From: Anaerolineales bacterium
GTDB lineage: Bacteria; Chloroflexota; Anaerolineae; Anaerolineales; DRMV01
Reading direction: 5' to 3'
Assembly (NCBI GenBank): GCA_026996855.1
Contig: JALWJZ010000031.1
Location: forward strand, 1 to 58,703
DNA: 58,703 bases
Each line of letters opens with the position of its first letter. Positions within the stretch are counted from its first letter, which is position 1. Below the pieces are notes generated by a model, which saw nothing but the letters and a program-made list of their open reading frames with translations, made no database searches and had not been told where the DNA came from. Below are positions 1 through 58,703 of the stretch, one piece after another. The translations under genes and the position numbers were made by a program.

Positions 1-97
1 TTTCGTGATCCAGAAACTCAAATGTACCATTGCCGGATCGTTACGACGTCGCTGGCGTCGCCTGCTCATGCAGTGGCCCACTTTCTTGGCTCAGCCC

Positions 98-162
98 GCT
101 GTCCAAACTCCTGTCCAAATCTGAGCTTCGGCTTCTCAGGTTTGGACAGGAGTTTGGGCAGC
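98..162. repeat. Long intergenic hairpin (28-bp stem)
   Basis: Bases 98-125 pair with 135-162 over 28 positions with only two G-U wobbles and no bulge, around a 9-base loop that contains TTCG. GTCCAAA occurs twice in the left arm. No T-tract follows, so it is not a standard intrinsic terminator. It could be a mobile palindromic repeat, a processing signal, or the 3' end of an upstream transcript. Nothing else is recognisable in bases 1-340. Confidence 0.7.
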
Positions 163-340
163 CTTTCGGAAACGGGCCTGCTCCCGAAGCGTATCGACTT
201 GACCGGGTACAGGACCCCAGCAAAGCAAGAGATAATATAGGTGCATCGAGGTCGGCTTGATTTCGGCAACATGTACATGCACCAAGCAGGTGTGCCGTGC
301 TTGACATGGAAAAGGCCTGTTTGTAGAATACGGGGTGCGT

Positions 341-413
341 GGGCCCGTGGCGCAGTTGGGAGCGCACCTCAATGGCATTGAGGGGGTCGCGGGTTCAAGT
401 CCCGCCGGGTCCA
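341..413 (+). tRNA. tRNA-Ala (anticodon GGC)
   Basis: A full cloverleaf can be folded by hand. The 7-bp acceptor stem carries G3-T70, the alanine identity pair. The D stem is GCGC/GCGC, the anticodon stem is CCTCA/TGAGG around loop ATGGCAT (anticodon GGC, reading GCC), the variable loop has 5 bases, and the T arm is GCGGG-TTCAAGT-CCCGC. The discriminator is A73. The 3' CCA is not encoded. Confidence 0.95.
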
Positions 414-500
414 CTTCGCCTTACCCCCGTCCCTGAATTTTACGGTATGGCCGCGCGAGTGGGTGAGAAGAGGGGTGGGGGTTCATTCTTGTCTGTATAT

Positions 501-573
501 GGGCCCGTAGCGCAGTTGGGAGCGCGCCGCAATCGCACTGCGGAGGTCGCGGGTTCGAATCCCGCCGGGTCCA
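501..573 (+). tRNA. tRNA-Ala (anticodon CGC)
   Basis: The cloverleaf has the same acceptor and D stems as the tRNA-Ala at 341-413, including G3-T70. The anticodon stem is CCGCA/TGCGG around loop ATCGCAC, giving anticodon CGC for GCG codons. The T arm is GCGGG-TTCGAAT-CCCGC and the discriminator is A. CCA is not encoded. The similarity outside the anticodon arm suggests a duplicated pair in one transcript. Confidence 0.95.
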
Positions 574-580
574 CACGAAA

Positions 581-604
581 ACGCCGGTTCATCCGGCGTT
601 TTTC
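581..604 (+). terminator. Intrinsic terminator after the tRNA pair
   Basis: ACGCCGG (581-587) pairs with CCGGCGT (593-599) around the 5-base loop TTCAT and is followed by TTTTTC. It starts 8 bases after the second tRNA. Confidence 0.85.
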
Positions 605-873
605 TTTACTGGCCCGGGCTTTTTTGGTGCGATGCTTCGGTGTCGCTGGGGGAAATTTGGGCATCCATCGTGGGGTTTGGTTCTTGGGTGCCCATCTTCA
701 AGACGCCTTCAGAAGCCCTTCTTCAGCGAAAGGCACGTTCGTTCGAGTTGGAGAAGAGTCTGGCCTGCGCAAATGATAAGGCGCTTTTCACACCTCATCG
801 TTTTTCGTTCTTGAAACGGTCGACTGGGGCTGGCTGCTCCTTCCCCGGTCCTGGGCCTGCACGAAATTCCACT
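605..873. other. Intergenic stretch without a recognised gene
   Basis: Between the tRNA terminator and the spoVS promoter I see no convincing ORF with a ribosome binding site, no RNA fold and no repeat. Short open frames here lack homology I can recognise. Confidence 0.5.
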
Positions 874-901
874 ATGACATTTTCTCAAATCCTGCTACAA
901 T
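874..901 (+). promoter_or_regulatory. Sigma-70-like promoter for spoVS
   Basis: ATGACA (874-879) and TACAAT (896-901) are spaced by 16 bases, 40 bases upstream of the spoVS start. This is one of the better -35/-10 pairs in the window. Confidence 0.6.
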
Positions 902-941
902 AAAAGGGCACATCTTATCGCCGCCGGGGAGGAGGCTCACC

Positions 942-1316
942 ATGGACGTAATCAAAGTCGCTGCCAAGTCGCGACCCTTCAAAGTTGCCGGTGCCGTTGC
1001 CGGAGTTTTCCGGGAACACAAACAAGCGGTGGTGCAGGCCATTGGCGCGGGTGCCGTCAACCAGGCCGTGAAAGCCCTCATTTTGGCCCGCCAGTATCTG
1101 GCGCAGGACGGCTACCACGTGGCCTTCATTCCCCAATTCACCGAGATTGAAATCCAGGGGCAGGTACGTACCGCGGTGCGGTTCACCGTCATCGCGGTAC
1201 CGGCCGATCTGGACCCGGTTCCACTGGAGCCGTTACCTGCCAGTAGCGCGGCTCAAATTCAACAAAACGAGGAAGCGGAGCGCGCGTCCTCTTCCCAAGA
1301 GGGGGGCGAGTCGTAG
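942..1316 (+). CDS. spoVS: Stage V sporulation protein S-like (SpoVS) protein
   Basis: The 124-residue product matches the SpoVS family over about residues 1-88: an N-terminal VIKVAAKS strand, the motif AIGAGAVNQAVKAL and a C-terminal beta-rich part. SpoVS proteins are small Alba-like, probably nucleic-acid-binding proteins. They act in spore coat and septation control in Bacillus but also occur widely in non-sporulating bacteria. Residues 89-124 form an acidic, Ser/Gln/Glu-rich tail that typical ~86-residue SpoVS proteins lack. ATG 942 has GGGAGGAGG upstream. It is monocistronic, bounded by its own promoter and a terminator. The family is clear; its role here is unknown. Confidence 0.9.
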   Translation: MDVIKVAAKSRPFKVAGAVAGVFREHKQAVVQAIGAGAVNQAVKALILARQYLAQDGYHVAFIPQFTEIEIQGQVRTAVRFTVIAVPADLDPVPLEPLPASSAAQIQQNEEAERASSSQEGGES

Positions 1317-1426
1317 CCCTTCCTGGCGGCGGCTCGCGTGCACGCTCCTTTCGCATCCTTACCAAAACAACCCCCTTGGGGTGGGGAACTCACCGGTTCG
1401 CACCCACGTTCGCTGGTCGTGCGAAA

Positions 1427-1464
1427 AAAGAAACCGGGGCAACTCCGGTTGCCCCGGTTTCTTT
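1427..1464. terminator. Bidirectional terminator between spoVS and hsp20
   Basis: AAAGAAACCGGGGCAA pairs perfectly over 16 bases with its complement across a 6-base loop (1443-1448). A-rich sequence lies on the left and T-rich on the right, so it can serve both convergent genes. Confidence 0.85.
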
Positions 1465-1466
1465 CG

Positions 1467-1937
1467 TTATTTCTTGCGGTTCTTCTTGCTCTTACCGTCG
1501 CTGAGCACCTTGATGGTCTTGGGCCGCACTTCCTCGGCCTTGGGCAGCGTCAGGGTCAGGATGCCGTTCTCAAAGGAAGCCTCGGCCTTGTCCACCTCCA
1601 CGGGCACCGGCAACTGGATGCTGCGGCTGAAGGCGCCCGTGCGGCGTTCACGGATGTAGTAGGTCGCACCCTCTTCGACGATGTCCTCTTCCACATGGCC
1701 CCGGATGGTCAGCACATCCCCAGCAACGCGGATTTCCACCTTCTCCGGATCGACGCCGGGCAGCGCCATCTTGATGACCAGGGCATCGTCCGTCTCGTAC
1801 ATGTCCATGGCCGGGGCCCACAACCACTCCCGCTGCTCGACGGCCAGCAACGGCCGGGCAAATTCACGGAACAGGTCGTCCATGGTGCGCTCCAACACTC
1901 GCAGTTCCCGAATCGGATCCCATCGCATCAGGGTCAT
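1467..1937 (-). CDS. Hsp20 / alpha-crystallin family small heat shock protein
   Basis: This 156-residue ATP-independent holdase binds unfolding cytoplasmic proteins. Residues 1-40 are the variable N-terminal arm. Residues ~41-130 are the alpha-crystallin domain, ending with ENGILTLTLPK. KTIKV near residue 141 is the I-x-V anchor used in oligomer assembly, and the tail is Lys-rich. I chose ATG 1937 because AGGAGGTGG lies 5 bases upstream; an upstream TTG/ATG would add 16 residues without a good site. The gene converges on spoVS and diverges from the reductase gene at 2183. Confidence 0.93.
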   Translation of the reverse strand: MTLMRWDPIRELRVLERTMDDLFREFARPLLAVEQREWLWAPAMDMYETDDALVIKMALPGVDPEKVEIRVAGDVLTIRGHVEEDIVEEGATYYIRERRTGAFSRSIQLPVPVEVDKAEASFENGILTLTLPKAEEVRPKTIKVLSDGKSKKNRKK

Positions 1938-2010
1938 GGCTCCACCTCCTTTTCCCGGGGATGGTCGGCTACTCGTTGATGACATTGGTGGTTTTGTTCA
2001 CTTCCTTAAA

Positions 2011-2025
2011 TAGGCGGGACGCCTA
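2011..2025. promoter_or_regulatory. Small dyad between hsp20 and the reductase gene
   Basis: TAGGCG and CGCCTA flank GGA, a perfect 6-bp dyad 74 bases upstream of the hsp20 start. It matches neither CIRCE nor the HspR repeat. It might be an operator or 5'-leader hairpin for hsp20. No clear promoter is visible in 1938-2182. Confidence 0.3.
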
Positions 2026-2182
2026 AAAAGAACGTTATTGGCGTGTAAGAAGTTTGTTAGAGGGCAGCACCCTTATTGGGATGGACGGGGTACCCCTTGA
2101 AAAGCCGAAACCCAAGGATTGACCCCGCTGGTAGAATGGAAGCGGAAAAACCTTTTTCCAAAATTTTTTCAGGAGGACAGCG

Positions 2183-3151
2183 ATGCATTACCGCAGAATG
2201 GGGCACGCCTCGGGATTGAAGTTGAGCGCCTTGGGGTATGGCGCGTGGGTAACCTTTGGAAACCAACTGGACGCCAAAGCCGCCCGGGATTTGATTCACC
2301 GCGCCTACGATTTGGGCATCAACTTCTTCGACAACGCCGACGTGTACGCAGACGGAGAAGCGGAGCGCCTGATGGGGAAGGCCATCAAGGGCCTGCCGCG
2401 CGAGGCCTTGGTGATTTCCAGCAAGGTTTTCTGGCCCACCATGCCCGGGCCCAACGGCCGGGGCCTTTCCCGCAAGCACGTGATGGAATCCATTCATGCT
2501 TCCCTGCGCCGTTTGGATACGGACTACATCGACATCTATTTCTGCCACCGTTACGACGCCGACACGCCCCTGGAAGAAGTGGTGTACACCATGAACATCC
2601 TCATCCAGCAGGGCAAGATTTTGTACTGGGGAACCTCGGAATGGACGCCGGCCCAGATTGCGCGCGCCTGGGCCATTGCCAGGCAGCATCACCTCATCCC
2701 CCCCGTGGTGGAACAACCCCAGTACAACATGTTCCATCGCCGGCGGGTGGAAGTGGAACTGGTTCCCCTGGCTCGAGACCTGGGCATTGGGCTGACCACC
2801 TGGAGCCCCCTGTTCTACGGCATTCTCACGGGGAAGTACAACGAAGGCATCCCCGCGGGGAGCCGGGCCGCACTCAAAAAGATGGCTTGGCTGCGGGATT
2901 ACATCACTCCGGAGCGCATCGCGGTGGTACGCCAGTTGACCGAACTGGCCCAGGAATTGGGCATTACCACCGCGCAGTTGGCCATTGCCTGGTTGCTGCG
3001 CCTGAAAGAGGTCAGTTCGGTGATTTTGGGCGCGACCACCCCCAGCCAGTTGGAGGAAAACGTGGGCGCAATTGAAGCCCTGGACAAACTCACCGACGAA
3101 GTGCTGGAGCGCATTGAGGCCATTTTGCGCAATGCACCTCGGGAGGGGTAA
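2183..3151 (+). CDS. Aldo/keto reductase, potassium-channel beta-subunit-like
   Basis: This 322-residue cytoplasmic NADPH-dependent (beta/alpha)8-barrel oxidoreductase carries the full AKR tetrad: Asp50, Tyr55, Lys81 and His122. EQPQYNMFHR and the long C-terminal helices resemble the AKR6/YghZ group, related to the beta subunits of voltage-gated K+ channels. The substrate is probably an aldehyde or ketone but cannot be read from sequence. AGGAGGAC precedes ATG 2183. The stop lies one base before the start of the next gene, whose ribosome binding site is inside this gene's last codons, so the two are probably translationally coupled. Confidence 0.9.
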   Translation: MHYRRMGHASGLKLSALGYGAWVTFGNQLDAKAARDLIHRAYDLGINFFDNADVYADGEAERLMGKAIKGLPREALVISSKVFWPTMPGPNGRGLSRKHVMESIHASLRRLDTDYIDIYFCHRYDADTPLEEVVYTMNILIQQGKILYWGTSEWTPAQIARAWAIARQHHLIPPVVEQPQYNMFHRRRVEVELVPLARDLGIGLTTWSPLFYGILTGKYNEGIPAGSRAALKKMAWLRDYITPERIAVVRQLTELAQELGITTAQLAIAWLLRLKEVSSVILGATTPSQLEENVGAIEALDKLTDEVLERIEAILRNAPREG

Positions 3152-3152
3152 T

Positions 3153-3896
3153 ATGGTGACCTTCGACCTGGAAACCGCCTTTGTCTATCCCTTTCGGGAC
3201 AGGCGCTGGACTGAAAAACTGCTGATTGCCCTTGCCCTGTACCTCTTCCTGTACCTCATCCTGCCGGCTTTCTTCCTGGCAGGCTACCTGTACCGCCTGG
3301 CCAAAGGCGTTTTGGAGACCGGCGAGGCCCATTTGCCCGATTGGGACGACTGGGGCGGCGATTTTCGGCGGGGCGCGCGTGCGTTGGGTGCGGCTTTGCT
3401 CATTGCCTCCCCCGTGCTCCTCTTCGTGGTGCTGTGGTTGGTCGGGGTTTTTGGTTCCGTCTTCGCCATGGAGGGCATGGAAGAGGCGGGCCGAGCAACT
3501 CCGACCCTGGGCTTCATGCTATGGGGGATGTTCATGCTCGGCTCCATGAGCCTGACGGCTCTGTTGGGGATGGTGCTGGGGGTCTTGGGACCGGCCGCGT
3601 GGATGCACGTGGTGGCCACGGACCGCCTGAACGCGATTTTGGACGTTTCTGGATGGTGGGCCATCTTTCGGGCCGCATGGGCCGAGTTCGTGGTGGCTAC
3701 GGTGCTGGTGATTGGGTTACGCATGTTCGTCGCGTACCTGATGCAAACTCTGTTCTGGCTCTTGTGCTTCGGCGGTTTCGTTCTGGCCGCGATTCCCAAC
3801 CTGTACATTCTGCTGGTGGGCCTGTACCTTTACGCTCGCGCCTATCGCCAGGGCGCGGCCCGGTTGGCTTCCCAAAGGGCCGAGGCCTCGGCATGA
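3153..3896 (+). CDS. DUF4013-like multi-pass membrane protein
   Basis: The 247-residue protein has an N-terminal soluble stretch (1-20), a long hydrophobic segment (~23-48), the acidic-aromatic motif LPDWDDWGGDFRRG (~61-75) and at least four more membrane segments. That layout matches DUF4013 proteins, whose function is unknown. ATG 3153 is one base after the reductase stop, with GGGAGGGG just before it. Longer in-frame starts would lie inside the reductase gene. Coupling to a reductase is suggestive but gives no function. Confidence 0.75.
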   Translation: MVTFDLETAFVYPFRDRRWTEKLLIALALYLFLYLILPAFFLAGYLYRLAKGVLETGEAHLPDWDDWGGDFRRGARALGAALLIASPVLLFVVLWLVGVFGSVFAMEGMEEAGRATPTLGFMLWGMFMLGSMSLTALLGMVLGVLGPAAWMHVVATDRLNAILDVSGWWAIFRAAWAEFVVATVLVIGLRMFVAYLMQTLFWLLCFGGFVLAAIPNLYILLVGLYLYARAYRQGAARLASQRAEASA

Positions 3897-4089
3897 ACGA
3901 AGGGCCGGACGCCTCGGCGGCAGGACCCTCGAGACGTACCGGAAAGGACCCGACCTGCCTTCGCCCCGGTGGGGCGGTGGGGGAAGGGATTTGGAAGACC
4001 ATTCCCTGCCGCGGGGCGTCCGCTGAAAACGACCAACCCTCTGCTGGCGGGGAAGAGGCCGTAGGTTTCGGAACGTGGAGGAGAGGACC

Positions 4090-4935
4090 ATGTTGGCGTC
4101 ACGTGTGCGACCTTCGCCCATTGCCGGGCACTGGTACCCTGGGGACCCGAAGGTGCTGGCTTCCATGGTGGACCGCATGCTGGAAGAGGGCCTTCGCGCC
4201 CTGCCGCCCCTGGAAGGCGAAGTGCTCGGGGTGATTGCCCCCCACGCGGGTATTCGTTATTCCGGACCCATTGCCGGGCGGGCCTTCGCCGCGGTCGTGG
4301 GCCGCACCTACGACCTGGTGGCGCTGGTCGGTCCCATGCATTATCCCTTCGACGCGCCGTTTTTGACCACGGCCCACGAAATGTACGACATCCCTTTTGG
4401 CACCATTCCCGTTGCCCGCCACGCGCTGAAAGCCCTGGACGCTTTGCTCCAGCAACGCCTGGGATACGGCCTGACCTACGTGGCCAACGACCCCGAACAC
4501 TCCCTGGAGATGGAACTCCCCTTCCTGCGCCGCGCGCTGCAAGGCCCTTTCTCCCTGTTGCCCTTGATGGTGCGCACCGTCGAGCCGTATCCCCTGCAGG
4601 TACTGGGGGAAAGTCTGGCCGAAGTGCTGCGCGAACCGCGGGCCTTGTTGGTGGCCAGCACGGACCTGTCCCACTATTTCCCCGACGAAGCCGCCCGCTT
4701 GTTGGACCAGGAAATGATTCGCCGCATCGAGGCCATGGACCCCCTGGCCGTGCTCCGAGCCGAGGAAGAAGGCGTGGCTTACGCATGCGGCCGCGCGGCC
4801 GTGGCCGCGGTGCTGTGGGCGGCTCGCGCGCTGGGTGCCCGGAAAGTGGTTTCCCTGGGCTACGCCACTTCGGGCGATACTTCAGGCGATTACAGCGCGG
4901 TGGTGGGGTACTACGCAGCGGCCATCCTGGCCTGA
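4090..4935 (+). CDS. amrB: AmmeMemoRadiSam system protein B (Memo/MEMO1 family)
   Basis: The 281-residue product belongs to the Memo family, which shares a fold with extradiol dioxygenases and LigB. Conserved metal-site candidates are His52 (PHAG), His84 (GPMHYPF), His195 (TDLSHY) and Cys233 (YACGR). AmrB is usually encoded with AMMECR1-like and radical SAM partners, but neither is in this window, so this copy is an orphan. I chose ATG 4090 because GGAGGAGAGG lies just upstream. The molecular function of bacterial AmrB is unsettled. Bases 3897-4089 before it hold no recognisable feature. Confidence 0.88.
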   Translation: MLASRVRPSPIAGHWYPGDPKVLASMVDRMLEEGLRALPPLEGEVLGVIAPHAGIRYSGPIAGRAFAAVVGRTYDLVALVGPMHYPFDAPFLTTAHEMYDIPFGTIPVARHALKALDALLQQRLGYGLTYVANDPEHSLEMELPFLRRALQGPFSLLPLMVRTVEPYPLQVLGESLAEVLREPRALLVASTDLSHYFPDEAARLLDQEMIRRIEAMDPLAVLRAEEEGVAYACGRAAVAAVLWAARALGARKVVSLGYATSGDTSGDYSAVVGYYAAAILA

Positions 4936-5361
4936 GAGGGCGCTTTTGAACTTGGGCTTTTTGTGGTGGGCGAAAGCCCATTGCAAAAAGGGAGCGGTCA
5001 TCTCACAGGGAAAGCCCGGCTTTGCCTTTCCCAGGACGCATAATGCGATGTATCGCTACAAACCTGGCCCTATTTTCAGAAAAACCAAACTTGAGAAGGA
5101 GCCTTGAGCAGGCGTTTTGCGTGCTCGAACAAAGACGCACACAGAGCCACGGAGAATTTCGAAGAACGCGTGACCCTTGAGAAGGCACAAAGCACCTTCG
5201 CCTGCGCCTTCTGGACCGAGCCCCGGGGCCGACACCGGCTGTCGGGGCGATGGAGAAAGGGATTGGGCAACCCTTCCCCCTTGGGCGCCCGAACCCGTCT
5301 GGCAGGAGGCGGAACGCTTTTCACCATCCTTTGACGGTTTTGGAGGTTGAAAGAGGGAACC
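4936..5361. other. Gene-free interval of about 425 bases
   Basis: I found no ORF with a plausible start and ribosome binding site, and no strong terminator. The stretch near 5130-5150 (CACACAGAGCCACGGAG) resembles a purine-rich CACAGAG-type intergenic element common in environmental genomes, but one copy is not enough to call a repeat. Confidence 0.4.
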
Positions 5362-6744
5362 ATGGATGCCATGCTGTGGGTGTATTTGGTTGTGATGGTA
5401 CTGCTCATCGGGCTCAATGCCTTTTTCGTAGGCATTGAGTTCTCCGTGGTGGCCGTGCGCAAGCCCCGGCTGGAATACCTGGGACAGAAGAATCCCCGGG
5501 CGCTGGCCCTGGCGCGACGCTGGGTGGAGGACCCCGAAGCCCGCAACCGCATCATCGCCGCGGCCCAACTGGGCGTGACCCTGGTCAGCCTGATTTTGGG
5601 CGCGGTGGGCGAGCAAACCGTGGAGATTTTGGTGGAAGAGGGCCTGGCTCATCTGCCCTGGGCCGAGCATCCCTGGGCCCAACCCCTGTTGCGCTTTCTG
5701 CCCCTGGTCTTCTCCTTCCTGGTGGTCACGGGATTGCACGTCATCTTCGGCGAGCAGGTTCCCAAGGTAGCCACCCTGCACATGCCGGAGCGCACCCTGC
5801 TGGCTCTGGCCCTGCCCATGCACCTGTTCCTGGTGGTCTTTCGCTGGTTCATCGATCTGTTGGATTGGATTACCCGAACCATTTTGGGGGCCTTGGGCTT
5901 TTCCGCGGAGTCCGAACAGCGCCATCTGCGCCTGGAGGAATTGCGCCTCATGTTGCAAGAGGCCCGGGAAGAGGGCGTGCTGCCTTCCGAAGAGGGTCGC
6001 ATCCTGGATGCAGTGCTGGACCTGCCTCACTTGCTGGTGCGCCACGTCATGGTCCCCCGCACCGACATCGTGGCCGTGGAAGCCGACGCCCCCGCGTCCC
6101 AAATTCTGCATCTGGCAGCCAAGCACGACCTGACCAAGTTCCCCGTGTACGAAGGCACCCTGGACAACGTCATCGGCCTGGCCCATGTGAAGCAGGTGCT
6201 CAAGGTGCTCCACACCCCGGATTTCCCCAAGATGAAAGCCCGGGACGTGGCTGGTGAGGTTCTGTTCGTGCCCGAGACCCTGCCGGTGCGGGAGTTGCTC
6301 CGCCTCTTTCGGGAAAAGCACCAGCACCTGGCCCTGGCCGTGGACGAGTTCGGCGGCCTTTCCGGCCTGGTGACCCTGGAGGACGTGCTGGAGGAAATCG
6401 TGGGCGAGGTCAGCGACCCCTTCGACCGGGAACAACCCGACGTGGAGCGGCAGCCCGACGGCACGGTGCTCATCGACGGCATGGCCCTGATGGAAGACGT
6501 GAACGAAACCCTGGGCCTGGACCTGCACTCGCCCCACTACGACACCGTGGCCGGGTTCATCCTGGACCGTTTGGGGCGCATTCCCCGGGAGGGCGACGCG
6601 GTGGAACTGGACGGCAAGGGGCTGCGTCTGGTGGTGGCCCGCATGGACGGCCTGCGGGTGGACAAAGTGCGGCTGGAGCCCGTGGCCAAGAAGCCCACTC
6701 CCTTGACGAAACCCAAACGGTCTTCTCCTACTCTTCGAAAGTAA
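5362..6744 (+). CDS. CNNM/CorC (HlyC-type) transporter with CBS domains
   Basis: The 460-residue membrane protein has a DUF21 (CNNM) membrane domain at ~1-190, beginning with the small-residue-rich helix LIGLNAFFVGIEFSVVAVRK. A CBS pair (~205-325) begins with VMVPRTDIVAVE and includes FPVYEGTLDNVIGLAHVK and LALAVDEFGGLSGLVTLED. A CorC_HlyC domain follows (~345-430). The family handles divalent cation (Mg2+/Co2+) efflux or homeostasis; hemolysin naming is historical. ATG 5362 has GAGGGA 5 bases upstream; TTG 5347 is a weaker alternative. Its 3' end overlaps the opposite-strand HlyD gene by 17 bases. Confidence 0.9.
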   Translation: MDAMLWVYLVVMVLLIGLNAFFVGIEFSVVAVRKPRLEYLGQKNPRALALARRWVEDPEARNRIIAAAQLGVTLVSLILGAVGEQTVEILVEEGLAHLPWAEHPWAQPLLRFLPLVFSFLVVTGLHVIFGEQVPKVATLHMPERTLLALALPMHLFLVVFRWFIDLLDWITRTILGALGFSAESEQRHLRLEELRLMLQEAREEGVLPSEEGRILDAVLDLPHLLVRHVMVPRTDIVAVEADAPASQILHLAAKHDLTKFPVYEGTLDNVIGLAHVKQVLKVLHTPDFPKMKARDVAGEVLFVPETLPVRELLRLFREKHQHLALAVDEFGGLSGLVTLEDVLEEIVGEVSDPFDREQPDVERQPDGTVLIDGMALMEDVNETLGLDLHSPHYDTVAGFILDRLGRIPREGDAVELDGKGLRLVVARMDGLRVDKVRLEPVAKKPTPLTKPKRSSPTLRK

Positions 6745-8065
6745 CGTCGGCCGGCATACCGGGGCGCAGGCGTCCCGCGGGGTCGTGAATGCGCAATTCC
6801 ACCGCAAAGACCATGGTTTTGCGGCGCTCCGGCGTTTGTACGTTCTGTGGGGTGTATTCGGCCTGGTCCGCGATGTACACCACTTCCGCGGTGAAGGTTT
6901 CACCGGGGTAGGCATCCACGGCGAGCCGGGCCGTATCGCCCAAACGAATCCGACCCAGGTCTTCCACGGGGATGTACACCCGAATGGTCAGGTAGGACAA
7001 GTCCCCCAGGGTGAGCACGGTGGCCCCGGCCGACACCACTTCGCCCGGCTCCACGTTGCGGGCCAGCACCACGCCGTCCAGCGGGGCGCGCACGGTGAGT
7101 TTTTCCAGTTGCAGGTCCAGCAGTTCCACCTGGGCCTGAGCCTGAGACACTGCAGCGCGCGCCTGCTCCAGGGCTTTGCGGGCCTGCTCCAGTCGGGCCT
7201 GGGCCAGGCGCAACTCCAGGGCATGGGGGCCGCTCTGGAGGCGATACCATCGATCCAGGGCCGCGTCGTAACGCTCCCGGGCCACCGCGACTCGAGCGCG
7301 GGCTTCCAACACATCCTGCGCGGCCTGGGTGGTGAGCAGGCGGTCGTATTCCGTCTGCGCGGCCTCCAGTTCGTTGAGGGCCTCATCGTACAGGCTCTGG
7401 GCATAGGCTTCCAGCGCTTCGTTGTCCCGGGCTGCTTTGGCCTGCTCCAAAAGGGCTTCGGCCAGCAGAAAACGCTCCCGCGCCCGGGCCAGCCGCTCCT
7501 CCACCCGCTGCAGGTCCGAAGCAGTGGCGGTGCGCAGCAATTGGGCCAGGTTTTCTTCTTCGGCTTCCAGGGTCTCTTTGGCGGCCTTCACTTCCGCCTC
7601 GGCCGCGGTCAGGCGCTCGTCCTGGGTGAAGTACCACAGAGGGAGGGTGAATTCATCCGGCGGATTCTGAACCCAGGGCTGAAGGCGCTGGGGCGCATGG
7701 GCCAAATGTACCTCCTTTTCCACCCGCTCGTACTCCAGCCGGGCCAGGCGCAGATTGGCTTCGGCCAGGGCCTCCTGGGCCTGGGCGGCCTCCAGCGCGG
7801 CCTGGGCCTGCTTTCGTTGGGCCTGAAGCAGGGCGTCGTCCAGGCGGAAGAGCACCTGCCCGGCCTCCACCAGGTCCCCTTTGTCCACCAGCACTTCCCC
7901 CACCCGCCCGCCGATTTCCGGTGCGACCAACACCTCGCGGGCTTCAATGGTGCCGGAGGCGACCAGAGGGCCGTTGGGCTCCGGCCGGGAGACCCACATC
8001 AGATACCCAATGACGCCCACCAAAGCCATCACGAAGAACAAAGCCAGAATGCGGCGTCGGCTCAT
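6728..8065 (-). CDS. HlyD-family efflux membrane fusion protein
   Basis: The 445-residue protein has one N-terminal membrane anchor (~7-27). The first half of the biotinyl-lipoyl domain (~40-85, APEIGGRVGEVLVDKGDLVEAG) is followed by a very long Ala/Glu/Gln/Arg-rich coiled-coil hairpin (~90-310). The second lipoyl half (TVRAPLDGVVL) and a beta-barrel domain close the protein. Such proteins bridge an inner-membrane pump to the periphery. No ABC or MFS pump gene is adjacent. The start at 8065 overlaps the cofD stop (ATGA), and GGAGGG precedes it, so translation is coupled to cofD. Confidence 0.88.
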   Translation of the reverse strand: MSRRRILALFFVMALVGVIGYLMWVSRPEPNGPLVASGTIEAREVLVAPEIGGRVGEVLVDKGDLVEAGQVLFRLDDALLQAQRKQAQAALEAAQAQEALAEANLRLARLEYERVEKEVHLAHAPQRLQPWVQNPPDEFTLPLWYFTQDERLTAAEAEVKAAKETLEAEEENLAQLLRTATASDLQRVEERLARARERFLLAEALLEQAKAARDNEALEAYAQSLYDEALNELEAAQTEYDRLLTTQAAQDVLEARARVAVARERYDAALDRWYRLQSGPHALELRLAQARLEQARKALEQARAAVSQAQAQVELLDLQLEKLTVRAPLDGVVLARNVEPGEVVSAGATVLTLGDLSYLTIRVYIPVEDLGRIRLGDTARLAVDAYPGETFTAEVVYIADQAEYTPQNVQTPERRKTMVFAVELRIHDPAGRLRPGMPADVTFEE

Positions 8066-9066
8066 GGTACCTTTCCCTCCCTGGGATGAGGTTCCTTGCG
8101 CATGTGGAAGTGCAAAGTATACGCGAATTCCCAAACGCTACGGGCCACCTGTTCTCGCCTGGGCTTGGGCTGCATCCAGGTGTCGGTAATGAGCACAGGG
8201 ATGCCCAATTCCGCCTCGATGAGCGGGGCCAGTGCGGCGTCCTGGTTATCCACGACAAAGCCGGACAGCAGGTCGCGGTAATGATGGGCCACGGCCAGGG
8301 CCGAAGGTTCGATGCCCATCTCCCGGTACATTTTCGCCGCGGGGCCTTTGACCGTCTTCCCCCCTAAAATGGGGGAAACACCCACCACCGTGGCGCTCCG
8401 CAGGGCTTCGCGCAATCCGGGCACGGCCAGGATGGGGTTCAGGCTGACCCACGGGTTGGACGGTGCCAGCAACACCATGTCCGCCTGGTGCAGCGCGTCC
8501 AGCACGCCCGGTGCGGGACGCGCCGCCGCAGCGCCCTGAAAATGGAACCCGGTCACCGAGGGTTGGGTGCCGTGTTTCACGAAGTACTCCTGGAAAGGCA
8601 GGGGGCCGTGCTCGCGCGTCAGCACCACGGTGCGCAAAGGGTCGTCGGTTACGGGCAGAACGCGCGGCTTCACGCCCAGCGCGCGGCAGAAATCCTGCAC
8701 CACCCGGCTCAAGGGCTGACCCTGCGCCAGGCGGCGGGTGCGTTCCAGGTGAAGACCCAGGTCGCGGTCGCCCAGGCGGAACCAGGTAGGACCGCCCAAG
8801 CGCGCGACCATCTCCAGCGCGTGCCAGGTTTCCTCGGCCAGCCCCCAGCCGCGCTCAGGATGCTCCATATCCGCCAGGGTGTAACACACGGTGTCCAAAT
8901 CTGGGCTGATATACAGGCCGAAATGCCGAAAATCGTCCCCCACGTTGACTATCACCGTCAAGTCTTCCGGGGGAAGGAAACGAGCCAGGCCCCAGGTAAA
9001 ACGAGCACCGCCCACTCCTCCAGAAAGGACCACGGTCTTGGCACGCAACGGAACACGAAAGGACAT
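8062..9066 (-). CDS. cofD: 2-phospho-L-lactate (or phosphoenolpyruvate) transferase, F420 biosynthesis
   Basis: The 334-residue product begins with the CofD nucleotide-binding signature VVLSGGVGGARF (GGVGG at 16-20) and contains VNVGDDFRHFGLYISPDLDT. CofD/FbiA joins the lactyl, enolpyruvyl or glyceryl phosphate moiety to Fo during coenzyme F420 synthesis. Length matches the family (~310-340). GGAGG stands 8 bases before ATG 9066. With npdG at 35665, it shows an F420-using organism; cofE, cofC and Fo synthase are not in the window. It overlaps the HlyD gene start by 4 bases. Confidence 0.93.
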   Translation of the reverse strand: MSFRVPLRAKTVVLSGGVGGARFTWGLARFLPPEDLTVIVNVGDDFRHFGLYISPDLDTVCYTLADMEHPERGWGLAEETWHALEMVARLGGPTWFRLGDRDLGLHLERTRRLAQGQPLSRVVQDFCRALGVKPRVLPVTDDPLRTVVLTREHGPLPFQEYFVKHGTQPSVTGFHFQGAAAARPAPGVLDALHQADMVLLAPSNPWVSLNPILAVPGLREALRSATVVGVSPILGGKTVKGPAAKMYREMGIEPSALAVAHHYRDLLSGFVVDNQDAALAPLIEAELGIPVLITDTWMQPKPRREQVARSVWEFAYTLHFHMRKEPHPREGKVP

Positions 9067-9475
9067 GGTGAAACGCCTCCTCGACCCGGCGTGGAGGCCG
9101 GACCGAGTGCATTATACCCCTGAAACAACGACCCTCGCGGGCATCTTGCTTTAAGGTTTCGGAAAACCGCGCGAACTCGCGAAACCAGGCCCCGTGGAAA
9201 AACGAAATTCCCCAGGACAAACCATTTGAGTACTCAAAACAAAGGGTAACTTAGGTTTTCGCGTCGTTTTCCTTGTCGCCGCAGGGGCATATATGGGGTT
9301 TCATTGAACAATTGATTCCAATTCTGGGGAAACGCGATAATGCGGCCCGCCGGAAAACTTTAAGGTTCGCCCCCTTAAAAAACGGCTTTTTTAACCCATC
9401 TGCCTTCCTCCGGTTCCACCGACGCCCTACAATGGGGGCGCATCGTGCAAGCAAAATTGTGGGGAGGGGCAGCAT
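9067..9475. promoter_or_regulatory. Dyad-rich dnaA upstream region
   Basis: This divergent region between cofD and dnaA is more AT-rich than its surroundings. It holds the 14-bp perfect palindrome TTTGAGTACTCAAA (9225-9238) and the AT-rich dyad TTAAAAAA-CGGC-TTTTTTAA (9375-9394). CTTTAAGGTT also occurs twice, near 9150 and 9358. TACAAT at 9428-9433 is a possible dnaA -10. No good DnaA box (TTATCCACA) is present; the nearest is a 7/9 match near 9193. It could be a dnaA autoregulatory region or part of oriC, but that is not shown. Confidence 0.4.
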
Positions 9476-10888
9476 ATGGTTCCAATGGCAACAAAGACGC
9501 AAGATTTAAGCGCTTTATGGAAGCAAATTCTGGACTTATTTCGAAATGAAATGTCACCCACGTCCTTTGACACCTGGCTACGCCCCAGTCGAGCAGTGGC
9601 CTTCGATGGGCAGACCCTGACGGTGGCCGCACCCAACGCCTACGCTCGCGATTGGCTGGAAAGCCGACTGAGCAACGGACTGCGGCGCAAGTTGGTGGGC
9701 TTGTTAGGGCGCCACGTGCAGGTACGCTTCGTGGTCCAACCCCAGGCAGAGCCGACAGCGGAGGTGGCCGCGGCGGAACCGGCATCGCTGCCGCCTCCGC
9801 TGCCGGAGGAATGGCTGGAGGCCGCGCCAGCGACCGAGGAGGCGGAGGAGGAAGACCTGCCTTCCCTGCCACCGCTGCGTCTGCACCCCCGCTACACCTT
9901 TGAGACCTTCGTGGTGGGGCCGACCAACGAATTCGCGTATGCCGCCAGCCGCGCGGTAGCCGAACGGCCGGGGCAGACGTACAATCCCCTCTTCATCTAC
10001 GGCGGCGTCGGGTTGGGCAAAACCCACCTGTTGCAGGCCATTGCTCGAGCCACCCGCGCTGCCGGGTATCGGGTGGCCTACCTCTCCGCGGAAGAGTTCT
10101 TCAACCACTTCTTCCAGGCCATCCGCAACCACCAAATGGACGCTTTCCGCCTGCGCTTCCGCCGGGTGGATTTGCTTCTGGTGGACGATGTGCATTTCCT
10201 CATCGGCAAAGAACGGCTTCAAGAGGAATTCTTCCACACCTTCAACGCGCTGTATTACGAAGGTCGGCAAATCGTGTTCACCGCGGACCGCCCCCCCGTG
10301 GCCCTGGCCGCGCTGGAAGAACGGTTGCGCTCCCGTTTCGAATGGGGCCTGATTGTGGACATCCAGCCGCCGGATTACGAAACCCGCCTGGCCATTTTGC
10401 GGGCCAAGGCGGAGCACATGGGCCTGCGAGTGCCGGAAGAAGTGCTGGACCGCATCGCCCGCCACCTGGAAGGGAACATCCGCACCCTGGAAGGGGCCCT
10501 GAACCGTCTGCGGGCCTACGGCGAACTTCGGGGAAGACCCATCACCCTTGAGGCGGCCGAGGCCATTCTGGCCGACCTGTTCCCCCGGAAGTTGCAGGTG
10601 GATCCCCAGCGCCTGTTGCGCATGGTAGCCGAGGAATTCGAGGTCACCGTGGAGCAGTTGATGAGCACGGCCCGTTCCCGCAAAGTGGTCCTCCCCCGGC
10701 AGGTGGCCATGTACCTACTCCGGGAGGATGCCCGTTATTCCTTCCCGCAAATCGGGCACTTCTTCGGCGGTCGGGACCACACCACGGTGATGTACGCGTG
10801 CGAGAAAATCGCCCGGGCCTACGAACGGGACGAAGCCTTGCGCAAACGCATCCGCCGCATTCGGGAGCGGCTGTACAGCGCTTCGTAG
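9476..10888 (+). CDS. dnaA: Chromosomal replication initiator protein DnaA
   Basis: The 470-residue initiator binds DnaA boxes and opens oriC. Domain I spans ~1-85 (LWKQILDLFRNEMSPTSFDTWL). The linker (~88-135) is acidic and Pro-rich. The AAA+ domain has Walker A GGVGLGKT at 176-183 and Walker B LLLVDDVH with Asp237/Asp238. The C-terminal helix-turn-helix carries the signature FGGRDHTTVMYACEKI. GGGGAGGGG precedes ATG 9476. dnaN does not follow as it does in many bacteria. Two parS-like sites lie 209 and 291 bases downstream, consistent with an origin-proximal location. Confidence 0.98.
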   Translation: MVPMATKTQDLSALWKQILDLFRNEMSPTSFDTWLRPSRAVAFDGQTLTVAAPNAYARDWLESRLSNGLRRKLVGLLGRHVQVRFVVQPQAEPTAEVAAAEPASLPPPLPEEWLEAAPATEEAEEEDLPSLPPLRLHPRYTFETFVVGPTNEFAYAASRAVAERPGQTYNPLFIYGGVGLGKTHLLQAIARATRAAGYRVAYLSAEEFFNHFFQAIRNHQMDAFRLRFRRVDLLLVDDVHFLIGKERLQEEFFHTFNALYYEGRQIVFTADRPPVALAALEERLRSRFEWGLIVDIQPPDYETRLAILRAKAEHMGLRVPEEVLDRIARHLEGNIRTLEGALNRLRAYGELRGRPITLEAAEAILADLFPRKLQVDPQRLLRMVAEEFEVTVEQLMSTARSRKVVLPRQVAMYLLREDARYSFPQIGHFFGGRDHTTVMYACEKIARAYERDEALRKRIRRIRERLYSAS

Positions 10889-10898
10889 CCCGACCAAA

Positions 10899-10929
10899 GG
10901 GGATGGGGCGGCTTCGCCGTCCCATCCCC
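10899..10929 (+). terminator. Hairpin after dnaA (possible terminator)
   Basis: A 13-bp stem, with one G-T wobble, closes a CTTCG loop 10 bases after the dnaA stop. There is no T-run, so termination efficiency is uncertain. Confidence 0.45.
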
Positions 10930-10939
10930 CCATACCAGC

Positions 10940-10971
10940 CGCCTGGTGCCCGGAGAGACCTGCACCAGGCG
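10940..10971. repeat. 10-bp inverted repeat
   Basis: CGCCTGGTGC (10940-10949) and GCACCAGGCG (10962-10971) are perfect complements around a 12-base loop. It could be part of the dnaA transcript end or an origin-region dyad. Confidence 0.4.
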
Positions 10972-11096
10972 GGAGAAGGTGGGCGCTCCCTCGCGCCCGC
11001 TTTTGGTTTTGGCATTTGGGGCGGGCTCGGTTCGGGCGAGGCATGGCTGCCCCTTTGAAACCCGGGCTGCCGGAGGGGTGCGGGTTCCCGTGTTGG

Positions 11097-11110
11097 GTTT
11101 CACGTGAAAC
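11097..11110. promoter_or_regulatory. parS-like ParB binding site, copy 1
   Basis: GTTTCACGTGAAAC is a perfect 14-bp palindrome matching the core of the conserved bacterial parS sequence (TGTTTCACGTGAAACA). parS sites cluster near the origin and load ParB for chromosome segregation. parA/parB are not in this window. Confidence 0.85.
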
Positions 11111-11178
11111 GGGGCGGGCCGGGAGCGGCCTCGAAACCCCGGTGGGGAACGGGTACCGCCTTCTTCTTTATGCATTGG

Positions 11179-11192
11179 GTTTCACGTGAAAC
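11179..11192. promoter_or_regulatory. parS-like ParB binding site, copy 2
   Basis: This is an identical GTTTCACGTGAAAC core 82 bases from copy 1, here extended to the 18-bp palindrome GGGTTTCACGTGAAACCC (11177-11194). Two exact copies this close make chance very unlikely. Confidence 0.87.
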
Positions 11193-11268
11193 CCCTCGTC
11201 GCGCCAGCGGCCCTGTGTGCCTTCTCCGTGCTCGATTTTTCCACCCCCCAAATCCCGCTCGGGTTTTG

Positions 11269-11274
11269 TATAAT
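11269..11274 (+). promoter_or_regulatory. Probable -10 box for mtaB
   Basis: TATAAT lies 36 bases before the mtaB start. No good -35 at 16-18 bases is visible. Confidence 0.45.
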
Positions 11275-11310
11275 CGTCTTGCCATCCTGGGAAAAGGACA
11301 GGACGCGAGC

Positions 11311-12651
11311 ATGAAGGTGTATCTGGACACGGTGGGCTGCCGCCTCAACCAAAGCGAAATCGAATCCTTCGCCCGGGCCTTTCGGGCCGCCGGGCATACC
11401 CTGGTGGACGACCCCGCCCAGGCCGACCTGGTGGTGGTCAACACCTGCGCGGTGACCCAAAAGGCCGCGGCCGATTCCCGCAAGGTGGTCCGCCGGGCCG
11501 CCCGCGCCGGCGCCCGGGCCATCGCGGTCACCGGGTGCTGGGCCACCCTGGAGCCGGACGCGGCCCGACGGCTGCCCAACGTGCGCTGGGTGGTGCCCAA
11601 CCTGGAAAAGGACCACCTGGTGGCCCGGGTACTGGGCCTGCCCCAGGAAACCTTCGACCTGGAACCCATCGAACGAGAACCCCTGCCCGGCCTGCGCCTT
11701 CGCACCCGGGCCTTCATCAAAGTGCAGGACGGCTGCGACAACCGCTGCACCTTTTGCGTGACCACCATCGCCCGAGGGCCAAGCCGCAGCCGTCCCATCG
11801 AGGCCGTGGTGAAAGACGTACAGGCCGCGCTCCGGGGCGGCGCGCAGGAAATCGTACTCACCGGCGTGCACCTGGGCGCCTGGGGGAAGGACCTGGACCC
11901 GCCCCGGCACCTCCAGGACCTGGTGGCCACCCTGTTGCGCCGGCTGCCTATCCCGCGGCTGCGCCTCTCTTCCCTGGAACCCTGGGACCTGCACGAGGAC
12001 TTCTTCGCCTTGTGGGAAGACCCGCGGCTGTGTCGGCACCTGCACCTCCCCCTGCAATCGGGGAGCGCCAGCGTGTTGCGCCGTATGGCCCGCAAGACCA
12101 CCCCGGAGGCCTTCGCCCGGCTGGTGGAAATCGCGCGGCGCCTCATCCCCGACGTGGCCATCACCACGGACGTCATCGTGGGCTTCCCCGGCGAAACCGA
12201 GGCCGAATTCGAGGAAAGCCTGGCCTTCGTCCGGGAAATGGATTTCGCCGGCGGGCACGTGTTCACCTATTCCGAGCGTCCCGGCACCGCGGCCGCGCGC
12301 ATGCCCCACCCGGTACCCCACCGGGTGCGCAAGGAACGCAACGCCCGTATGCGCGCGGTGCTGGCCGAAAGCGCGGCCCGCTACCGACGCCGTTTCCTGG
12401 GGAGGACCCTGACCGTGCTCTGGGAGGCCGCGGCCACCCTGGGCCCCGGAGGCTGGACCCTGACCGGCCTGACGGACAACTACCTGCGGGTGCGGGCCAC
12501 CGCGCCGCAAAACCTCTGGAACCGCCTCACCCCGGTGACCCTGGTGGCCGAAGGGCCGGACGGGGTGCTGGAGGGCCATTTGGCACCCGGTGCCCCCTCT
12601 CGAACGGAGGCGCCCGCGGTCCTTGAAGCCGCGGCCGAATCGCCGGCCTGA
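11311..12651 (+). CDS. mtaB: tRNA t6A37 methylthiotransferase MtaB
   Basis: The 446-residue radical SAM enzyme converts t6A37 of ANN-decoding tRNAs to ms2t6A. The N-terminal UPF0004 domain holds cluster Cys10, Cys46 and Cys76. The radical SAM motif CDNRCTFC supplies Cys142, Cys146 and Cys149. A TRAM-like domain follows (~375-435), then an Ala/Glu-rich tail. [10 protein letters not shown] and the sequence around the CxxxCxxC motif favour MtaB over MiaB. The preceding in-frame extension is ruled out because it would run through the second parS-like site. ATG 11311 has a GGACAGGA-type site upstream. It probably heads an operon with rtcB. Confidence 0.92.
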
Positions 12652-12701
12652 GCCTCCAGGCCACTTGCGCTTTGGAACTACCCCTTTTGAGGGAGTTGGA
12701 C

Positions 12702-14156
12702 ATGCGATTGAAGGACCTGGTGCGCATCAGCGACTACGAATGGGAAATTCCCCGGGACTATCGGGGCGATATGCGGGTGCCTGTGCGCATTTTCGCCACG
12801 CGCGCGCTGCTGGAAGCCGTGCTGGAGGACAAATCCCTGGAACAGGCGGTGAACGTGGCCACGCTGCCCGGCGTGGTGGGTCGGGTGCTGGTCATGCCCG
12901 ATGTGCACCAGGGGTACGGTTTCCCCATCGGGGGCGTGGCGGCCACCAAGTACCCCGAGGGCATCATTTCGCCCGGCGGGATTGGTTACGACATAAATTG
13001 CGGCGTGCGCTTGCTGGCCACCCGGCTGCCCTATGAAAAGGCCGAGCCCCATCTGGACACCCTGGCCACCCTCATCGACCAGTACTGCCCCAGCGGCGTG
13101 GGCCGGAGCGGGCATTTGCGATTGAGCGAGAAAGAACTGGACCGGGTGGCCCGGGAGGGCGCGCGCTGGGCCCTGAGCAAAGGGTATGCCACCAGGGAAG
13201 ACCTGGAACGTACCGAAGAGGGCGGTCAGTTGCCCTATGCGGACCCTGCCAAGGTGAGCAAGCGGGCCAAGGAGCGGGGACGCACCCAATTGGGCACCGT
13301 GGGCGCGGGCAATCATTTCATCGAGGTGGACGTCATCGAGCAGATTTTCGACGAGGAAGTGGCCCGGGCCTTTGGCCTGGAAGAAGGGATGCTCGCAGTG
13401 CAGATTCACTGTGGTTCCCGAGGCTACGGCCATCAAATTTGTTCCGATTACGTGCGAGACTTCCAAAAAGTGGTGCATAAATATGGCATCCGCCTGCCAG
13501 ACCGGGAACTGGTGTGCGCGCCTTTGAGTTCGCCCGAGGGCCAGGATTACCTGGCTGCGATGCAGGCCGCGGCCAACTTCGCCTTTTGCAATCGGCAGGT
13601 GCTGGCCCACTTCGTGCGCCGGGCCTTCGAGGAGACCTTTGCCGGCAAGGCGCCGCAACGGGAATGGTGGCCCCGCCAGGTGTACGACCTGGCCCACAAC
13701 ATCGGCAAAATCGAGGTGCACCACGTGGACGGCAAACGCCGAAAGGTGTGCGTCCACCGGAAAGGCGCCACCCGGGCTTTTGGCCCCCACGCGCCGGGCA
13801 TCCCTGCGGAATACCGGGAAGTGGGTCAGCCCGTGTTGGTGCCCGGGAGCATGGGCACGGCCTCGTGGGTGCTGGTGGGCACCGAGGAGAGCATGGTCAA
13901 GAGTTTCGGGTCCTCCTGCCACGGCGCGGGCCGGGTGATGAGCCGGGCCAAGGCCAAGAAGACGGTGCGAGGCGAAAAACTGTTGCGCCAGTTGGAAGGA
14001 GCGGGCATTCGGGTGCGGGCCGGCTCCATGCGGGGCCTGGCCGAGGAGGCCCCCTTTGCCTACAAAGACGTGGACCTGGTGGTGGAGACCGTGGTCGGCG
14101 CCGGGATTGCCCGCAAAGTGGCCCGCTTACGGCCCGTGGCCGTCATCAAGGGTTGA
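12702..14156 (+). CDS. rtcB: RNA-splicing ligase RtcB
   Basis: The 484-residue ligase joins 2',3'-cyclic phosphate (or 3'-phosphate) RNA ends to 5'-OH ends using GTP and Mn2+. All expected residues are present: Asp97 and Cys100 (YDINCGVR), His205 (GAGNHFIEV), His236 (HCGSRGYGH), His332 (DLAHN) and the guanylylated His407 (SSCHGAGR). Length fits the family. GAGGGAG lies 7 bases before ATG 12702. Neither archease nor rtcA is nearby. Its position after mtaB suggests a tRNA maintenance operon, which is inference. Confidence 0.96.
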
Positions 14157-14202
14157 TCGCGAGAGGGGAGGAACGAGCAAACGCGGAAAAGGAGCACGCA
14201 CC

Positions 14203-15501
14203 ATGCCAGATGTAAGCCAAACCCTTCTCCAGGATTTATTACAAGAAAAACGCTTTCCCGATTTCCCCTGGCAGGAAGGGCAGGTGCCCCCGGCCTATCA
14301 TGGCCGCAGCATCCTGAACCTGCCCACCACCGTGGCCCGCTGGCTGGGCGCGCGGCCCTTGGGCGTGGCCTCAGCCCTGGACGCCACCCTGACCCAGGGC
14401 CTGGACGACCAGGTGCGCCAGGTCATCGTGTTCCTCATCGATGGCTTCGGATGGCACATCTTTCAACAAGCGCGCGCGACCGGGTTACTGGAGGCCTGGG
14501 AGCCCTTCATCGAACAGGGCCGCCTGGGAGTGCTCACCTCCATCGTGCCCAGCACCACCGCCGCGGCCATCCCCACCCTGTGGACCGGCCGCTCGCCCGC
14601 GGAGCACGGCATCACCGGGTACGAAGTGTGGATGAAAGAATACGGCAGCGTGGTCAACATGATTTTGTACAGCCCCTCCTTTTACCAGGTGGGGCCGGGG
14701 CTGTTGGAAAAGGCCGGGTTCGACCCGGACCGCTTCTTTACTTTCCCCACTCTGGGAACGCATTTGAAACAGCGCGGTGTCGAGGTCCGGGCCTTCCAAC
14801 ATTACACCATTGCCAACTCCGGCCTCTCCCGCATGTTGTTCAAGGATGCAGAGGTCCACGCCTTTTCCGCGCTTACCGACCTCTGGAGCAACCTGGTGGA
14901 CTTCTTGGAAGCCGCCTCTTCCAAAGAACGGCGATACATTTGGGTCTATTGGGGCCTGGTGGATCGTTTCGGCCACAAAAACGGCCCCCAGGACCGCCGA
15001 GTGCTGGATGAAATCCGCACCATCCTCTGGTCCTGGCAGCACTTCTTCCTGGAACGCTTTCCCAAGGCACAACGGGAAGGCACGGTGATGGTCATCACCG
15101 CGGACCACGGCATGATGGCCACCCCACCTCGAGCCGCGTACGAGATCAAACATCATCCCAAACTGATGAAGTATTTGCTTCTGCCGCCTACGGGGGAAAA
15201 TCGTTTCACCTACCTGTACCCCAAACCCGGTTACGTAGCCGCACTCCGAGAGTATTTCGCCACCGTCTGGCCCGAAGATTTCGTCCTCATACCCTCCCGC
15301 GACCTGCTCCGCATGGGCCTGCTGGGGCCGGGGAAGCCCCACCCCATGCTGCCCGAACGAGTGGGGTATTGGGTGGCCATTCCCCGGGGAGAGGCCTACC
15401 TGTGGTGGGCGAACAAAGAAAACGACTTGCAAGGGCGCCACGGCGGTGTAAGCACCCACGAGATGTTGGTACCCTTTTTGGCCTTCCGTCTGGATGGGTG
15501 A
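14203..15501 (+). CDS. Alkaline phosphatase superfamily enzyme (type I phosphodiesterase/pyrophosphatase-like)
   Basis: The 432-residue protein has the two-metal phosphodiesterase layout. Asp80 lies in VIVFLIDGFGW, the nucleophile region is PSTTAAAIPTLWTG (117-130) followed by AEHGITGYE, and LVDRFGHKNG, VITADHGM and STHEMLVP follow. These match the nucleotide pyrophosphatase/phosphodiesterase group, which hydrolyses phosphodiester or pyrophosphate bonds. No signal peptide is evident, so a cytoplasmic site is likely. AAGGAG stands 9 bases before ATG 14203, 46 bases after rtcB. The substrate is unknown. Confidence 0.85.
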   Translation: MPDVSQTLLQDLLQEKRFPDFPWQEGQVPPAYHGRSILNLPTTVARWLGARPLGVASALDATLTQGLDDQVRQVIVFLIDGFGWHIFQQARATGLLEAWEPFIEQGRLGVLTSIVPSTTAAAIPTLWTGRSPAEHGITGYEVWMKEYGSVVNMILYSPSFYQVGPGLLEKAGFDPDRFFTFPTLGTHLKQRGVEVRAFQHYTIANSGLSRMLFKDAEVHAFSALTDLWSNLVDFLEAASSKERRYIWVYWGLVDRFGHKNGPQDRRVLDEIRTILWSWQHFFLERFPKAQREGTVMVITADHGMMATPPRAAYEIKHHPKLMKYLLLPPTGENRFTYLYPKPGYVAALREYFATVWPEDFVLIPSRDLLRMGLLGPGKPHPMLPERVGYWVAIPRGEAYLWWANKENDLQGRHGGVSTHEMLVPFLAFRLDG

Positions 15502-15834
15502 GGGGCTGAGAGCCTGCAGAGAGGCACCCCCAGCCGGGATTTGGGATGGAGGGTATGTCTTCCCCAAAGGCCAGGGCTCTCCACGGCACGGGGAAATAGA
15601 TGAGAGTTTCTTGAGAAAAGCCTTGCCCATCTTTCGAGTTTGCAATTGGCCCTGTAAAATCCTGCAAAGTGGGGAATGTTTTCAAAATTCCCCCGGTCAC
15701 GACAAAAGCAAATGCACCTTATCCGTTGGTCGCGCCCTCTACACCGGCGTACGGACAAGGTGATGCGCGCGTTTCGTTTGCTTCTAAATCTTCTCTCGGC
15801 TTCCGGTCGTCCCAGGCCGGAGACGCCAGGCAAA
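15502..15834. other. Intergenic stretch before the metallophosphoesterase
   Basis: No convincing gene or RNA structure is visible. A weak promoter may exist (TTTCGA 15632-15637, 17 bases, TAAAAT 15655-15660). If the downstream gene starts at GTG/ATG 15763 rather than 15835, part of this stretch is coding. Confidence 0.35.
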
Positions 15835-16671
15835 ATGGTCCGTCGCGACGCCCTCAAGGTGTTGTTGAGCCTGGCCGCAGGCGGTGCCGTGCTGCCTTTC
15901 TACGCCCGCTGGGTGGAACCCAACTGGATCCAGGTGCAGTCCCTGCGGATTCGCATCCCCGGCCTGGACCCCGCTTTCCACGGGATGACGGTGGTGCACA
16001 CCTCCGACCTGCACCTGGATGGGGTATGGGGCACACCGGAACGCCTGGCTTCATGGGTGGAACGCATCCAGGCTCTTCGCCCCGACGCGGTGGTGGTCAC
16101 GGGGGATTGGGTGACCACCACCGCGGGTCTGAAGGTGCTGGAACGAGCCGCCCCCGTTTTGGCCCGATTGCGGGCACCCATGGGCGTCTTCGGCGTATTG
16201 GGCAATCACGACCATTGGGCCGACCCCCATGCGGTGCGGCAGGCCCTTCGCGCGGCTGGCGTTCGAGAACTGAAGAACGAAACGCACGTATGGGAAATCG
16301 GCAGGGCCCGCCTGGCCCTGGTGGGGCTGGACGACCCCTGGTCCCGGCCGCCTCGGTGGGAAGAGGTGGCCCGACTGGCACCCAACGGAATGCCCGCCAT
16401 CATCCTGGTACACGAGCCGGACTTTGCCGACCAGGTGGCCCGCCTTGGCCGGTTTTCCCTGCAACTTTCCGGGCATTCCCACGGGGGGCAGGTAAAAATC
16501 CCGGGCGTCGGCGCTCCTTTCCTTCCCTTGCATGGACAAAAATACCCCGAGGGACTGTATCGCATTGGCCGCATGACCCTGTACACCAACCGGGGCTTGG
16601 GCATGGTGCCGCCCCGCATACGCCTGTTCGCCCGCCCTGAAATCACCCACATCACCCTGGCGGCCTGGTAA
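15835..16671 (+). CDS. Exported metallophosphoesterase (YkuE-like)
   Basis: The 278-residue calcineurin-like phosphoesterase has all dimetal motifs: HTSDLHL (Asp58, His60), VVTGDWV, LGNHDHW, VHEPDFAD and LSGHSHGGQV. The N-terminus VRRDALKVLLSLAAGGAV is a twin-arginine-like signal, so the enzyme is probably exported folded. I chose ATG 15835 because the RR motif then sits at residues 3-4; ATG 15763 would add 24 residues and 15676 more, with weaker sites. Related proteins act on lipid-linked or nucleotide phosphates; the substrate here is unknown. Confidence 0.85.
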   Translation: MVRRDALKVLLSLAAGGAVLPFYARWVEPNWIQVQSLRIRIPGLDPAFHGMTVVHTSDLHLDGVWGTPERLASWVERIQALRPDAVVVTGDWVTTTAGLKVLERAAPVLARLRAPMGVFGVLGNHDHWADPHAVRQALRAAGVRELKNETHVWEIGRARLALVGLDDPWSRPPRWEEVARLAPNGMPAIILVHEPDFADQVARLGRFSLQLSGHSHGGQVKIPGVGAPFLPLHGQKYPEGLYRIGRMTLYTNRGLGMVPPRIRLFARPEITHITLAAW

Positions 16672-16751
16672 CCGTAGGCAACGGCAGGGCACACGCGCTT
16701 GCTTCTGAAAAAACCGACCGTTCCAGGGCCACAGGACACCTCTCAGGAAAA

Positions 16752-16826
16752 GGGCGCATGAAGGTTGTGACTTTTCACCCTGGAGCTGTTCGGAAAAAAC
16801 AGGGGACAAGGATGCGCCCGCTTTTT
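16752..16826 (+). terminator. Long hairpin with T-tract before the atp operon
   Basis: GGGCGCAT (16752-16759) pairs with ATGCGCCC (16812-16819) and is followed by GCTTTTTG. The 52-base apical part can form an inner CCCTG/CAGGG stem. It probably terminates transcription from the metallophosphoesterase. The large loop leaves a small RNA or an attenuator as alternatives. Confidence 0.45.
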
Positions 16827-16965
16827 GTGTGACGATTCTCTGGCCCACACACCTCGACACTCGGCCCCGGATATCCAATTTCACATTGAAGAATGGCCCA
16901 CCCCCAAAAATAAGCCGCGGAACTCTTCTGTTCCTCCCAATTCTCGAACACGCCCGTTTTCGCCC

Positions 16966-16994
16966 TGGTCAAAATTTCGCCTTTCGCGTATACT
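16966..16994 (+). promoter_or_regulatory. Putative atpA promoter
   Basis: TGGTCA (16966-16971), a 17-base spacer and TATACT (16989-16994) lie 42 bases before the atpA start. Confidence 0.55.
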
Positions 16995-17036
16995 TCCACC
17001 GACCGGGAACGGAACTCAGAAGAGGAGGTCGTGGAC

Positions 17037-18710
17037 ATGACCGACTTGTTCCAGCAAATCACCGCGGAACTGCAACGGCAGATTGCGACTTTCCGGCCTT
17101 CGGTGGCCGTGGAGGAAGTAGGCTACGTCATCGAAGCCGGCGACGGCATCGCGCGCGCTACCGGCCTGCCCAACGTCCGTGCCCAGGAACTGGTCCAATT
17201 CGAAAACGGCACCATGGGCATTGCCTTCAACCTGGAAGAGGACAACGTGGGCATCATCATCATGGGCCGCATGGAGGGCATTCGGGAAGGCACCCGGGTG
17301 TACACCACGGGCCGCATCGCCTCGGTACCGGTGGGCGACGGCCTCATCGGCCGGGTGGTGAACCCCCTGGGCATCCCCCTGGACGGCAAGGGGCCCATTC
17401 CTTTTGAAAAATATCGACCGGTGGAAATCATCGCCCCACGCGTGATGGAGCGCAAAGACGTGGACACCCCGGTGCACACGGGCATCAAGGCCATCGATGC
17501 CATGATTCCCATCGGCCGGGGCCAGCGGGAACTCATCATCGGCGACCGACAGACGGGCAAGACGGCCATCGCGCTGGATGCCATCGTCAGCCAGAAGATG
17601 AGCCGGGACATGATTTGCATCTATGTGGCCATCGGCCAGAAGAAGGCCCAGGTGGCCCGCATCATTCACGAACTGGAAAGCCTGGGCGCCATGGACTACA
17701 CCATCGTGGTGGTGGCCTCGGCCGAAGACCCCGCCGCGCTGCAGTACCTGGCCCCCTACGCGGGTTGTGCCATCGGCGAGGAATTCATGGAGCAGGGCAA
17801 GGACGTGCTGGTGGTGTACGACGACCTCTCTAAGCACGCCTGGGCCTACCGGGAAATCTCCCTGCTCATGCGTCGGCCTCCGGGCCGTGAGGCGTACCCT
17901 GGGGACGTCTTCTACCTGCACTCCCGCCTGTTGGAGCGAGCCGCTCGCCTGGCCGACAAGTACGTCATCGTGCCCAAGGAGTACGAAAGCGAAGACGGCA
18001 TGGCCGCGGCCGAGGACCGGGTAGAAGGCACCCCCGTGTTCGACGGCCCCATTGCCCTGCACGAAGCGGAGCAATACCTGGAGGCGATGGAAAACAAAGA
18101 TGCGTACAAAATCCTCAAAGTGCGGGGCAGTGGCGGCTCCCTGACCGCGCTCCCCATCATCGAGACCCTGTTGGGCGACGTGTCGGCCTACATCCCCACC
18201 AACGTGATTTCCATTACCGACGGCCAGATTTACCTGGAAGCCGGCCTGTTCAACGCGGGTATCCGCCCCGCCATCAATGTGGGTATTTCCGTTTCCCGCG
18301 TAGGCGGCGATGCCCAGACCAAAATCATGAAAAAGGTGGCCGGCCAGTTGCGGCTGGACATGGCCGCGTTCCGGGAACTGGCCGCGTTCGCCCAGTTCGC
18401 CTCGGAACTGGATCCGGCCACCCAGGCCAAATTGAACCGCGGCCTGCGCCTGCAAGAATTGCTCAAGCAGCCGCGGTATTCCCCCCTGCCCCTCTCCCAC
18501 GAAATCCTGGCCATTTACGGCGGCACCCGGGGCTACCTGGACGACGTGCCCCTGGAACGGGTTTCCGAATGGGAGAAGGCCCTGATTCGCTTTGCCGAAA
18601 CCAACGCGCCCGAGCTGCTGGAAAGCATCGAAACCGTCAAGGACCTGACACCGGAAATCGAAGCGCGCCTGAACGAAGTCCTCAAAGAATTCATGCGCAC
18701 CTGGAAATAA
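17037..18710 (+). CDS. atpA: F1 ATP synthase subunit alpha
   Basis: This 557-residue regulatory nucleotide-binding subunit belongs to the F1 alpha3beta3 hexamer on the cytoplasmic face. The P-loop GDRQTGKT is at 169-176, and the N-terminal beta-barrel ([20 protein letters not shown]) and C-terminal helical domain are intact. The protein is somewhat longer than the usual ~505 residues at its C-terminus. AGGAGG lies 8 bases before ATG 17037; GTG 17031 is too close to the site. It is unusual in starting the operon without atpH and in being separated from atpG by a Uma2 gene. Confidence 0.98.
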
Positions 18711-18731
18711 CGTCCACCAACGACTGGATAT

Positions 18732-18759
18732 CGGCTACTGGCTGCCGGCTAACCGCTAC
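18732..18759. repeat. Degenerate heptamer array (family D, 4 units)
   Basis: CGGCTAC, TGGCTGC, CGGCTAA and CCGCTAC follow head to tail between the atpA stop and the Uma2 start. It is short, so it is a tentative member of the heptamer arrays seen elsewhere in the window. Confidence 0.45.
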
Positions 18760-18776
18760 CCCGCGAGGCTCATCGC

Positions 18777-19430
18777 ATGACCTTGATGCTGCTGGACGCC
18801 CACACGAAAGAACCGGTTCAAGCCGAGTACCTGGTGCACCTGCCCGGGTGGACCCTGGAACGTTACTTGGCTGAAGCGCCGGAGAACGCGTTTTGGGAAT
18901 ATGTCCACGGGGAGGTCATCGTGCATTCGCCAGTTTACGCCGAGCATCAAGCGGTTGTCCTGTTTCTGACCGGATTGCTTCGAGGCTTTTGTCAACACAC
19001 GGGGCTATGTTGTCCTGTATTGACTGGCCCGGCGGGGTTGCGCCTGGAGCCGGAGGTGATACGAGAACCAGACATCTTCGTACTGGCACCGGAGGATGCG
19101 GAAAAGGCCCGGGGCTTCCCGGTGGAAGCCCGGCCCCTGCTGGTGGTGGAAGTGGTGAGTCCTTCCACCCGGCGGCTGGACCTGGAGGTCAAGCCCCAGG
19201 AATATGCCCGGGCCGAAATACCGGAATACTGGGTGGTGGACCGGGAACGGCGCACCTTCCACCAGTACCTCCTGGCGGACAAGGGCACCTATCGGGTGGA
19301 AGAGTACCGGGAGGGACGGGTAGAAGCCCACTCACTTTCGGGCTTCTGGATGCAGGTGGAATGGCTGTGGCAGGAGCCGCTCCCCCCGGAGACCCAACTG
19401 CTCGCCCGCATCCTCCCCACTGACCCCTGA
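18777..19430 (+). CDS. Uma2-family (DUF820) PD-(D/E)XK nuclease-like protein
   Basis: The 217-residue Uma2 fold protein has an intact putative catalytic set: Glu46 (HGEVIV), Asp99 (REPDIFVL), Glu125 (LLVVEVVSPST) and Lys139 (EVKPQEYA), followed by IPEYWVVD. The family is greatly expanded in Cyanobacteria and Chloroflexota and is presumed to be endonuclease-like, with unknown biology. It sits on the same strand between atpA and atpG. Heptamer arrays lie on both sides, and its stop codon lies inside the downstream array. GAGG precedes ATG 18777. I see no transposase or terminal inverted repeats. Confidence 0.9.
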   Translation: MTLMLLDAHTKEPVQAEYLVHLPGWTLERYLAEAPENAFWEYVHGEVIVHSPVYAEHQAVVLFLTGLLRGFCQHTGLCCPVLTGPAGLRLEPEVIREPDIFVLAPEDAEKARGFPVEARPLLVVEVVSPSTRRLDLEVKPQEYARAEIPEYWVVDRERRTFHQYLLADKGTYRVEEYREGRVEAHSLSGFWMQVEWLWQEPLPPETQLLARILPTDP

Positions 19431-19480
19431 CCACTGTCCCCTGTCCACTGATCACTGACCACTGTCCACTGACCCCTACC
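19418..19480. repeat. Heptamer tandem array (family A, 9 units, CACTGWC)
   Basis: Nine head-to-tail heptamers run CACTGAC, CCCTGAC, CACTGTC, CCCTGTC, CACTGAT, CACTGAC, CACTGTC, CACTGAC, CCCTACC. The TGA in unit 2 is the Uma2 stop codon. The same family occurs in reverse orientation at 43620-43668. Confidence 0.9.
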
Positions 19481-19494
19481 CCAGAGGTATGCCT

Positions 19495-20400
19495 ATGGCC
19501 GCAACGGCGCGAGAAGTCAAAAAGCGCATTCAAAGTGTGAAGAACATCGCCCAGATCACCCGCGCGCTCCAGGCCGTGAGCGCCAGCAAGGTGCAGCGCG
19601 CGGTGCAGATGGTGGAAGCCACCCGGCCTTATGCCACCAAGGCCTGGGAAGTGCTCACCCACCTGGCCCAGGACCCCTTGCGGCGGCAATTGCACCCTCT
19701 GCTGGCCCCGCGGGAAGGGGTACGCAACACCGCGGTGGTGCTCATCACCGCGGACCGGGGCCTGGCCGGACCGTACAACACGGAAATCTTGCTGGCTGCC
19801 CATCGGCGGTTTCACGAGCATCCTGTGCCCGTGCAGTGGGTGACCGTCGGCCGCAAAGGCCGGGATTACGTTGCCCGTCGGCGCTATAACTTGCTGGCCG
19901 ATTTCAGCGGTCTGGCCGACCCGCCCACCTATGTGGACGTTTCCCCGGTGGGACGGCTGGTGGTAGAAGAATATCTGGCCGAGAACGTGGACGAGGTGTA
20001 CGTGGTCTTCATGGACTTCATCAGTTTCATGCGCCAAGAAGTGCGTATCCAGAAGTTGCTACCTCTGGAACTGGACGCCGGGGAAACCGCGGAAGGCGTG
20101 CTGGAAGCCCGGGTAACCCCCTCGCAACTGGCGTACATTTACGAGCCGGACCCGGACACCCTGCTCAGCGAAATCGTTCCCCGTTTCATTCAGTTGCAAA
20201 TCTACCGCGCGGTACTGGAAGCCCGGGCCAGCGAGCACGCGGCCCGGATGGTGGCCATGAAACGGGCCACGGACAACGCCACCGAACTGGCTGGCTTGCT
20301 GCAACTGGAATACAACAAGGCCCGGCAGCAAGGCATTACCCGGGAATTGATGGACATCGTGGGTGGCGCCGAGGCCCTGCGCAAACAACGAGAAGGATGA
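19495..20400 (+). CDS. atpG: F1 ATP synthase subunit gamma
   Basis: The 301-residue central stalk subunit rotates inside the alpha3beta3 ring. The N-terminal helix (REVKKRIQSVKNIAQITRALQAVSASK) and the C-terminal helix (MKRATDNATELAGLLQLEYNKARQQGIT) are both typical. AGAGGT lies 7 bases before ATG 19495; the upstream ATG 19489 is only one base from that site. The gene starts 64 bases after the Uma2 stop and directly follows the heptamer array. Confidence 0.97.
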   Translation: MAATAREVKKRIQSVKNIAQITRALQAVSASKVQRAVQMVEATRPYATKAWEVLTHLAQDPLRRQLHPLLAPREGVRNTAVVLITADRGLAGPYNTEILLAAHRRFHEHPVPVQWVTVGRKGRDYVARRRYNLLADFSGLADPPTYVDVSPVGRLVVEEYLAENVDEVYVVFMDFISFMRQEVRIQKLLPLELDAGETAEGVLEARVTPSQLAYIYEPDPDTLLSEIVPRFIQLQIYRAVLEARASEHAARMVAMKRATDNATELAGLLQLEYNKARQQGITRELMDIVGGAEALRKQREG

Positions 20401-20447
20401 CGACGACCCACTGTTGGGTACGACCTATGTTCAATTCCCATCGTTGA

Positions 20448-21878
<1,431 letters not shown>

Positions 21879-21890
21879 CCCGAATCGTGC

Positions 21891-21932
21891 ATGAAAACAG
21901 GGGCACGGGCCGTACCGTGCCCCTATTTTCAT
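21891..21932 (+). terminator. Intrinsic terminator of the atp operon
   Basis: AGGGGCACGG (21899-21908) pairs with CCGTGCCCCT (21915-21924). Flanking ATGAAAA/TTTTCAT extends the stem to about 18 bp with one mismatch. It starts 13 bases after the atpD stop. Confidence 0.85.
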
Positions 21933-21984
21933 CCCTAAGCACGCAGGTCAGACCCCGCTTTCGGCGCCCGCTCAAGGCAAAACC

Positions 21985-22836
21985 ATGCAAACCGAAACGG
22001 TCTCCCTTCCGGTCTGGTCATCCCCCTGGCTTCCCCGCCCCTGGAAACTGGGGTCCATCGCCGCGGCCCTGGTATTGGTCTCCCTGGCCGTGCGCCTTTT
22101 CCCTTTCCAGCCCCGGGCATGGAAGGTGGTGGTGTTGGGGTTGGAAGTGACCGTGCCCTTCACCCCCGCCGGACTGGTGGCCCTCTTTCTCCTCCTCTTC
22201 GTACTCAGCGGGGTCGATTGGCTTTTCCAGGACCATCCTCGTTATGGCAACATCCCCGGTTTGTGGAAGCACGCGGTTCTACCCACCTTTGCCGCGTGGA
22301 CCCTGGAAATGGTGCTGTTGCACACCCGGTCGCCCGTTGGTTGGTGGGCCGCGCTGGCTCTGGGTTCGGTGCTCCTGGTGATGGTGCTTCTGGGGGAATA
22401 CATCTCCGCAGAGCCGGAAAGCCCTCCCTTCGTTATGGCGCAACTGGGACTGACCTGGATGGGCCACTTGCTTTTCTTCGTCGCGGCTTTGTATACTCAA
22501 GTGGCTCAATGGCGACTTCTCTGGGTGGCTCCGTTGCTCACCTTCATGGGGGGCCTGGTGCATTATCGGCTTCTGGGACTTTCCCCCGGGTTTCATTCGG
22601 TGATGTTGGAAACCCTGATGGCCACGACGTTGATGGGCCAGGCCGTGTTGGTGGCTTCGGTGATGCCCCTGTCCCCGCGCAGTTTTGGCCTGGGCCTCAC
22701 AGTATGGTTGTACATCGTCTACACGGTCTTTCGTAACCTGATGGAGGGTGCCACGCTGCGGGAAGCCTTACGAGAACCCCTTCTCGCGGCTTTGTTGCTT
22801 ACGGGAGCGCTGTTATGGATGGAATGGGGTTGGTGA
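21985..22836 (+). CDS. Polytopic membrane protein of unknown function
   Basis: The 283-residue hydrophobic protein has about eight predicted membrane segments, starting near residues 24-42 and ending at ~262-283, and few charged loops. I recognise no catalytic motif. It may belong to an uncharacterised Chloroflexota membrane family. Its last 22 bases overlap the start of the JAMM peptidase gene, so the two are probably translated together. The start ATG 21985 follows the atp terminator closely and has a weak ribosome binding site (AAGGCAAAACC). Confidence 0.7.
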   Translation: MQTETVSLPVWSSPWLPRPWKLGSIAAALVLVSLAVRLFPFQPRAWKVVVLGLEVTVPFTPAGLVALFLLLFVLSGVDWLFQDHPRYGNIPGLWKHAVLPTFAAWTLEMVLLHTRSPVGWWAALALGSVLLVMVLLGEYISAEPESPPFVMAQLGLTWMGHLLFFVAALYTQVAQWRLLWVAPLLTFMGGLVHYRLLGLSPGFHSVMLETLMATTLMGQAVLVASVMPLSPRSFGLGLTVWLYIVYTVFRNLMEGATLREALREPLLAALLLTGALLWMEWGW

Positions 22837-23249
22837 ACCTGCATCCTCCAGCCCGGGGCATCACGTTGCACCGGGAACACTGGCAGGCGATGCGGGAACA
22901 CGTCTCTCGGGAAGCCCCATACGAGGCTTGCGGGCTGGTTGCAGGCAAGGATGGCATCAGCCAGGCCGTGTACCCCATACCCAACGAACTGCGCAGCCCC
23001 GTCCGATATCGCATGGAACCGCGCGCCCAGTTGGCCGCCTTCGAGGCCATGGACGAAGCCGGATGGGACCTGCTGGCCATCTACCATTCCCATCCCCAAG
23101 GAAGGGCCATCCCCTCGGCCATTGACATTGCAGAAGCGGCTTACCCCGTGGTGTATCTCATCTGGGCGCCGGTGGGAAAAACCTGGTTCTGTCGTGGCTA
23201 TTGGCTGGAGGGGAAACGGGTGCAACCCGTGCCCGTGCGTTTGCTTTAG
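22815..23249 (+). CDS. JAMM/MPN domain zinc metalloprotease (M67)
   Basis: This 144-residue single-domain protein has a complete JAMM zinc motif: Glu37 (YEACGL), His91-x-His93 (HSHP), Ser101 and Asp104 (PSAID). Bacterial M67 enzymes of this size trim C-terminal tails of ubiquitin-like sulfur carrier proteins (ThiS/MoaD type) or act in related deconjugation. No sulfur carrier or E1-like gene is adjacent. ATG 22815 overlaps the upstream membrane protein gene with GGGAGC just before it; ATG 22824 is an alternative. Confidence 0.88.
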   Translation: MDGMGLVNLHPPARGITLHREHWQAMREHVSREAPYEACGLVAGKDGISQAVYPIPNELRSPVRYRMEPRAQLAAFEAMDEAGWDLLAIYHSHPQGRAIPSAIDIAEAAYPVVYLIWAPVGKTWFCRGYWLEGKRVQPVPVRLL

Positions 23250-23367
23250 CAGAGACTGAACCGGGGAATCGCCTTTGTCCAGTTCAAGGGCAAAGCACCC
23301 GGTTGCCAACCCATATCCCCAATACGCTCTCACAAACCCACCATTCCTCTGCGGAGCGAGGTGCATC

Positions 23368-24402
23368 ATGAACTGGCAGGACAAAGTGGTGCTGGTCACC
23401 GGCGGCACCGGTTCCTTTGGGCGAATGTTCATCAAAATTCTGCTGCACGAATACCATCCGAAGAAAATCATCGTCTTCAGCCGGGACGAATTGAAACAAC
23501 ACGAGATGCAACGTTTGCACGGCTTCAACGACCCTCGGCTCCGCTATTTCATCGGCGATGTGCGGGACCGGGACCGCCTGCGCCGGGCCATGATGGGAGT
23601 GGACATCGTGGTGCATGCCGCGGCCCTGAAACAGGTGCCGGCATGCGAATACAACCCTATGGAAGCCATCAAGACCAACATCCTGGGAAGCGCCAACGTG
23701 GTGGAGGCCGCGCTGGATACCGGCGTGCAAAAGGTGCTCATGCTCAGCACCGATAAGGCAGTGAATCCCGTCAACCTGTACGGGGCCACCAAACTGGCCG
23801 CGGAAAAGTTGGTCATTCAAAGCAACGTCTACGCGGCCCATGCCCCCACCCGCTTCAGTTGCGTGCGCTATGGCAACGTCATCGGGAGCCGGGGAAGCGT
23901 GGTACCCCTCTTTCTCCAACAACGGGAGACAGGCAAACTCACCATCACCGACCCGCGCATGACCCGTTTTTGGATTTCCCTGGAACAGGGCGTGCGCTTC
24001 GTCATCCGCAGCATCGAGCAAATGCGTGGGGGCGAGGTCTTCGTGCCCAAAATTCCCAGCATGCGCATCATGGATTTGGCCAAAGCCATCGCGCCCGATG
24101 CGGAAATCGAGGTCATCGGCATTCGTCCGGGGGAAAAACTCCACGAAGTGCTCATCCACGAAGACGAAGCCCGCCACACTGTGGAACTGGAGGACATGTT
24201 CGTGGTGCAACCCCTTCCCCTGGAAGAAATCACCTGGTTCGCCTACCCCTGGGAAAAACACGGGAAACGCCTGCCCGAGGGCTTTCGCTACGCCAGCAAC
24301 ACCAACGATTGGTGGCTGACCGTGGAAGAATTGAAGGAATTGGTTCGGCCTATCGAGGCCAGCATGTTCCAATCCGGCCAGATTCGACAACAATTGCTTT
24401 GA
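23368..24402 (+). CDS. Nucleotide-sugar 4,6-dehydratase, PseB/CapD-like short-chain dehydrogenase
   Basis: The 344-residue extended SDR has the NAD(P) motif TGGTGSFG at 11-18. The catalytic region LSTDKAVNPVNLYGATK holds Thr128, Asp129, Lys130, Tyr138 and Lys142. This layout is typical of UDP-GlcNAc 4,6-dehydratases that open pseudaminic acid and related surface-glycan pathways. GAGGTG stands 5 bases before ATG 23368. It is followed 40 bases later by a Gfo/Idh/MocA oxidoreductase. The aminotransferase and synthase expected in a complete pathway are not in this window. Confidence 0.85.
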   Translation: MNWQDKVVLVTGGTGSFGRMFIKILLHEYHPKKIIVFSRDELKQHEMQRLHGFNDPRLRYFIGDVRDRDRLRRAMMGVDIVVHAAALKQVPACEYNPMEAIKTNILGSANVVEAALDTGVQKVLMLSTDKAVNPVNLYGATKLAAEKLVIQSNVYAAHAPTRFSCVRYGNVIGSRGSVVPLFLQQRETGKLTITDPRMTRFWISLEQGVRFVIRSIEQMRGGEVFVPKIPSMRIMDLAKAIAPDAEIEVIGIRPGEKLHEVLIHEDEARHTVELEDMFVVQPLPLEEITWFAYPWEKHGKRLPEGFRYASNTNDWWLTVEELKELVRPIEASMFQSGQIRQQLL

Positions 24403-24442
24403 CGTTCTACCCAATCTCCACCACACAGGAGTGAAAAGAACC

Positions 24443-25492
24443 ATGACGGCAACCCTGGCCCCCGAAGCCCAACGCTGGCTGGATGAAGCCGTCTTTCTCG
24501 TGGTGGGGGCCGGTTCCATTGGGCGACGCCACGCGCGAAACCTGAAGGCCCTTGGCGCACGCCATCTTTGGATTTACGACGTTGCCCCAAAGCGTGCCCA
24601 AGCCCTGGCCGCAGAGGTGCAGGGACAGGCCTGGCACCATTGGGAAGCGGTGCTGCAAGCCCATCCCCAGGTGGCTCTGATATGCTCGCCACCTGTGTTT
24701 CACATCCCTCAGGCTCTGGACCTGGCCCGCATCCAGACCCATTTGTTCATCGAGAAACCCCTGTCCGTTTCCCTGGAAGGGGTCGAGGCCTTGCAAGCAG
24801 AAGTGGCCCGGCACGGCCTGAAGGTGCTGGTAGGCTGCAACTTCCGCTTTCATCCCGGCCTGCAGCAGACCCGAAGATGGCTGGAAGAAGGGGCGCTGGG
24901 CCGGGTTCTCTATGCCCGGGCGGTGTTCGGTCAGTATCTTCCCGAGTGGCACCCCTGGGAAGACTATCGCAAGGGCTACAGTGCACGCCGGGATTTGGGC
25001 GGCGGCGTGCTCCTGGACCGCATCCACGAATTCGATACCCTGTGGTGGCTTTTTGGGCCTCCGCAACGGGTACAGGGCTGGCTGGGACATACCGGCGCCC
25101 TGGAAATCGAAACCGAGGACCTGGTGGAAGCCTGGCTGGAATATCCCCAGGGCTTGCGGGCCACGGTTCACACCGATTACCTCAACCGGCGCTACACCTG
25201 CCGGCTGGAGGTGCTGGGCACCGAGGGGGTGCTGACCTGGTCCTTCGCCCCACACCAGGTCACCCTGTACCGGGCAGAAAAAGGAGAAGAAGTACGCCTG
25301 GCCTGGCCTCGTTACGACTGGAACGCCATGTATGTGGAACAACTGCGCCACTTCTTGCACGTACTGGCGGGCCTGGAAGATTCCATCAAGCCGCTGGGCC
25401 AGGCAGTGGGTTTGTTGCAAACGGTGCTGAGCGTCCGGGAAAGCGCCCTTGCAGGGCGATGGCAGGAAGTCCCCCGTCCAAACGATTCCTAA
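24443..25492 (+). CDS. Gfo/Idh/MocA-family oxidoreductase
   Basis: The 349-residue protein has the Rossmann motif VGAGSIGRRH (GAGSIG 22-27), the family EKP motif at 104-106 (FIEKPLS), and the C-terminal beta-sheet domain with GGGVLLDRIHEFD. These enzymes oxidise or reduce sugars and nucleotide sugars with NAD(P). Its pairing with a nucleotide-sugar dehydratase suggests nucleotide-sugar modification. ATG 24443 is preferred over GTG 24431, which overlaps the AGGAG site. It converges on the kinase gene 27 bases away. Confidence 0.85.
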   Translation: MTATLAPEAQRWLDEAVFLVVGAGSIGRRHARNLKALGARHLWIYDVAPKRAQALAAEVQGQAWHHWEAVLQAHPQVALICSPPVFHIPQALDLARIQTHLFIEKPLSVSLEGVEALQAEVARHGLKVLVGCNFRFHPGLQQTRRWLEEGALGRVLYARAVFGQYLPEWHPWEDYRKGYSARRDLGGGVLLDRIHEFDTLWWLFGPPQRVQGWLGHTGALEIETEDLVEAWLEYPQGLRATVHTDYLNRRYTCRLEVLGTEGVLTWSFAPHQVTLYRAEKGEEVRLAWPRYDWNAMYVEQLRHFLHVLAGLEDSIKPLGQAVGLLQTVLSVRESALAGRWQEVPRPNDS

Positions 25493-25519
25493 GTTTGGGC
25501 GCAAAAAGGTATAGACGCC

Positions 25520-28500
25520 TTAAGATTTCCCGTCCTTCTTTCTTTCGGGGGAAAGGGATTTTCGCTTGCGCGTTTTGCCGTCTTTTCGCGCCTGCGAAGG
25601 TTTACCTTCGTTTTCCTCTTCACGCGGCTGGCGAATGGGGAGTTCGATATAAAACCGACTCCCCTGGCCCACTTCGCTTTCCACCCAAATGCGCCCATGA
25701 TGCCGTTCCACCATGGATTTGACAATGGCCAAGCCCAGGCCCTTCCCCCCGGCCCGCATCTTACGCGCCCGTTCCGCCTGGAAGAAACGGTCGAAGAGGC
25801 GTTCCCGTTCCGCCGGCGCGATGCCGATGCCGGTATCCTCCACCACGAGGAGCACCCGGTCCCTGCCGCGCGGCTCCACCCGTATCCGCACCCGTCCGCC
25901 TTCCGGCGTGTACTTTAGTGCATTGTCCACCAGGTTCTGGATGGCCCGCTGGAACAAACTGGAATCCACTTCGATGAAAGCCGGTGTATCGGGGTGGAAT
26001 TCCGTCGAAATCTGAATGTTCTTTTGGCGCGCATGCAGTTCGTAAGAACGCACGATCTGGACGATGGTTTCCCGCAGGGGCACCCATTCGGGATGCAATT
26101 CCATTCCCATGTCCAGCCGGCTCAATTCCAAAAGGTTCTCCACCAAGGCGGCGATGTTGTCCACGGCCATGAGAATCTGCTGGATGTAACGGCGTTGCCG
26201 TTCCGTGAGTTCCCCTCCCATCTCCAGCATCGAAGTGTAACCCCGAATCAAGGTCAGAGGGGAACGCAAATCGTGGCTGATGGCGGCCACGAATTCGGCC
26301 TTGGCGCTCTCGGCGCGTTTGAAGTGGGTAATATCCCGCAAAATGCCCACCTGACCCATCTGGCGCCCGCGAACCCGAACCGGGGCCACGGTCACGAAGT
26401 ATACCCGACCATCGGGGAAGGCCATCTCCCGAGATTGCGCCGTATGCTGCGTGGACAGGAGCATATCGGCCAGTTCTTCCATGGTGAACGCCTGCTCAAA
26501 AGATAGAGGGTACGCATCGTTTTGTTTGGGCCACCCAAACAACTCCCGGGCCGAAAGATTGGCCAGAACGACTTGAAGGTTGGTATCCGTCATGAAAATG
26601 GCATCCGGCGTGGACCACAACACGGCTTCCAGGCGCTGCCGTTCGGTAACGGCCTGCGTATACAGCCGCGCACTGGAGAGGGCCAAGCGCAGTTGTTCCG
26701 CCAGGGTTCGGTAGTAACGTAACAGGGCCTCCCAACGTTCCGGCAGGCAGGTAAAAACCACGTAAAAAGTACCAATGGGCTCGCCCTGGTGCCACATGGG
26801 AAGCAGCAAAATATGGGCATCCGGCCCCAGGTCTTCGGGCATGGCAAGCAAATGGGAAGGCCAGACCTGACTCAATTTCACCAGACGGTAGTCTTCCTCC
26901 GTGAGGGATTGCAACAGGGTTTCATCCAGTACGATAAAACGGCCGTGCACATGACCCCGCCCAAAGAAACGTTGCGTTTCCGAAGAGATGCCCGGCGGGA
27001 AGAAATCGGGCACCAGGGCCACCCGAGCCACCCGCGCCTCGGGGGCATACAGCGCAGCGTCCAGCACCGGGGTTATGACCTGACTCCAATCCAACGAAGC
27101 CACCAGTTGACGGCCCACATCCAGCAGGCGTTGCAATTCGTCCAGACGAGCCTTCAGGCTTTTTCGCATGGTTTCAAAGGATTCCCGCAATTCCCTCACT
27201 TCGGCCAGGCCCCCTTGAGGGAGGGGATGGTTCAAGTCACCCGCGGCCAGGCGACGCGCCTCGCGCGCCAGTTCGGTCAAAGGCGCGGTCACGCTGCGCA
27301 AAACGAAAAAGGCGAAGAGGAAAATCAAAACCAGTTGAATCCCGCTCCACCAGGCCAGGGCCGAACCGGTTTGCACGGCCAAATTATGAAGGTACACCAC
27401 CGGCACCAGGACCAACACGCTCCAGGAAATACCGCGCATGGGGTGATAAAACGCAATGTACAGTTGTCCATTGGGGAGTCGCACATGTTGGGTATACGTC
27501 AACCCACCCCGAAGTTGCTCCTCGCTCAAAGACGGAAGCACGTAATACCGCACCAGGTCCACGAATTCCTGATCCTGGGCGTTCAAGACCAGCGGATCCC
27601 CCTGTTGGGTGAGCAAAAAGCCACGGCCGCCTGCAGAGGCCGCGATATCGTTCAACCCTTTGATGACGGGTTTCATGTAAAAACTTTCGCCGATGCGCGT
27701 GCGGGCAACCAACAACCAATTCGGACGATGCTTCAAACGCATGAAAAAGGTCACCCGCGTGATTTGAAAACGCGGAGTTTCGACCAAATCCAGGTAGTCC
27801 AATTCCTGAATTTGCTGAAAGAGGGCTATCTGTCGTTTTTCCGCCAGGGAAAGATTGGGCGGCGTGGTGGTATCGCCTCCCCGACGAACGCCGACGAGCA
27901 TGCGACTTTCAAGGATGTCAACCAACAACAATTCGTGAAAGGGGACGTCCTCTCCCATGAAATCATTCAAGAGGTCTACGGCCTGACTCGCGCTCCCTGC
28001 GGAAACGGCAGTCCACACCTTATCCTCGGCCCATCGGCGCAAACGTCGGTGGGCAAATTCAAAGAAGAACTCGGTTTGATGGGCGGCCGTCTGGGCAAAC
28101 CCCTCGAAACGGGTTTGCAAAATATCCTTGGCCTGGTCGCTGGCGGTATGGATGCCCAACAGGGAAAGCACAAACCATAACAAAAGCCCTGCAGGGATGG
28201 CGGTAAACAGAAATAACGTGGTCAATCGAGGGTCGCGCGTCAAGATGGGACGCCATAAAACCTGGTCGTAATCAGGGCCAAGACGACGGCGCAAAAAAAG
28301 GTCGCCTATGTGAACCACCATCCCGGCGAGGAATATTTCCAGGGCATACCAGCGAAGGCGGTCCAGGAGCACGGTCTTGACCAATTGGGCCCAATAAGCC
28401 ACATCAATACCCAGGCTGAGGGTATTGATGATGAGGGAGAGAAGCATGACCCCGACGCCAGCAACGATCATGCTCACGAAAACGAAAAGCACGACCAACG

Positions 28501-28924
28501 CGCGGCGCACGCCCATGTTGCGGACGAAGTAGGTGATAAAGAACCAAACGACGTAAAGGGTGACGTACTCCAGCACCAGGGTAAAAGGCTGGCGATAAAA
28601 CAACGTCGCGAGGAACGCGAGGAAAAACGTCAGTCCCGCGCCTCGCCACAAACCCCAGGTGTAAAAACCCAGCAGGGCAGCGGTAAAGAGGAGCGGGAAG
28701 GCAACCCGTGTTTCCCAGAACAAGGATACGCCAGGGTCCCGCTGGGGGAAGGCCACCAGCAAAGCCAGCATCCCCACCCCCAGGGAGGCTAAACGATAGG
28801 GCCACACAGTAAGAGCCGGGATGGAACGTTCCCCAATTTTCCAAATCCCCCAGCCGATAAGGGCAACCAACGCCACGGCCCAAATGGTCAGGGCCCAAAA
28901 GACCGTTGTGCTAAACCAAACCAT
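25520..28924 (-). CDS. Large membrane sensor histidine kinase (HAMP-GAF-PAS-HisKA-HATPase)
   Basis: The 1134-residue kinase has ~7-8 N-terminal membrane segments (~8-255). An extracytoplasmic sensor region (~260-500) is followed by a further membrane segment (~527-543), HAMP (~545-595), a GAF-like domain (~605-755) and PAS (~765-870). HisKA has the phosphoaccepting His884 in ISHDLRSPL. The HATPase has NALKYTPEG, VEDTGIGI and GKGLGLAIV. A Lys/Arg/Glu-rich tail of about 30 residues ends the protein. GAGGA precedes ATG 28924. A second kinase and an OmpR-type regulator lie upstream on the same strand, so the partner is probably shared. Confidence 0.93.
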   Translation of the reverse strand: MVWFSTTVFWALTIWAVALVALIGWGIWKIGERSIPALTVWPYRLASLGVGMLALLVAFPQRDPGVSLFWETRVAFPLLFTAALLGFYTWGLWRGAGLTFFLAFLATLFYRQPFTLVLEYVTLYVVWFFITYFVRNMGVRRALVVLFVFVSMIVAGVGVMLLSLIINTLSLGIDVAYWAQLVKTVLLDRLRWYALEIFLAGMVVHIGDLFLRRRLGPDYDQVLWRPILTRDPRLTTLFLFTAIPAGLLLWFVLSLLGIHTASDQAKDILQTRFEGFAQTAAHQTEFFFEFAHRRLRRWAEDKVWTAVSAGSASQAVDLLNDFMGEDVPFHELLLVDILESRMLVGVRRGGDTTTPPNLSLAEKRQIALFQQIQELDYLDLVETPRFQITRVTFFMRLKHRPNWLLVARTRIGESFYMKPVIKGLNDIAASAGGRGFLLTQQGDPLVLNAQDQEFVDLVRYYVLPSLSEEQLRGGLTYTQHVRLPNGQLYIAFYHPMRGISWSVLVLVPVVYLHNLAVQTGSALAWWSGIQLVLIFLFAFFVLRSVTAPLTELAREARRLAAGDLNHPLPQGGLAEVRELRESFETMRKSLKARLDELQRLLDVGRQLVASLDWSQVITPVLDAALYAPEARVARVALVPDFFPPGISSETQRFFGRGHVHGRFIVLDETLLQSLTEEDYRLVKLSQVWPSHLLAMPEDLGPDAHILLLPMWHQGEPIGTFYVVFTCLPERWEALLRYYRTLAEQLRLALSSARLYTQAVTERQRLEAVLWSTPDAIFMTDTNLQVVLANLSARELFGWPKQNDAYPLSFEQAFTMEELADMLLSTQHTAQSREMAFPDGRVYFVTVAPVRVRGRQMGQVGILRDITHFKRAESAKAEFVAAISHDLRSPLTLIRGYTSMLEMGGELTERQRRYIQQILMAVDNIAALVENLLELSRLDMGMELHPEWVPLRETIVQIVRSYELHARQKNIQISTEFHPDTPAFIEVDSSLFQRAIQNLVDNALKYTPEGGRVRIRVEPRGRDRVLLVVEDTGIGIAPAERERLFDRFFQAERARKMRAGGKGLGLAIVKSMVERHHGRIWVESEVGQGSRFYIELPIRQPREEENEGKPSQARKDGKTRKRKSLSPERKKDGKS

Positions 28925-29034
28925 ATACCATCCTCGGCGGTGGGGCCGCTTTTATCTCGATGAAGCCCTGTAATAAAAAACACATTGCACGGGGCTTATC
29001 TCGCTTGCACTGTAAAGCCATTTTACCAAGCAAT

Positions 29035-30429
29035 TCATTTGCCCTCACGCGGCAACGTCAGGCGAAACCGAGTGCCCCGGCCCACTTGGCTTTCAACGGA
29101 GACGCGTCCGCCGTGGGCTTCCACCAGAGCCTTGACAATGGCCAGGCCCAGGCCCGAAGATTTCCCGCTTTCACTACGAGCCACATCCACCCGATAAAAG
29201 CGCTCAAAAATATAGGGCAAATGTTCCGGGGGAATGCCCTCGCCTGTATCCTCTACTTCCAGCACCACGTGGCCGTTGTCCGCGTAGGCCCGCAGAGTGA
29301 TGCGCCCCCCTTCCGGCGTGTAGCGCAACGCGTTGCTCACCAGGTTGTCCAGCGCCCGCCGGATACGATGGGCATCCACGCGAGCCTCAAGGGGACGCAC
29401 CTCGGCTTCCACCCGCAATTGGATGCCTTGGCGCTCGGCCCGAGGACGGAAACTCTGGGCCACGTGCTCCACCAGATCCGCCACGTCCACCTTCTCCCTC
29501 TGCAATTCCAATCGCCCGGCATCGTGCAGGAAAAGGAGGCGCAAGTCGTCCACCAGGCGTTGCAGGTATTGGGTCTCCCGGTACAACACCTGAAAGACCT
29601 CCGGGTCGGGATCCACAAGTCCGTCCCGGAGGGATTCGGCATACCCCAAAAGCACGCTGATGGGCGTGCGCAAATCGTGGGCCAGGTCCGCGGTCATTTG
29701 CTTGCGCAAGTGTTCGGCCCGGGCCAGAGCGGTACTCATGGCATTGAAGGTGGTGGTGAGTTGGTACAATTCCCGGTTCCAGGCCGGGGGAGAGACTTGC
29801 AAGCCCAGCCGACCGCGAGCCACCCGATGCATGGCCTGGATAAGCCGATGCACCGGCCGGGTAAAAGCCAGGGCCAGAACCAGGCCCACGGCCAGCGCCA
29901 CGGCCAAGGCCAGGAAACCGCTCATCCAGGCCGAACGGCGCACCTGGGCCAGCGTGGTTTGCTCCGCGGCGTCCAGGAACTGTTCCATATGAGTCGGCCG
30001 CATCCATAACCAGCCTACGATTTCCCCCCCAACACGAATGGGCAGCCGGTCCTGGGTCCAATCCCTCGGGAGGGGACGCCCCAGGGCACCGGCCACAGGT
30101 CTGCCTTCAGGGTCGGTGAGCACCCAGGGCGCGCGCAACAGCATCCGACGCTGTTGAGACGAAAGACCGGGCGCGCCCGCTTCCAACCATCGGTCCAGAC
30201 CGTCCCACGAGCCCCGGCGCTGATAATAGGCGGCCAAGGGGCGGAGCAAGGACTCCCGCACCCGGCGCACTTGCCACGCATTCAAGACCCCCTCGATGCG
30301 ACGCTGGGCAATGAACGCGGTGAGCATGGTGCCCACCAGGGCCACGCCGACGAAGGCCAACGTAAGCCACCAAAACAGGGGCAAACCCCTTCCGCTGGGC
30401 CGCTGGGATAGGGAAGAAGAGGCGGTCAT
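29035..30429 (-). CDS. Sensor histidine kinase (HAMP-HisKA-HATPase), partner of the regulator at 30431
   Basis: The 464-residue classic membrane kinase has helices at ~18-40 and ~166-189, with an extracytoplasmic domain between. HAMP (~190-242), HisKA with His251 (DLAHDLRTPISVLLGYAESL), and the HATPase motifs NALRYTPEG, VEDTGEGIP and SSGLGLAIVK follow. ATG 30429 is one base after the regulator stop, and GGAGGG lies in the regulator's last codons. Coupling and gene order make this the cognate kinase. The signal is unknown. Confidence 0.93.
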   Translation of the reverse strand: MTASSSLSQRPSGRGLPLFWWLTLAFVGVALVGTMLTAFIAQRRIEGVLNAWQVRRVRESLLRPLAAYYQRRGSWDGLDRWLEAGAPGLSSQQRRMLLRAPWVLTDPEGRPVAGALGRPLPRDWTQDRLPIRVGGEIVGWLWMRPTHMEQFLDAAEQTTLAQVRRSAWMSGFLALAVALAVGLVLALAFTRPVHRLIQAMHRVARGRLGLQVSPPAWNRELYQLTTTFNAMSTALARAEHLRKQMTADLAHDLRTPISVLLGYAESLRDGLVDPDPEVFQVLYRETQYLQRLVDDLRLLFLHDAGRLELQREKVDVADLVEHVAQSFRPRAERQGIQLRVEAEVRPLEARVDAHRIRRALDNLVSNALRYTPEGGRITLRAYADNGHVVLEVEDTGEGIPPEHLPYIFERFYRVDVARSESGKSSGLGLAIVKALVEAHGGRVSVESQVGRGTRFRLTLPREGK

Positions 30430-30430
30430 G

Positions 30431-31135
30431 TCATCCCTCCAGCCACTCCGGCGGCGAGAAGCGATACCCCACACCGTGTACCGTCAAAATGTACCGAGGC
30501 TTCTTGGGGTTGGCCTCGATTTTCGCCCGCAAGTGGGCAATATGCGAATCCACCGTGCGCTCATAACCTTCGTAGATCCCGCCGTCGGAAACGGCTTCCA
30601 GCAACTGGGCGCGAGTGTACACCCGTCCGGGATGGCGCATCATAGTCGTAAGCAGCGCGAACTCAGTAGGGGTCAGATGCACCTCCCGACCTCGAACCCA
30701 CACCCGGCGCTGCTCCAGGTCCACCTCCAGACCGCCGTAAGCCATCCGTCGCGAGGGTTGGGAGTGGGCCCCCTCCACCCGACGCAACACCGCACGCACT
30801 CGGGCCAGCAGTTCCCGCATGTGGAAGGGTTTGGTCACGTAATCGTCCGCGCCCAGTTCCAGGCCCAAAACCCGGTCCTCTTCTTCCACCCGGGCCGTTA
30901 GCATGATGATAGGCGTATCCGCCTCCCGCCGATGGGCCTGCATGAACGCGTATCCGTCCATTTCGGGCATCATGATGTCCAGGATGATGAGGTCAGGGGA
31001 ATGGCGACGAGCCTTTTCCAGCGCCTCTCGACCGTTATACGCGGTTACGACCCGATATCCCTCCTTCTCCAGGGCACGACGCAGCAAATCCACCAGGCTG
31101 CGCTTGTCGTCCACCACCAGAATGGTCTTGGGCAT
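30431..31135 (-). CDS. OmpR/PhoB-family response regulator
   Basis: The 234-residue DNA-binding regulator has a receiver domain (1-115) with acidic Asp9/Asp10, phosphoacceptor Asp53 (LIILDIMMPEMDG), Thr80 and Lys102 (YVTKPF). A winged-helix output domain (~130-230) ends in the usual TVHGVGYRF. GGGAG precedes ATG 31135. It leads the minus-strand operon with the 464-residue kinase. TATAAT-type promoter sequences lie 65-92 bases upstream, back to back with the prfB promoter. Confidence 0.95.
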   Translation of the reverse strand: MPKTILVVDDKRSLVDLLRRALEKEGYRVVTAYNGREALEKARRHSPDLIILDIMMPEMDGYAFMQAHRREADTPIIMLTARVEEEDRVLGLELGADDYVTKPFHMRELLARVRAVLRRVEGAHSQPSRRMAYGGLEVDLEQRRVWVRGREVHLTPTEFALLTTMMRHPGRVYTRAQLLEAVSDGGIYEGYERTVDSHIAHLRAKIEANPKKPRYILTVHGVGYRFSPPEWLEG

Positions 31136-31199
31136 TGCTCCCAACTCCCGACAGGCATGATTACGACCACCTCTCAGCAACCCACAAGCGGCTTCTTCA

Positions 31200-31227
31200 A
31201 TTATAGGGGAAGTCGCAGATTTGTCGG
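31200..31227 (-). promoter_or_regulatory. Promoter for the two-component operon
   Basis: Read on the minus strand, CCGACA (a 4/6 match to TTGACA), 16 bases and TATAAT lie 65 bases before the regulator start. Confidence 0.5.
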
Positions 31228-31245
31228 AAAGGAAAGCAATACCCG

Positions 31246-31255
31246 CGGGTATAAT
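31246..31255 (+). promoter_or_regulatory. CGGGTATAAT -10-type motif before prfB
   Basis: The identical 10-mer occurs before ubiA (40645) and the deacetylase gene (46711). No clear -35 is present. It lies 62 bases before the prfB start. Confidence 0.5.
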
Positions 31256-31317
31256 GGCAACGGTTTGAGACAAGGAAGCAAATGTTCGGCGAAGACCCAC
31301 ACAACAGGAGGTGGAAG

Positions 31318-32419
31318 ATGGCAACCTTAGAAGAACGCCTGCGTCAGGCCATGGAACAATTCCAGGCTTTGTGGAGGTATCTTTGACCTGGACGGGAAAC
31401 GGGCCGAACTGGATTCCTTGGAAGCGAAAGCCCGGGACGCATCCCTGTGGGACAACCCTGAAGAAGCCCGCCGCATCATGCAGCGGCTGACCGCATTGCG
31501 AGACGAGGTTCAGGGTTGGGAAGCACTGAAACAACGCATCCAAGATGCCCTGGAACTGGTGGAATTGGGGGACCCGGACCTGCAGGAAGAACTGGAGGCT
31601 GAAGTCGAGGCCATCGAAAAGGAATTGGAACGCCGCGAACTGGAAACCCTGTTGGCCGGCCCGTATGACAAGAGCAGCGCCCTGTTGAGCATTCATGCCG
31701 GGGCCGGCGGCACCGACGCCCACGACTGGGCCGAAATGCTTCTCCGCATGTACCTGCGCTGGGCCGAAAAACGGGGGTACGAGGCGGAAATTCTGGATTA
31801 TCAGCCCGGCGAAGAGGCCGGCATCAAAAGCGTCACCGTGGCCGTGAACGGCCCCTATGCCTACGGCTATCTCAAAGCGGAGAAAGGCGTGCACCGCCTG
31901 GTGCGCATCTCCCCCTTTGACGCCTCAAAGCGGCGGCACACGTCCTTCGCATTGGTCGAAGTGCTCCCCCAGGTGGAAGAGGACGTGGACGTCACCATTC
32001 ACCCCAACGAATTGCGCGTTGAAACCTTTCGCGCCTCTTCGGCCGGGGGCCAGCACGTGCAAAAGAACGCCACCGCGGTGCGCATCACCCACATTCCCAC
32101 CGGCATCGTGGTGCAATGCCAGAACGAGCGCTCCCTGACCCAGAACAAGAAAAACGCGATGCGGGTGCTCAAGGCCCGCTTGCTGGAACTCAAGCAGCAA
32201 GAGCAGGCCAGGAAGATAGCCGAACTCAAAGGCGCGTATCAAAAGGCCGAATGGGGCAACCAAATTCGCTCCTACGTGCTGCATCCCTACCAGTTGGTGA
32301 AAGACCATCGCACGGGTTACGAGGTGGGCAACGCCCAGGCCGTGCTGGACGGCGACCTGGATGGCTTCATCGAGGCCTACCTGCGCCAGCAGGTGTCCCA
32401 GGCGGAAAAGTCGGGATGA
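31318..32419 (+). CDS. prfB: Peptide chain release factor 2, made by programmed +1 frameshift
   Basis: RF2 recognises UGA/UAA stop codons and releases the peptide. Translation starts at ATG 31318 (AGGAGG upstream), reads 22 codons, then meets in-frame TGA at 31384-31386. Skipping T31384 joins the second frame (31385-32419), giving 366 residues. The SPF stop-recognition tripeptide is at 198-200 and the catalytic GGQ at 243-245. The internal Shine-Dalgarno-like GGAGG, CTT and TGA-C match the known autoregulatory prfB signal. Without the frameshift the gene would look truncated. Confidence 0.97.
31373..31387 (+). promoter_or_regulatory. Programmed +1 frameshift signal of prfB
   Basis: GGAGG (31373-31377), a 3-base spacer, slippery CTT, stop TGA and a following C are arranged exactly as in the classical prfB signal. 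Low RF2 lets the ribosome slip and make more RF2. Confidence 0.95.
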
Positions 32420-32485
32420 ACGTGTGGGGGCTCACCGGCCTGCGTCGGCGTTTCCAGGTAGGAAACCCTGCCCCCTCTTCCGTGT

Positions 32486-32494
32486 TGGTACAAT
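32486..32494 (+). promoter_or_regulatory. Extended -10 promoter before the E2 gene
   Basis: TGGTACAAT fits an extended -10 (TGn-TACAAT), 38 bases before the E2 start. No good -35 is visible. Confidence 0.45.
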
Positions 32495-32532
32495 AAGAGC
32501 GCCTTTGGCCACACCCTCGAGGAGGTAACCGT

Positions 32533-33891
32533 ATGCCCCTGGAATTTCGCATGCCCCGCCTGGGTGAAGGCGTCATCGAGGCCACGGTTTCCCGCTGGCT
32601 GAAGAAAGAGGGCGAGCCCGTGGAAGAAGGCGAGCCCATCGTGGAAGTGAGCACGGACAAGGTGGACACGGAAATCCCCGCGCCGACGGATGGGGTATTG
32701 CAAAAAATCCTGGTGCCCGAAGGCGAAACCGTGCCCGTGGATACGGTGCTGGCCCTCATCGCGGTGGAAGAAGGGGAGGGAATCGCGGTCGCGCCTCAAG
32801 CCGAGCCTGCGGCCGTGGCCGAAGCCGCCCAGGTGACCGCGCCCCAGGCCGCGCCCGCGGCAGCGGCCACGCCCACGGCTGCACCCCCTACCCGCTGGCG
32901 CCCCGGACGCCACCCCGAACTGGGCTGGATCTCGCCCCTGGTGGCCAAATTGGCCAACGAGCACGGCGTGGACCTGCACCAGGTGAAGGGCACCGGCCTG
33001 CGCGGCCGCATCACCAAACGGGACGTGCTGGCCTACCTGGAGCAACGGGCCAAGGCCGCGCCGGCACCTGTGACTGAGCCAAGACCGGCCCCGGCTCCAG
33101 CGCCCCCTCCCGAGGCCCCCGCGGCGCCTGCACCCTTGCCCGAGGCCCTCACCGTCACCCCGCCGGAGCCTGGGGTGCAACCCAAACCCGTGGTGCCCCT
33201 CCCCGGCGACGAGTTGGTTCCCCTCACCAACATGCGCAAGCGCATCGCGGAGCACATGGTGTACTCCAAGCGGGTGGCACCCCACGCCACCACCGTCATG
33301 GAGGCCGACCTACACCGGGTGGTGGCCCACCGCAACGCGCACAAGGCCGAGTTCGCCCGCCAGGGGGTGCGCCTCACCTTCACCCCCTACTTCGTGGTGG
33401 CCGCGGTCAAAGCGTTGCAGGCCTACCCCGTGGTCAACAGTTCCTGGACGGACCAGGGCCTGCTCATGCACAAGGTCATCAACATCGGCATCGCGGTGAG
33501 CCTGGGCGAGAAGGGCCTGATGGTACCCGTCATCAAGAACGCCCACACCCTTTCCCTGCTGGGCATTGCCCAAAAGGTGCAGGACCTGGCCGAACGGGCC
33601 CGCAAGGGCGCGCTTCAGCCCGACGAAATCACCGGAAGCACCTTCAGCGTCACCAACCACGGCGTGACCGGCTCCCTCTTCGCCACGCCCATCATCAACC
33701 AACCCAACGTGGCCATCCTGGGCGTGGGCGCCATCAAGAAGCGGGTGGTGGTGCTGGAAGGCGATGTGCTGGCCATCCGCCCTATGGTGTACCTTTCCCT
33801 GTCCTTCGACCACCGGGTCATCGACGGCGCGGTGGCCGACATGTTCCTGGCCAAAGTGGTGGAAACCCTGGAGAACTGGCCGAAGGTATGA
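32533..33891 (+). CDS. 2-oxo acid dehydrogenase E2 (dihydrolipoamide acyltransferase)
   Basis: The 452-residue E2 core protein has a lipoyl domain (1-77) with lipoylated Lys43 in VSTDKVDTE. An Ala/Pro linker, a peripheral-subunit-binding domain (~130-172, WISPLVAKLANEHGVDL), a second Ala/Pro-rich linker and a catalytic domain follow. His427 and Asp431 lie in SFDHRVIDG. Whether it serves pyruvate, branched-chain or another 2-oxo acid cannot be told from this sequence. E1 and E3 genes are not adjacent. GAGGAGGTAACCGT precedes ATG 32533, and a strong hairpin follows the stop. Confidence 0.93.
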   Translation: MPLEFRMPRLGEGVIEATVSRWLKKEGEPVEEGEPIVEVSTDKVDTEIPAPTDGVLQKILVPEGETVPVDTVLALIAVEEGEGIAVAPQAEPAAVAEAAQVTAPQAAPAAAATPTAAPPTRWRPGRHPELGWISPLVAKLANEHGVDLHQVKGTGLRGRITKRDVLAYLEQRAKAAPAPVTEPRPAPAPAPPPEAPAAPAPLPEALTVTPPEPGVQPKPVVPLPGDELVPLTNMRKRIAEHMVYSKRVAPHATTVMEADLHRVVAHRNAHKAEFARQGVRLTFTPYFVVAAVKALQAYPVVNSSWTDQGLLMHKVINIGIAVSLGEKGLMVPVIKNAHTLSLLGIAQKVQDLAERARKGALQPDEITGSTFSVTNHGVTGSLFATPIINQPNVAILGVGAIKKRVVVLEGDVLAIRPMVYLSLSFDHRVIDGAVADMFLAKVVETLENWPKV

Positions 33892-33895
33892 CCCC

Positions 33896-33922
33896 GGGGG
33901 AGGCCGGTTGGCCTCCCCCTTT
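33896..33922 (+). terminator. Terminator after the E2 gene
   Basis: GGGGGAGGCC and GGCCTCCCCC form a perfect 10-bp stem around GGTT, followed by TTT, 5 bases after the stop. Confidence 0.8.
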
Positions 33923-33966
33923 CCCCACCGCTGGCAAGCGCCGCCGGCCCCGAGGAAAGCCTGCTC

Positions 33967-34542
33967 ATGACCGCACCCCAGACCCCACCGAAAGAAGCCA
34001 AACAAGTACGAGTATGGCCGCGCGTTCTGGGCATGGTGCTGGTGCTGGCCCTGAGCGTGCTTATCTTGCTGTATCAGGACACCCTTCGGGAAATGGCCCC
34101 GTACGGCTATGCCGGGGTGTTCTTCATCACCCTGGTGGCCAATGCCTCGGTCATTCTGCCCCTCCCGGGCCTGGTGCTCCCCTTTGCCTTAGGTGCGGTG
34201 CTACATCCCTTTTGGGTGGCCATGGCCGCGGCCGCCGGGGCTACCCTGGGAGAACTTTCCGGGTACGTATTGGGCTTGAGTGGTCAGGCCTTTGTGGAGG
34301 ACTATCGGATTTACCGGCGCCTCAAAACCCTGATGGAACGCTACGGGCCGTGGGTCATCCTGGCAACGGCCTTGTTGCCCCTGCCCCTGTTCGACTTCGT
34401 GGGCATCCTGGCCGGGGCCACCCGCTGGCCCTTGTGGCGCTTTCTGTTCTGGGTCTTCTTGGGGAAGGCCATCAAGATGCTCGTGGTCACCTACTTCGGC
34501 GGCCTTCTGTTGCCCTGGCTGGGGGTGGTTTCGCCCTACTAA
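33967..34542 (+). CDS. VTT/DedA-like membrane protein
   Basis: The 191-residue inner-membrane protein has an N-terminal helix (~17-37) and four or five further hydrophobic segments. Motifs LPLPGLVLPFALGAVLHPF and GATLGELSGYVLG resemble the VTT (DedA/TMEM41B) domain, including the conserved Glu in GELSGY. Members are linked to lipid scrambling or undecaprenyl-phosphate recycling and membrane homeostasis. The start at 33967 is 45 bases after the terminator hairpin, with GAGGAAAGCCTGCTC before it. Confidence 0.78.
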   Translation: MTAPQTPPKEAKQVRVWPRVLGMVLVLALSVLILLYQDTLREMAPYGYAGVFFITLVANASVILPLPGLVLPFALGAVLHPFWVAMAAAAGATLGELSGYVLGLSGQAFVEDYRIYRRLKTLMERYGPWVILATALLPLPLFDFVGILAGATRWPLWRFLFWVFLGKAIKMLVVTYFGGLLLPWLGVVSPY

Positions 34543-34698
34543 GAGATGGCGCGATTGCATCGTAGCCCGCATCGGGCGCGGGGCCGCGGGAAGAGAAATG
34601 TTTCAGCAAGCCGAAGCCGTTACACTATCGCAAACCCATCGGGCGAAAGCGGTCATTCTGGAACGCTTATCCCTTCGGATTCCCCAGCCGGAGGCACC

Positions 34699-35397
34699 AT
34701 GACCTGGGAAGCCCTTTTCTTCGACCTGGACGGCACCCTGTACCACCCCGAGCAGGGCTTGTGGCAGGCCGTGGGACGGCGCATCGAGGCCTTTCTCCAA
34801 CAGTACCTGGGCCTTTCGCCCCAGGAAGCCCGCCAACAACGTCTTCGCTTCGCCGAACGCTACGGCACCACCTTGCGCGGCTTGCAAGAGGAGCACGGCC
34901 TGGACCCGTGGGAATACCTGACCTACGTGGGTCAGGTGCCCGTGGAAGCGTACATCCACCCCGACCCGCACCTGCGAGCTCTGCTGGAAAGCCTGCCCTA
35001 CCCCAAGTGGGTGTTCACCAACGCGGACGCGCCCTATGCTCGACGGGTGCTCCGCTCCCTGGGGGTGGAAGACCTGTTCCAGGGCATCATCGACATCCAG
35101 GCCATGGGCTGGGTTCCCAAGCCCCAGAAGGAAGCCTTCCGGCGGGCCTGGGCCGCGGCCGGGGTGCGCCATCCCGCCCGTACCCTGCTGGTGGACGACC
35201 TGGTGCGCAACGTTCGGGGCGCGCTGGAGGCCGGCATGGCCGCGGTGTTGGTGCATCCTCAACCACCGGCCGAATCCCTGCCCTGGATTCCGAGCCTGGA
35301 GCATCTGCCCGCATGGCTGAACGGCCACGCGCCGATCGCTGCCCCTGCCGCGGACGAACCTTCACCGTCCGAAAAACAAAATGCTGCCGGAGCATGA
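34699..35397 (+). CDS. HAD-superfamily hydrolase, pyrimidine 5'-nucleotidase-like
   Basis: The 232-residue phosphatase has motif I FFDLDGTLY (nucleophile Asp9, Asp11), motif II WVFTNAD, a lysine in WVPKPQ and motif III LLVDDLVRN. The cap and the FTNAD/Y-rich pattern resemble the SDT1-type pyrimidine nucleotidase group. GGAGG lies 5 bases before ATG 34699. The C-terminal 25 residues are low-complexity. It leads a tight run with the small membrane protein and npdG, so it may share their promoter. Confidence 0.83.
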   Translation: MTWEALFFDLDGTLYHPEQGLWQAVGRRIEAFLQQYLGLSPQEARQQRLRFAERYGTTLRGLQEEHGLDPWEYLTYVGQVPVEAYIHPDPHLRALLESLPYPKWVFTNADAPYARRVLRSLGVEDLFQGIIDIQAMGWVPKPQKEAFRRAWAAAGVRHPARTLLVDDLVRNVRGALEAGMAAVLVHPQPPAESLPWIPSLEHLPAWLNGHAPIAAPAADEPSPSEKQNAAGA

Positions 35398-35416
35398 ACC
35401 GCAAAAGGAGGCAAAC

Positions 35417-35668
35417 ATGCCCATTGTGCTGACGGCCTGGCAGAAAATCCTGTGCATCTTGGGGCTGGTGGTGTTGATTCACTGGTACATTTTCACCGAA
35501 TGGAAACATCGCTCCCTGGCACGCGCGGTGCGCTCGCTGCGAAAAATGGCCCGGGTGGCTCGCGATCCCTGGGCCGAAGAACGGGCCATGATGCACGAAT
35601 TGCGGGAACGGGTCGCCCATCTGGAAGAATCGGCATCGAAACCCAACGAAGAGGAGGACGTCCCATGA
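35417..35668 (+). CDS. Small single-pass membrane protein, unknown
   Basis: The 83-residue protein has one N-terminal membrane helix (~7-25) followed by a basic then acidic, helix-prone cytoplasmic tail that may form a coiled coil. AAGGAGG lies 6 bases before ATG 35417. Its stop overlaps the npdG start (ATGA, 35665-35668), so the two are coupled. I recognise no family. A role in tethering or regulating the F420 reductase is only a guess from position. Confidence 0.75.
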   Translation: MPIVLTAWQKILCILGLVVLIHWYIFTEWKHRSLARAVRSLRKMARVARDPWAEERAMMHELRERVAHLEESASKPNEEEDVP

Positions 35669-36327
35669 ACAAGCCCACTCTGGCCATCCTGGGAGGTACC
35701 GGCAAAGAGGGCCGGGGCTTGGCCTATCGCTGGGCCAAGGCCGGATACCCCATCATCATTGGCTCCCGCTCCCCGGAGCGGGCCCAAAAGGCCGCCGCGG
35801 CCCTGCGGGAACGGGTGCCCGGCGCGCGGGTGCAGGGCATGGAAAACCGGGACGCGGCCGCGGCCGCGGACATGGTGGTGGTCAGCGTGCCCTACGCGGG
35901 TTTCCGCGCCCTGCTGGAGCACATTCGGGACGCGGTCCAGGGCAAAATTGTGGTCAACGTGGTGGTGCCCCTCAAGCCGCCCAAGGTGACCAAGGTGCAA
36001 CTTCCCCCCGAGGGCAGCGCGGCCCAGGAGGCCCAGGCCATCCTGGGGCCGGAGGTGGCCGTGGTGGACGCGTTCCAGAACATTTCCCACGAACTCCTGG
36101 ATGGCGACGACCCCATCGACTGCGACGTGTTGGTCACCGGCAAGGGCAAGGCCAACCGGCAGCAGGTGATTCGCCTGGTGGAAGACGCGGGCTTGCGGGC
36201 CTGGGACGCGGGCCCCATCGAAAACAGCGCGGTGGTGGAAGGACTGACCAGCGTGCTCATCTACCTGAACAAGACCTACGGCTCCACCCACGCGGGGGTG
36301 CGCATCACCGGCATCCAACGGGAGTGA
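35665..36327 (+). CDS. npdG: NADPH-dependent F420 reductase
   Basis: The 220-residue reductase moves hydride between NADP(H) and coenzyme F420. The N-terminal dinucleotide fold has ILGGTGKEGRGLAYRWA and the NADP-selecting SRSPERA. VVSVPYAG and VVDAFQNISHELL follow the archaeal and actinobacterial Fno/NpdG pattern. GAGGAGGACGTCCC precedes ATG 35665. With cofD it shows both synthesis and use of F420. The start overlaps the upstream small membrane gene. Confidence 0.93.
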   Translation: MNKPTLAILGGTGKEGRGLAYRWAKAGYPIIIGSRSPERAQKAAAALRERVPGARVQGMENRDAAAAADMVVVSVPYAGFRALLEHIRDAVQGKIVVNVVVPLKPPKVTKVQLPPEGSAAQEAQAILGPEVAVVDAFQNISHELLDGDDPIDCDVLVTGKGKANRQQVIRLVEDAGLRAWDAGPIENSAVVEGLTSVLIYLNKTYGSTHAGVRITGIQRE

Positions 36328-36357
36328 GCCGCTCCCTCCCTTGTGTGCGAGGGAAAC

Positions 36358-38340
36358 ATGCCCCTGGCCCGAACCGTCGTCCTTTGGGGAACAGGTTCCC
36401 ACGCGGGGAAAAGCCTGCTGGTCACCGCGCTGGCCCGCTGGCTGGCCCGGCAGGGCGTGCGGGTGGCGCCCTTCAAGGCTCAAAACATGAGCAACCACGC
36501 CCGGGTGGGCGAAGGCGGCGAGATGGGCGCGGCCCAGTACTATCAGGCCCTGGCCGCGGGGGTGGTTCCCCACGTGGACATGAACCCCGTGCTGCTCAAA
36601 CCCGAGGCCCCCACCCGAAGCCAGGTGGTGCTGCGCGGTGAGGCCCACCCGGGCCTGACCCGTACCCGCTGGCGGGTGCGTTCCCCCTACCTGTGGCCCG
36701 CAATCCAGGCCAGCCTGGAGCGTTTGCGCCGGGCCTATCAGGTGGTGCTGGTGGAAGGCGCGGGCAGCCCGGCGGAAATCAACCTGGCGGATACCGACCT
36801 GGTCAACCGGGCCGTGGTGCGCGAAGCCGAGGCCCGGGTGCTCCTGGTCACGGACATCGACCGGGGCGGCTCCTTTGCCCACCTGTACGGCACCTGGTCC
36901 CTGCTTCCCCCCGACCTGCGCGAGCGCCTGGCCGGATTCGTGCTCAACAAATTCCGCGGGGACCCGGCCCTGCTGGCCCCCGGGCCGGAACTCCTGGGGC
37001 GCTGGACCGGTGTACCAACCCTCGGCGCCTTCCCCTACCTGCACCACAGCCTACCCGAAGAGGACGCGGTGCGCCTGCCGCCCGTACCTGCCCCGGCCAC
37101 GGAGCAGGTCTGGGCCGTGGTGGCGTACCCCTACGCTTCCAACCTGGACGAATTCTGGCCCCTGGCCCACCTGACGCGAGTGCGCTGGGCCCGCACGCCC
37201 AAGGACCTGGAAGGGGCCGACGTGGTGGTCCTTCCCGGCGCCAAGAACGTGGGCAAGGGCCTGGAATGGCTCTGGGAAACGGGCATGGCTCGGGCCCTTC
37301 GTGAGGCCGCGACTCGGGGCGCGCGGGTGCTGGGGGTATGCGGCGGGCTGCAAATGCTGGGGGAAGCGGTGCACGACCCCTCAGGATTGGAATTCCACGG
37401 CTCACGCCGGGGTCTGGGCCTGCTCCCTCTGGTCACCGAGTTTCGCCCGCCGAAGCAGGTGCGGCACACCCAGGCCCGCTTCGGCTCCGTGGCCCCACCC
37501 TGGCAGGCCCTGAGCGGCCTGGAAATCCAGGGGTACGAGATTCACTTCGGCATCACCACGGCGCATGGACCGGTGCAACGCGTGCTTCCGCGCGATCTGG
37601 GCTTCCAACGAGGGCCGGTGCTGGGTCTTTACCTGCACGGCCTGCTGGAAAACCCCCAGGTGCAGCAAGCCCTCTTCGGGCGCACCGCGCCCGCGCTGGA
37701 GGAGACCTTCGACCAACTGGCCGATGCGGTGGAACGACACCTGGATGGGGAACGCCTGCGCCACCTCTTCGGCCTGGAAACGCCGCGCACCCTCGCGGCA
37801 GCTTCACCCGCCAGATACAAGCGTCCCCGCTTGGTCCTGGTGCTGGGCGGTGCTCGCAGCGGCAAAAGCCGCTGGGCCGTGGCGCAGGCCCGGCGCCTGG
37901 CGGGAAACCGGGTGACCTTCATCGCCACCGCGCGGCCCCTGGACCCCGACATGGAGGCCCGCATCCGCCGGCATCGGAAAGCACGCCCCCCGGCCTGGGA
38001 AACCCTGGAAGCCCCGCTGGACGTGGCTCAGGCCCTGCGAAAGGCCCGCCATCCCCTGGTAGTGCTGGACTGCGTCACCGTATGGGTTGCCAACCTGCTG
38101 CTGGAAAAGGGGAAAGACGCGGTGCTGCCCGGGGTGGAAGCCCTGCTCGCGGCCTGGCGAGAAACGGGCAAGACCCTGCTCGCGGTGAGCAACGAGGTGG
38201 GGATGGGCGTGGTTCCGGCCACACCGCTGGGCCGCACCTACCGGGACCTTCTGGGCCAGGTCAACCAACGCCTCATGGCCGCGGCCCAGGAAGCGGTGCT
38301 GCTGGTGGCCGGGCACCCCCTGGTCCTGAAACGGGCGTGA
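36358..38340 (+). CDS. cobQ-cobU: Fused cobyric acid synthase CobQ and adenosylcobinamide kinase/guanylyltransferase CobU
   Basis: This 660-residue fusion has two parts. Residues 1-~480 are CobQ: the ATP-binding N-terminal part (GTGSHAGKSLL) and the glutamine amidotransferase with Cys328 (GVCGGLQMLG) and His427 (LYLHGLL), which amidates adenosylcobyrinic diamide. Residues ~489-660 are CobU: P-loop GGARSGKS (497-504) and His539 in RRHRKARP, which phosphorylates and guanylylates adenosylcobinamide. There is no frameshift or stop between them. ATG 36358 has GAGGGA just before it; GTG 36343 is an alternative. No cobalamin riboswitch or other cob genes are in view. Confidence 0.93.
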   Translation: MPLARTVVLWGTGSHAGKSLLVTALARWLARQGVRVAPFKAQNMSNHARVGEGGEMGAAQYYQALAAGVVPHVDMNPVLLKPEAPTRSQVVLRGEAHPGLTRTRWRVRSPYLWPAIQASLERLRRAYQVVLVEGAGSPAEINLADTDLVNRAVVREAEARVLLVTDIDRGGSFAHLYGTWSLLPPDLRERLAGFVLNKFRGDPALLAPGPELLGRWTGVPTLGAFPYLHHSLPEEDAVRLPPVPAPATEQVWAVVAYPYASNLDEFWPLAHLTRVRWARTPKDLEGADVVVLPGAKNVGKGLEWLWETGMARALREAATRGARVLGVCGGLQMLGEAVHDPSGLEFHGSRRGLGLLPLVTEFRPPKQVRHTQARFGSVAPPWQALSGLEIQGYEIHFGITTAHGPVQRVLPRDLGFQRGPVLGLYLHGLLENPQVQQALFGRTAPALEETFDQLADAVERHLDGERLRHLFGLETPRTLAAASPARYKRPRLVLVLGGARSGKSRWAVAQARRLAGNRVTFIATARPLDPDMEARIRRHRKARPPAWETLEAPLDVAQALRKARHPLVVLDCVTVWVANLLLEKGKDAVLPGVEALLAAWRETGKTLLAVSNEVGMGVVPATPLGRTYRDLLGQVNQRLMAAAQEAVLLVAGHPLVLKRA

Positions 38341-38350
38341 GGACACCCAT

Positions 38351-38455
38351 CGACCACCGGCGGACAGCGAACGGCCACCGGCCAACGGCCAACGGCCACC
38401 GACCACCGGCCAACGGCCATCGGCGAACGGCGAACGGCCATCGACCACCGGCCAC
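38351..38455. repeat. Heptamer tandem array (family B, 15 units, CGGCCAN)
   Basis: Exactly 105 bases divide into 15 heptamers of the form CGRCSAN, with CGGCCAA, CGGCCAC, CGACCAC and CGGCGAA recurring. It fills the gap between the convergent cobQ-cobU and cdsA stops. The family reappears in reverse at 41561-41595. Confidence 0.92.
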
Positions 38456-38459
38456 TTTT

Positions 38460-39287
38460 TCACCCCATACCCAAAAACCAACGGGCGAACCAGTACACCA
38501 ACGGCCCGGCCCACAGCCAGGAGTCGATGCGGTCGAACACGCCGCCGTGGCCGGGGAGCAGCCGGCCCGAATCCTTCACCCCGGCCTGGCGCTTCATCAG
38601 GCTCTGGCCCAGGTCGCCCAGGGGCGTGAGCAGGGCCAGGGACAGGCCCACCCCTGCGCCCCACGCCAGGGAAAAGCCCGGCGGAAGCCAACCCTGAGAG
38701 CGGGCCAGTGCGCTCCACACCACCCCGGCCAGCAGACCGCCCGCCAGACCCCCAAAGAACCCCTCCCAGGACTTCTTGGGGCTGAGCCGCGGGGCCATGC
38801 GGTGCCGCCCCCAGGCCATGCCCACGAAGTAGGCCGCGCTGTCGGCCGCCCACACCGTCAGCAGGGCCAGCAAGGTCCAAAACCAGCCATAAGGGAGCGC
38901 GCGCAAAGCCAGCAAGAAGCCGCCCATGCCGCCGATGTACACCACCCCGGCCAGGGCCACGGAAAACGCGGTGGCCTCCGGGCCACCGTGGCGCTCGTAA
39001 CGCACCACGTGGTACGCGAGCAGGGCCAGCCCGCTGCTCGTCAGGGCCAGCCAGGCCGGCCAGGCAGGGCCGAAGAGGTACAGAGCGCCGGCCAGGGCCG
39101 CCATCCCCGCCAGGGTGAGCCACGAGGCCGGGCGCAACCCCTGACGCTGCCAGAGGCCCAGGTATTCATGCCCGGCCAGCAGGAGCAACAGCAGGCCGAC
39201 GAACAAAAAGACCCAGCCGCCCACCCACAGGACGGCCAGGGCCAGGGGAATCAACGTCGCCGCGACGAGCACGCGTTGGCGTAGCAT
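38460..39287 (-). CDS. cdsA: Phosphatidate cytidylyltransferase
   Basis: The 275-residue membrane enzyme makes CDP-diacylglycerol from phosphatidate and CTP. It has about eight membrane helices, and the C-terminal signature includes KKSWEGFFGG, LMKRQAGVKDSG and LPGHGGVFDRIDS. It is the last gene of frr-uppS-cdsA, 3 bases after uppS; dxr, which often follows, is absent. Start ATG 39287 leaves the signature and length normal. Its stop is 5 bases from a heptamer array. Confidence 0.95.
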   Translation of the reverse strand: MLRQRVLVAATLIPLALAVLWVGGWVFLFVGLLLLLLAGHEYLGLWQRQGLRPASWLTLAGMAALAGALYLFGPAWPAWLALTSSGLALLAYHVVRYERHGGPEATAFSVALAGVVYIGGMGGFLLALRALPYGWFWTLLALLTVWAADSAAYFVGMAWGRHRMAPRLSPKKSWEGFFGGLAGGLLAGVVWSALARSQGWLPPGFSLAWGAGVGLSLALLTPLGDLGQSLMKRQAGVKDSGRLLPGHGGVFDRIDSWLWAGPLVYWFARWFLGMG

Positions 39288-39290
39288 GGG

Positions 39291-40028
39291 CTAACCTACG
39301 GGTTCCTCCACAGGCTCCACCCGCCCAAAGCGGCGCTGCCGCCGAGCGTACTCCTCCAGGGCCTTGCGGAGTTCTTCCTTGTCGAAATCCGGCCAGTAAA
39401 CGGGCGTGAAGTACCACTCCGAATAGGCTGCCTGCCACAACAGGAAGTTGCTCATGCGGTACTCGCCCGAAGTGCGGATGACCAGATCAGGGTCGGGGAT
39501 GCCCGCGGTGTACAGATATTGGGACACGGTCTCCTCGGTCACCTCTTCCGGCCGCAGGCCCTCTCGCATCATGCGGCGAATGGCCTGCACGATTTCGTCC
39601 CGGCCGCCGTAGTTCAGGGCCACGTTGAGAATCAGGCGGTCGTTGTCCCTGGTCAACTCCACGGCTTCCCGCAGTTTTTTCTGCAACTCGGGCCGGATGC
39701 CTTCCATCTTCCCCAGGTGGCGAATCTGCACACCCTGTTCGTGGAGTTTGGGCACCTCCCGGTCGATGACCTCTTCCATGATGTCCATCAGGCCTTCCAC
39801 CTCGTCCCGGGGGCGGTACCAGTTTTCCGTGGAAAAGGCATAGATGGTCAGGTAGCGGATGCCGAACTCCACGCAGGCCTCAATGATGCGCCGCAGATTT
39901 TCCGTACCGGCGCGGTGTCCGGCCAGACGAGGCAGGCCTCGCTTTTGGGCCCAGCGGCCGTTCCCGTCCATGATGATGGCCACATGGCGGGGGATTTTCT
40001 TCGGAAGGTGCTCGTTTTCCCGGCTCAT
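39291..40028 (-). CDS. uppS: Isoprenyl (undecaprenyl) diphosphate synthase
   Basis: The 245-residue cis-prenyltransferase builds the polyprenyl carrier for cell-wall and glycan assembly from farnesyl-PP and IPP. Asp21 in [10 protein letters not shown] and the C-terminal [20 protein letters not shown] are diagnostic. Start ATG 40028 overlaps the frr stop by 4 bases (ATGA). The next gene, cdsA, starts 3 bases later. Confidence 0.96.
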
Positions 40029-40582
40029 TGCTCCAGAATTTCCTTTTCCTTGCGTTCACCGATTTTGTTGGCCTCGTCGATGTACTTCTCCGTCAGTTCG
40101 TTGATTTTCTTCTCGGCCCGAAGCCGCTCGTCTTCGGAAATCATCTTCTCGTCTTCCATTTCCCGCAGGTCTTTGATGGCATCCCGACGCACGTTGCGAA
40201 TGGCCACGCGCGTGTGTTCCACCCGTTGAGCCACGATGCGCACCAGTTCCCGTCGGCGTTCTTCGGTCAGGGGCGGCAGTACCAAACGAATCTGCTTGCC
40301 GTCGCTGGCGGGGTTGATGCCCAGGTCCGAGGTCAAAATGGCCCGCTCGATTTGCGGCAGCACTTTGGGGTCGAAGGGTTTGATGAGCAACATGCGGGGT
40401 TCCGGCGCTGTGATGGTAGCCAGTTGAATGAGAGGTGTGGGCACACCGTAATAATCGATGGTCAGGTGTTCCACCAGGGCAGGGGTGGCACGACCGGTGC
40501 GCAGTTTACGGAGTTCATCTTCCAGAATTTGCACCGCGGCTTTCATCCGAGATTCCGCATCCTTCAAAACTTCCTGAATCAT
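40025..40582 (-). CDS. frr: Ribosome recycling factor
   Basis: The 185-residue factor splits post-termination ribosomes with EF-G. The sequence is full length with the family core [25 protein letters not shown] and [20 protein letters not shown] lies 7 bases before ATG 40582. It leads the conserved frr-uppS-cdsA order; pyrH, the usual first gene, is missing and a divergent ubiA-like gene takes its place. Confidence 0.97.
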
Positions 40583-40614
40583 GGCCGGCCTCCTTTTGTG
40601 GGAAGTGCTTTCAA

Positions 40615-40623
40615 ATTGTATCA
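40615..40623 (-). promoter_or_regulatory. Extended -10 promoter for frr-uppS-cdsA
   Basis: On the minus strand the sequence TGATACAAT fits an extended -10, 33 bases before the frr start. Confidence 0.45.
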
Positions 40624-40644
40624 TACCGCCCTTTTTCCCCGACG

Positions 40645-40654
40645 CGGGTATAAT
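40645..40654 (+). promoter_or_regulatory. CGGGTATAAT -10-type motif just before the UbiA gene
   Basis: TATAAT ends 10 bases before ATG 40665, so a start site 6-8 bases downstream would leave almost no 5' leader. No Shine-Dalgarno lies between. Confidence 0.55.
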
Positions 40655-40664
40655 CAGGCCCGCC

Positions 40665-41552
40665 ATGAAGAAGACCCTTCGCGTGATTCTTGCCTTCGTC
40701 GAAAGCCTGCGGCCCCGGCAGTGGACCAAAAACGGGTTCGTGTTTGCTGCGTTGGTCTTCGACCGGAAACTCACCCACGGGCCCTCGTTGGAACGTGCCA
40801 TTGTCGGTTTCTTGATGTTCTGCCTACTTTCCGGCGCGGTGTACCTGCTCAACGACCTGATAGACCGGGACGCCGACCGGCAACATCCCAAAAAACGACA
40901 CCGTCCCATCCCTTCCGGTCGTCTCCCTCTGCCCCTGGCTTGGGCCGGTGCCATAGGGATGCCCTTTGCGTTGCTTCCCGCCGCTTTCTGGTTCGATGGA
41001 AAATTCGGCCTCATCGCCGCGACGTACTATGGGCTGATGATGGCCTACACCTTCTGGCTCAAACATCTGCCCCTCATCGACGTGTTCACCATTGCCGGCG
41101 GCTTCGTGTTGCGGGTGGCCGCAGGCGCGGCCTTGGTCCGGGTGGAGCGCTTTTCGCCCTGGCTGTACGTGGTCACCATCATGCTGGCGCTCTTCATTGG
41201 GTTCGGGAAACGTCGAGCCGAGATTTCCCTGCTGGCCCACAACGCGCAGGCCCACCGTAAGGTGCTGGAAGGGTACACCCTCCCTTTTCTGGACCGCCTC
41301 ATCACCATCTCTTCCACCGCCACCATCATGGCCTACAGCCTGTACACCTTCTCCGCGCCCAACCTACCCGACAACCACGCCATGATGCTCACCATCCCCT
41401 TCGTGCTGTATGGCATCTTTCGGTACATGTACCTGGTCTACGTTCGGGGCCAGGGCGGCGCGCCGGAAGAAGCCCTGCTCCGCGACCGACCTTTGCAAAT
41501 GACCGTGCTTCTGTGGGGCCTGAGCGTGGTGGCCATTTTTTACTTGTGGTGA
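40665..41552 (+). CDS. UbiA-family prenyltransferase, decaprenyl-phosphate phosphoribosyltransferase-like
   Basis: The 295-residue integral membrane protein has ~8-9 helices. SLRPRQWTKN is typical of DPPR synthase-like members. The first Asp-rich motif is NDLIDRDAD (63-71), and LPLIDVFTIAGGFVLRV supplies the second region. Such enzymes attach phosphoribose to polyprenyl phosphate, which would fit the neighbouring uppS. Other UbiA substrates are possible. The start at 40665 has no ribosome binding site and follows a -10 box by 10 bases, suggesting a leaderless mRNA. A longer in-frame start would cross the promoter. Confidence 0.82.
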   Translation: MKKTLRVILAFVESLRPRQWTKNGFVFAALVFDRKLTHGPSLERAIVGFLMFCLLSGAVYLLNDLIDRDADRQHPKKRHRPIPSGRLPLPLAWAGAIGMPFALLPAAFWFDGKFGLIAATYYGLMMAYTFWLKHLPLIDVFTIAGGFVLRVAAGAALVRVERFSPWLYVVTIMLALFIGFGKRRAEISLLAHNAQAHRKVLEGYTLPFLDRLITISSTATIMAYSLYTFSAPNLPDNHAMMLTIPFVLYGIFRYMYLVYVRGQGGAPEEALLRDRPLQMTVLLWGLSVVAIFYLW

Positions 41553-41560
41553 AGGGGGTG

Positions 41561-41595
41561 TTGGCCGTTCGCCATTGGCCGTTGGCCGGTGGTTC
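41561..41595. repeat. Heptamer array (family B reversed, 5 units)
   Basis: TTGGCCG, TTCGCCA, TTGGCCG, TTGGCCG and GTGGTTC are the reverse complement of the family at 38351-38455. It starts 8 bases after the UbiA stop. Confidence 0.8.
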
Positions 41596-41633
41596 TTCAG
41601 CCGGTAACCGAAAGCCGCCTGCAAACCCGCTTA

Positions 41634-41681
41634 TTCGCATATCCGCTCATCCGCAAATCTGCTCATTCGCCCATTCGCCCA
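41634..41681. repeat. Octamer array (family C, 6 units, TYCGCNNA)
   Basis: TTCGCATA, TCCGCTCA, TCCGCAAA, TCTGCTCA, TTCGCCCA and TTCGCCCA run head to tail. The last units overlap the queG coding end and supply its stop codon. A second copy of the family is at 43682-43761. Confidence 0.88.
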
Positions 41682-42886
41682 AATCCCTTCAGAGCCCGAC
41701 GGATGGCCCTTTGCACCTGCTCGTGGGCCTCTTCTGCCAGCGCTTCCGCCAGCGCACGATGGGCTTCTTCGGTTCCGATGCGGCCCAGGGCCCAGGCCGC
41801 GTGTTCCCGCACCAGGGGGGAAGGATCCTGGCGCAGCGCGCGAACCAGGGCCGGAACCGCGCGCGGGTCCCGGCTGTTTCCCAGGGCCACGGCCACGTTG
41901 CGCAGGAAGCCCTCCCGTTTGGCCCGGAGCACCGGCGTGCCCAGAAAACGGCGGCGGAAGGCGTCTTCGTCCAGTTGCAGCGCCTGGAGCAAATCGGGGA
42001 AGGCCTGGCCAGGCCGGGGCGCGAAGTCCGGGTCGCCTTCCGGCGCTGCGAAGCGTCGATTCCACGGGCAGACCATCTGACACACGTCGCAACCGAAGAC
42101 CCAGTTTCCCATCAAAGGCCGAAGGTCTTCGGGAATGCTGCCCCGGTGCTCGATGGTGAGGTACGAAATGCACCGGTTGGCGTCCACCATGCGCTCGTCG
42201 GGCAGGATGCATCCCGTAGGGCAGGCTTCGATGCAACGGGTGCAGGAGCCGCAATGGTCTGTGGGGAAGGGCGGGTCGGGGTCCAGGGGCAGGTCCAGCA
42301 GCACCTCGGCCAGGAAGAAGTACGAACCCTTACGGGGGTGGATGAGGCAGGTGTTCTTGCCCTGCCAGCCCAGGCCGGCCTCCTGGGCCAGGTCCCGCTC
42401 CAGAAGGGGGCCGGTGTCCACGTAAATGCGGTGCTCCACCTTCCGGCCCGCCACTTCTTCCAGGAAGCGTACCCACTTGCGGAGGCGTTTTTTAAGCACC
42501 CGGTGGTAGTCCCGGCCCCAGGCGTAGGAAGCCACCCGCCCGTACAGATGCCTCTCTTCTTGGGGTGGGGAAAGGGCCTCGGGCGCCCAGTACCGCACCC
42601 CCAGCACCACGATGCTGCGGCAGGAAGGCAGGAGCACGCGCGGGTCTTTGCGAGCGGTCCGGGCCCGTTCGTGGGCCATCCAGGCCATACCGGCATGGAA
42701 CCCCCGTTCCAGCCAGGCCAGGTAGTGCCGATAATGGGGCGGCGTTTCCGGGGGCGCCACACCGAACAGGTCGAAGCCCAGACGGCGGGCTTCCTCCCGC
42801 AAGCGGGCCTTCAGGTCGGCCCGCCCACCCGGTGTCTCGGGGGCGGGGCTACTTTTTTCGTTTGAGTTCCACGCCTTCGTTTCCAC
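41663..42886 (-). CDS. queG: Epoxyqueuosine reductase QueG
   Basis: The 407-residue enzyme performs the last step of queuosine synthesis in tRNA and uses cobalamin plus two [4Fe-4S] clusters. The flavin-reductase-like N-terminal half includes DTGPLLERDLAQEAGLGWQGKNT. Cluster motifs are CGSCTRCIEACPTGC and CDVCQMVCPW, and the C-terminal HEAT-like repeats (~330-400) are typical. The start is GTG 42886, 38 bases inside the upstream gene. The C-terminal Gly-Arg-Met-Gly-Glu and stop are encoded by octamer repeats. Cobalamin use fits with cobQ-cobU nearby. Confidence 0.93.
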   Translation of the reverse strand: METKAWNSNEKSSPAPETPGGRADLKARLREEARRLGFDLFGVAPPETPPHYRHYLAWLERGFHAGMAWMAHERARTARKDPRVLLPSCRSIVVLGVRYWAPEALSPPQEERHLYGRVASYAWGRDYHRVLKKRLRKWVRFLEEVAGRKVEHRIYVDTGPLLERDLAQEAGLGWQGKNTCLIHPRKGSYFFLAEVLLDLPLDPDPPFPTDHCGSCTRCIEACPTGCILPDERMVDANRCISYLTIEHRGSIPEDLRPLMGNWVFGCDVCQMVCPWNRRFAAPEGDPDFAPRPGQAFPDLLQALQLDEDAFRRRFLGTPVLRAKREGFLRNVAVALGNSRDPRAVPALVRALRQDPSPLVREHAAWALGRIGTEEAHRALAEALAEEAHEQVQRAIRRALKGFGRMGE

Positions 42887-43592
42887 CCGCTTCTTCCAGG
42901 GCCTGGCAGATGCGCTTGACTTCCTCGGGCTTCAGCACCCGACGTTTGAGTTTGGGCTTCAGGTAGGCCTTGAGGTCGTCCACCTTCAGGGCCTTGACGG
43001 GTGCGTCCTCCACGTCCACCAGTTGGGCCTTGGGGCTGGTGAAGACCAGAATTGGCTCCACCGGGGGCAGGCGGTCCTCGTCTTCGAACACCTCCCGCAG
43101 CACCTTCAACACGGCCTGCACCTCGTCCTGGATTTCCAGGTCAGGGCGGCCCAGCCCTTCCTGGGAGAAAATGCGCAGATACCAGAGGAGCGGCCCGCCC
43201 GATTGGCGCCAGCGCCCCTTGCGGTAGGAGATGTTCCCCCGCTGATACTTGGGCACCAGCACCCACACCCCCGCCGGACCCACCAGCACGTGGGAGGCGG
43301 GGGTGGCGTAGTGGTACAGAGTGTACTCCCGGGAAAGCCCTTTGAGGGCCCGGGTGAGCAGTTGGTCGATGCGGGGCATGCGGCCGTAGCGGTTGCCGTA
43401 GTAAATGCCCACCTGGGTAATCAAAAAGCCGATGAGCAGGGCCGCGAAGGCCCAGGGCGCCCAACTGGGGTTCTGCTCCGCGTTGAAAGTCAGGTACATC
43501 CCGGCGAAGAACAAAATCAAGCCAGTCAGTGAGCCCCATTTGGCGATGTTCAGATAACGTTTGAGCCGCTTCTCGTTGAGCACAACGCGCAT
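42849..43592 (-). CDS. NERD-like domain membrane protein
   Basis: The 247-residue protein has two N-terminal membrane helices (~17-36, ~45-65). A soluble domain (~75-200) follows, in which HVLVGPAGVWVLVPKYQRGNI resembles the nuclease-related NERD core. The C-terminus is Lys-rich. Nuclease residues are not clearly complete, so activity is doubtful. GAGGAACCCCTG precedes ATG 43592. Its 3' end overlaps the queG start by 38 bases. Confidence 0.65.
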   Translation of the reverse strand: MRVVLNEKRLKRYLNIAKWGSLTGLILFFAGMYLTFNAEQNPSWAPWAFAALLIGFLITQVGIYYGNRYGRMPRIDQLLTRALKGLSREYTLYHYATPASHVLVGPAGVWVLVPKYQRGNISYRKGRWRQSGGPLLWYLRIFSQEGLGRPDLEIQDEVQAVLKVLREVFEDEDRLPPVEPILVFTSPKAQLVDVEDAPVKALKVDDLKAYLKPKLKRRVLKPEEVKRICQALEEAGGNEGVELKRKK

Positions 43593-43619
43593 CAGGGGTT
43601 CCTCCTTGGTTGGGTAGTT

Positions 43620-43668
43620 GTCAGTGGTCAGTTGTCAGTGGACAGTGAACAGTGGACAGTGGTCAGGG
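43620..43668. repeat. Heptamer array (family A reversed, 7 units, GWCAGTG)
   Basis: GTCAGTG, GTCAGTT, GTCAGTG, GACAGTG, AACAGTG, GACAGTG and GTCAGGG are the reverse complement of the 19418-19480 family. Confidence 0.9.
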
Positions 43669-43681
43669 CGTCGTCCCTTGA

Positions 43682-43761
43682 TTCGCATATTCGCATATTC
43701 GCCCATCCGCAAATCCGCTCATCCGCCCATTCGCCCATCCGCTCATTCGCACATTCGCAGA
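43682..43761. repeat. Octamer array (family C, 10 units, TYCGCNNA)
   Basis: There are ten consecutive octamers such as TTCGCATA, TTCGCCCA, TCCGCAAA and TCCGCTCA. The array sits 13 bases from the family A array and ends 9 bases before the M23 peptidase stop. Confidence 0.9.
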
Positions 43762-43770
43762 TATCGCACC

Positions 43771-45255
43771 TCATGGGAAGGCGGTTTTCAGCCAATCCAG
43801 GGGGTTCACCGGTACGCCCCCGACCCACAATTCCCAGTGCAGGTGGGGACCGGTGACCCGTCCGGTGCCACCGATGGCGCCCAACAGGTCGCCCGTTTGC
43901 ACTTCCTGGCCTTCCTGCACGGCGATGCGGGAGAGGTGCCAGTACCCGGTATACACACCCCAGCCGTGGTCCAGGACCACCACATTGCCCCGAATGGTGA
44001 GGGAGCGGGCCAAAACCACCCGCCCCGGCGCGGGTGCGTATACCGGTTGGCCCGCGCCGCTGCAAAAGTCCACCCCCGCGTGGTAGCCCCAGGCCGCGCC
44101 CTGATTGTAGTTGCGCCGGGTACCGAAAGGCGATGTGATGCAATCGCCGTTGGCCACGGGCGCCTGGAAGGGGCCTTCCCACCGCCGGGGTTGGGTGATT
44201 CGGGACATGACCTCCCGGACCAAGGCGGACTCTTCCGCGCCCACTTTAGGGTCCAGGTAAGCCAGTGGCACGGTGAGTTCCTCGTACCGAAAATCGCCGG
44301 GAGCCACCCGCAAGGGCTGATGGAAGACCCAGACGGTCCCATCTTCCAATTCCAGACGGACTTCCAGCGGATAGACCTGGGGCCGGGTCAGGGCATGGAC
44401 GCCCTGCAACCCCACCCATTGCGGCCCTTTTGTTTCCCCTACCTTCCAGGGGTGGAAAGGCATAGGTCGTCCCCGCCAGCGTCCTTCCAGGCGCTTCACC
44501 CCGGTACCGGGACGGAAAACCCACCACAAGGCCCAGGTACGGCCCTGTTGCAGGCCTTCCTCGGGGTTGAGGTGCAACGCCTGCACCTGGGGCGGACACG
44601 CGCCCATGTCGGACGAACCTTCCGGGTCCGAAACCAGCAGCACCTCGCCGGGCAGGGCCGCCCAGGGCCCCGCCAAACGGTTTTGCAGGGCCAAACTCCA
44701 GGGCGAACGGTCGGTACGCACCGCGGCTTCCAGCAGGGTTTCGCCCTCCCCAAGCAAATACCGGGCCTTGCGGGGCGCGTCCTCCTTCGCGGCCTTTTGG
44801 GGCAGAATGAGGGCCCGTCCGGGATACAGGATTTGCGGCGTGAGCAGGCGGTTCAGCCGAGCCAGGGCTTGGGTATCCATGTCGTAGCGCCGGGCCAGGC
44901 TTTCCAGGTCTTCACACCAGCCGATGGGCACGGTGGTGAGTTCCCCCTGCACACCCTCCAGGCCGGGCAGCACCAGGCGCATCCCTGGACGCAGTTGTTT
45001 GGGATCCGCAATGCCGTTGACCCGCATCAACGCATCCAGGTCCACGTTGAAACGCCGGGCAATGGCGAACAGGGTGTCGCCGGGCCGGACGGTGTACGTG
45101 GGTTGCGGCGGTACCGGCGTTTCTTCCGCCGTGGGGGTCGGGGTGTTGGCCAGCACGGGAACCGGCCCGAGCAGCATCAGACTCAGGACCAGGGCCACCA
45201 AGCCAAGCAAGCGAAAGCCCATACGCCAACCACCGTCAGGAGGCAACGTCTTCAT
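43771..45255 (-). CDS. Secreted LysM / M23 peptidase
   Basis: The 494-residue protein has a signal peptide (hydrophobic ~15-36), a Thr/Pro linker, LysM1 (~53-97, YTVRPGDTLFAIARRF), a more degenerate LysM2 (~108-152) and a middle domain of unknown fold (~160-365). A C-terminal M23 domain follows with GYHAGVDF and HLHWEL (zinc ligands). It is an envelope peptidoglycan-binding protein with probable endopeptidase activity. ATG 45255 overlaps nfeD by 20 bases and has GAAGGGAG upstream; ATG 45222 (483 residues) is an alternative. Confidence 0.9.
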   Translation of the reverse strand: MKTLPPDGGWRMGFRLLGLVALVLSLMLLGPVPVLANTPTPTAEETPVPPQPTYTVRPGDTLFAIARRFNVDLDALMRVNGIADPKQLRPGMRLVLPGLEGVQGELTTVPIGWCEDLESLARRYDMDTQALARLNRLLTPQILYPGRALILPQKAAKEDAPRKARYLLGEGETLLEAAVRTDRSPWSLALQNRLAGPWAALPGEVLLVSDPEGSSDMGACPPQVQALHLNPEEGLQQGRTWALWWVFRPGTGVKRLEGRWRGRPMPFHPWKVGETKGPQWVGLQGVHALTRPQVYPLEVRLELEDGTVWVFHQPLRVAPGDFRYEELTVPLAYLDPKVGAEESALVREVMSRITQPRRWEGPFQAPVANGDCITSPFGTRRNYNQGAAWGYHAGVDFCSGAGQPVYAPAPGRVVLARSLTIRGNVVVLDHGWGVYTGYWHLSRIAVQEGQEVQTGDLLGAIGGTGRVTGPHLHWELWVGGVPVNPLDWLKTAFP

Positions 45256-46597
45256 GGCTCCCTTCCGAAACGGGACGCACCAGCAAGCGGCTCCCCCGGA
45301 CTTCCACGACCTCCACCCAGGTGTTGGGCGACACCGGCTGCTGGCCCGGCTCGATTTCCGCGGTCCACAGTTCCCCGGCCACTTGCACCGTGCCCGGCTG
45401 CGTCGGGGTGATGCGGGTGCGCACCAGGCCCCGGCGCCCCACCAGGTCGTGCAGGCGTTCCGGCCCCATGACCACGGGCCGGCGCTGCGCCCGGACGGCC
45501 AAGGCCAGAAGGCCCACGGCCAGCGCGGCCGAGACCAGACCCGCGGCCACCACCAGGGGGACGGAAACCCGCTGGAAGGGCAGGGCCTGGGGCGTGTTGA
45601 ACAACAACAACCCACCCGCGATGAGGGAGAGGGTACCGGCCAGAGCCAGGCCGCCCTGAAAGCCGGGGGTTTTGACCTCCAGGGCAAAGAGCACGAACGC
45701 GGTAATGATGAGGAGCAGGCCGAACCAGTTCACGGGCAGCGCGCCCAGGCCGTACAGGGCCAGGGCCAGCAACACCACCCCCAGGAAGCCGGAAACCCAC
45801 CCCCCCGGCTGGGAAATCTCGGCCAACAGAAGATTGATGCCCAGCAACAGCAACAGGAAGATCACGTTGGGATTGGTCAGCACCAGAAGCATCTCTTCCA
45901 ACATGTTCATGGGAAGGGGCACGGTTTGAGCCTCCGCGGTGTGCAACACCACCGTTCCCCGGGCTGTCTCTACAACTCGTCCGTCCAGTTGGTGTAGCAG
46001 GTCCGTCAGGTCCCGGGCCACCAGGTCGATGATGCCCAACCCCAGGGCTTCCTGCTCGGTCAGGGCGTAAGCCTCGGTGACAAAACGCTCGGCCACGTCC
46101 ATGGCCTGCTTCCCCCGCCGTTGGGCCAGGGAACGGGCCAGCGCGGCCAGCATGTTGGTGGCTTTCTGTTGCAAAATTTGGGGTAAATCCGCCCCCTGAA
46201 GGCCCACGGGCGCAGCCGCGCCCAGGGAGGTTTCCGGGGCCATGGCCGCGACGTGCGCGGCCAGCACCAGCAACGCGCCCGCGCTGGCTGCTCGCGCCCC
46301 GCGCGGGGCCACGTACACCACCACCGGCACCGGGCTGTTGCGAATGACCTCGATCATGCGCTGCATGGCCTCCACCGTGCCACCGGGGGTATCCAACTGC
46401 ACGATGAGGGCCTCGGCCTGACGCCGTTGGGCCTGGTGCAGGCCCCGCTCCAGGTAACGCACCTGCACGGGCGTGATGGGGCCTTCCAGGTCCAAAACCA
46501 GCACTTCGCGCGGCGCGGCCGCCAGCGCCCCCTGCCCCCAAAGGACGCCTAACAGCCATCCAACCAAAGCAAGAAGCCATCCCACGCGGCCTCGCAT
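45236..46597 (-). CDS. nfeD: NfeD-family membrane serine protease
   Basis: The 453-residue protein has a signal segment (1-27) and a ClpP-like domain with LDTPGGTVEAM, probable nucleophile Ser105 (AASAG) and Lys145. The 40-residue Ser-Lys spacing is like that of archaeal PH1510. Four or five membrane helices (~245-370) and an NfeD OB-fold domain (~385-450) follow. Relatives cleave the stomatin partner's C-terminus, but no stomatin gene is adjacent. GGAGG is 8 bases before ATG 46597. Its end overlaps the M23 gene start. Confidence 0.9.
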   Translation of the reverse strand: MRGRVGWLLALVGWLLGVLWGQGALAAAPREVLVLDLEGPITPVQVRYLERGLHQAQRRQAEALIVQLDTPGGTVEAMQRMIEVIRNSPVPVVVYVAPRGARAASAGALLVLAAHVAAMAPETSLGAAAPVGLQGADLPQILQQKATNMLAALARSLAQRRGKQAMDVAERFVTEAYALTEQEALGLGIIDLVARDLTDLLHQLDGRVVETARGTVVLHTAEAQTVPLPMNMLEEMLLVLTNPNVIFLLLLLGINLLLAEISQPGGWVSGFLGVVLLALALYGLGALPVNWFGLLLIITAFVLFALEVKTPGFQGGLALAGTLSLIAGGLLLFNTPQALPFQRVSVPLVVAAGLVSAALAVGLLALAVRAQRRPVVMGPERLHDLVGRRGLVRTRITPTQPGTVQVAGELWTAEIEPGQQPVSPNTWVEVVEVRGSRLLVRPVSEGSHEDVAS

Positions 46598-46710
46598 GCT
46601 CGCATCCTCCATCCCTGAAGGAACGCCTTCCAGTCGTCTCCCGTCATTGTATCGCAAGCCCGCAACGACCTGACCGACTTTTCGAAAGGGCCTGAGCCGG
46701 TTCTCTCCCA

Positions 46711-46720
46711 CGGGTATAAT
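46711..46720 (+). promoter_or_regulatory. CGGGTATAAT -10-type motif before the deacetylase gene
   Basis: This is the same 10-mer as at 31246 and 40645, 35 bases before ATG 46756. Confidence 0.5.
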
Positions 46721-46755
46721 CACCCTATATCATCCCACCATCAGGCGAGGCAACC

Positions 46756-47775
46756 ATGACCCAAGTGGTTTGTACCTGGGTGCCTTCCCCGAAACATCGC
46801 TACCTGGACCACCCGGAGCGACCGGAGCGCCTTCGGGGCCTGGAGCGGTGGCGCCAGGAAACCACCCTGTCCCTGGTCTGGCTCCCCGTGACGCCTGCTA
46901 CCGAGGAGGACGTGTACCGGGTGCACCACCCCCGCATGTGGGAACGCCTTCAAAGCGAGTGCGCCACCGGGCCGCGGGTCATCGATTACGCGCCCACGTA
47001 CGTTACGCCTTCCTCCTGCCGGGATGCCCTGCACGCCGCGGGCGGTGTACTCACCGCGTTGCGGGCCATCCTGGAGGGCCAGGCCCGCCGCGGCTTTGCC
47101 ATCGTGCGCCCGCCGGGGCACCACGCCACCCGCACGGTGAGCATGGGCTTCTGCTTGTTGAACAACGTGGCCATTGGCGCCGCGTACGCGCTGGCCCAGG
47201 GGCTGGAACGGGTGGCCATCGTGGATTTCGACGCGCACCACGGCAACGGCACCGAAGCCATCTTCGTAGACGAGGAGCGGGTGGGCTTCCTCTCCCTGCA
47301 CCAATGGGGCATCTACCCCGGCACCGGCGACCTGGAAGACCACCCCCACGCACGAGGGCGCATCGTCAACGTGCCCCTGGAAGCTTTCACCGGCGACCAG
47401 GGCTATGCCCGGCTTTTCGGGGAAGTGGTGGTACCCTGGCTGGAGCGCTGGCATCCCCAATTGCTCCTGGTCTCCGCGGGGTTCGACGCCCACTGGCAGG
47501 ACCCCCTCACCCAATTGGGGCTGAGCGCGGGAGGCTTCGCCCGACTGGCCCGGTACCTGGTGCAGGCCGCGGATGCGCTGGGTGCCCGGGGCGCCCTCTT
47601 CGTGCTGGAAGGAGGGTACCATCCGCCTGCAGTGGCAGCCAGCATCCAGGCCGTGCTCCACGCCCTGGCCGAAGCCGACCTTCCCCAGGAGGCCGGACAG
47701 TACCCCAGTCCCTATCCCGAACCCGATGTGACCGACCTGGCGCACCGGGTACGCACCCTTCACGGGCTTTCCTAA
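46756..47775 (+). CDS. Histone deacetylase / acetylpolyamine amidohydrolase family protein
   Basis: The 339-residue arginase-deacetylase fold enzyme has all zinc and catalytic motifs: RPPGHHA, VDFDAHHGNGT, SAGFDAHWQDPL and LEGGYHP. Bacterial members deacetylate polyamines, acetoin-related molecules or proteins; the substrate is unknown. GCGAGG stands 6 bases before ATG 46756. The next gene, an M50 protease, starts 33 bases after the stop and may be co-transcribed. Confidence 0.92.
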   Translation: MTQVVCTWVPSPKHRYLDHPERPERLRGLERWRQETTLSLVWLPVTPATEEDVYRVHHPRMWERLQSECATGPRVIDYAPTYVTPSSCRDALHAAGGVLTALRAILEGQARRGFAIVRPPGHHATRTVSMGFCLLNNVAIGAAYALAQGLERVAIVDFDAHHGNGTEAIFVDEERVGFLSLHQWGIYPGTGDLEDHPHARGRIVNVPLEAFTGDQGYARLFGEVVVPWLERWHPQLLLVSAGFDAHWQDPLTQLGLSAGGFARLARYLVQAADALGARGALFVLEGGYHPPAVAASIQAVLHALAEADLPQEAGQYPSPYPEPDVTDLAHRVRTLHGLS

Positions 47776-47808
47776 AGGGTGAAATCCATTCCCTTCGACG
47801 AGGTGCCT

Positions 47809-48462
47809 ATGTTCACGCTGGAAAGATTGGCCATTCGCCTGCTGGCCGCGCTGGTAGTCCTACCCCTTCATGAATTCGCCCACGCCTGGATGGCCGACCG
47901 CCTGGGCGACCCCACGGCCCGGCTGCAAGGCCGCATGACCCTGAACCCCAAGGCCCACATCGACCCGGTGGGCTTCCTCCTCCTTCTGTTGACCGGGTTC
48001 GGCTGGGCCAAGCCCGTGCCCGTGAACCCATACAACCTGCGAGGACGATACGGCATGGCCTGGGTGGCCCTGGCGGGACCGGCCAGCCACTTCCTCTTCG
48101 TGGCCCTGGCCCTGGTCATTCCCCCGCAAATTTATCACCAAACTCCCTGGGGTATCACCCTCTGGCGCTGGGTGTTCATTTTCACCTGGCTCAACGTGGC
48201 CCTGGCCTTTTTCAACCTGTTCCCCCTGCCGCCCCTGGATGGCTCCCGCATCCTGGCTTCCTTCTTCCCCAACATCTGGGAGCGCTACTTCGTGCCCCTG
48301 CTGCCCTATTCCACCCTGCTGTTCATCCTGTTGCTGTTCCTGCTGCCCCGCCTGGGCATCGACGTGCTGAGCCTGTGGGTGGGCGTTCCCGGCCGGATGG
48401 TGATTTCTGGGGTATGCGCAATGCAATGGCTGGTCTTCGGAACTTCCTTGTGCGCGTGGTAA
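47809..48462 (+). CDS. Site-2 protease-like membrane zinc peptidase (M50)
   Basis: The 217-residue intramembrane protease has HEFAH at 21-25 (zinc His21, His25 and Glu22) in the first helix. The second-site motif NLFPLPPLDGSRIL holds Asp144. It has about five membrane segments and no PDZ domain, as in the compact rhomboid-like M50 group. GAGGTG precedes ATG 47809; GTG 47779 is an upstream alternative. Its end overlaps the HD gene by 49 bases. Confidence 0.9.
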   Translation: MFTLERLAIRLLAALVVLPLHEFAHAWMADRLGDPTARLQGRMTLNPKAHIDPVGFLLLLLTGFGWAKPVPVNPYNLRGRYGMAWVALAGPASHFLFVALALVIPPQIYHQTPWGITLWRWVFIFTWLNVALAFFNLFPLPPLDGSRILASFFPNIWERYFVPLLPYSTLLFILLLFLLPRLGIDVLSLWVGVPGRMVISGVCAMQWLVFGTSLCAW

Positions 48463-49043
48463 GCGCGGGCCTGCAAGCCTTCTTCAGGGGATGGATTCAC
48501 CCGGACAACCCCTACCGGGCACCGCGGCACCCGGTGCTGTACCGAATTTGGCAGGCCTTCATGACGGTGACCCACCGGCCCACCGAAGAAGACCTGGCCC
48601 AAATTCGGGCCTTCCTTCCCCCCAGATTGTGGGACCTTTTTCTTCAAATGCCTCCCGCGGAACAGGCCCACGGGCTGCGGGTCTGGCGGGCGCTGCAGGC
48701 CTGGGGCGTGCAGGACCGGGACATGCTCATGGCCGGACTGCTGCACGACGTGGGGAAGTCCCGTTTTCGCCTGCGCTTGTGGGAGCGCACCCTGGTGGTG
48801 CTGCTGGTGAAAGGGTTTCCCCATCGCTGGAAGGAATGGGCCCGGGCCAACGGGCCGCGTTGGCGTCGCGCCCTGGCCGCGACTCTGGAACATCCCCACC
48901 AGGGCGCGGAAATGCTGGCCCGACATGGCGCGCCCCCGCGCGTGGTGATGCTCACCCGCTACCATCACACGCCCATCGAGGCTTTGCCCGAAGATTTGCG
49001 ACCGGCCATGACCCTCCTCAAAAAGGCCGACCGGCAGGCCTGA
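48414..49043 (+). CDS. HD-domain phosphohydrolase
   Basis: This ~209-residue protein carries HD superfamily metal residues His86 and His111-Asp112 (AGLLHDVGKS), and later HPHQGAEML and RYHHTP, as in HDIG/RpfG-like domains. Substrates of such proteins are nucleotides or cyclic dinucleotides. The start is uncertain: ATG 48414 with GGGG upstream, or ATG 48426. Overlap with the M50 gene suggests coupling. Confidence 0.82.
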   Translation: MRNAMAGLRNFLVRVVSAGLQAFFRGWIHPDNPYRAPRHPVLYRIWQAFMTVTHRPTEEDLAQIRAFLPPRLWDLFLQMPPAEQAHGLRVWRALQAWGVQDRDMLMAGLLHDVGKSRFRLRLWERTLVVLLVKGFPHRWKEWARANGPRWRRALAATLEHPHQGAEMLARHGAPPRVVMLTRYHHTPIEALPEDLRPAMTLLKKADRQA

Positions 49044-49125
49044 GCGGATGTGAAAAGCCAAAAGCCCTTCCTCGGCTCGCGCCGAGCAACGAGTTCCCCG
49101 AAGGACACGAGGAGGTCAAAAAGCC

Positions 49126-49785
49126 ATGATGCGTGAGCGGCTCTCCCACCCGGGACGCCATCCCACAATCCGCTGCGTCAGTACCCTGCTGGCCGTCACC
49201 CTGGTCGTGGTTCTGGTGCTGTCCCGGCTATGGACGGAAGCCATGGCCCGGCCTTTCATCGTACCCCTGGAGCAGGCTCCATCTGAGGAAGTGGCCATCG
49301 TTTTCGGCGGGGGGGTGTACTCCGACGGCCGGCCCAGCCGGGCGCTGGCCAACCGGCTGGAAACCGCGCTGTGGCTGTACCGTCGGGGCCGGGTGCGGCG
49401 TCTGCTCCTCAGCGGCTCCGGCCATTACGCAGGCCATCGAGACGAAGTGGCCGCCATGGCCGATTACCTGAAACGCCGGGGCGTACCTGAAGACGCGTTC
49501 ATGCTGGACCCAGCCGGTGTACGCACCTATGCCACCTGTCGGCGGGCGCGCGAGGTCTTCGGCCTGGAAAAAGCCCTCCTGGTCACCCACCGCTACCACC
49601 TGCCGCGGGCTTTGGTGCTGTGCCGCGCGTGGGGGCTTGAAGCAGTGGGTGTGCCGGCCTCCTTTGGGCAGGCCCCCTGGTGGGAGCGGCTGGTGTTCTG
49701 GTACGGGCGGGAATCCCTGGCCACGGTCCGGGCTTTGCTGGACCTGCTCTGGTGGGAACCACCCCCAACCTCGGCAACGGAGTGA
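49126..49785 (+). CDS. YdcF/SanA-like (DUF218) membrane protein
   Basis: The 219-residue protein has one N-terminal membrane helix (~20-36). A DUF218 domain with VAIVFGGGVYSDGRPS, LLLSGSGHYAG, RTYATCRRAREVF and THRYHLPRAL follows. Relatives (ElyC, SanA, YdcF) influence envelope integrity and lipid-carrier glycan steps; the biochemical activity is unknown. AGGAGG is 10 bases before ATG 49126. Confidence 0.85.
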   Translation: MMRERLSHPGRHPTIRCVSTLLAVTLVVVLVLSRLWTEAMARPFIVPLEQAPSEEVAIVFGGGVYSDGRPSRALANRLETALWLYRRGRVRRLLLSGSGHYAGHRDEVAAMADYLKRRGVPEDAFMLDPAGVRTYATCRRAREVFGLEKALLVTHRYHLPRALVLCRAWGLEAVGVPASFGQAPWWERLVFWYGRESLATVRALLDLLWWEPPPTSATE

Positions 49786-49872
49786 ATTCCAGAGCCGCAT
49801 CCGGAGCGGGAGACCTTCCCAAAAGCAAGCCTTGCAAAAGGACATGCGCCTCTGCATGGAACCTGGCCGCCC

Positions 49873-50790
49873 TCAAGGTGTGGGGGAAGGGGTAAAGGTG
49901 CCCGTGCTGCGGGGCACAGGAGTGGGCGTGGCTCCACCGCCAAAGGGCGTGCGGGTGGCCGTAGGCGTGGGCGTCGGCGTCAAAGTAGCCGTAGGGGTGG
50001 GCATCGGCGTGGGCGTGGGGGGCATGCCTTCCACCCGGAAGGAGCCGGATACCACGGGCTGGGTACCCACGAAGATGACCACCGTGTACACCCCGGGGAG
50101 CCAGGCCTCCGGAGCCGGATGCCATTCCGTGTACCCATAGCCACCGGTGCCGCCGTCCCAGGGCTTGGTTTCGTAATGCACCAATTCCCCGTCGCGGAAC
50201 CACAAGGCGGTCCACTGCACCCCGTCTTGCATGCCATCGTAGGTAAAAAGAGCGTACATGGACGGGATGGGGTTGTAGAAAACCGTACCGGGATTGAGGG
50301 GCGTGTAATCGTCGAAATCCAGCGCGGTGGTGAAAACCAACTTGCTGAAGCGGGGTTGCGCCGGGGGTGTCAGGGTGCCGGTGAACTCCTGGAACACATG
50401 GGTGGGGATGAAAGGCGTGGACGTGGGCGTGGGGGTGTAGGTTTCCGAAGGGGTGTTGGTCACCGTGGGGGTCAGGGTAGGCGTGATGGGCGTGGCCGTG
50501 GGGGTGAGGGTCCAGGTCGGGGTGATGGTAAAAGTGGGTGTGATGGTGGGCGTAGGCGGGTAGTAACGGTACACCACCGGCTCGGCATAGCGCAAAACCC
50601 ACCAGGCCGCCAAGAGACTGAACATCCCCAAGCCCAGCAAGCGCCAGGCCGTTCGCATGCGTTCCCGGCGCAGGCGGAAGAAGGTCAGGCGCCGGGAGGC
50701 ACGCCAGCGGCGGTAGCCGCCGACCAAGGCCATCAAACCCAACAGGGCGAGCAAAACCGCTACGGTTTGTACGGTGGTGCGAATGTCCAT
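49873..50790 (-). CDS. Membrane-anchored protein with Thr/Pro-rich linkers
   Basis: The 305-residue protein has two membrane helices (~7-25, ~49-66) and a long Thr/Pro linker (~78-125, repeated TPT). A beta-rich domain of unknown family (~130-255) and a second Thr/Pro tail follow. Such linkers are common in Chloroflexota surface proteins. GAGGA lies 6 bases before ATG 50790. It follows the lipoprotein gene on the same strand, 52 bases away, so an extracytoplasmic role with it is plausible but unproven. Confidence 0.8.
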   Translation of the reverse strand: MDIRTTVQTVAVLLALLGLMALVGGYRRWRASRRLTFFRLRRERMRTAWRLLGLGMFSLLAAWWVLRYAEPVVYRYYPPTPTITPTFTITPTWTLTPTATPITPTLTPTVTNTPSETYTPTPTSTPFIPTHVFQEFTGTLTPPAQPRFSKLVFTTALDFDDYTPLNPGTVFYNPIPSMYALFTYDGMQDGVQWTALWFRDGELVHYETKPWDGGTGGYGYTEWHPAPEAWLPGVYTVVIFVGTQPVVSGSFRVEGMPPTPTPMPTPTATLTPTPTPTATRTPFGGGATPTPVPRSTGTFTPSPTP

Positions 50791-50842
50791 GACCGTCCTC
50801 GGGTGAGGGCAAAAGGGTGCCTGCCGGAGCCGTTTCACACGG

Positions 50843-53362
50843 CTACGGCGTCTGGCCCCGCCAGGCCCGGAACCAAAAGGCCACCACATGCTGGGCGGGC
50901 TTGCCGTGCACCGAGGCCGACGGGTCCTGCACGGCCACGGGAGGATACCAGGAGAAGACCATCACCCCGGAAACCCAGGGCTGCGCATCCAAAGCAGCCA
51001 GCGCAGCGTGCAAACCCTTCCACTGGGCTTCGGTGTCCACATCGGTCCGGGTCGCGCCTCGAGGTGGCGTCAGCGCCTCCGGTGCCAGGCATTGGGTCGG
51101 ATCCTGGCGAGAGGGGATGCAGCCCTGAAGCACCCCACGCGCCGAAGGGAACTGCAACGCCACCACCACCGGCTTGCCCACGGCCTCAGCCCAGACACCC
51201 ACCCGGGTTTCCAAATCGGCGCGATACAGCGCGATCAGGTCCTCCAACGAAGCAGCCTGGGCCTCGGTAACCCGGGGCGGCACCCAGAGCAGGAGGAAAC
51301 CGTCCACTTTTTCGGCAATACCCGGCGGCACCTCCAGGTGAGGGTCCGGCACGGCCCAATAAAGGGGCCCCACATAACGGCTCTTCAAGGTCTCCAGCAA
51401 GGCCACCCACCGCTGTTCGGCATCCAAAGGCGCGCCCGATACCACACCCGGAGCAAGTTCCCGCTCGGGGAAGGACCACCAGCCCTCCCAGCCGCCGACC
51501 ACCAAAGCCGCGGCGTTGTGTTCCTGGGCCAGCACCGCGTGATGCACCAGGAAGGCTCCATGCCGCTCGAACCAGGCCGCCCACCAGGGATAATCGCGCG
51601 CGGCCTGCTGCCACCAATCCATCGGACGGTCCTCGGGATACTGCACCTGAGGGAACAACCAGGGCTGCAACCCTTTCTCCCGGGCCAGGCGCAACCAGCG
51701 GACCACGTCCGGGGTCAACGGATTGCGTCCCGGTTCCACCACAAACAGGGGGAAAGGCGTATGTTGCACCGCCGCCCAGGTGGGTTGGAAGAGGACCGCA
51801 TTGCTCCCCAGCCCGGCCATATCCCGCAGCGCCCGCGGTTCATAAGGAAACCAGGAGGGGTGGTACCCGCGCGTCCAGGCCAGACCCGTAAGGTAAGCGG
51901 GTGTGCGCGCAGCCGGAGGCGTCACTCCACTCAAAGGCGAAGACACCGGCGCATAATACGCCCAGGAATTCACCTCGTCCTTGAGGTGCTGTGGAAACGT
52001 GGTGCCGGAAACCCGTCGGCCCTGAAGCCCTGCGGAACCGGCCTCGTGGGCCACTTCGCATTGTTCGTTGCGGCAGTAACGGTACGCTACACTTCGCGGT
52101 AGCGGACCGAAGAACATGTATCCCCAGCGTCGGCCGCCCAGATACCACATGGGCAGAGGTTCGCTCCAGGCGTTGTAGCGAATTTGCAGGCTGATGAAAT
52201 CCTCGGGGGGCGTGCTCTCCGGCACGGTGACCTCGAACCATACCTGGCCGACGCCGGGCCATTGCCACCGGGCGATATGGGCGCGCACCAGGGCATCGCT
52301 ATTCGGCACCAACAGGCGCCGGGTGACCAACTGTCCTTGAGCATCCAGTTCCGCGTTGAGCAGGCCGTCTCCCAGGGTAAAGCGGTAGCGCAACTCTTCC
52401 TCCGCGGGCAACGACAGCGTCAGGGTGTAATAACCTTCGTCGGTGTAGCGCAATTGGGGCGCGCGGCCCGGTGCCACGCTCATACCGCCGCGCAAAGTGC
52501 CGAAACTGTTGCCCAACCGGTACCAATGCCCCACCAGGCGCAAGGGCGCACCGGCCGGGGTATGGGCCGGCGGATACACCTGGAAGGTCACCGTGACCAT
52601 GCGGGCCGGCTGCAGGGGGATGTCCGCCGGCGTGGTGGCGTTGCTTGCGATTTCCGCCAGTTGCTGGAATACCCGGTACTTCCCGTCCAGGTCCATCACA
52701 ACCACGTTGTGCAAACCAGGCGGAATGTCCTCGATGACGTACTGGCCCAGGGCGTTGGTCAACACCTGATACCCGGCCACGAAAACCAGCGCATGGGCCA
52801 CGGGATGGTCGGTGGTCTTATCCACCACCTTGCCCTGCAAACGACCCGGCGGCGGGCCCACGTAGGGCGTATCCGTCCACCGGGCCACCACGTCTTCCAC
52901 CATCATGGGGCCGGAAACCCGAAGCACCCGGTAACGCACCGGTTCTCCGGAGAGCCGATGTTCTTGCACGTAAGCCCCGCTGGGGGTTTGGCGCTCATAC
53001 CGATAGACGAACAGGCTGTGCAACGGCAGCACCAGGGTGACGAAGTACGAACCGTCGCTTCCCTGGGCCATCGTATATCGCTGGGCGTTCACCGTCAGGC
53101 CCGCGAGTTCGTCCACCTCGGTAAGCACGATTCCCTGATGGATGGGCGTATTGGGTGGGACGTGCACCCGAAAGGTCACCTTGACAAAGGGGCGCGGGGT
53201 GGGTGTGGGTACCGTGGGCGGACGGGTTGCTGACACCGTGGGAGGGGGCGCTCCCGTGCCGGGGCCAGGGGTTGGTCGTGACGGCGTGGGAGATACGCAC
53301 CCCGCCATCAGGCCCCAAAACAGCAAAAACACACCCCCCCAGAACCAACGTCGCCAAGACAT
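50843..53362 (-). CDS. Large multidomain lipoprotein with starch-binding-like and TIM-barrel-like domains
   Basis: The 839-residue protein has a lipobox LMAGC (lipidated Cys22) and a Pro/Thr linker (~23-58). A beta domain resembling CBM20 (~59-130), a carboxypeptidase-regulatory-like domain (~172-235) and two further beta domains (~250-430) follow. The C-terminal ~350 residues look like a glycoside hydrolase/TIM barrel (RGYHPSWFPYEPRALRDM, ALVVGGWEGWWSFPE). GH113 or a related fold is possible; catalytic residues are not certain. It is encoded 50 bases downstream of a sugar ABC permease, consistent with a role in carbohydrate binding or hydrolysis at the surface. GGGAGGTCGTTCC precedes ATG 53362. 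Confidence 0.75.
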   Translation of the reverse strand: MSWRRWFWGGVFLLFWGLMAGCVSPTPSRPTPGPGTGAPPPTVSATRPPTVPTPTPRPFVKVTFRVHVPPNTPIHQGIVLTEVDELAGLTVNAQRYTMAQGSDGSYFVTLVLPLHSLFVYRYERQTPSGAYVQEHRLSGEPVRYRVLRVSGPMMVEDVVARWTDTPYVGPPPGRLQGKVVDKTTDHPVAHALVFVAGYQVLTNALGQYVIEDIPPGLHNVVVMDLDGKYRVFQQLAEIASNATTPADIPLQPARMVTVTFQVYPPAHTPAGAPLRLVGHWYRLGNSFGTLRGGMSVAPGRAPQLRYTDEGYYTLTLSLPAEEELRYRFTLGDGLLNAELDAQGQLVTRRLLVPNSDALVRAHIARWQWPGVGQVWFEVTVPESTPPEDFISLQIRYNAWSEPLPMWYLGGRRWGYMFFGPLPRSVAYRYCRNEQCEVAHEAGSAGLQGRRVSGTTFPQHLKDEVNSWAYYAPVSSPLSGVTPPAARTPAYLTGLAWTRGYHPSWFPYEPRALRDMAGLGSNAVLFQPTWAAVQHTPFPLFVVEPGRNPLTPDVVRWLRLAREKGLQPWLFPQVQYPEDRPMDWWQQAARDYPWWAAWFERHGAFLVHHAVLAQEHNAAALVVGGWEGWWSFPERELAPGVVSGAPLDAEQRWVALLETLKSRYVGPLYWAVPDPHLEVPPGIAEKVDGFLLLWVPPRVTEAQAASLEDLIALYRADLETRVGVWAEAVGKPVVVALQFPSARGVLQGCIPSRQDPTQCLAPEALTPPRGATRTDVDTEAQWKGLHAALAALDAQPWVSGVMVFSWYPPVAVQDPSASVHGKPAQHVVAFWFRAWRGQTP

Positions 53363-53412
53363 GGAACGACCTCCCTCCTCCACGATGGCCGGATGCCGCG
53401 AAGATGCAGGCC

Positions 53413-55089
53413 TCATTGGTAGAAAACCCAGCGCTCCTGCACCCGGCGATTGATGTACGTCAGGCTGAGGATGACCGCGAAGAGCACGAAGGCCAGAGCC
53501 GAGGCGTATCCGTATCGGGTCTTTATGAAGAACTCGTCGAAGATGACCAGGCTCAAGGTATCCACCGTGCCCTGCGCGCCTATCTCCCGCATGACGTAGA
53601 TATGGTTGAAGGCTTTGAACGTACCGATAACCGCAATGAGGCTGAGGAAGTAAATGGTGGGGGAAAGCAAAGGCAGGGTGACATACCGGAAAATCTGCCA
53701 CCCGGAAGCACCGTCAATGGCCGCGGCTTCCTTGAGTTCCGAGGGGATGTTCCCCAACCCGGCCAGGTAAATCACGATGTCGTAGCCCACGAACACCCAG
53801 ATGGAGTACACCATGATGACCACCAGAGCCAGGCTGGGGCCGTGCAACCAGGAGGGCACCTCGAAACCCAGGGCCTCGCCCAGGAGGAAGCCAATCCCCC
53901 GAGGTTCCATCAGCCAGCGCTGGGGCGGCAGGCCCAGTTTGGCCAGCAGGGTGTTGATGGGCGCGGTGGGACGGGGGGAAAACAACAATCGAAACACCGC
54001 GGCGCTGGCCACCGAAGGGGTCACGTAAGGCAGGAAATAGATGATGCGAAACATCTCCTTGCCGGGCAGGTTCTGATACAGCAACACGGCCAGGAACAAG
54101 GCAATGGACAACTGGAACGGCACCGTGCCCAGGGCATAGTAGGTGGTGATGAGCAGGCCTTCCCAAACATCCTTATCGCCGGAGCGTATCACCGGGGGCA
54201 GTTCCATGAGCAAAATCCACCCCGCGACCATGGCCACCAGGGCACCGGCCGCCTTTCCCACGAAAGCGCGAGTGGAAACGGAAACCACCGCGCCTCGCCA
54301 GAGTTTCCACGAGAGCAGCAACCCAGCAGCCCCAAAAGCAATGGATGCGGTCTGTTCCAGGAGCACCCGGGTTTCTCCTTTTTCCCACAATCGGGCCTGC
54401 CAGCGCAGCGTTTCGCTCCAGGTGAAGGCCAGAACCAGCACCCCAATGCCCAGGAAATACACCCCCACACTGCTCCAGGCCAGAGGCGTGGCGCCTTGCC
54501 GGAACAGCGCGCGGCGTCGATACCACAAACTCAAACTGATGACCCCACTGAGCAACGCCAACACCCAAAAGGCCCGCCACCAAGGATGAAGAGCCTGGGC
54601 GGTCAGGGCCTCCCAGAGCCATTGACGGAACATGGCCACGGTGGGACGTTTGCCCACGGCTTTGTTGGCAATGTCCAGCACATGGGGGAGGGCGGCCACG
54701 CCGTATCCGGTAAACGCCCACCAGGCCGCAGCCCAGCCCAGGGAAGGCGCCAGCAACCACCCCCGCTCAACGGGAGCGTATGCTTTCCACCAATACCGCC
54801 GCAGGAGATACACCCCCAGAGCCAACAACCCCAAGCCCGTCAGGCCAAAGAGGAAAACGGCCATCACGTCCACGGCCAAGAAATAATGGGTCATGCCCAG
54901 GAAAGGACCGCGACGGATGCGCCATCGGTGCAGGCTCACGTACACCGCGAACAAAACCGGCCACAGCCCGAACAGTCCAATCAACAACAGGGACGGGCTC
55001 AAATACAAGTAGGCCGTAAGCCACTCCCGCCACCGCCGACGCTGTCGGGGCGAGACACCCAAAATTTGCCAGAAACGTTCCACGCTCAT
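53413..55089 (-). CDS. Carbohydrate ABC transporter permease with large membrane insertion (MalF/UgpA-like)
   Basis: The 558-residue permease has a normal first helix (~28-52) and a C-terminal MalF-type domain (~305-558) with [19 protein letters not shown] and the EAA loop [14 protein letters not shown] (from 454) that binds the ATPase. Between them, residues ~75-300 hold about six extra hydrophobic segments, whereas typical members go straight to the next core helix. No partner permease, binding protein or ATPase is adjacent. The start ATG 55089 is divergent from nnrE-nnrD and has only a weak ribosome binding site. Confidence 0.88.
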
Positions 55090-55168
55090 GGTACAACTCG
55101 TAACAGTGTCATTGGTCTTTCGTGAAGTACAATTATACGACAACCGATGCAAGCAGGGAGGAAGCGCC

Positions 55169-56815
55169 ATGATTCCTTTGGTCACCGTGGCCCAAATGCG
55201 GGCACTGGAAAGTCAGGCCAACGAACGAGGGTGGACCTACGCCGACATGATGGAAGCGGCGGGCAAAGGGTTGGCCGAATGGGTGAATCTCTTGTACGGG
55301 GAAACCACCTCTCGCACCGCCCTGGGCCTGGTTGGTTCGGGAAACAACGGCGGCGATACCCTGGTCGCGTTGGCCTACCTGGCCCAATGGGGGTGGTCGG
55401 TTACCGCGTACCTGGCCCGACCCCGGGACCCCAACGACCCGCTGGTGCAACGGGTGCAGAAAGCGGGCGGCGACGTGCTGCGCCTGGAGCAGGACGCGGA
55501 CCTGAGCCTGCTCCGGGAGGCCCTACCGGCGCACGCGGTTCTGCTGGATGGGTTGCTGGGTACCGGCGCGCGCCCCCCGGTGCGCGAACCGCTGGCCTCT
55601 TTCATGGCCCAGGTGAAAGACTGGGTGACGGCCTTCGGCCCCGCGGTGGTGGCCGTGGACGTACCTTCCGGGGTGGATTGCGACACCGGCCAGGTGGCCG
55701 AACAGACCTTCCCCGCGGACCACACCGTGACCATGGCCGCGGTCAAGTTGGGTATGGTGCAACTCCCGGCCCTCACCTATTTGGGGGAACTGCACGTGGT
55801 GGACATCGGCCTGCCCGACGACCTGCCCGCATGGGAAGACATTCGCCGTGAAGTACCCGATGAAGCGCGCGTAGCGAGCATCTTACCGCCGCGGCCGCCC
55901 GATGCCCACAAGGGCACCTTCGGCACGGTGTTGGTGGTGGCCGGCTCACTGAACTTCACCGGTGCCGCCTACCTGGCCGGGAAGGCTGCCTATCGGGTGG
56001 GTGCCGGCCTGGTGACCCTGGCGGTGCCCCACCCCCTCCACGCGGCCCTGGCCGGGATGCTTCCCGAGGCCACCTGGCTGCTCCTGACCCACGAAATGGG
56101 CGTCATCGCCGAAGACGCGGCCCGGCTGGTACGCGAGCACCTGACCAAAGGCCGGGTGACCGCGATGGTCGTCGGGCCGGGCTTCGGGCTGGAACGAACC
56201 ACCCGGGGCTTTCTGGAAGCCCTGCTGGACCCCAACGCCCCGGGCAAAGCCCCACGCCCCGCAGGCTTTTTGAGCGCGGTGAATCCCCCAAAGAAGACCC
56301 GCCGCAGAACCAAAGCGACCGACCTTCCGCCCATGGTGGTAGATGCCGATGGCCTGAAATTGCTGGCCGAAATCCCCCGATGGTGGAAACGCCTGCCCGA
56401 CCTCGCGGTGCTCACCCCCCATCCCGGCGAAATGGCCGTGCTCACCGGTTTGAGCACCCAGGACATCCAGGCCCGCCGGGTGGAAGTGGCCGAAACCTAC
56501 GCGCAGAAATGGGGACACGTGGTGGTGCTCAAGGGCGCGGGCACCGTGGTTGCCGCGCCGGATGGCCGCACCGGGGTGGTGCCGGTGGCATCCCCCGCGC
56601 TGGCCCGGGCCGGCACTGGCGACGTGCTGGCCGGCACCATTGGCGGTCTGATGGCCCAGGGGGTGCCCCCCTACGAAGCCGCCCTGGCCGGCGTCTGGCT
56701 TCACGCCCACGCGGGCCTGACGGCCGCAGACGCCCTGGGCAGCACCGCGGCGGTGCTGGCCGGAGACGTGCTGGACGCCCTGGTGGACGTGCTCGCGGAC
56801 TTGGAAGGCGCATGA
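55169..56815 (+). CDS. nnr: Bifunctional NAD(P)HX epimerase / ADP-dependent NAD(P)HX dehydratase
   Basis: The 548-residue repair enzyme corrects hydrated NAD(P)H. The N-terminal NnrE epimerase (1-~215) has [11 protein letters not shown] and [13 protein letters not shown]. The C-terminal NnrD dehydratase (~235-548) has [34 protein letters not shown] and [16 protein letters not shown] Pro/Lys/Arg-rich insert (~354-388) precedes the VDADG motif. GGGAGGAAGCGCC is upstream of ATG 55169. The stop lies within a 14-bp hairpin. Confidence 0.95.
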
Positions 56816-56840
56816 AGGCCTCCCTTGGCCTTCATGCGCC
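56807..56840 (+). terminator. Hairpin across the nnr stop codon
   Basis: GGCGCATGAAGGCC (56807-56820) pairs perfectly with 56827-56840 around TCCCTT. A second, 5-bp hairpin (CCTCG/CGAGG) follows, then TTGTCTTTC. It is probably terminator-like but lacks an immediate T-run. Confidence 0.5.
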
Positions 56841-56926
56841 TCGTCAGGCGAGGTTGTCTTTCACGCTGCATGGAGCCGCCAGAGGGAGGAAGGAGTTTAA
56901 GGTAGTGCAACCGTGTCCATTTTTCT

Positions 56927-56935
56927 TGCTATAAT
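56927..56935 (+). promoter_or_regulatory. Extended -10 promoter for the TPR gene
   Basis: TGCTATAAT is a perfect extended -10, 28 bases before ATG 56964. Confidence 0.6.
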
Positions 56936-56963
56936 GAAACCAAATCCTGGGACGAGGTGAAGC

Positions 56964-58703
56964 ATGTCCAAAATCCCGTTGCGCGTGTACATTCGGAACA
57001 TTGACGACCTCATCGCCCAAGAAGCCTACCAAAAAGCCTTCATCCAAGCCCGCCATGTGCTGTATCACTTCCCCAAATACCTGGAAGCCTACCGAGTGTT
57101 GGGCAAGGCCTACCTGGAAGCGCGCCAGTACGGCGACGCCCTGGAAGTGTTTCAACGTCTTCTGTCTGCCGTGCCGGAAGATTTTTTGGCCCATGCCGCG
57201 ATGAGCATCATCCGAGAGGAAGAAGGCGACCTGGACAGCGCCATCTGGCACATGGAACGGGCTTTTGAAGCGCAACCCGCCAACCTGCTGATTCAAGAGG
57301 AACTGCAACGCCTCTACCGGGAACGGGACGGTATTGCCCCGCCGCGCATCCGCCTCACGCGAGCCGCGTTGGCCCGCATCTACCTGCGCAGCGGCATGTA
57401 TCCCCAGGCCATCCTGGAACTGGAAGCCCTGCTGCAGGCCCAGCCCCGCCGCTACGATTTGCGAGGCTTTTTGGCCGAAGCCTATGAAAAGGCCGGGCAG
57501 GACACCAAAGCCCTGGAAGTCGCGGCCCGCCTGTTACGGATATTGCCCTACCACTGGCGAGCCAATTGGGGCATGGTGCGGGTGTTGCGCCGCCAGGGCC
57601 GGGGAGACGAAGCCGAGCGCTATTGGGAGCGCATCGTGGCCATGGAACCGTACGCCGCTTATGTTTCGGACAAATGGCCTACACCGGAACAGGTTCCCGA
57701 CGAAATGGTCACCCTTGGTGAACTGGCCTGGGACGAAGAAGACATCCTCTTGGAACTGGAAGACCAGATGCCCGGCCTTCTGCTGACCGATTCGGGACTT
57801 GAACCGGAACTGCTGGCCCTCCCCGGCGACCTGGAAGCCCTGGGAATGAGCGAAGACCTGGACCTGGACTCCGAACTGATTCCGCCATGGATCGAAGCCG
57901 AGACCGAGGAAGCCCAAGTCGCTCCGCAACCTTCCCAAGCCGAAGAACCCGAGAGCGAAAAACCCGCGTTGGAACAGGGCGATATACCGGAGTGGTTGCA
58001 AGCCCTGGCTCCCGAACCCAAAGTCGGCCTTCCCGAAGGCGACCTCCCCGAAGAGGACCTTTCCTGGCTGGAAGAGGCCTTGGCCCAAACGGAGGAAGCG
58101 GAAAGCCTGGTCGCACCGGTGTTGAAACCCAAATCGGAAGAAACCCTTGAAACGGAAGAGACTCCAGCCGAGGAGCCCACCTGGCTCCAGGAAGAAACCC
58201 AAGCCGTTCCGATGGAAATGGAAGAGGAAGCGCCGACATGGCTGCAAGAAGTGGTCGCGGCCCCCGAAGAAACGGTCGAAACCGAAGCGGTGGACGTCGG
58301 GGAAATGCCCGAATGGCTGAAAGAGATGGCGCCAGAAGCCGAAACCGAAGAAGCCGGTGAAAGGATCGAGGCAACCGAGATTCCCGACTGGTTGAAAGAA
58401 GCGATGCCGGAACCTGAAACCGAAACCACCGCCGAAGGGATCGAGGAGGACGAAATTCCCGACTGGCTGAAAGAGGTGGCACCGGAAACAGAAGGTGAAG
58501 CCTTCGTAACACAGGAAGAGGCCCAGGTCCCCGAATGGCTCCAAGAGGCCGCACCCGAGGCGGTGGCCGAGACCCCCGAAGCCGAGGTCGAGGCCCTGGA
58601 AGAGGCCCAGGTCCCCGAATGGCTCCAGGAAGCCGCACCCGAGGCGGTGGCCGAGACCCCCGAAGCCGAGGCCGAGGCCCTGGAAGAGGCCCAGGTCCCC
58701 GAG
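56964..58703 (+). CDS. TPR protein with PxWLxE repeats (3' end outside the window)
   Basis: The frame is open from ATG 56964 (ACGAGGTGAAGC upstream) to the window edge, giving 580 residues without a stop. Residues ~1-235 form tetratricopeptide-like helices (AYQKAFIQARHVLYHFPKYL, YGDALEVFQRLLSAVPEDFL). After a transition zone, the remainder is very acidic and repeats PE/PD-WL-Q/K-E about nine times. The last part is a 28-residue unit in near-identical copies. It is probably a cytoplasmic protein-interaction scaffold; the partner is unknown. Such TPR/PxWL proteins are, from memory, typical of Chloroflexota. Confidence 0.85.
   Translation, partial: MSKIPLRVYIRNIDDLIAQEAYQKAFIQARHVLYHFPKYLEAYRVLGKAYLEARQYGDALEVFQRLLSAVPEDFLAHAAMSIIREEEGDLDSAIWHMERAFEAQPANLLIQEELQRLYRERDGIAPPRIRLTRAALARIYLRSGMYPQAILELEALLQAQPRRYDLRGFLAEAYEKAGQDTKALEVAARLLRILPYHWRANWGMVRVLRRQGRGDEAERYWERIVAMEPYAAYVSDKWPTPEQVPDEMVTLGELAWDEEDILLELEDQMPGLLLTDSGLEPELLALPGDLEALGMSEDLDLDSELIPPWIEAETEEAQVAPQPSQAEEPESEKPALEQGDIPEWLQALAPEPKVGLPEGDLPEEDLSWLEEALAQTEEAESLVAPVLKPKSEETLETEETPAEEPTWLQEETQAVPMEMEEEAPTWLQEVVAAPEETVETEAVDVGEMPEWLKEMAPEAETEEAGERIEATEIPDWLKEAMPEPETETTAEGIEEDEIPDWLKEVAPETEGEAFVTQEEAQVPEWLQEAAPEAVAETPEAEVEALEEAQVPEWLQEAAPEAVAETPEAEAEALEEAQVPE
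58515..58703 (+). repeat. 84-base in-frame tandem repeat in the TPR gene
   Basis: Copies begin at 58515, 58599 and 58683 (cut by the window). The first two differ at 3 of 84 bases. Each encodes 28 residues with the motif VPEWLQEAAPEA. Confidence 0.9.

Follow-up and report, generated by a model that had tools for sequence, protein, structure and literature searches.

A Uma2 gene lies within the ATP synthase operon

The window, the whole 58,703-nucleotide stretch of DNA that was analysed (contig C31 of the genome referred to here as G000), carries atpA, a gene of the Uma2/DUF820 family, atpG and atpD in that order, all on the plus strand (Table 1). In a profile search the Uma2 reading frame scores 113 bits with PF05685, for which the curated cut-off is 27. 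Uma2 proteins from the window genome and its relatives were aligned, and across these 22 sequences E41, H57, P98-D99, E125, S128, D135, K139 and E150-Y-W are invariant. An AlphaFold2 model of the window protein has a mean pLDDT of 92.9. The solved structures that Foldseek finds closest to this model are 6okh (E 5.8e-13), 9y1l, 1wdj and 3ot2, the last being a PDB deposit labelled DUF820. From the model and these matches, the protein is predicted to adopt a restriction-endonuclease-like fold. A preliminary description of this DNA had reported a Uma2 gene with a full set of PD-(D/E)XK residues separating atpA from atpG, and the profile score, the invariant residues and the fold bear this out.

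The window gene resembles the known Uma2 family (PF05685, DUF820, COG4636; structures 1wdj of TT1808 from Thermus, 3ot2 from Anabaena, 6okh and 9y1l) in sequence family, fold and the invariant P-D...E...K set. A single genome may hold many paralogues, frequently in tandem, and large lineage-specific expansions are known from Thermus and from thermophilic cyanobacteria (PMC1274311, PMC9403480). The same pattern of paralogues holds here. Unlike what is reported for the family, the copies described below are placed inside the atp, nuo, opp and nusA-infB operons; a small literature search found no earlier report of Uma2 inside any of these.

Comparison with the junction sequences of relatives places the start of atpG at 19489 or, more likely, at 19495 with its conserved ATGGCC, and the GAGG that atpG has upstream of its start is undisturbed by the insert. 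Neither of the spacers that flank Uma2 contains a terminator-like site; downstream of atpD there is a strong hairpin. Co-transcription of atpA, Uma2, atpG and atpD is therefore plausible on sequence grounds. The F1Fo genes of G000 are split: atpA, atpG and atpD occupy 17031-21924 of the window, a delta subunit (OSCP) match lies at C66:9767-9982 and the epsilon subunit at C48:6448-6684. The window ends in long tandem repeats (58302-58702) with units of 75 and 84 nt, the 84-nt ones being 97% alike. They appear to encode an acidic repeat protein and continue past the end of the window.

Table 1. Features of the window at and around the Uma2 gene, with the evidence for each.
Feature	Position in window	Strand	Evidence
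Sigma-70-like promoter match, weak, upstream of atpA	16966..16994	+	Consensus scan, 9/12 positions; count of such matches about that expected by chance
atpA, F1 ATP synthase alpha subunit	17031..18710, start probably 17037	+	PF00006 E 3.6e-80, PF00306, PF02874
Heptamer array before Uma2, weak, CGGCTAC-like, ~4 units	18732..18760	+	TRF score 30, 68% matches
Uma2/DUF820 family gene, 217 aa	18777..19430	+	PF05685 E 1.3e-32
Uma2 PD-(D/E)XK residues	D99 19071-19073, E125 19149-19151, K139 19191-19193	+	Invariant in alignment
Heptamer array after Uma2, CCACTGA-like, ~8-9 units (8.3 by TRF)	19416..19482	+	TRF score 74, lag-7 scan
atpG, F1 gamma subunit	19489..20400	+	PF00231 E 1.6e-90
atpD, F1 beta subunit	20460..21878	+	PF00006 E 2.1e-74
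Terminator-like hairpin closing atpA-Uma2-atpG-atpD	21899..21924	+	10-pair stem, then T-containing tail
Heptamer array, AACGGCC-like, no Uma2 nearby	38358..38456	+	Repeat scan, lag-7
Heptamer array, AGTGGTC (reverse complement of GACCACT), no Uma2 nearby	43613..43670	+	Repeat scan, lag-7

The insertion is confined to one genus

Genomes of the order (61 in all, every one a draft assembly, the relatives being catalogued as Anaerolineales MAGs) were searched with an atpG probe, and 27 atpA-atpG junctions were read that belong to genera of the family and order other than the window's own. Sequences of three sister-genus junctions were among those inspected. None of the 27 contains Uma2, and the aligned portions of atpA and atpG end about 17-207 bp apart. 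The empty site in relatives for which the preliminary description had proposed to look is thus found throughout the junctions of other genera. Uma2 is present at this place in all four of the metagenome-assembled genomes that represent the window's genus, in one of them as a remnant. Rather than being kept here across distant genera, the insert is confined to a single genus, and the operon that flanks it is otherwise intact.

The four occupied junctions differ from one another. G000 has a single ATP-operon copy. G002 has two in tandem, with 80 and 83% identity to the window protein, and G003 has one intact copy that is 66% identical to it. G001 retains a remnant that has lost its centre by a frameshifting deletion between short GAGGTGGTC repeats, next to intact atpA and atpG. 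These junctions show that Uma2 was inserted between atpA and atpG at a site that is empty in other genera, and that it became two copies in one species and was disrupted in another. The four genus members have 5-16 Uma2 copies each, and no Uma2 was found anywhere in the eight genomes searched from the family's other genera.

Across G001 and G003, three Uma2 copies (L079 4577-4965, L133 647-970 and L134 1143-1733) lack the central part including the catalytic Asp. The breakpoints differ among the three, and loss of the catalytic centre seems recurrent.

Descent, selection and the addiction hypothesis

A tree of 45 Uma2 proteins groups the ATP-operon copies of G000, G002 (both) and G003 in one clade (100/98), nested in a genus-wide Uma2 clade of 25 proteins (100/100). 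Because the intact ATP-operon copies form one clade, a single insertion followed by descent is the simplest reading, and we infer that the genus ancestor acquired the insert once and that descent was mainly vertical thereafter. The branching order is in conflict between genes. The Uma2 tree places G003 outside G000 and G002, whereas the atpA and atpG trees, for which the G003 atpG was assembled from two overlapping contigs, place G002 outside G000, G001 and G003. Given this conflict, the G003 copy may have changed faster, or species may have exchanged the gene. The two G002 copies differ little outside one central block; in that block copy 2 is closer to the G000 gene, which suggests a gene-conversion patch. 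The intact ATP-operon proteins are under purifying selection, with NG86 dN/dS of 0.13-0.27 between copies.

These results bear on the proposal, made in the preliminary description, that a nuclease-like protein co-transcribed with an essential complex acts as an addiction-like or regulatory partner of ATP synthase. Purifying selection and the probable co-transcription with atpA, atpG and atpD would suit such a role. An addiction module, however, should be hard to lose, and in G001 the gene has been reduced to a frameshifted deletion remnant while atpA and atpG remain intact. This broken copy argues that Uma2 is dispensable for ATP synthase and for survival. The gene is also absent from this site in the other genera examined, and the same Uma2 subfamily is found in unrelated operons (nuo, opp, pdx and nusA-infB). 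No small partner ORF, as in a type II toxin-antitoxin system, was found at this locus, where Uma2 takes up the room between atpA and atpG. We consider an addiction-like or regulatory function extremely improbable.

Heptamer arrays are separable from the Uma2 gene

Heptamer arrays lie on either side of Uma2, as the preliminary description had noted, and the second begins in the 3' end of the gene, overlapping the last codons and providing the TGA stop. The upstream array is the weak one, but the lag-7 signal of both exceeds that of 2000 dinucleotide shuffles (p 0.0005 each). Three further lag-7 places in the window, two listed in Table 1 and a third at about 41556-41592, are without Uma2, so the arrays are not specific to this gene. 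A 437-kb sample of G000, enriched for contigs with Uma2 or arrays, contains 36 lag-7 arrays, and a further 206 kb of the same genome picked blindly contains 4. Blind samples of the other species gave 15 arrays in 114 kb (G002), 2 in 141 kb (G001) and 2 in 95 kb (G003). Octamer arrays (ATTCGCAC-like) at 43681-43769 and 41621-41681 of the window adjoin heptamer arrays, and the two kinds are often neighbours in G000.

Heptamer repeats have been reported in Beggiatoaceae and cyanobacteria (TAACTGA; PMC4679880) and in Chloroflexus, as the GATAGRA satellites of Chloroflexus aurantiacus (PMC6749651). The arrays described here share with both the 7-nt period, the occurrence at many places per genome and the mostly intergenic position. 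They differ in their unit sequence, which varies widely (CCACTGA, CCAACGG, CGGCTAC, CAGTTAG and others, with 8-nt arrays as well).

If the arrays had carried Uma2, other Uma2 genes might be flanked by them, as the preliminary description anticipated. This was not the case for most: of 11 Uma2 genes sampled from G000, 3 lie within 300 bp of an array and 8 do not. Arrays just 3' of Uma2, within 150 bp, were counted at 3/11 against 20/372 (Fisher p 0.02, uncorrected, on crude gene calls), an excess that includes the window, chosen for this very feature, and two copies on one contig. The gene caller used for this comparison put 20 of the 36 arrays mostly within called ORFs. An association of arrays with Uma2 3' ends is unproven.

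Recombination between heptamer arrays could in principle have moved Uma2 into the operon. Arrays flank the gene on both sides in G000 and G002, and the tandem duplicate of G002, a 687-bp unit that is 90.5% identical, starts in CCACTGA repeats; here the arrays may have served unequal crossing-over. Against this route, the intact G003 copy sits between array-free spacers and the G001 site is also without arrays. Most arrays in turn have no Uma2 beside them, and no arrays accompany the tandem Uma2 pairs at opp and pdx. Array-mediated transposition is rejected on the array-free G003 orthologue, the genome-wide spread of arrays and the mostly array-free Uma2 genes. The idea that arrays placed the gene is largely refuted, and entry into the operon by recombination between them is very unlikely. 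Of the proposed cassette moved with or placed by the repeats, the insertion therefore stands, on 27 empty junctions and an intact flanking operon, and the transport by arrays falls. Since G002 branches outside the other three species in the trees of atpA and atpG, arrays at this site could be ancestral and later lost, which bears on whether Uma2 or the arrays came first. Nuclease gene and arrays lie side by side yet are separable, and proximity alone misleads.

Related copies occupy other core operons

Copies of the Uma2 subfamily sit in several core operons, noted locus by locus. All four genus members carry a copy between nuoF and nuoG, a position at which none of the other genera examined has one. 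The oppC-oppD gap of G000 holds a Phd-PIN pair and two Uma2 genes. This insert (Phd antitoxin, PIN toxin, two Uma2; L114, C5 6254-8640) has the 3' end of oppC on each side of it, as a direct repeat of 100 bp (96% identical) that is possibly the scar of the insertion event. No comparable remnants of the atpA or nuoF 3' ends were found behind Uma2. The oppC-oppD gap of a sister genus is empty. Two Uma2 copies follow pdxS and one follows the HMG-CoA reductase gene, and orthologous copies hold their places across the genus.

The gap between oppC and oppD in G003 (L262, C381 504-1500) holds, instead of Uma2, an unrelated gene that is metal-transporter-like by eye. Another family of the order has divergent Uma2 genes immediately 5' of oppD and also 3' of the ABC ATPase gene that comes next (L270, G019 C526 2-3292), so the opp operon looks like a repeated landing place. 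Within the same class, the order nusA, Uma2, infB was found at several loci of family f25, some with tandem pairs. The f25 proteins are among the nearest relatives outside the genus, at 52-57% identity; a peptide-pattern scan of contigs, with patterns that were probably narrow, had yielded no Uma2 relatives outside the genus before the later genome search found f25.

Free-standing homing endonucleases in T4-like phages are lodged between conserved genes, as Uma2 is in several operons here. The window gene might likewise spread by intronless homing, cutting junctions without Uma2 in conserved operons and being copied by repair from the occupied allele, with co-conversion of the flanks. On this model the subfamily would consist of selfish free-standing PD-(D/E)XK nucleases homing into the atpA/atpG, nuoF/nuoG, oppC/oppD and nusA/infB spacers and spreading between strains. 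The likeness to T4 seg/mob and to PD-(D/E)XK homing enzymes (I-Ssp6803I) extends to distribution, a nuclease gene between conserved genes that is present in one clade and missing in another: one conserved site is occupied in 4/4 genus members and empty in 27/27 other loci. The predicted nuclease fold, the oppC repeat around the toxin-antitoxin and Uma2 insert and the gene-tree mismatch around the ATP-operon copy are consistent with homing, and PD-(D/E)XK is one of the known homing families (PMC6083498).

Other observations argue against homing. Between G000 and G002, the signal for conversion of the flanks was locally suggestive, with p 0.02, uncorrected, within +/-200 bp, and had p 0.35 in a window-scan permutation; since the scan is not significant overall, transfer is not claimed. 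Among the four genomes of the genus no polymorphism of occupied and empty sites was seen, and no shared target motif was demonstrated. I-Ssp6803I has a poor fold-match score against the Uma2 model, and the window gene belongs to a different subfamily from those enzymes. We regard homing of the window gene as improbable, and selfish homing of the whole subfamily as no likelier. If true, it would account for the large Uma2 expansions in cyanobacteria, Thermus and Chloroflexota.

A proposed standalone nuclease expressed from the atp operon

The papers found in this analysis give no established function for Uma2. The family has been described as likely solo toxins forming cassettes of paralogues (PMC2701414). 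For the ATP-operon copies, the conserved active site together with purifying selection favours a working nuclease.

Such a nuclease might serve as a standing defence against phages and plasmids, always present because it is housed in a strong constitutive operon. In PADLOC the window protein scores best with four models for PDC-S03, a phage-defence candidate (best E 5.5e-27), and the profile match spans most of the protein. Purifying selection, the many paralogues of varied sequence and the Phd-PIN pair that adjoins two Uma2 genes in the opp operon also agree with defence. PDC-S03, however, is a candidate label only, the atp locus has housekeeping neighbours and no defence island, and the catalytic centre has been lost at this site in one of the four species. 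Dedicated defence is conceivable and, on balance, doubtful.

The reading that we favour, and consider fairly probable, is that a multi-copy Uma2 family is present in this genus and absent from the family's other genera, that one copy inserted once between atpA and atpG and was inherited, and that it is expressed from the atp promoter as a standalone nuclease, the arrays being separate. Uma2 would have entered the spacer upstream of the ribosome-binding site of atpG, so the operon would have kept working and Uma2 would be read from the atp promoter. Its product would be a standalone PD-(D/E)XK DNA nuclease, self-serving or directed against invaders, with no partner in ATP synthase. Core-operon spacers may be good homes for Uma2, since they are transcribed and their neighbours cannot be deleted. 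The heptamer arrays would have a separate origin, as repeats of the slippage type that formed in many of the genus's spacers, and their only likely part would be as a recombination point for the G002 tandem duplication and as the stop codon in G000. The active site, the selection and the broken G001 copy favour a standalone nuclease lodged for expression, whether selfish or defensive, over addiction or regulation.

Some groups of bacteria have large numbers of Uma2 genes. The atpA/atpG, nuoF/nuoG, oppC/oppD and nusA/infB junctions have clean empty and occupied states in relatives, and these provide defined DNA substrates on which homing, defence and toxicity may be tested.
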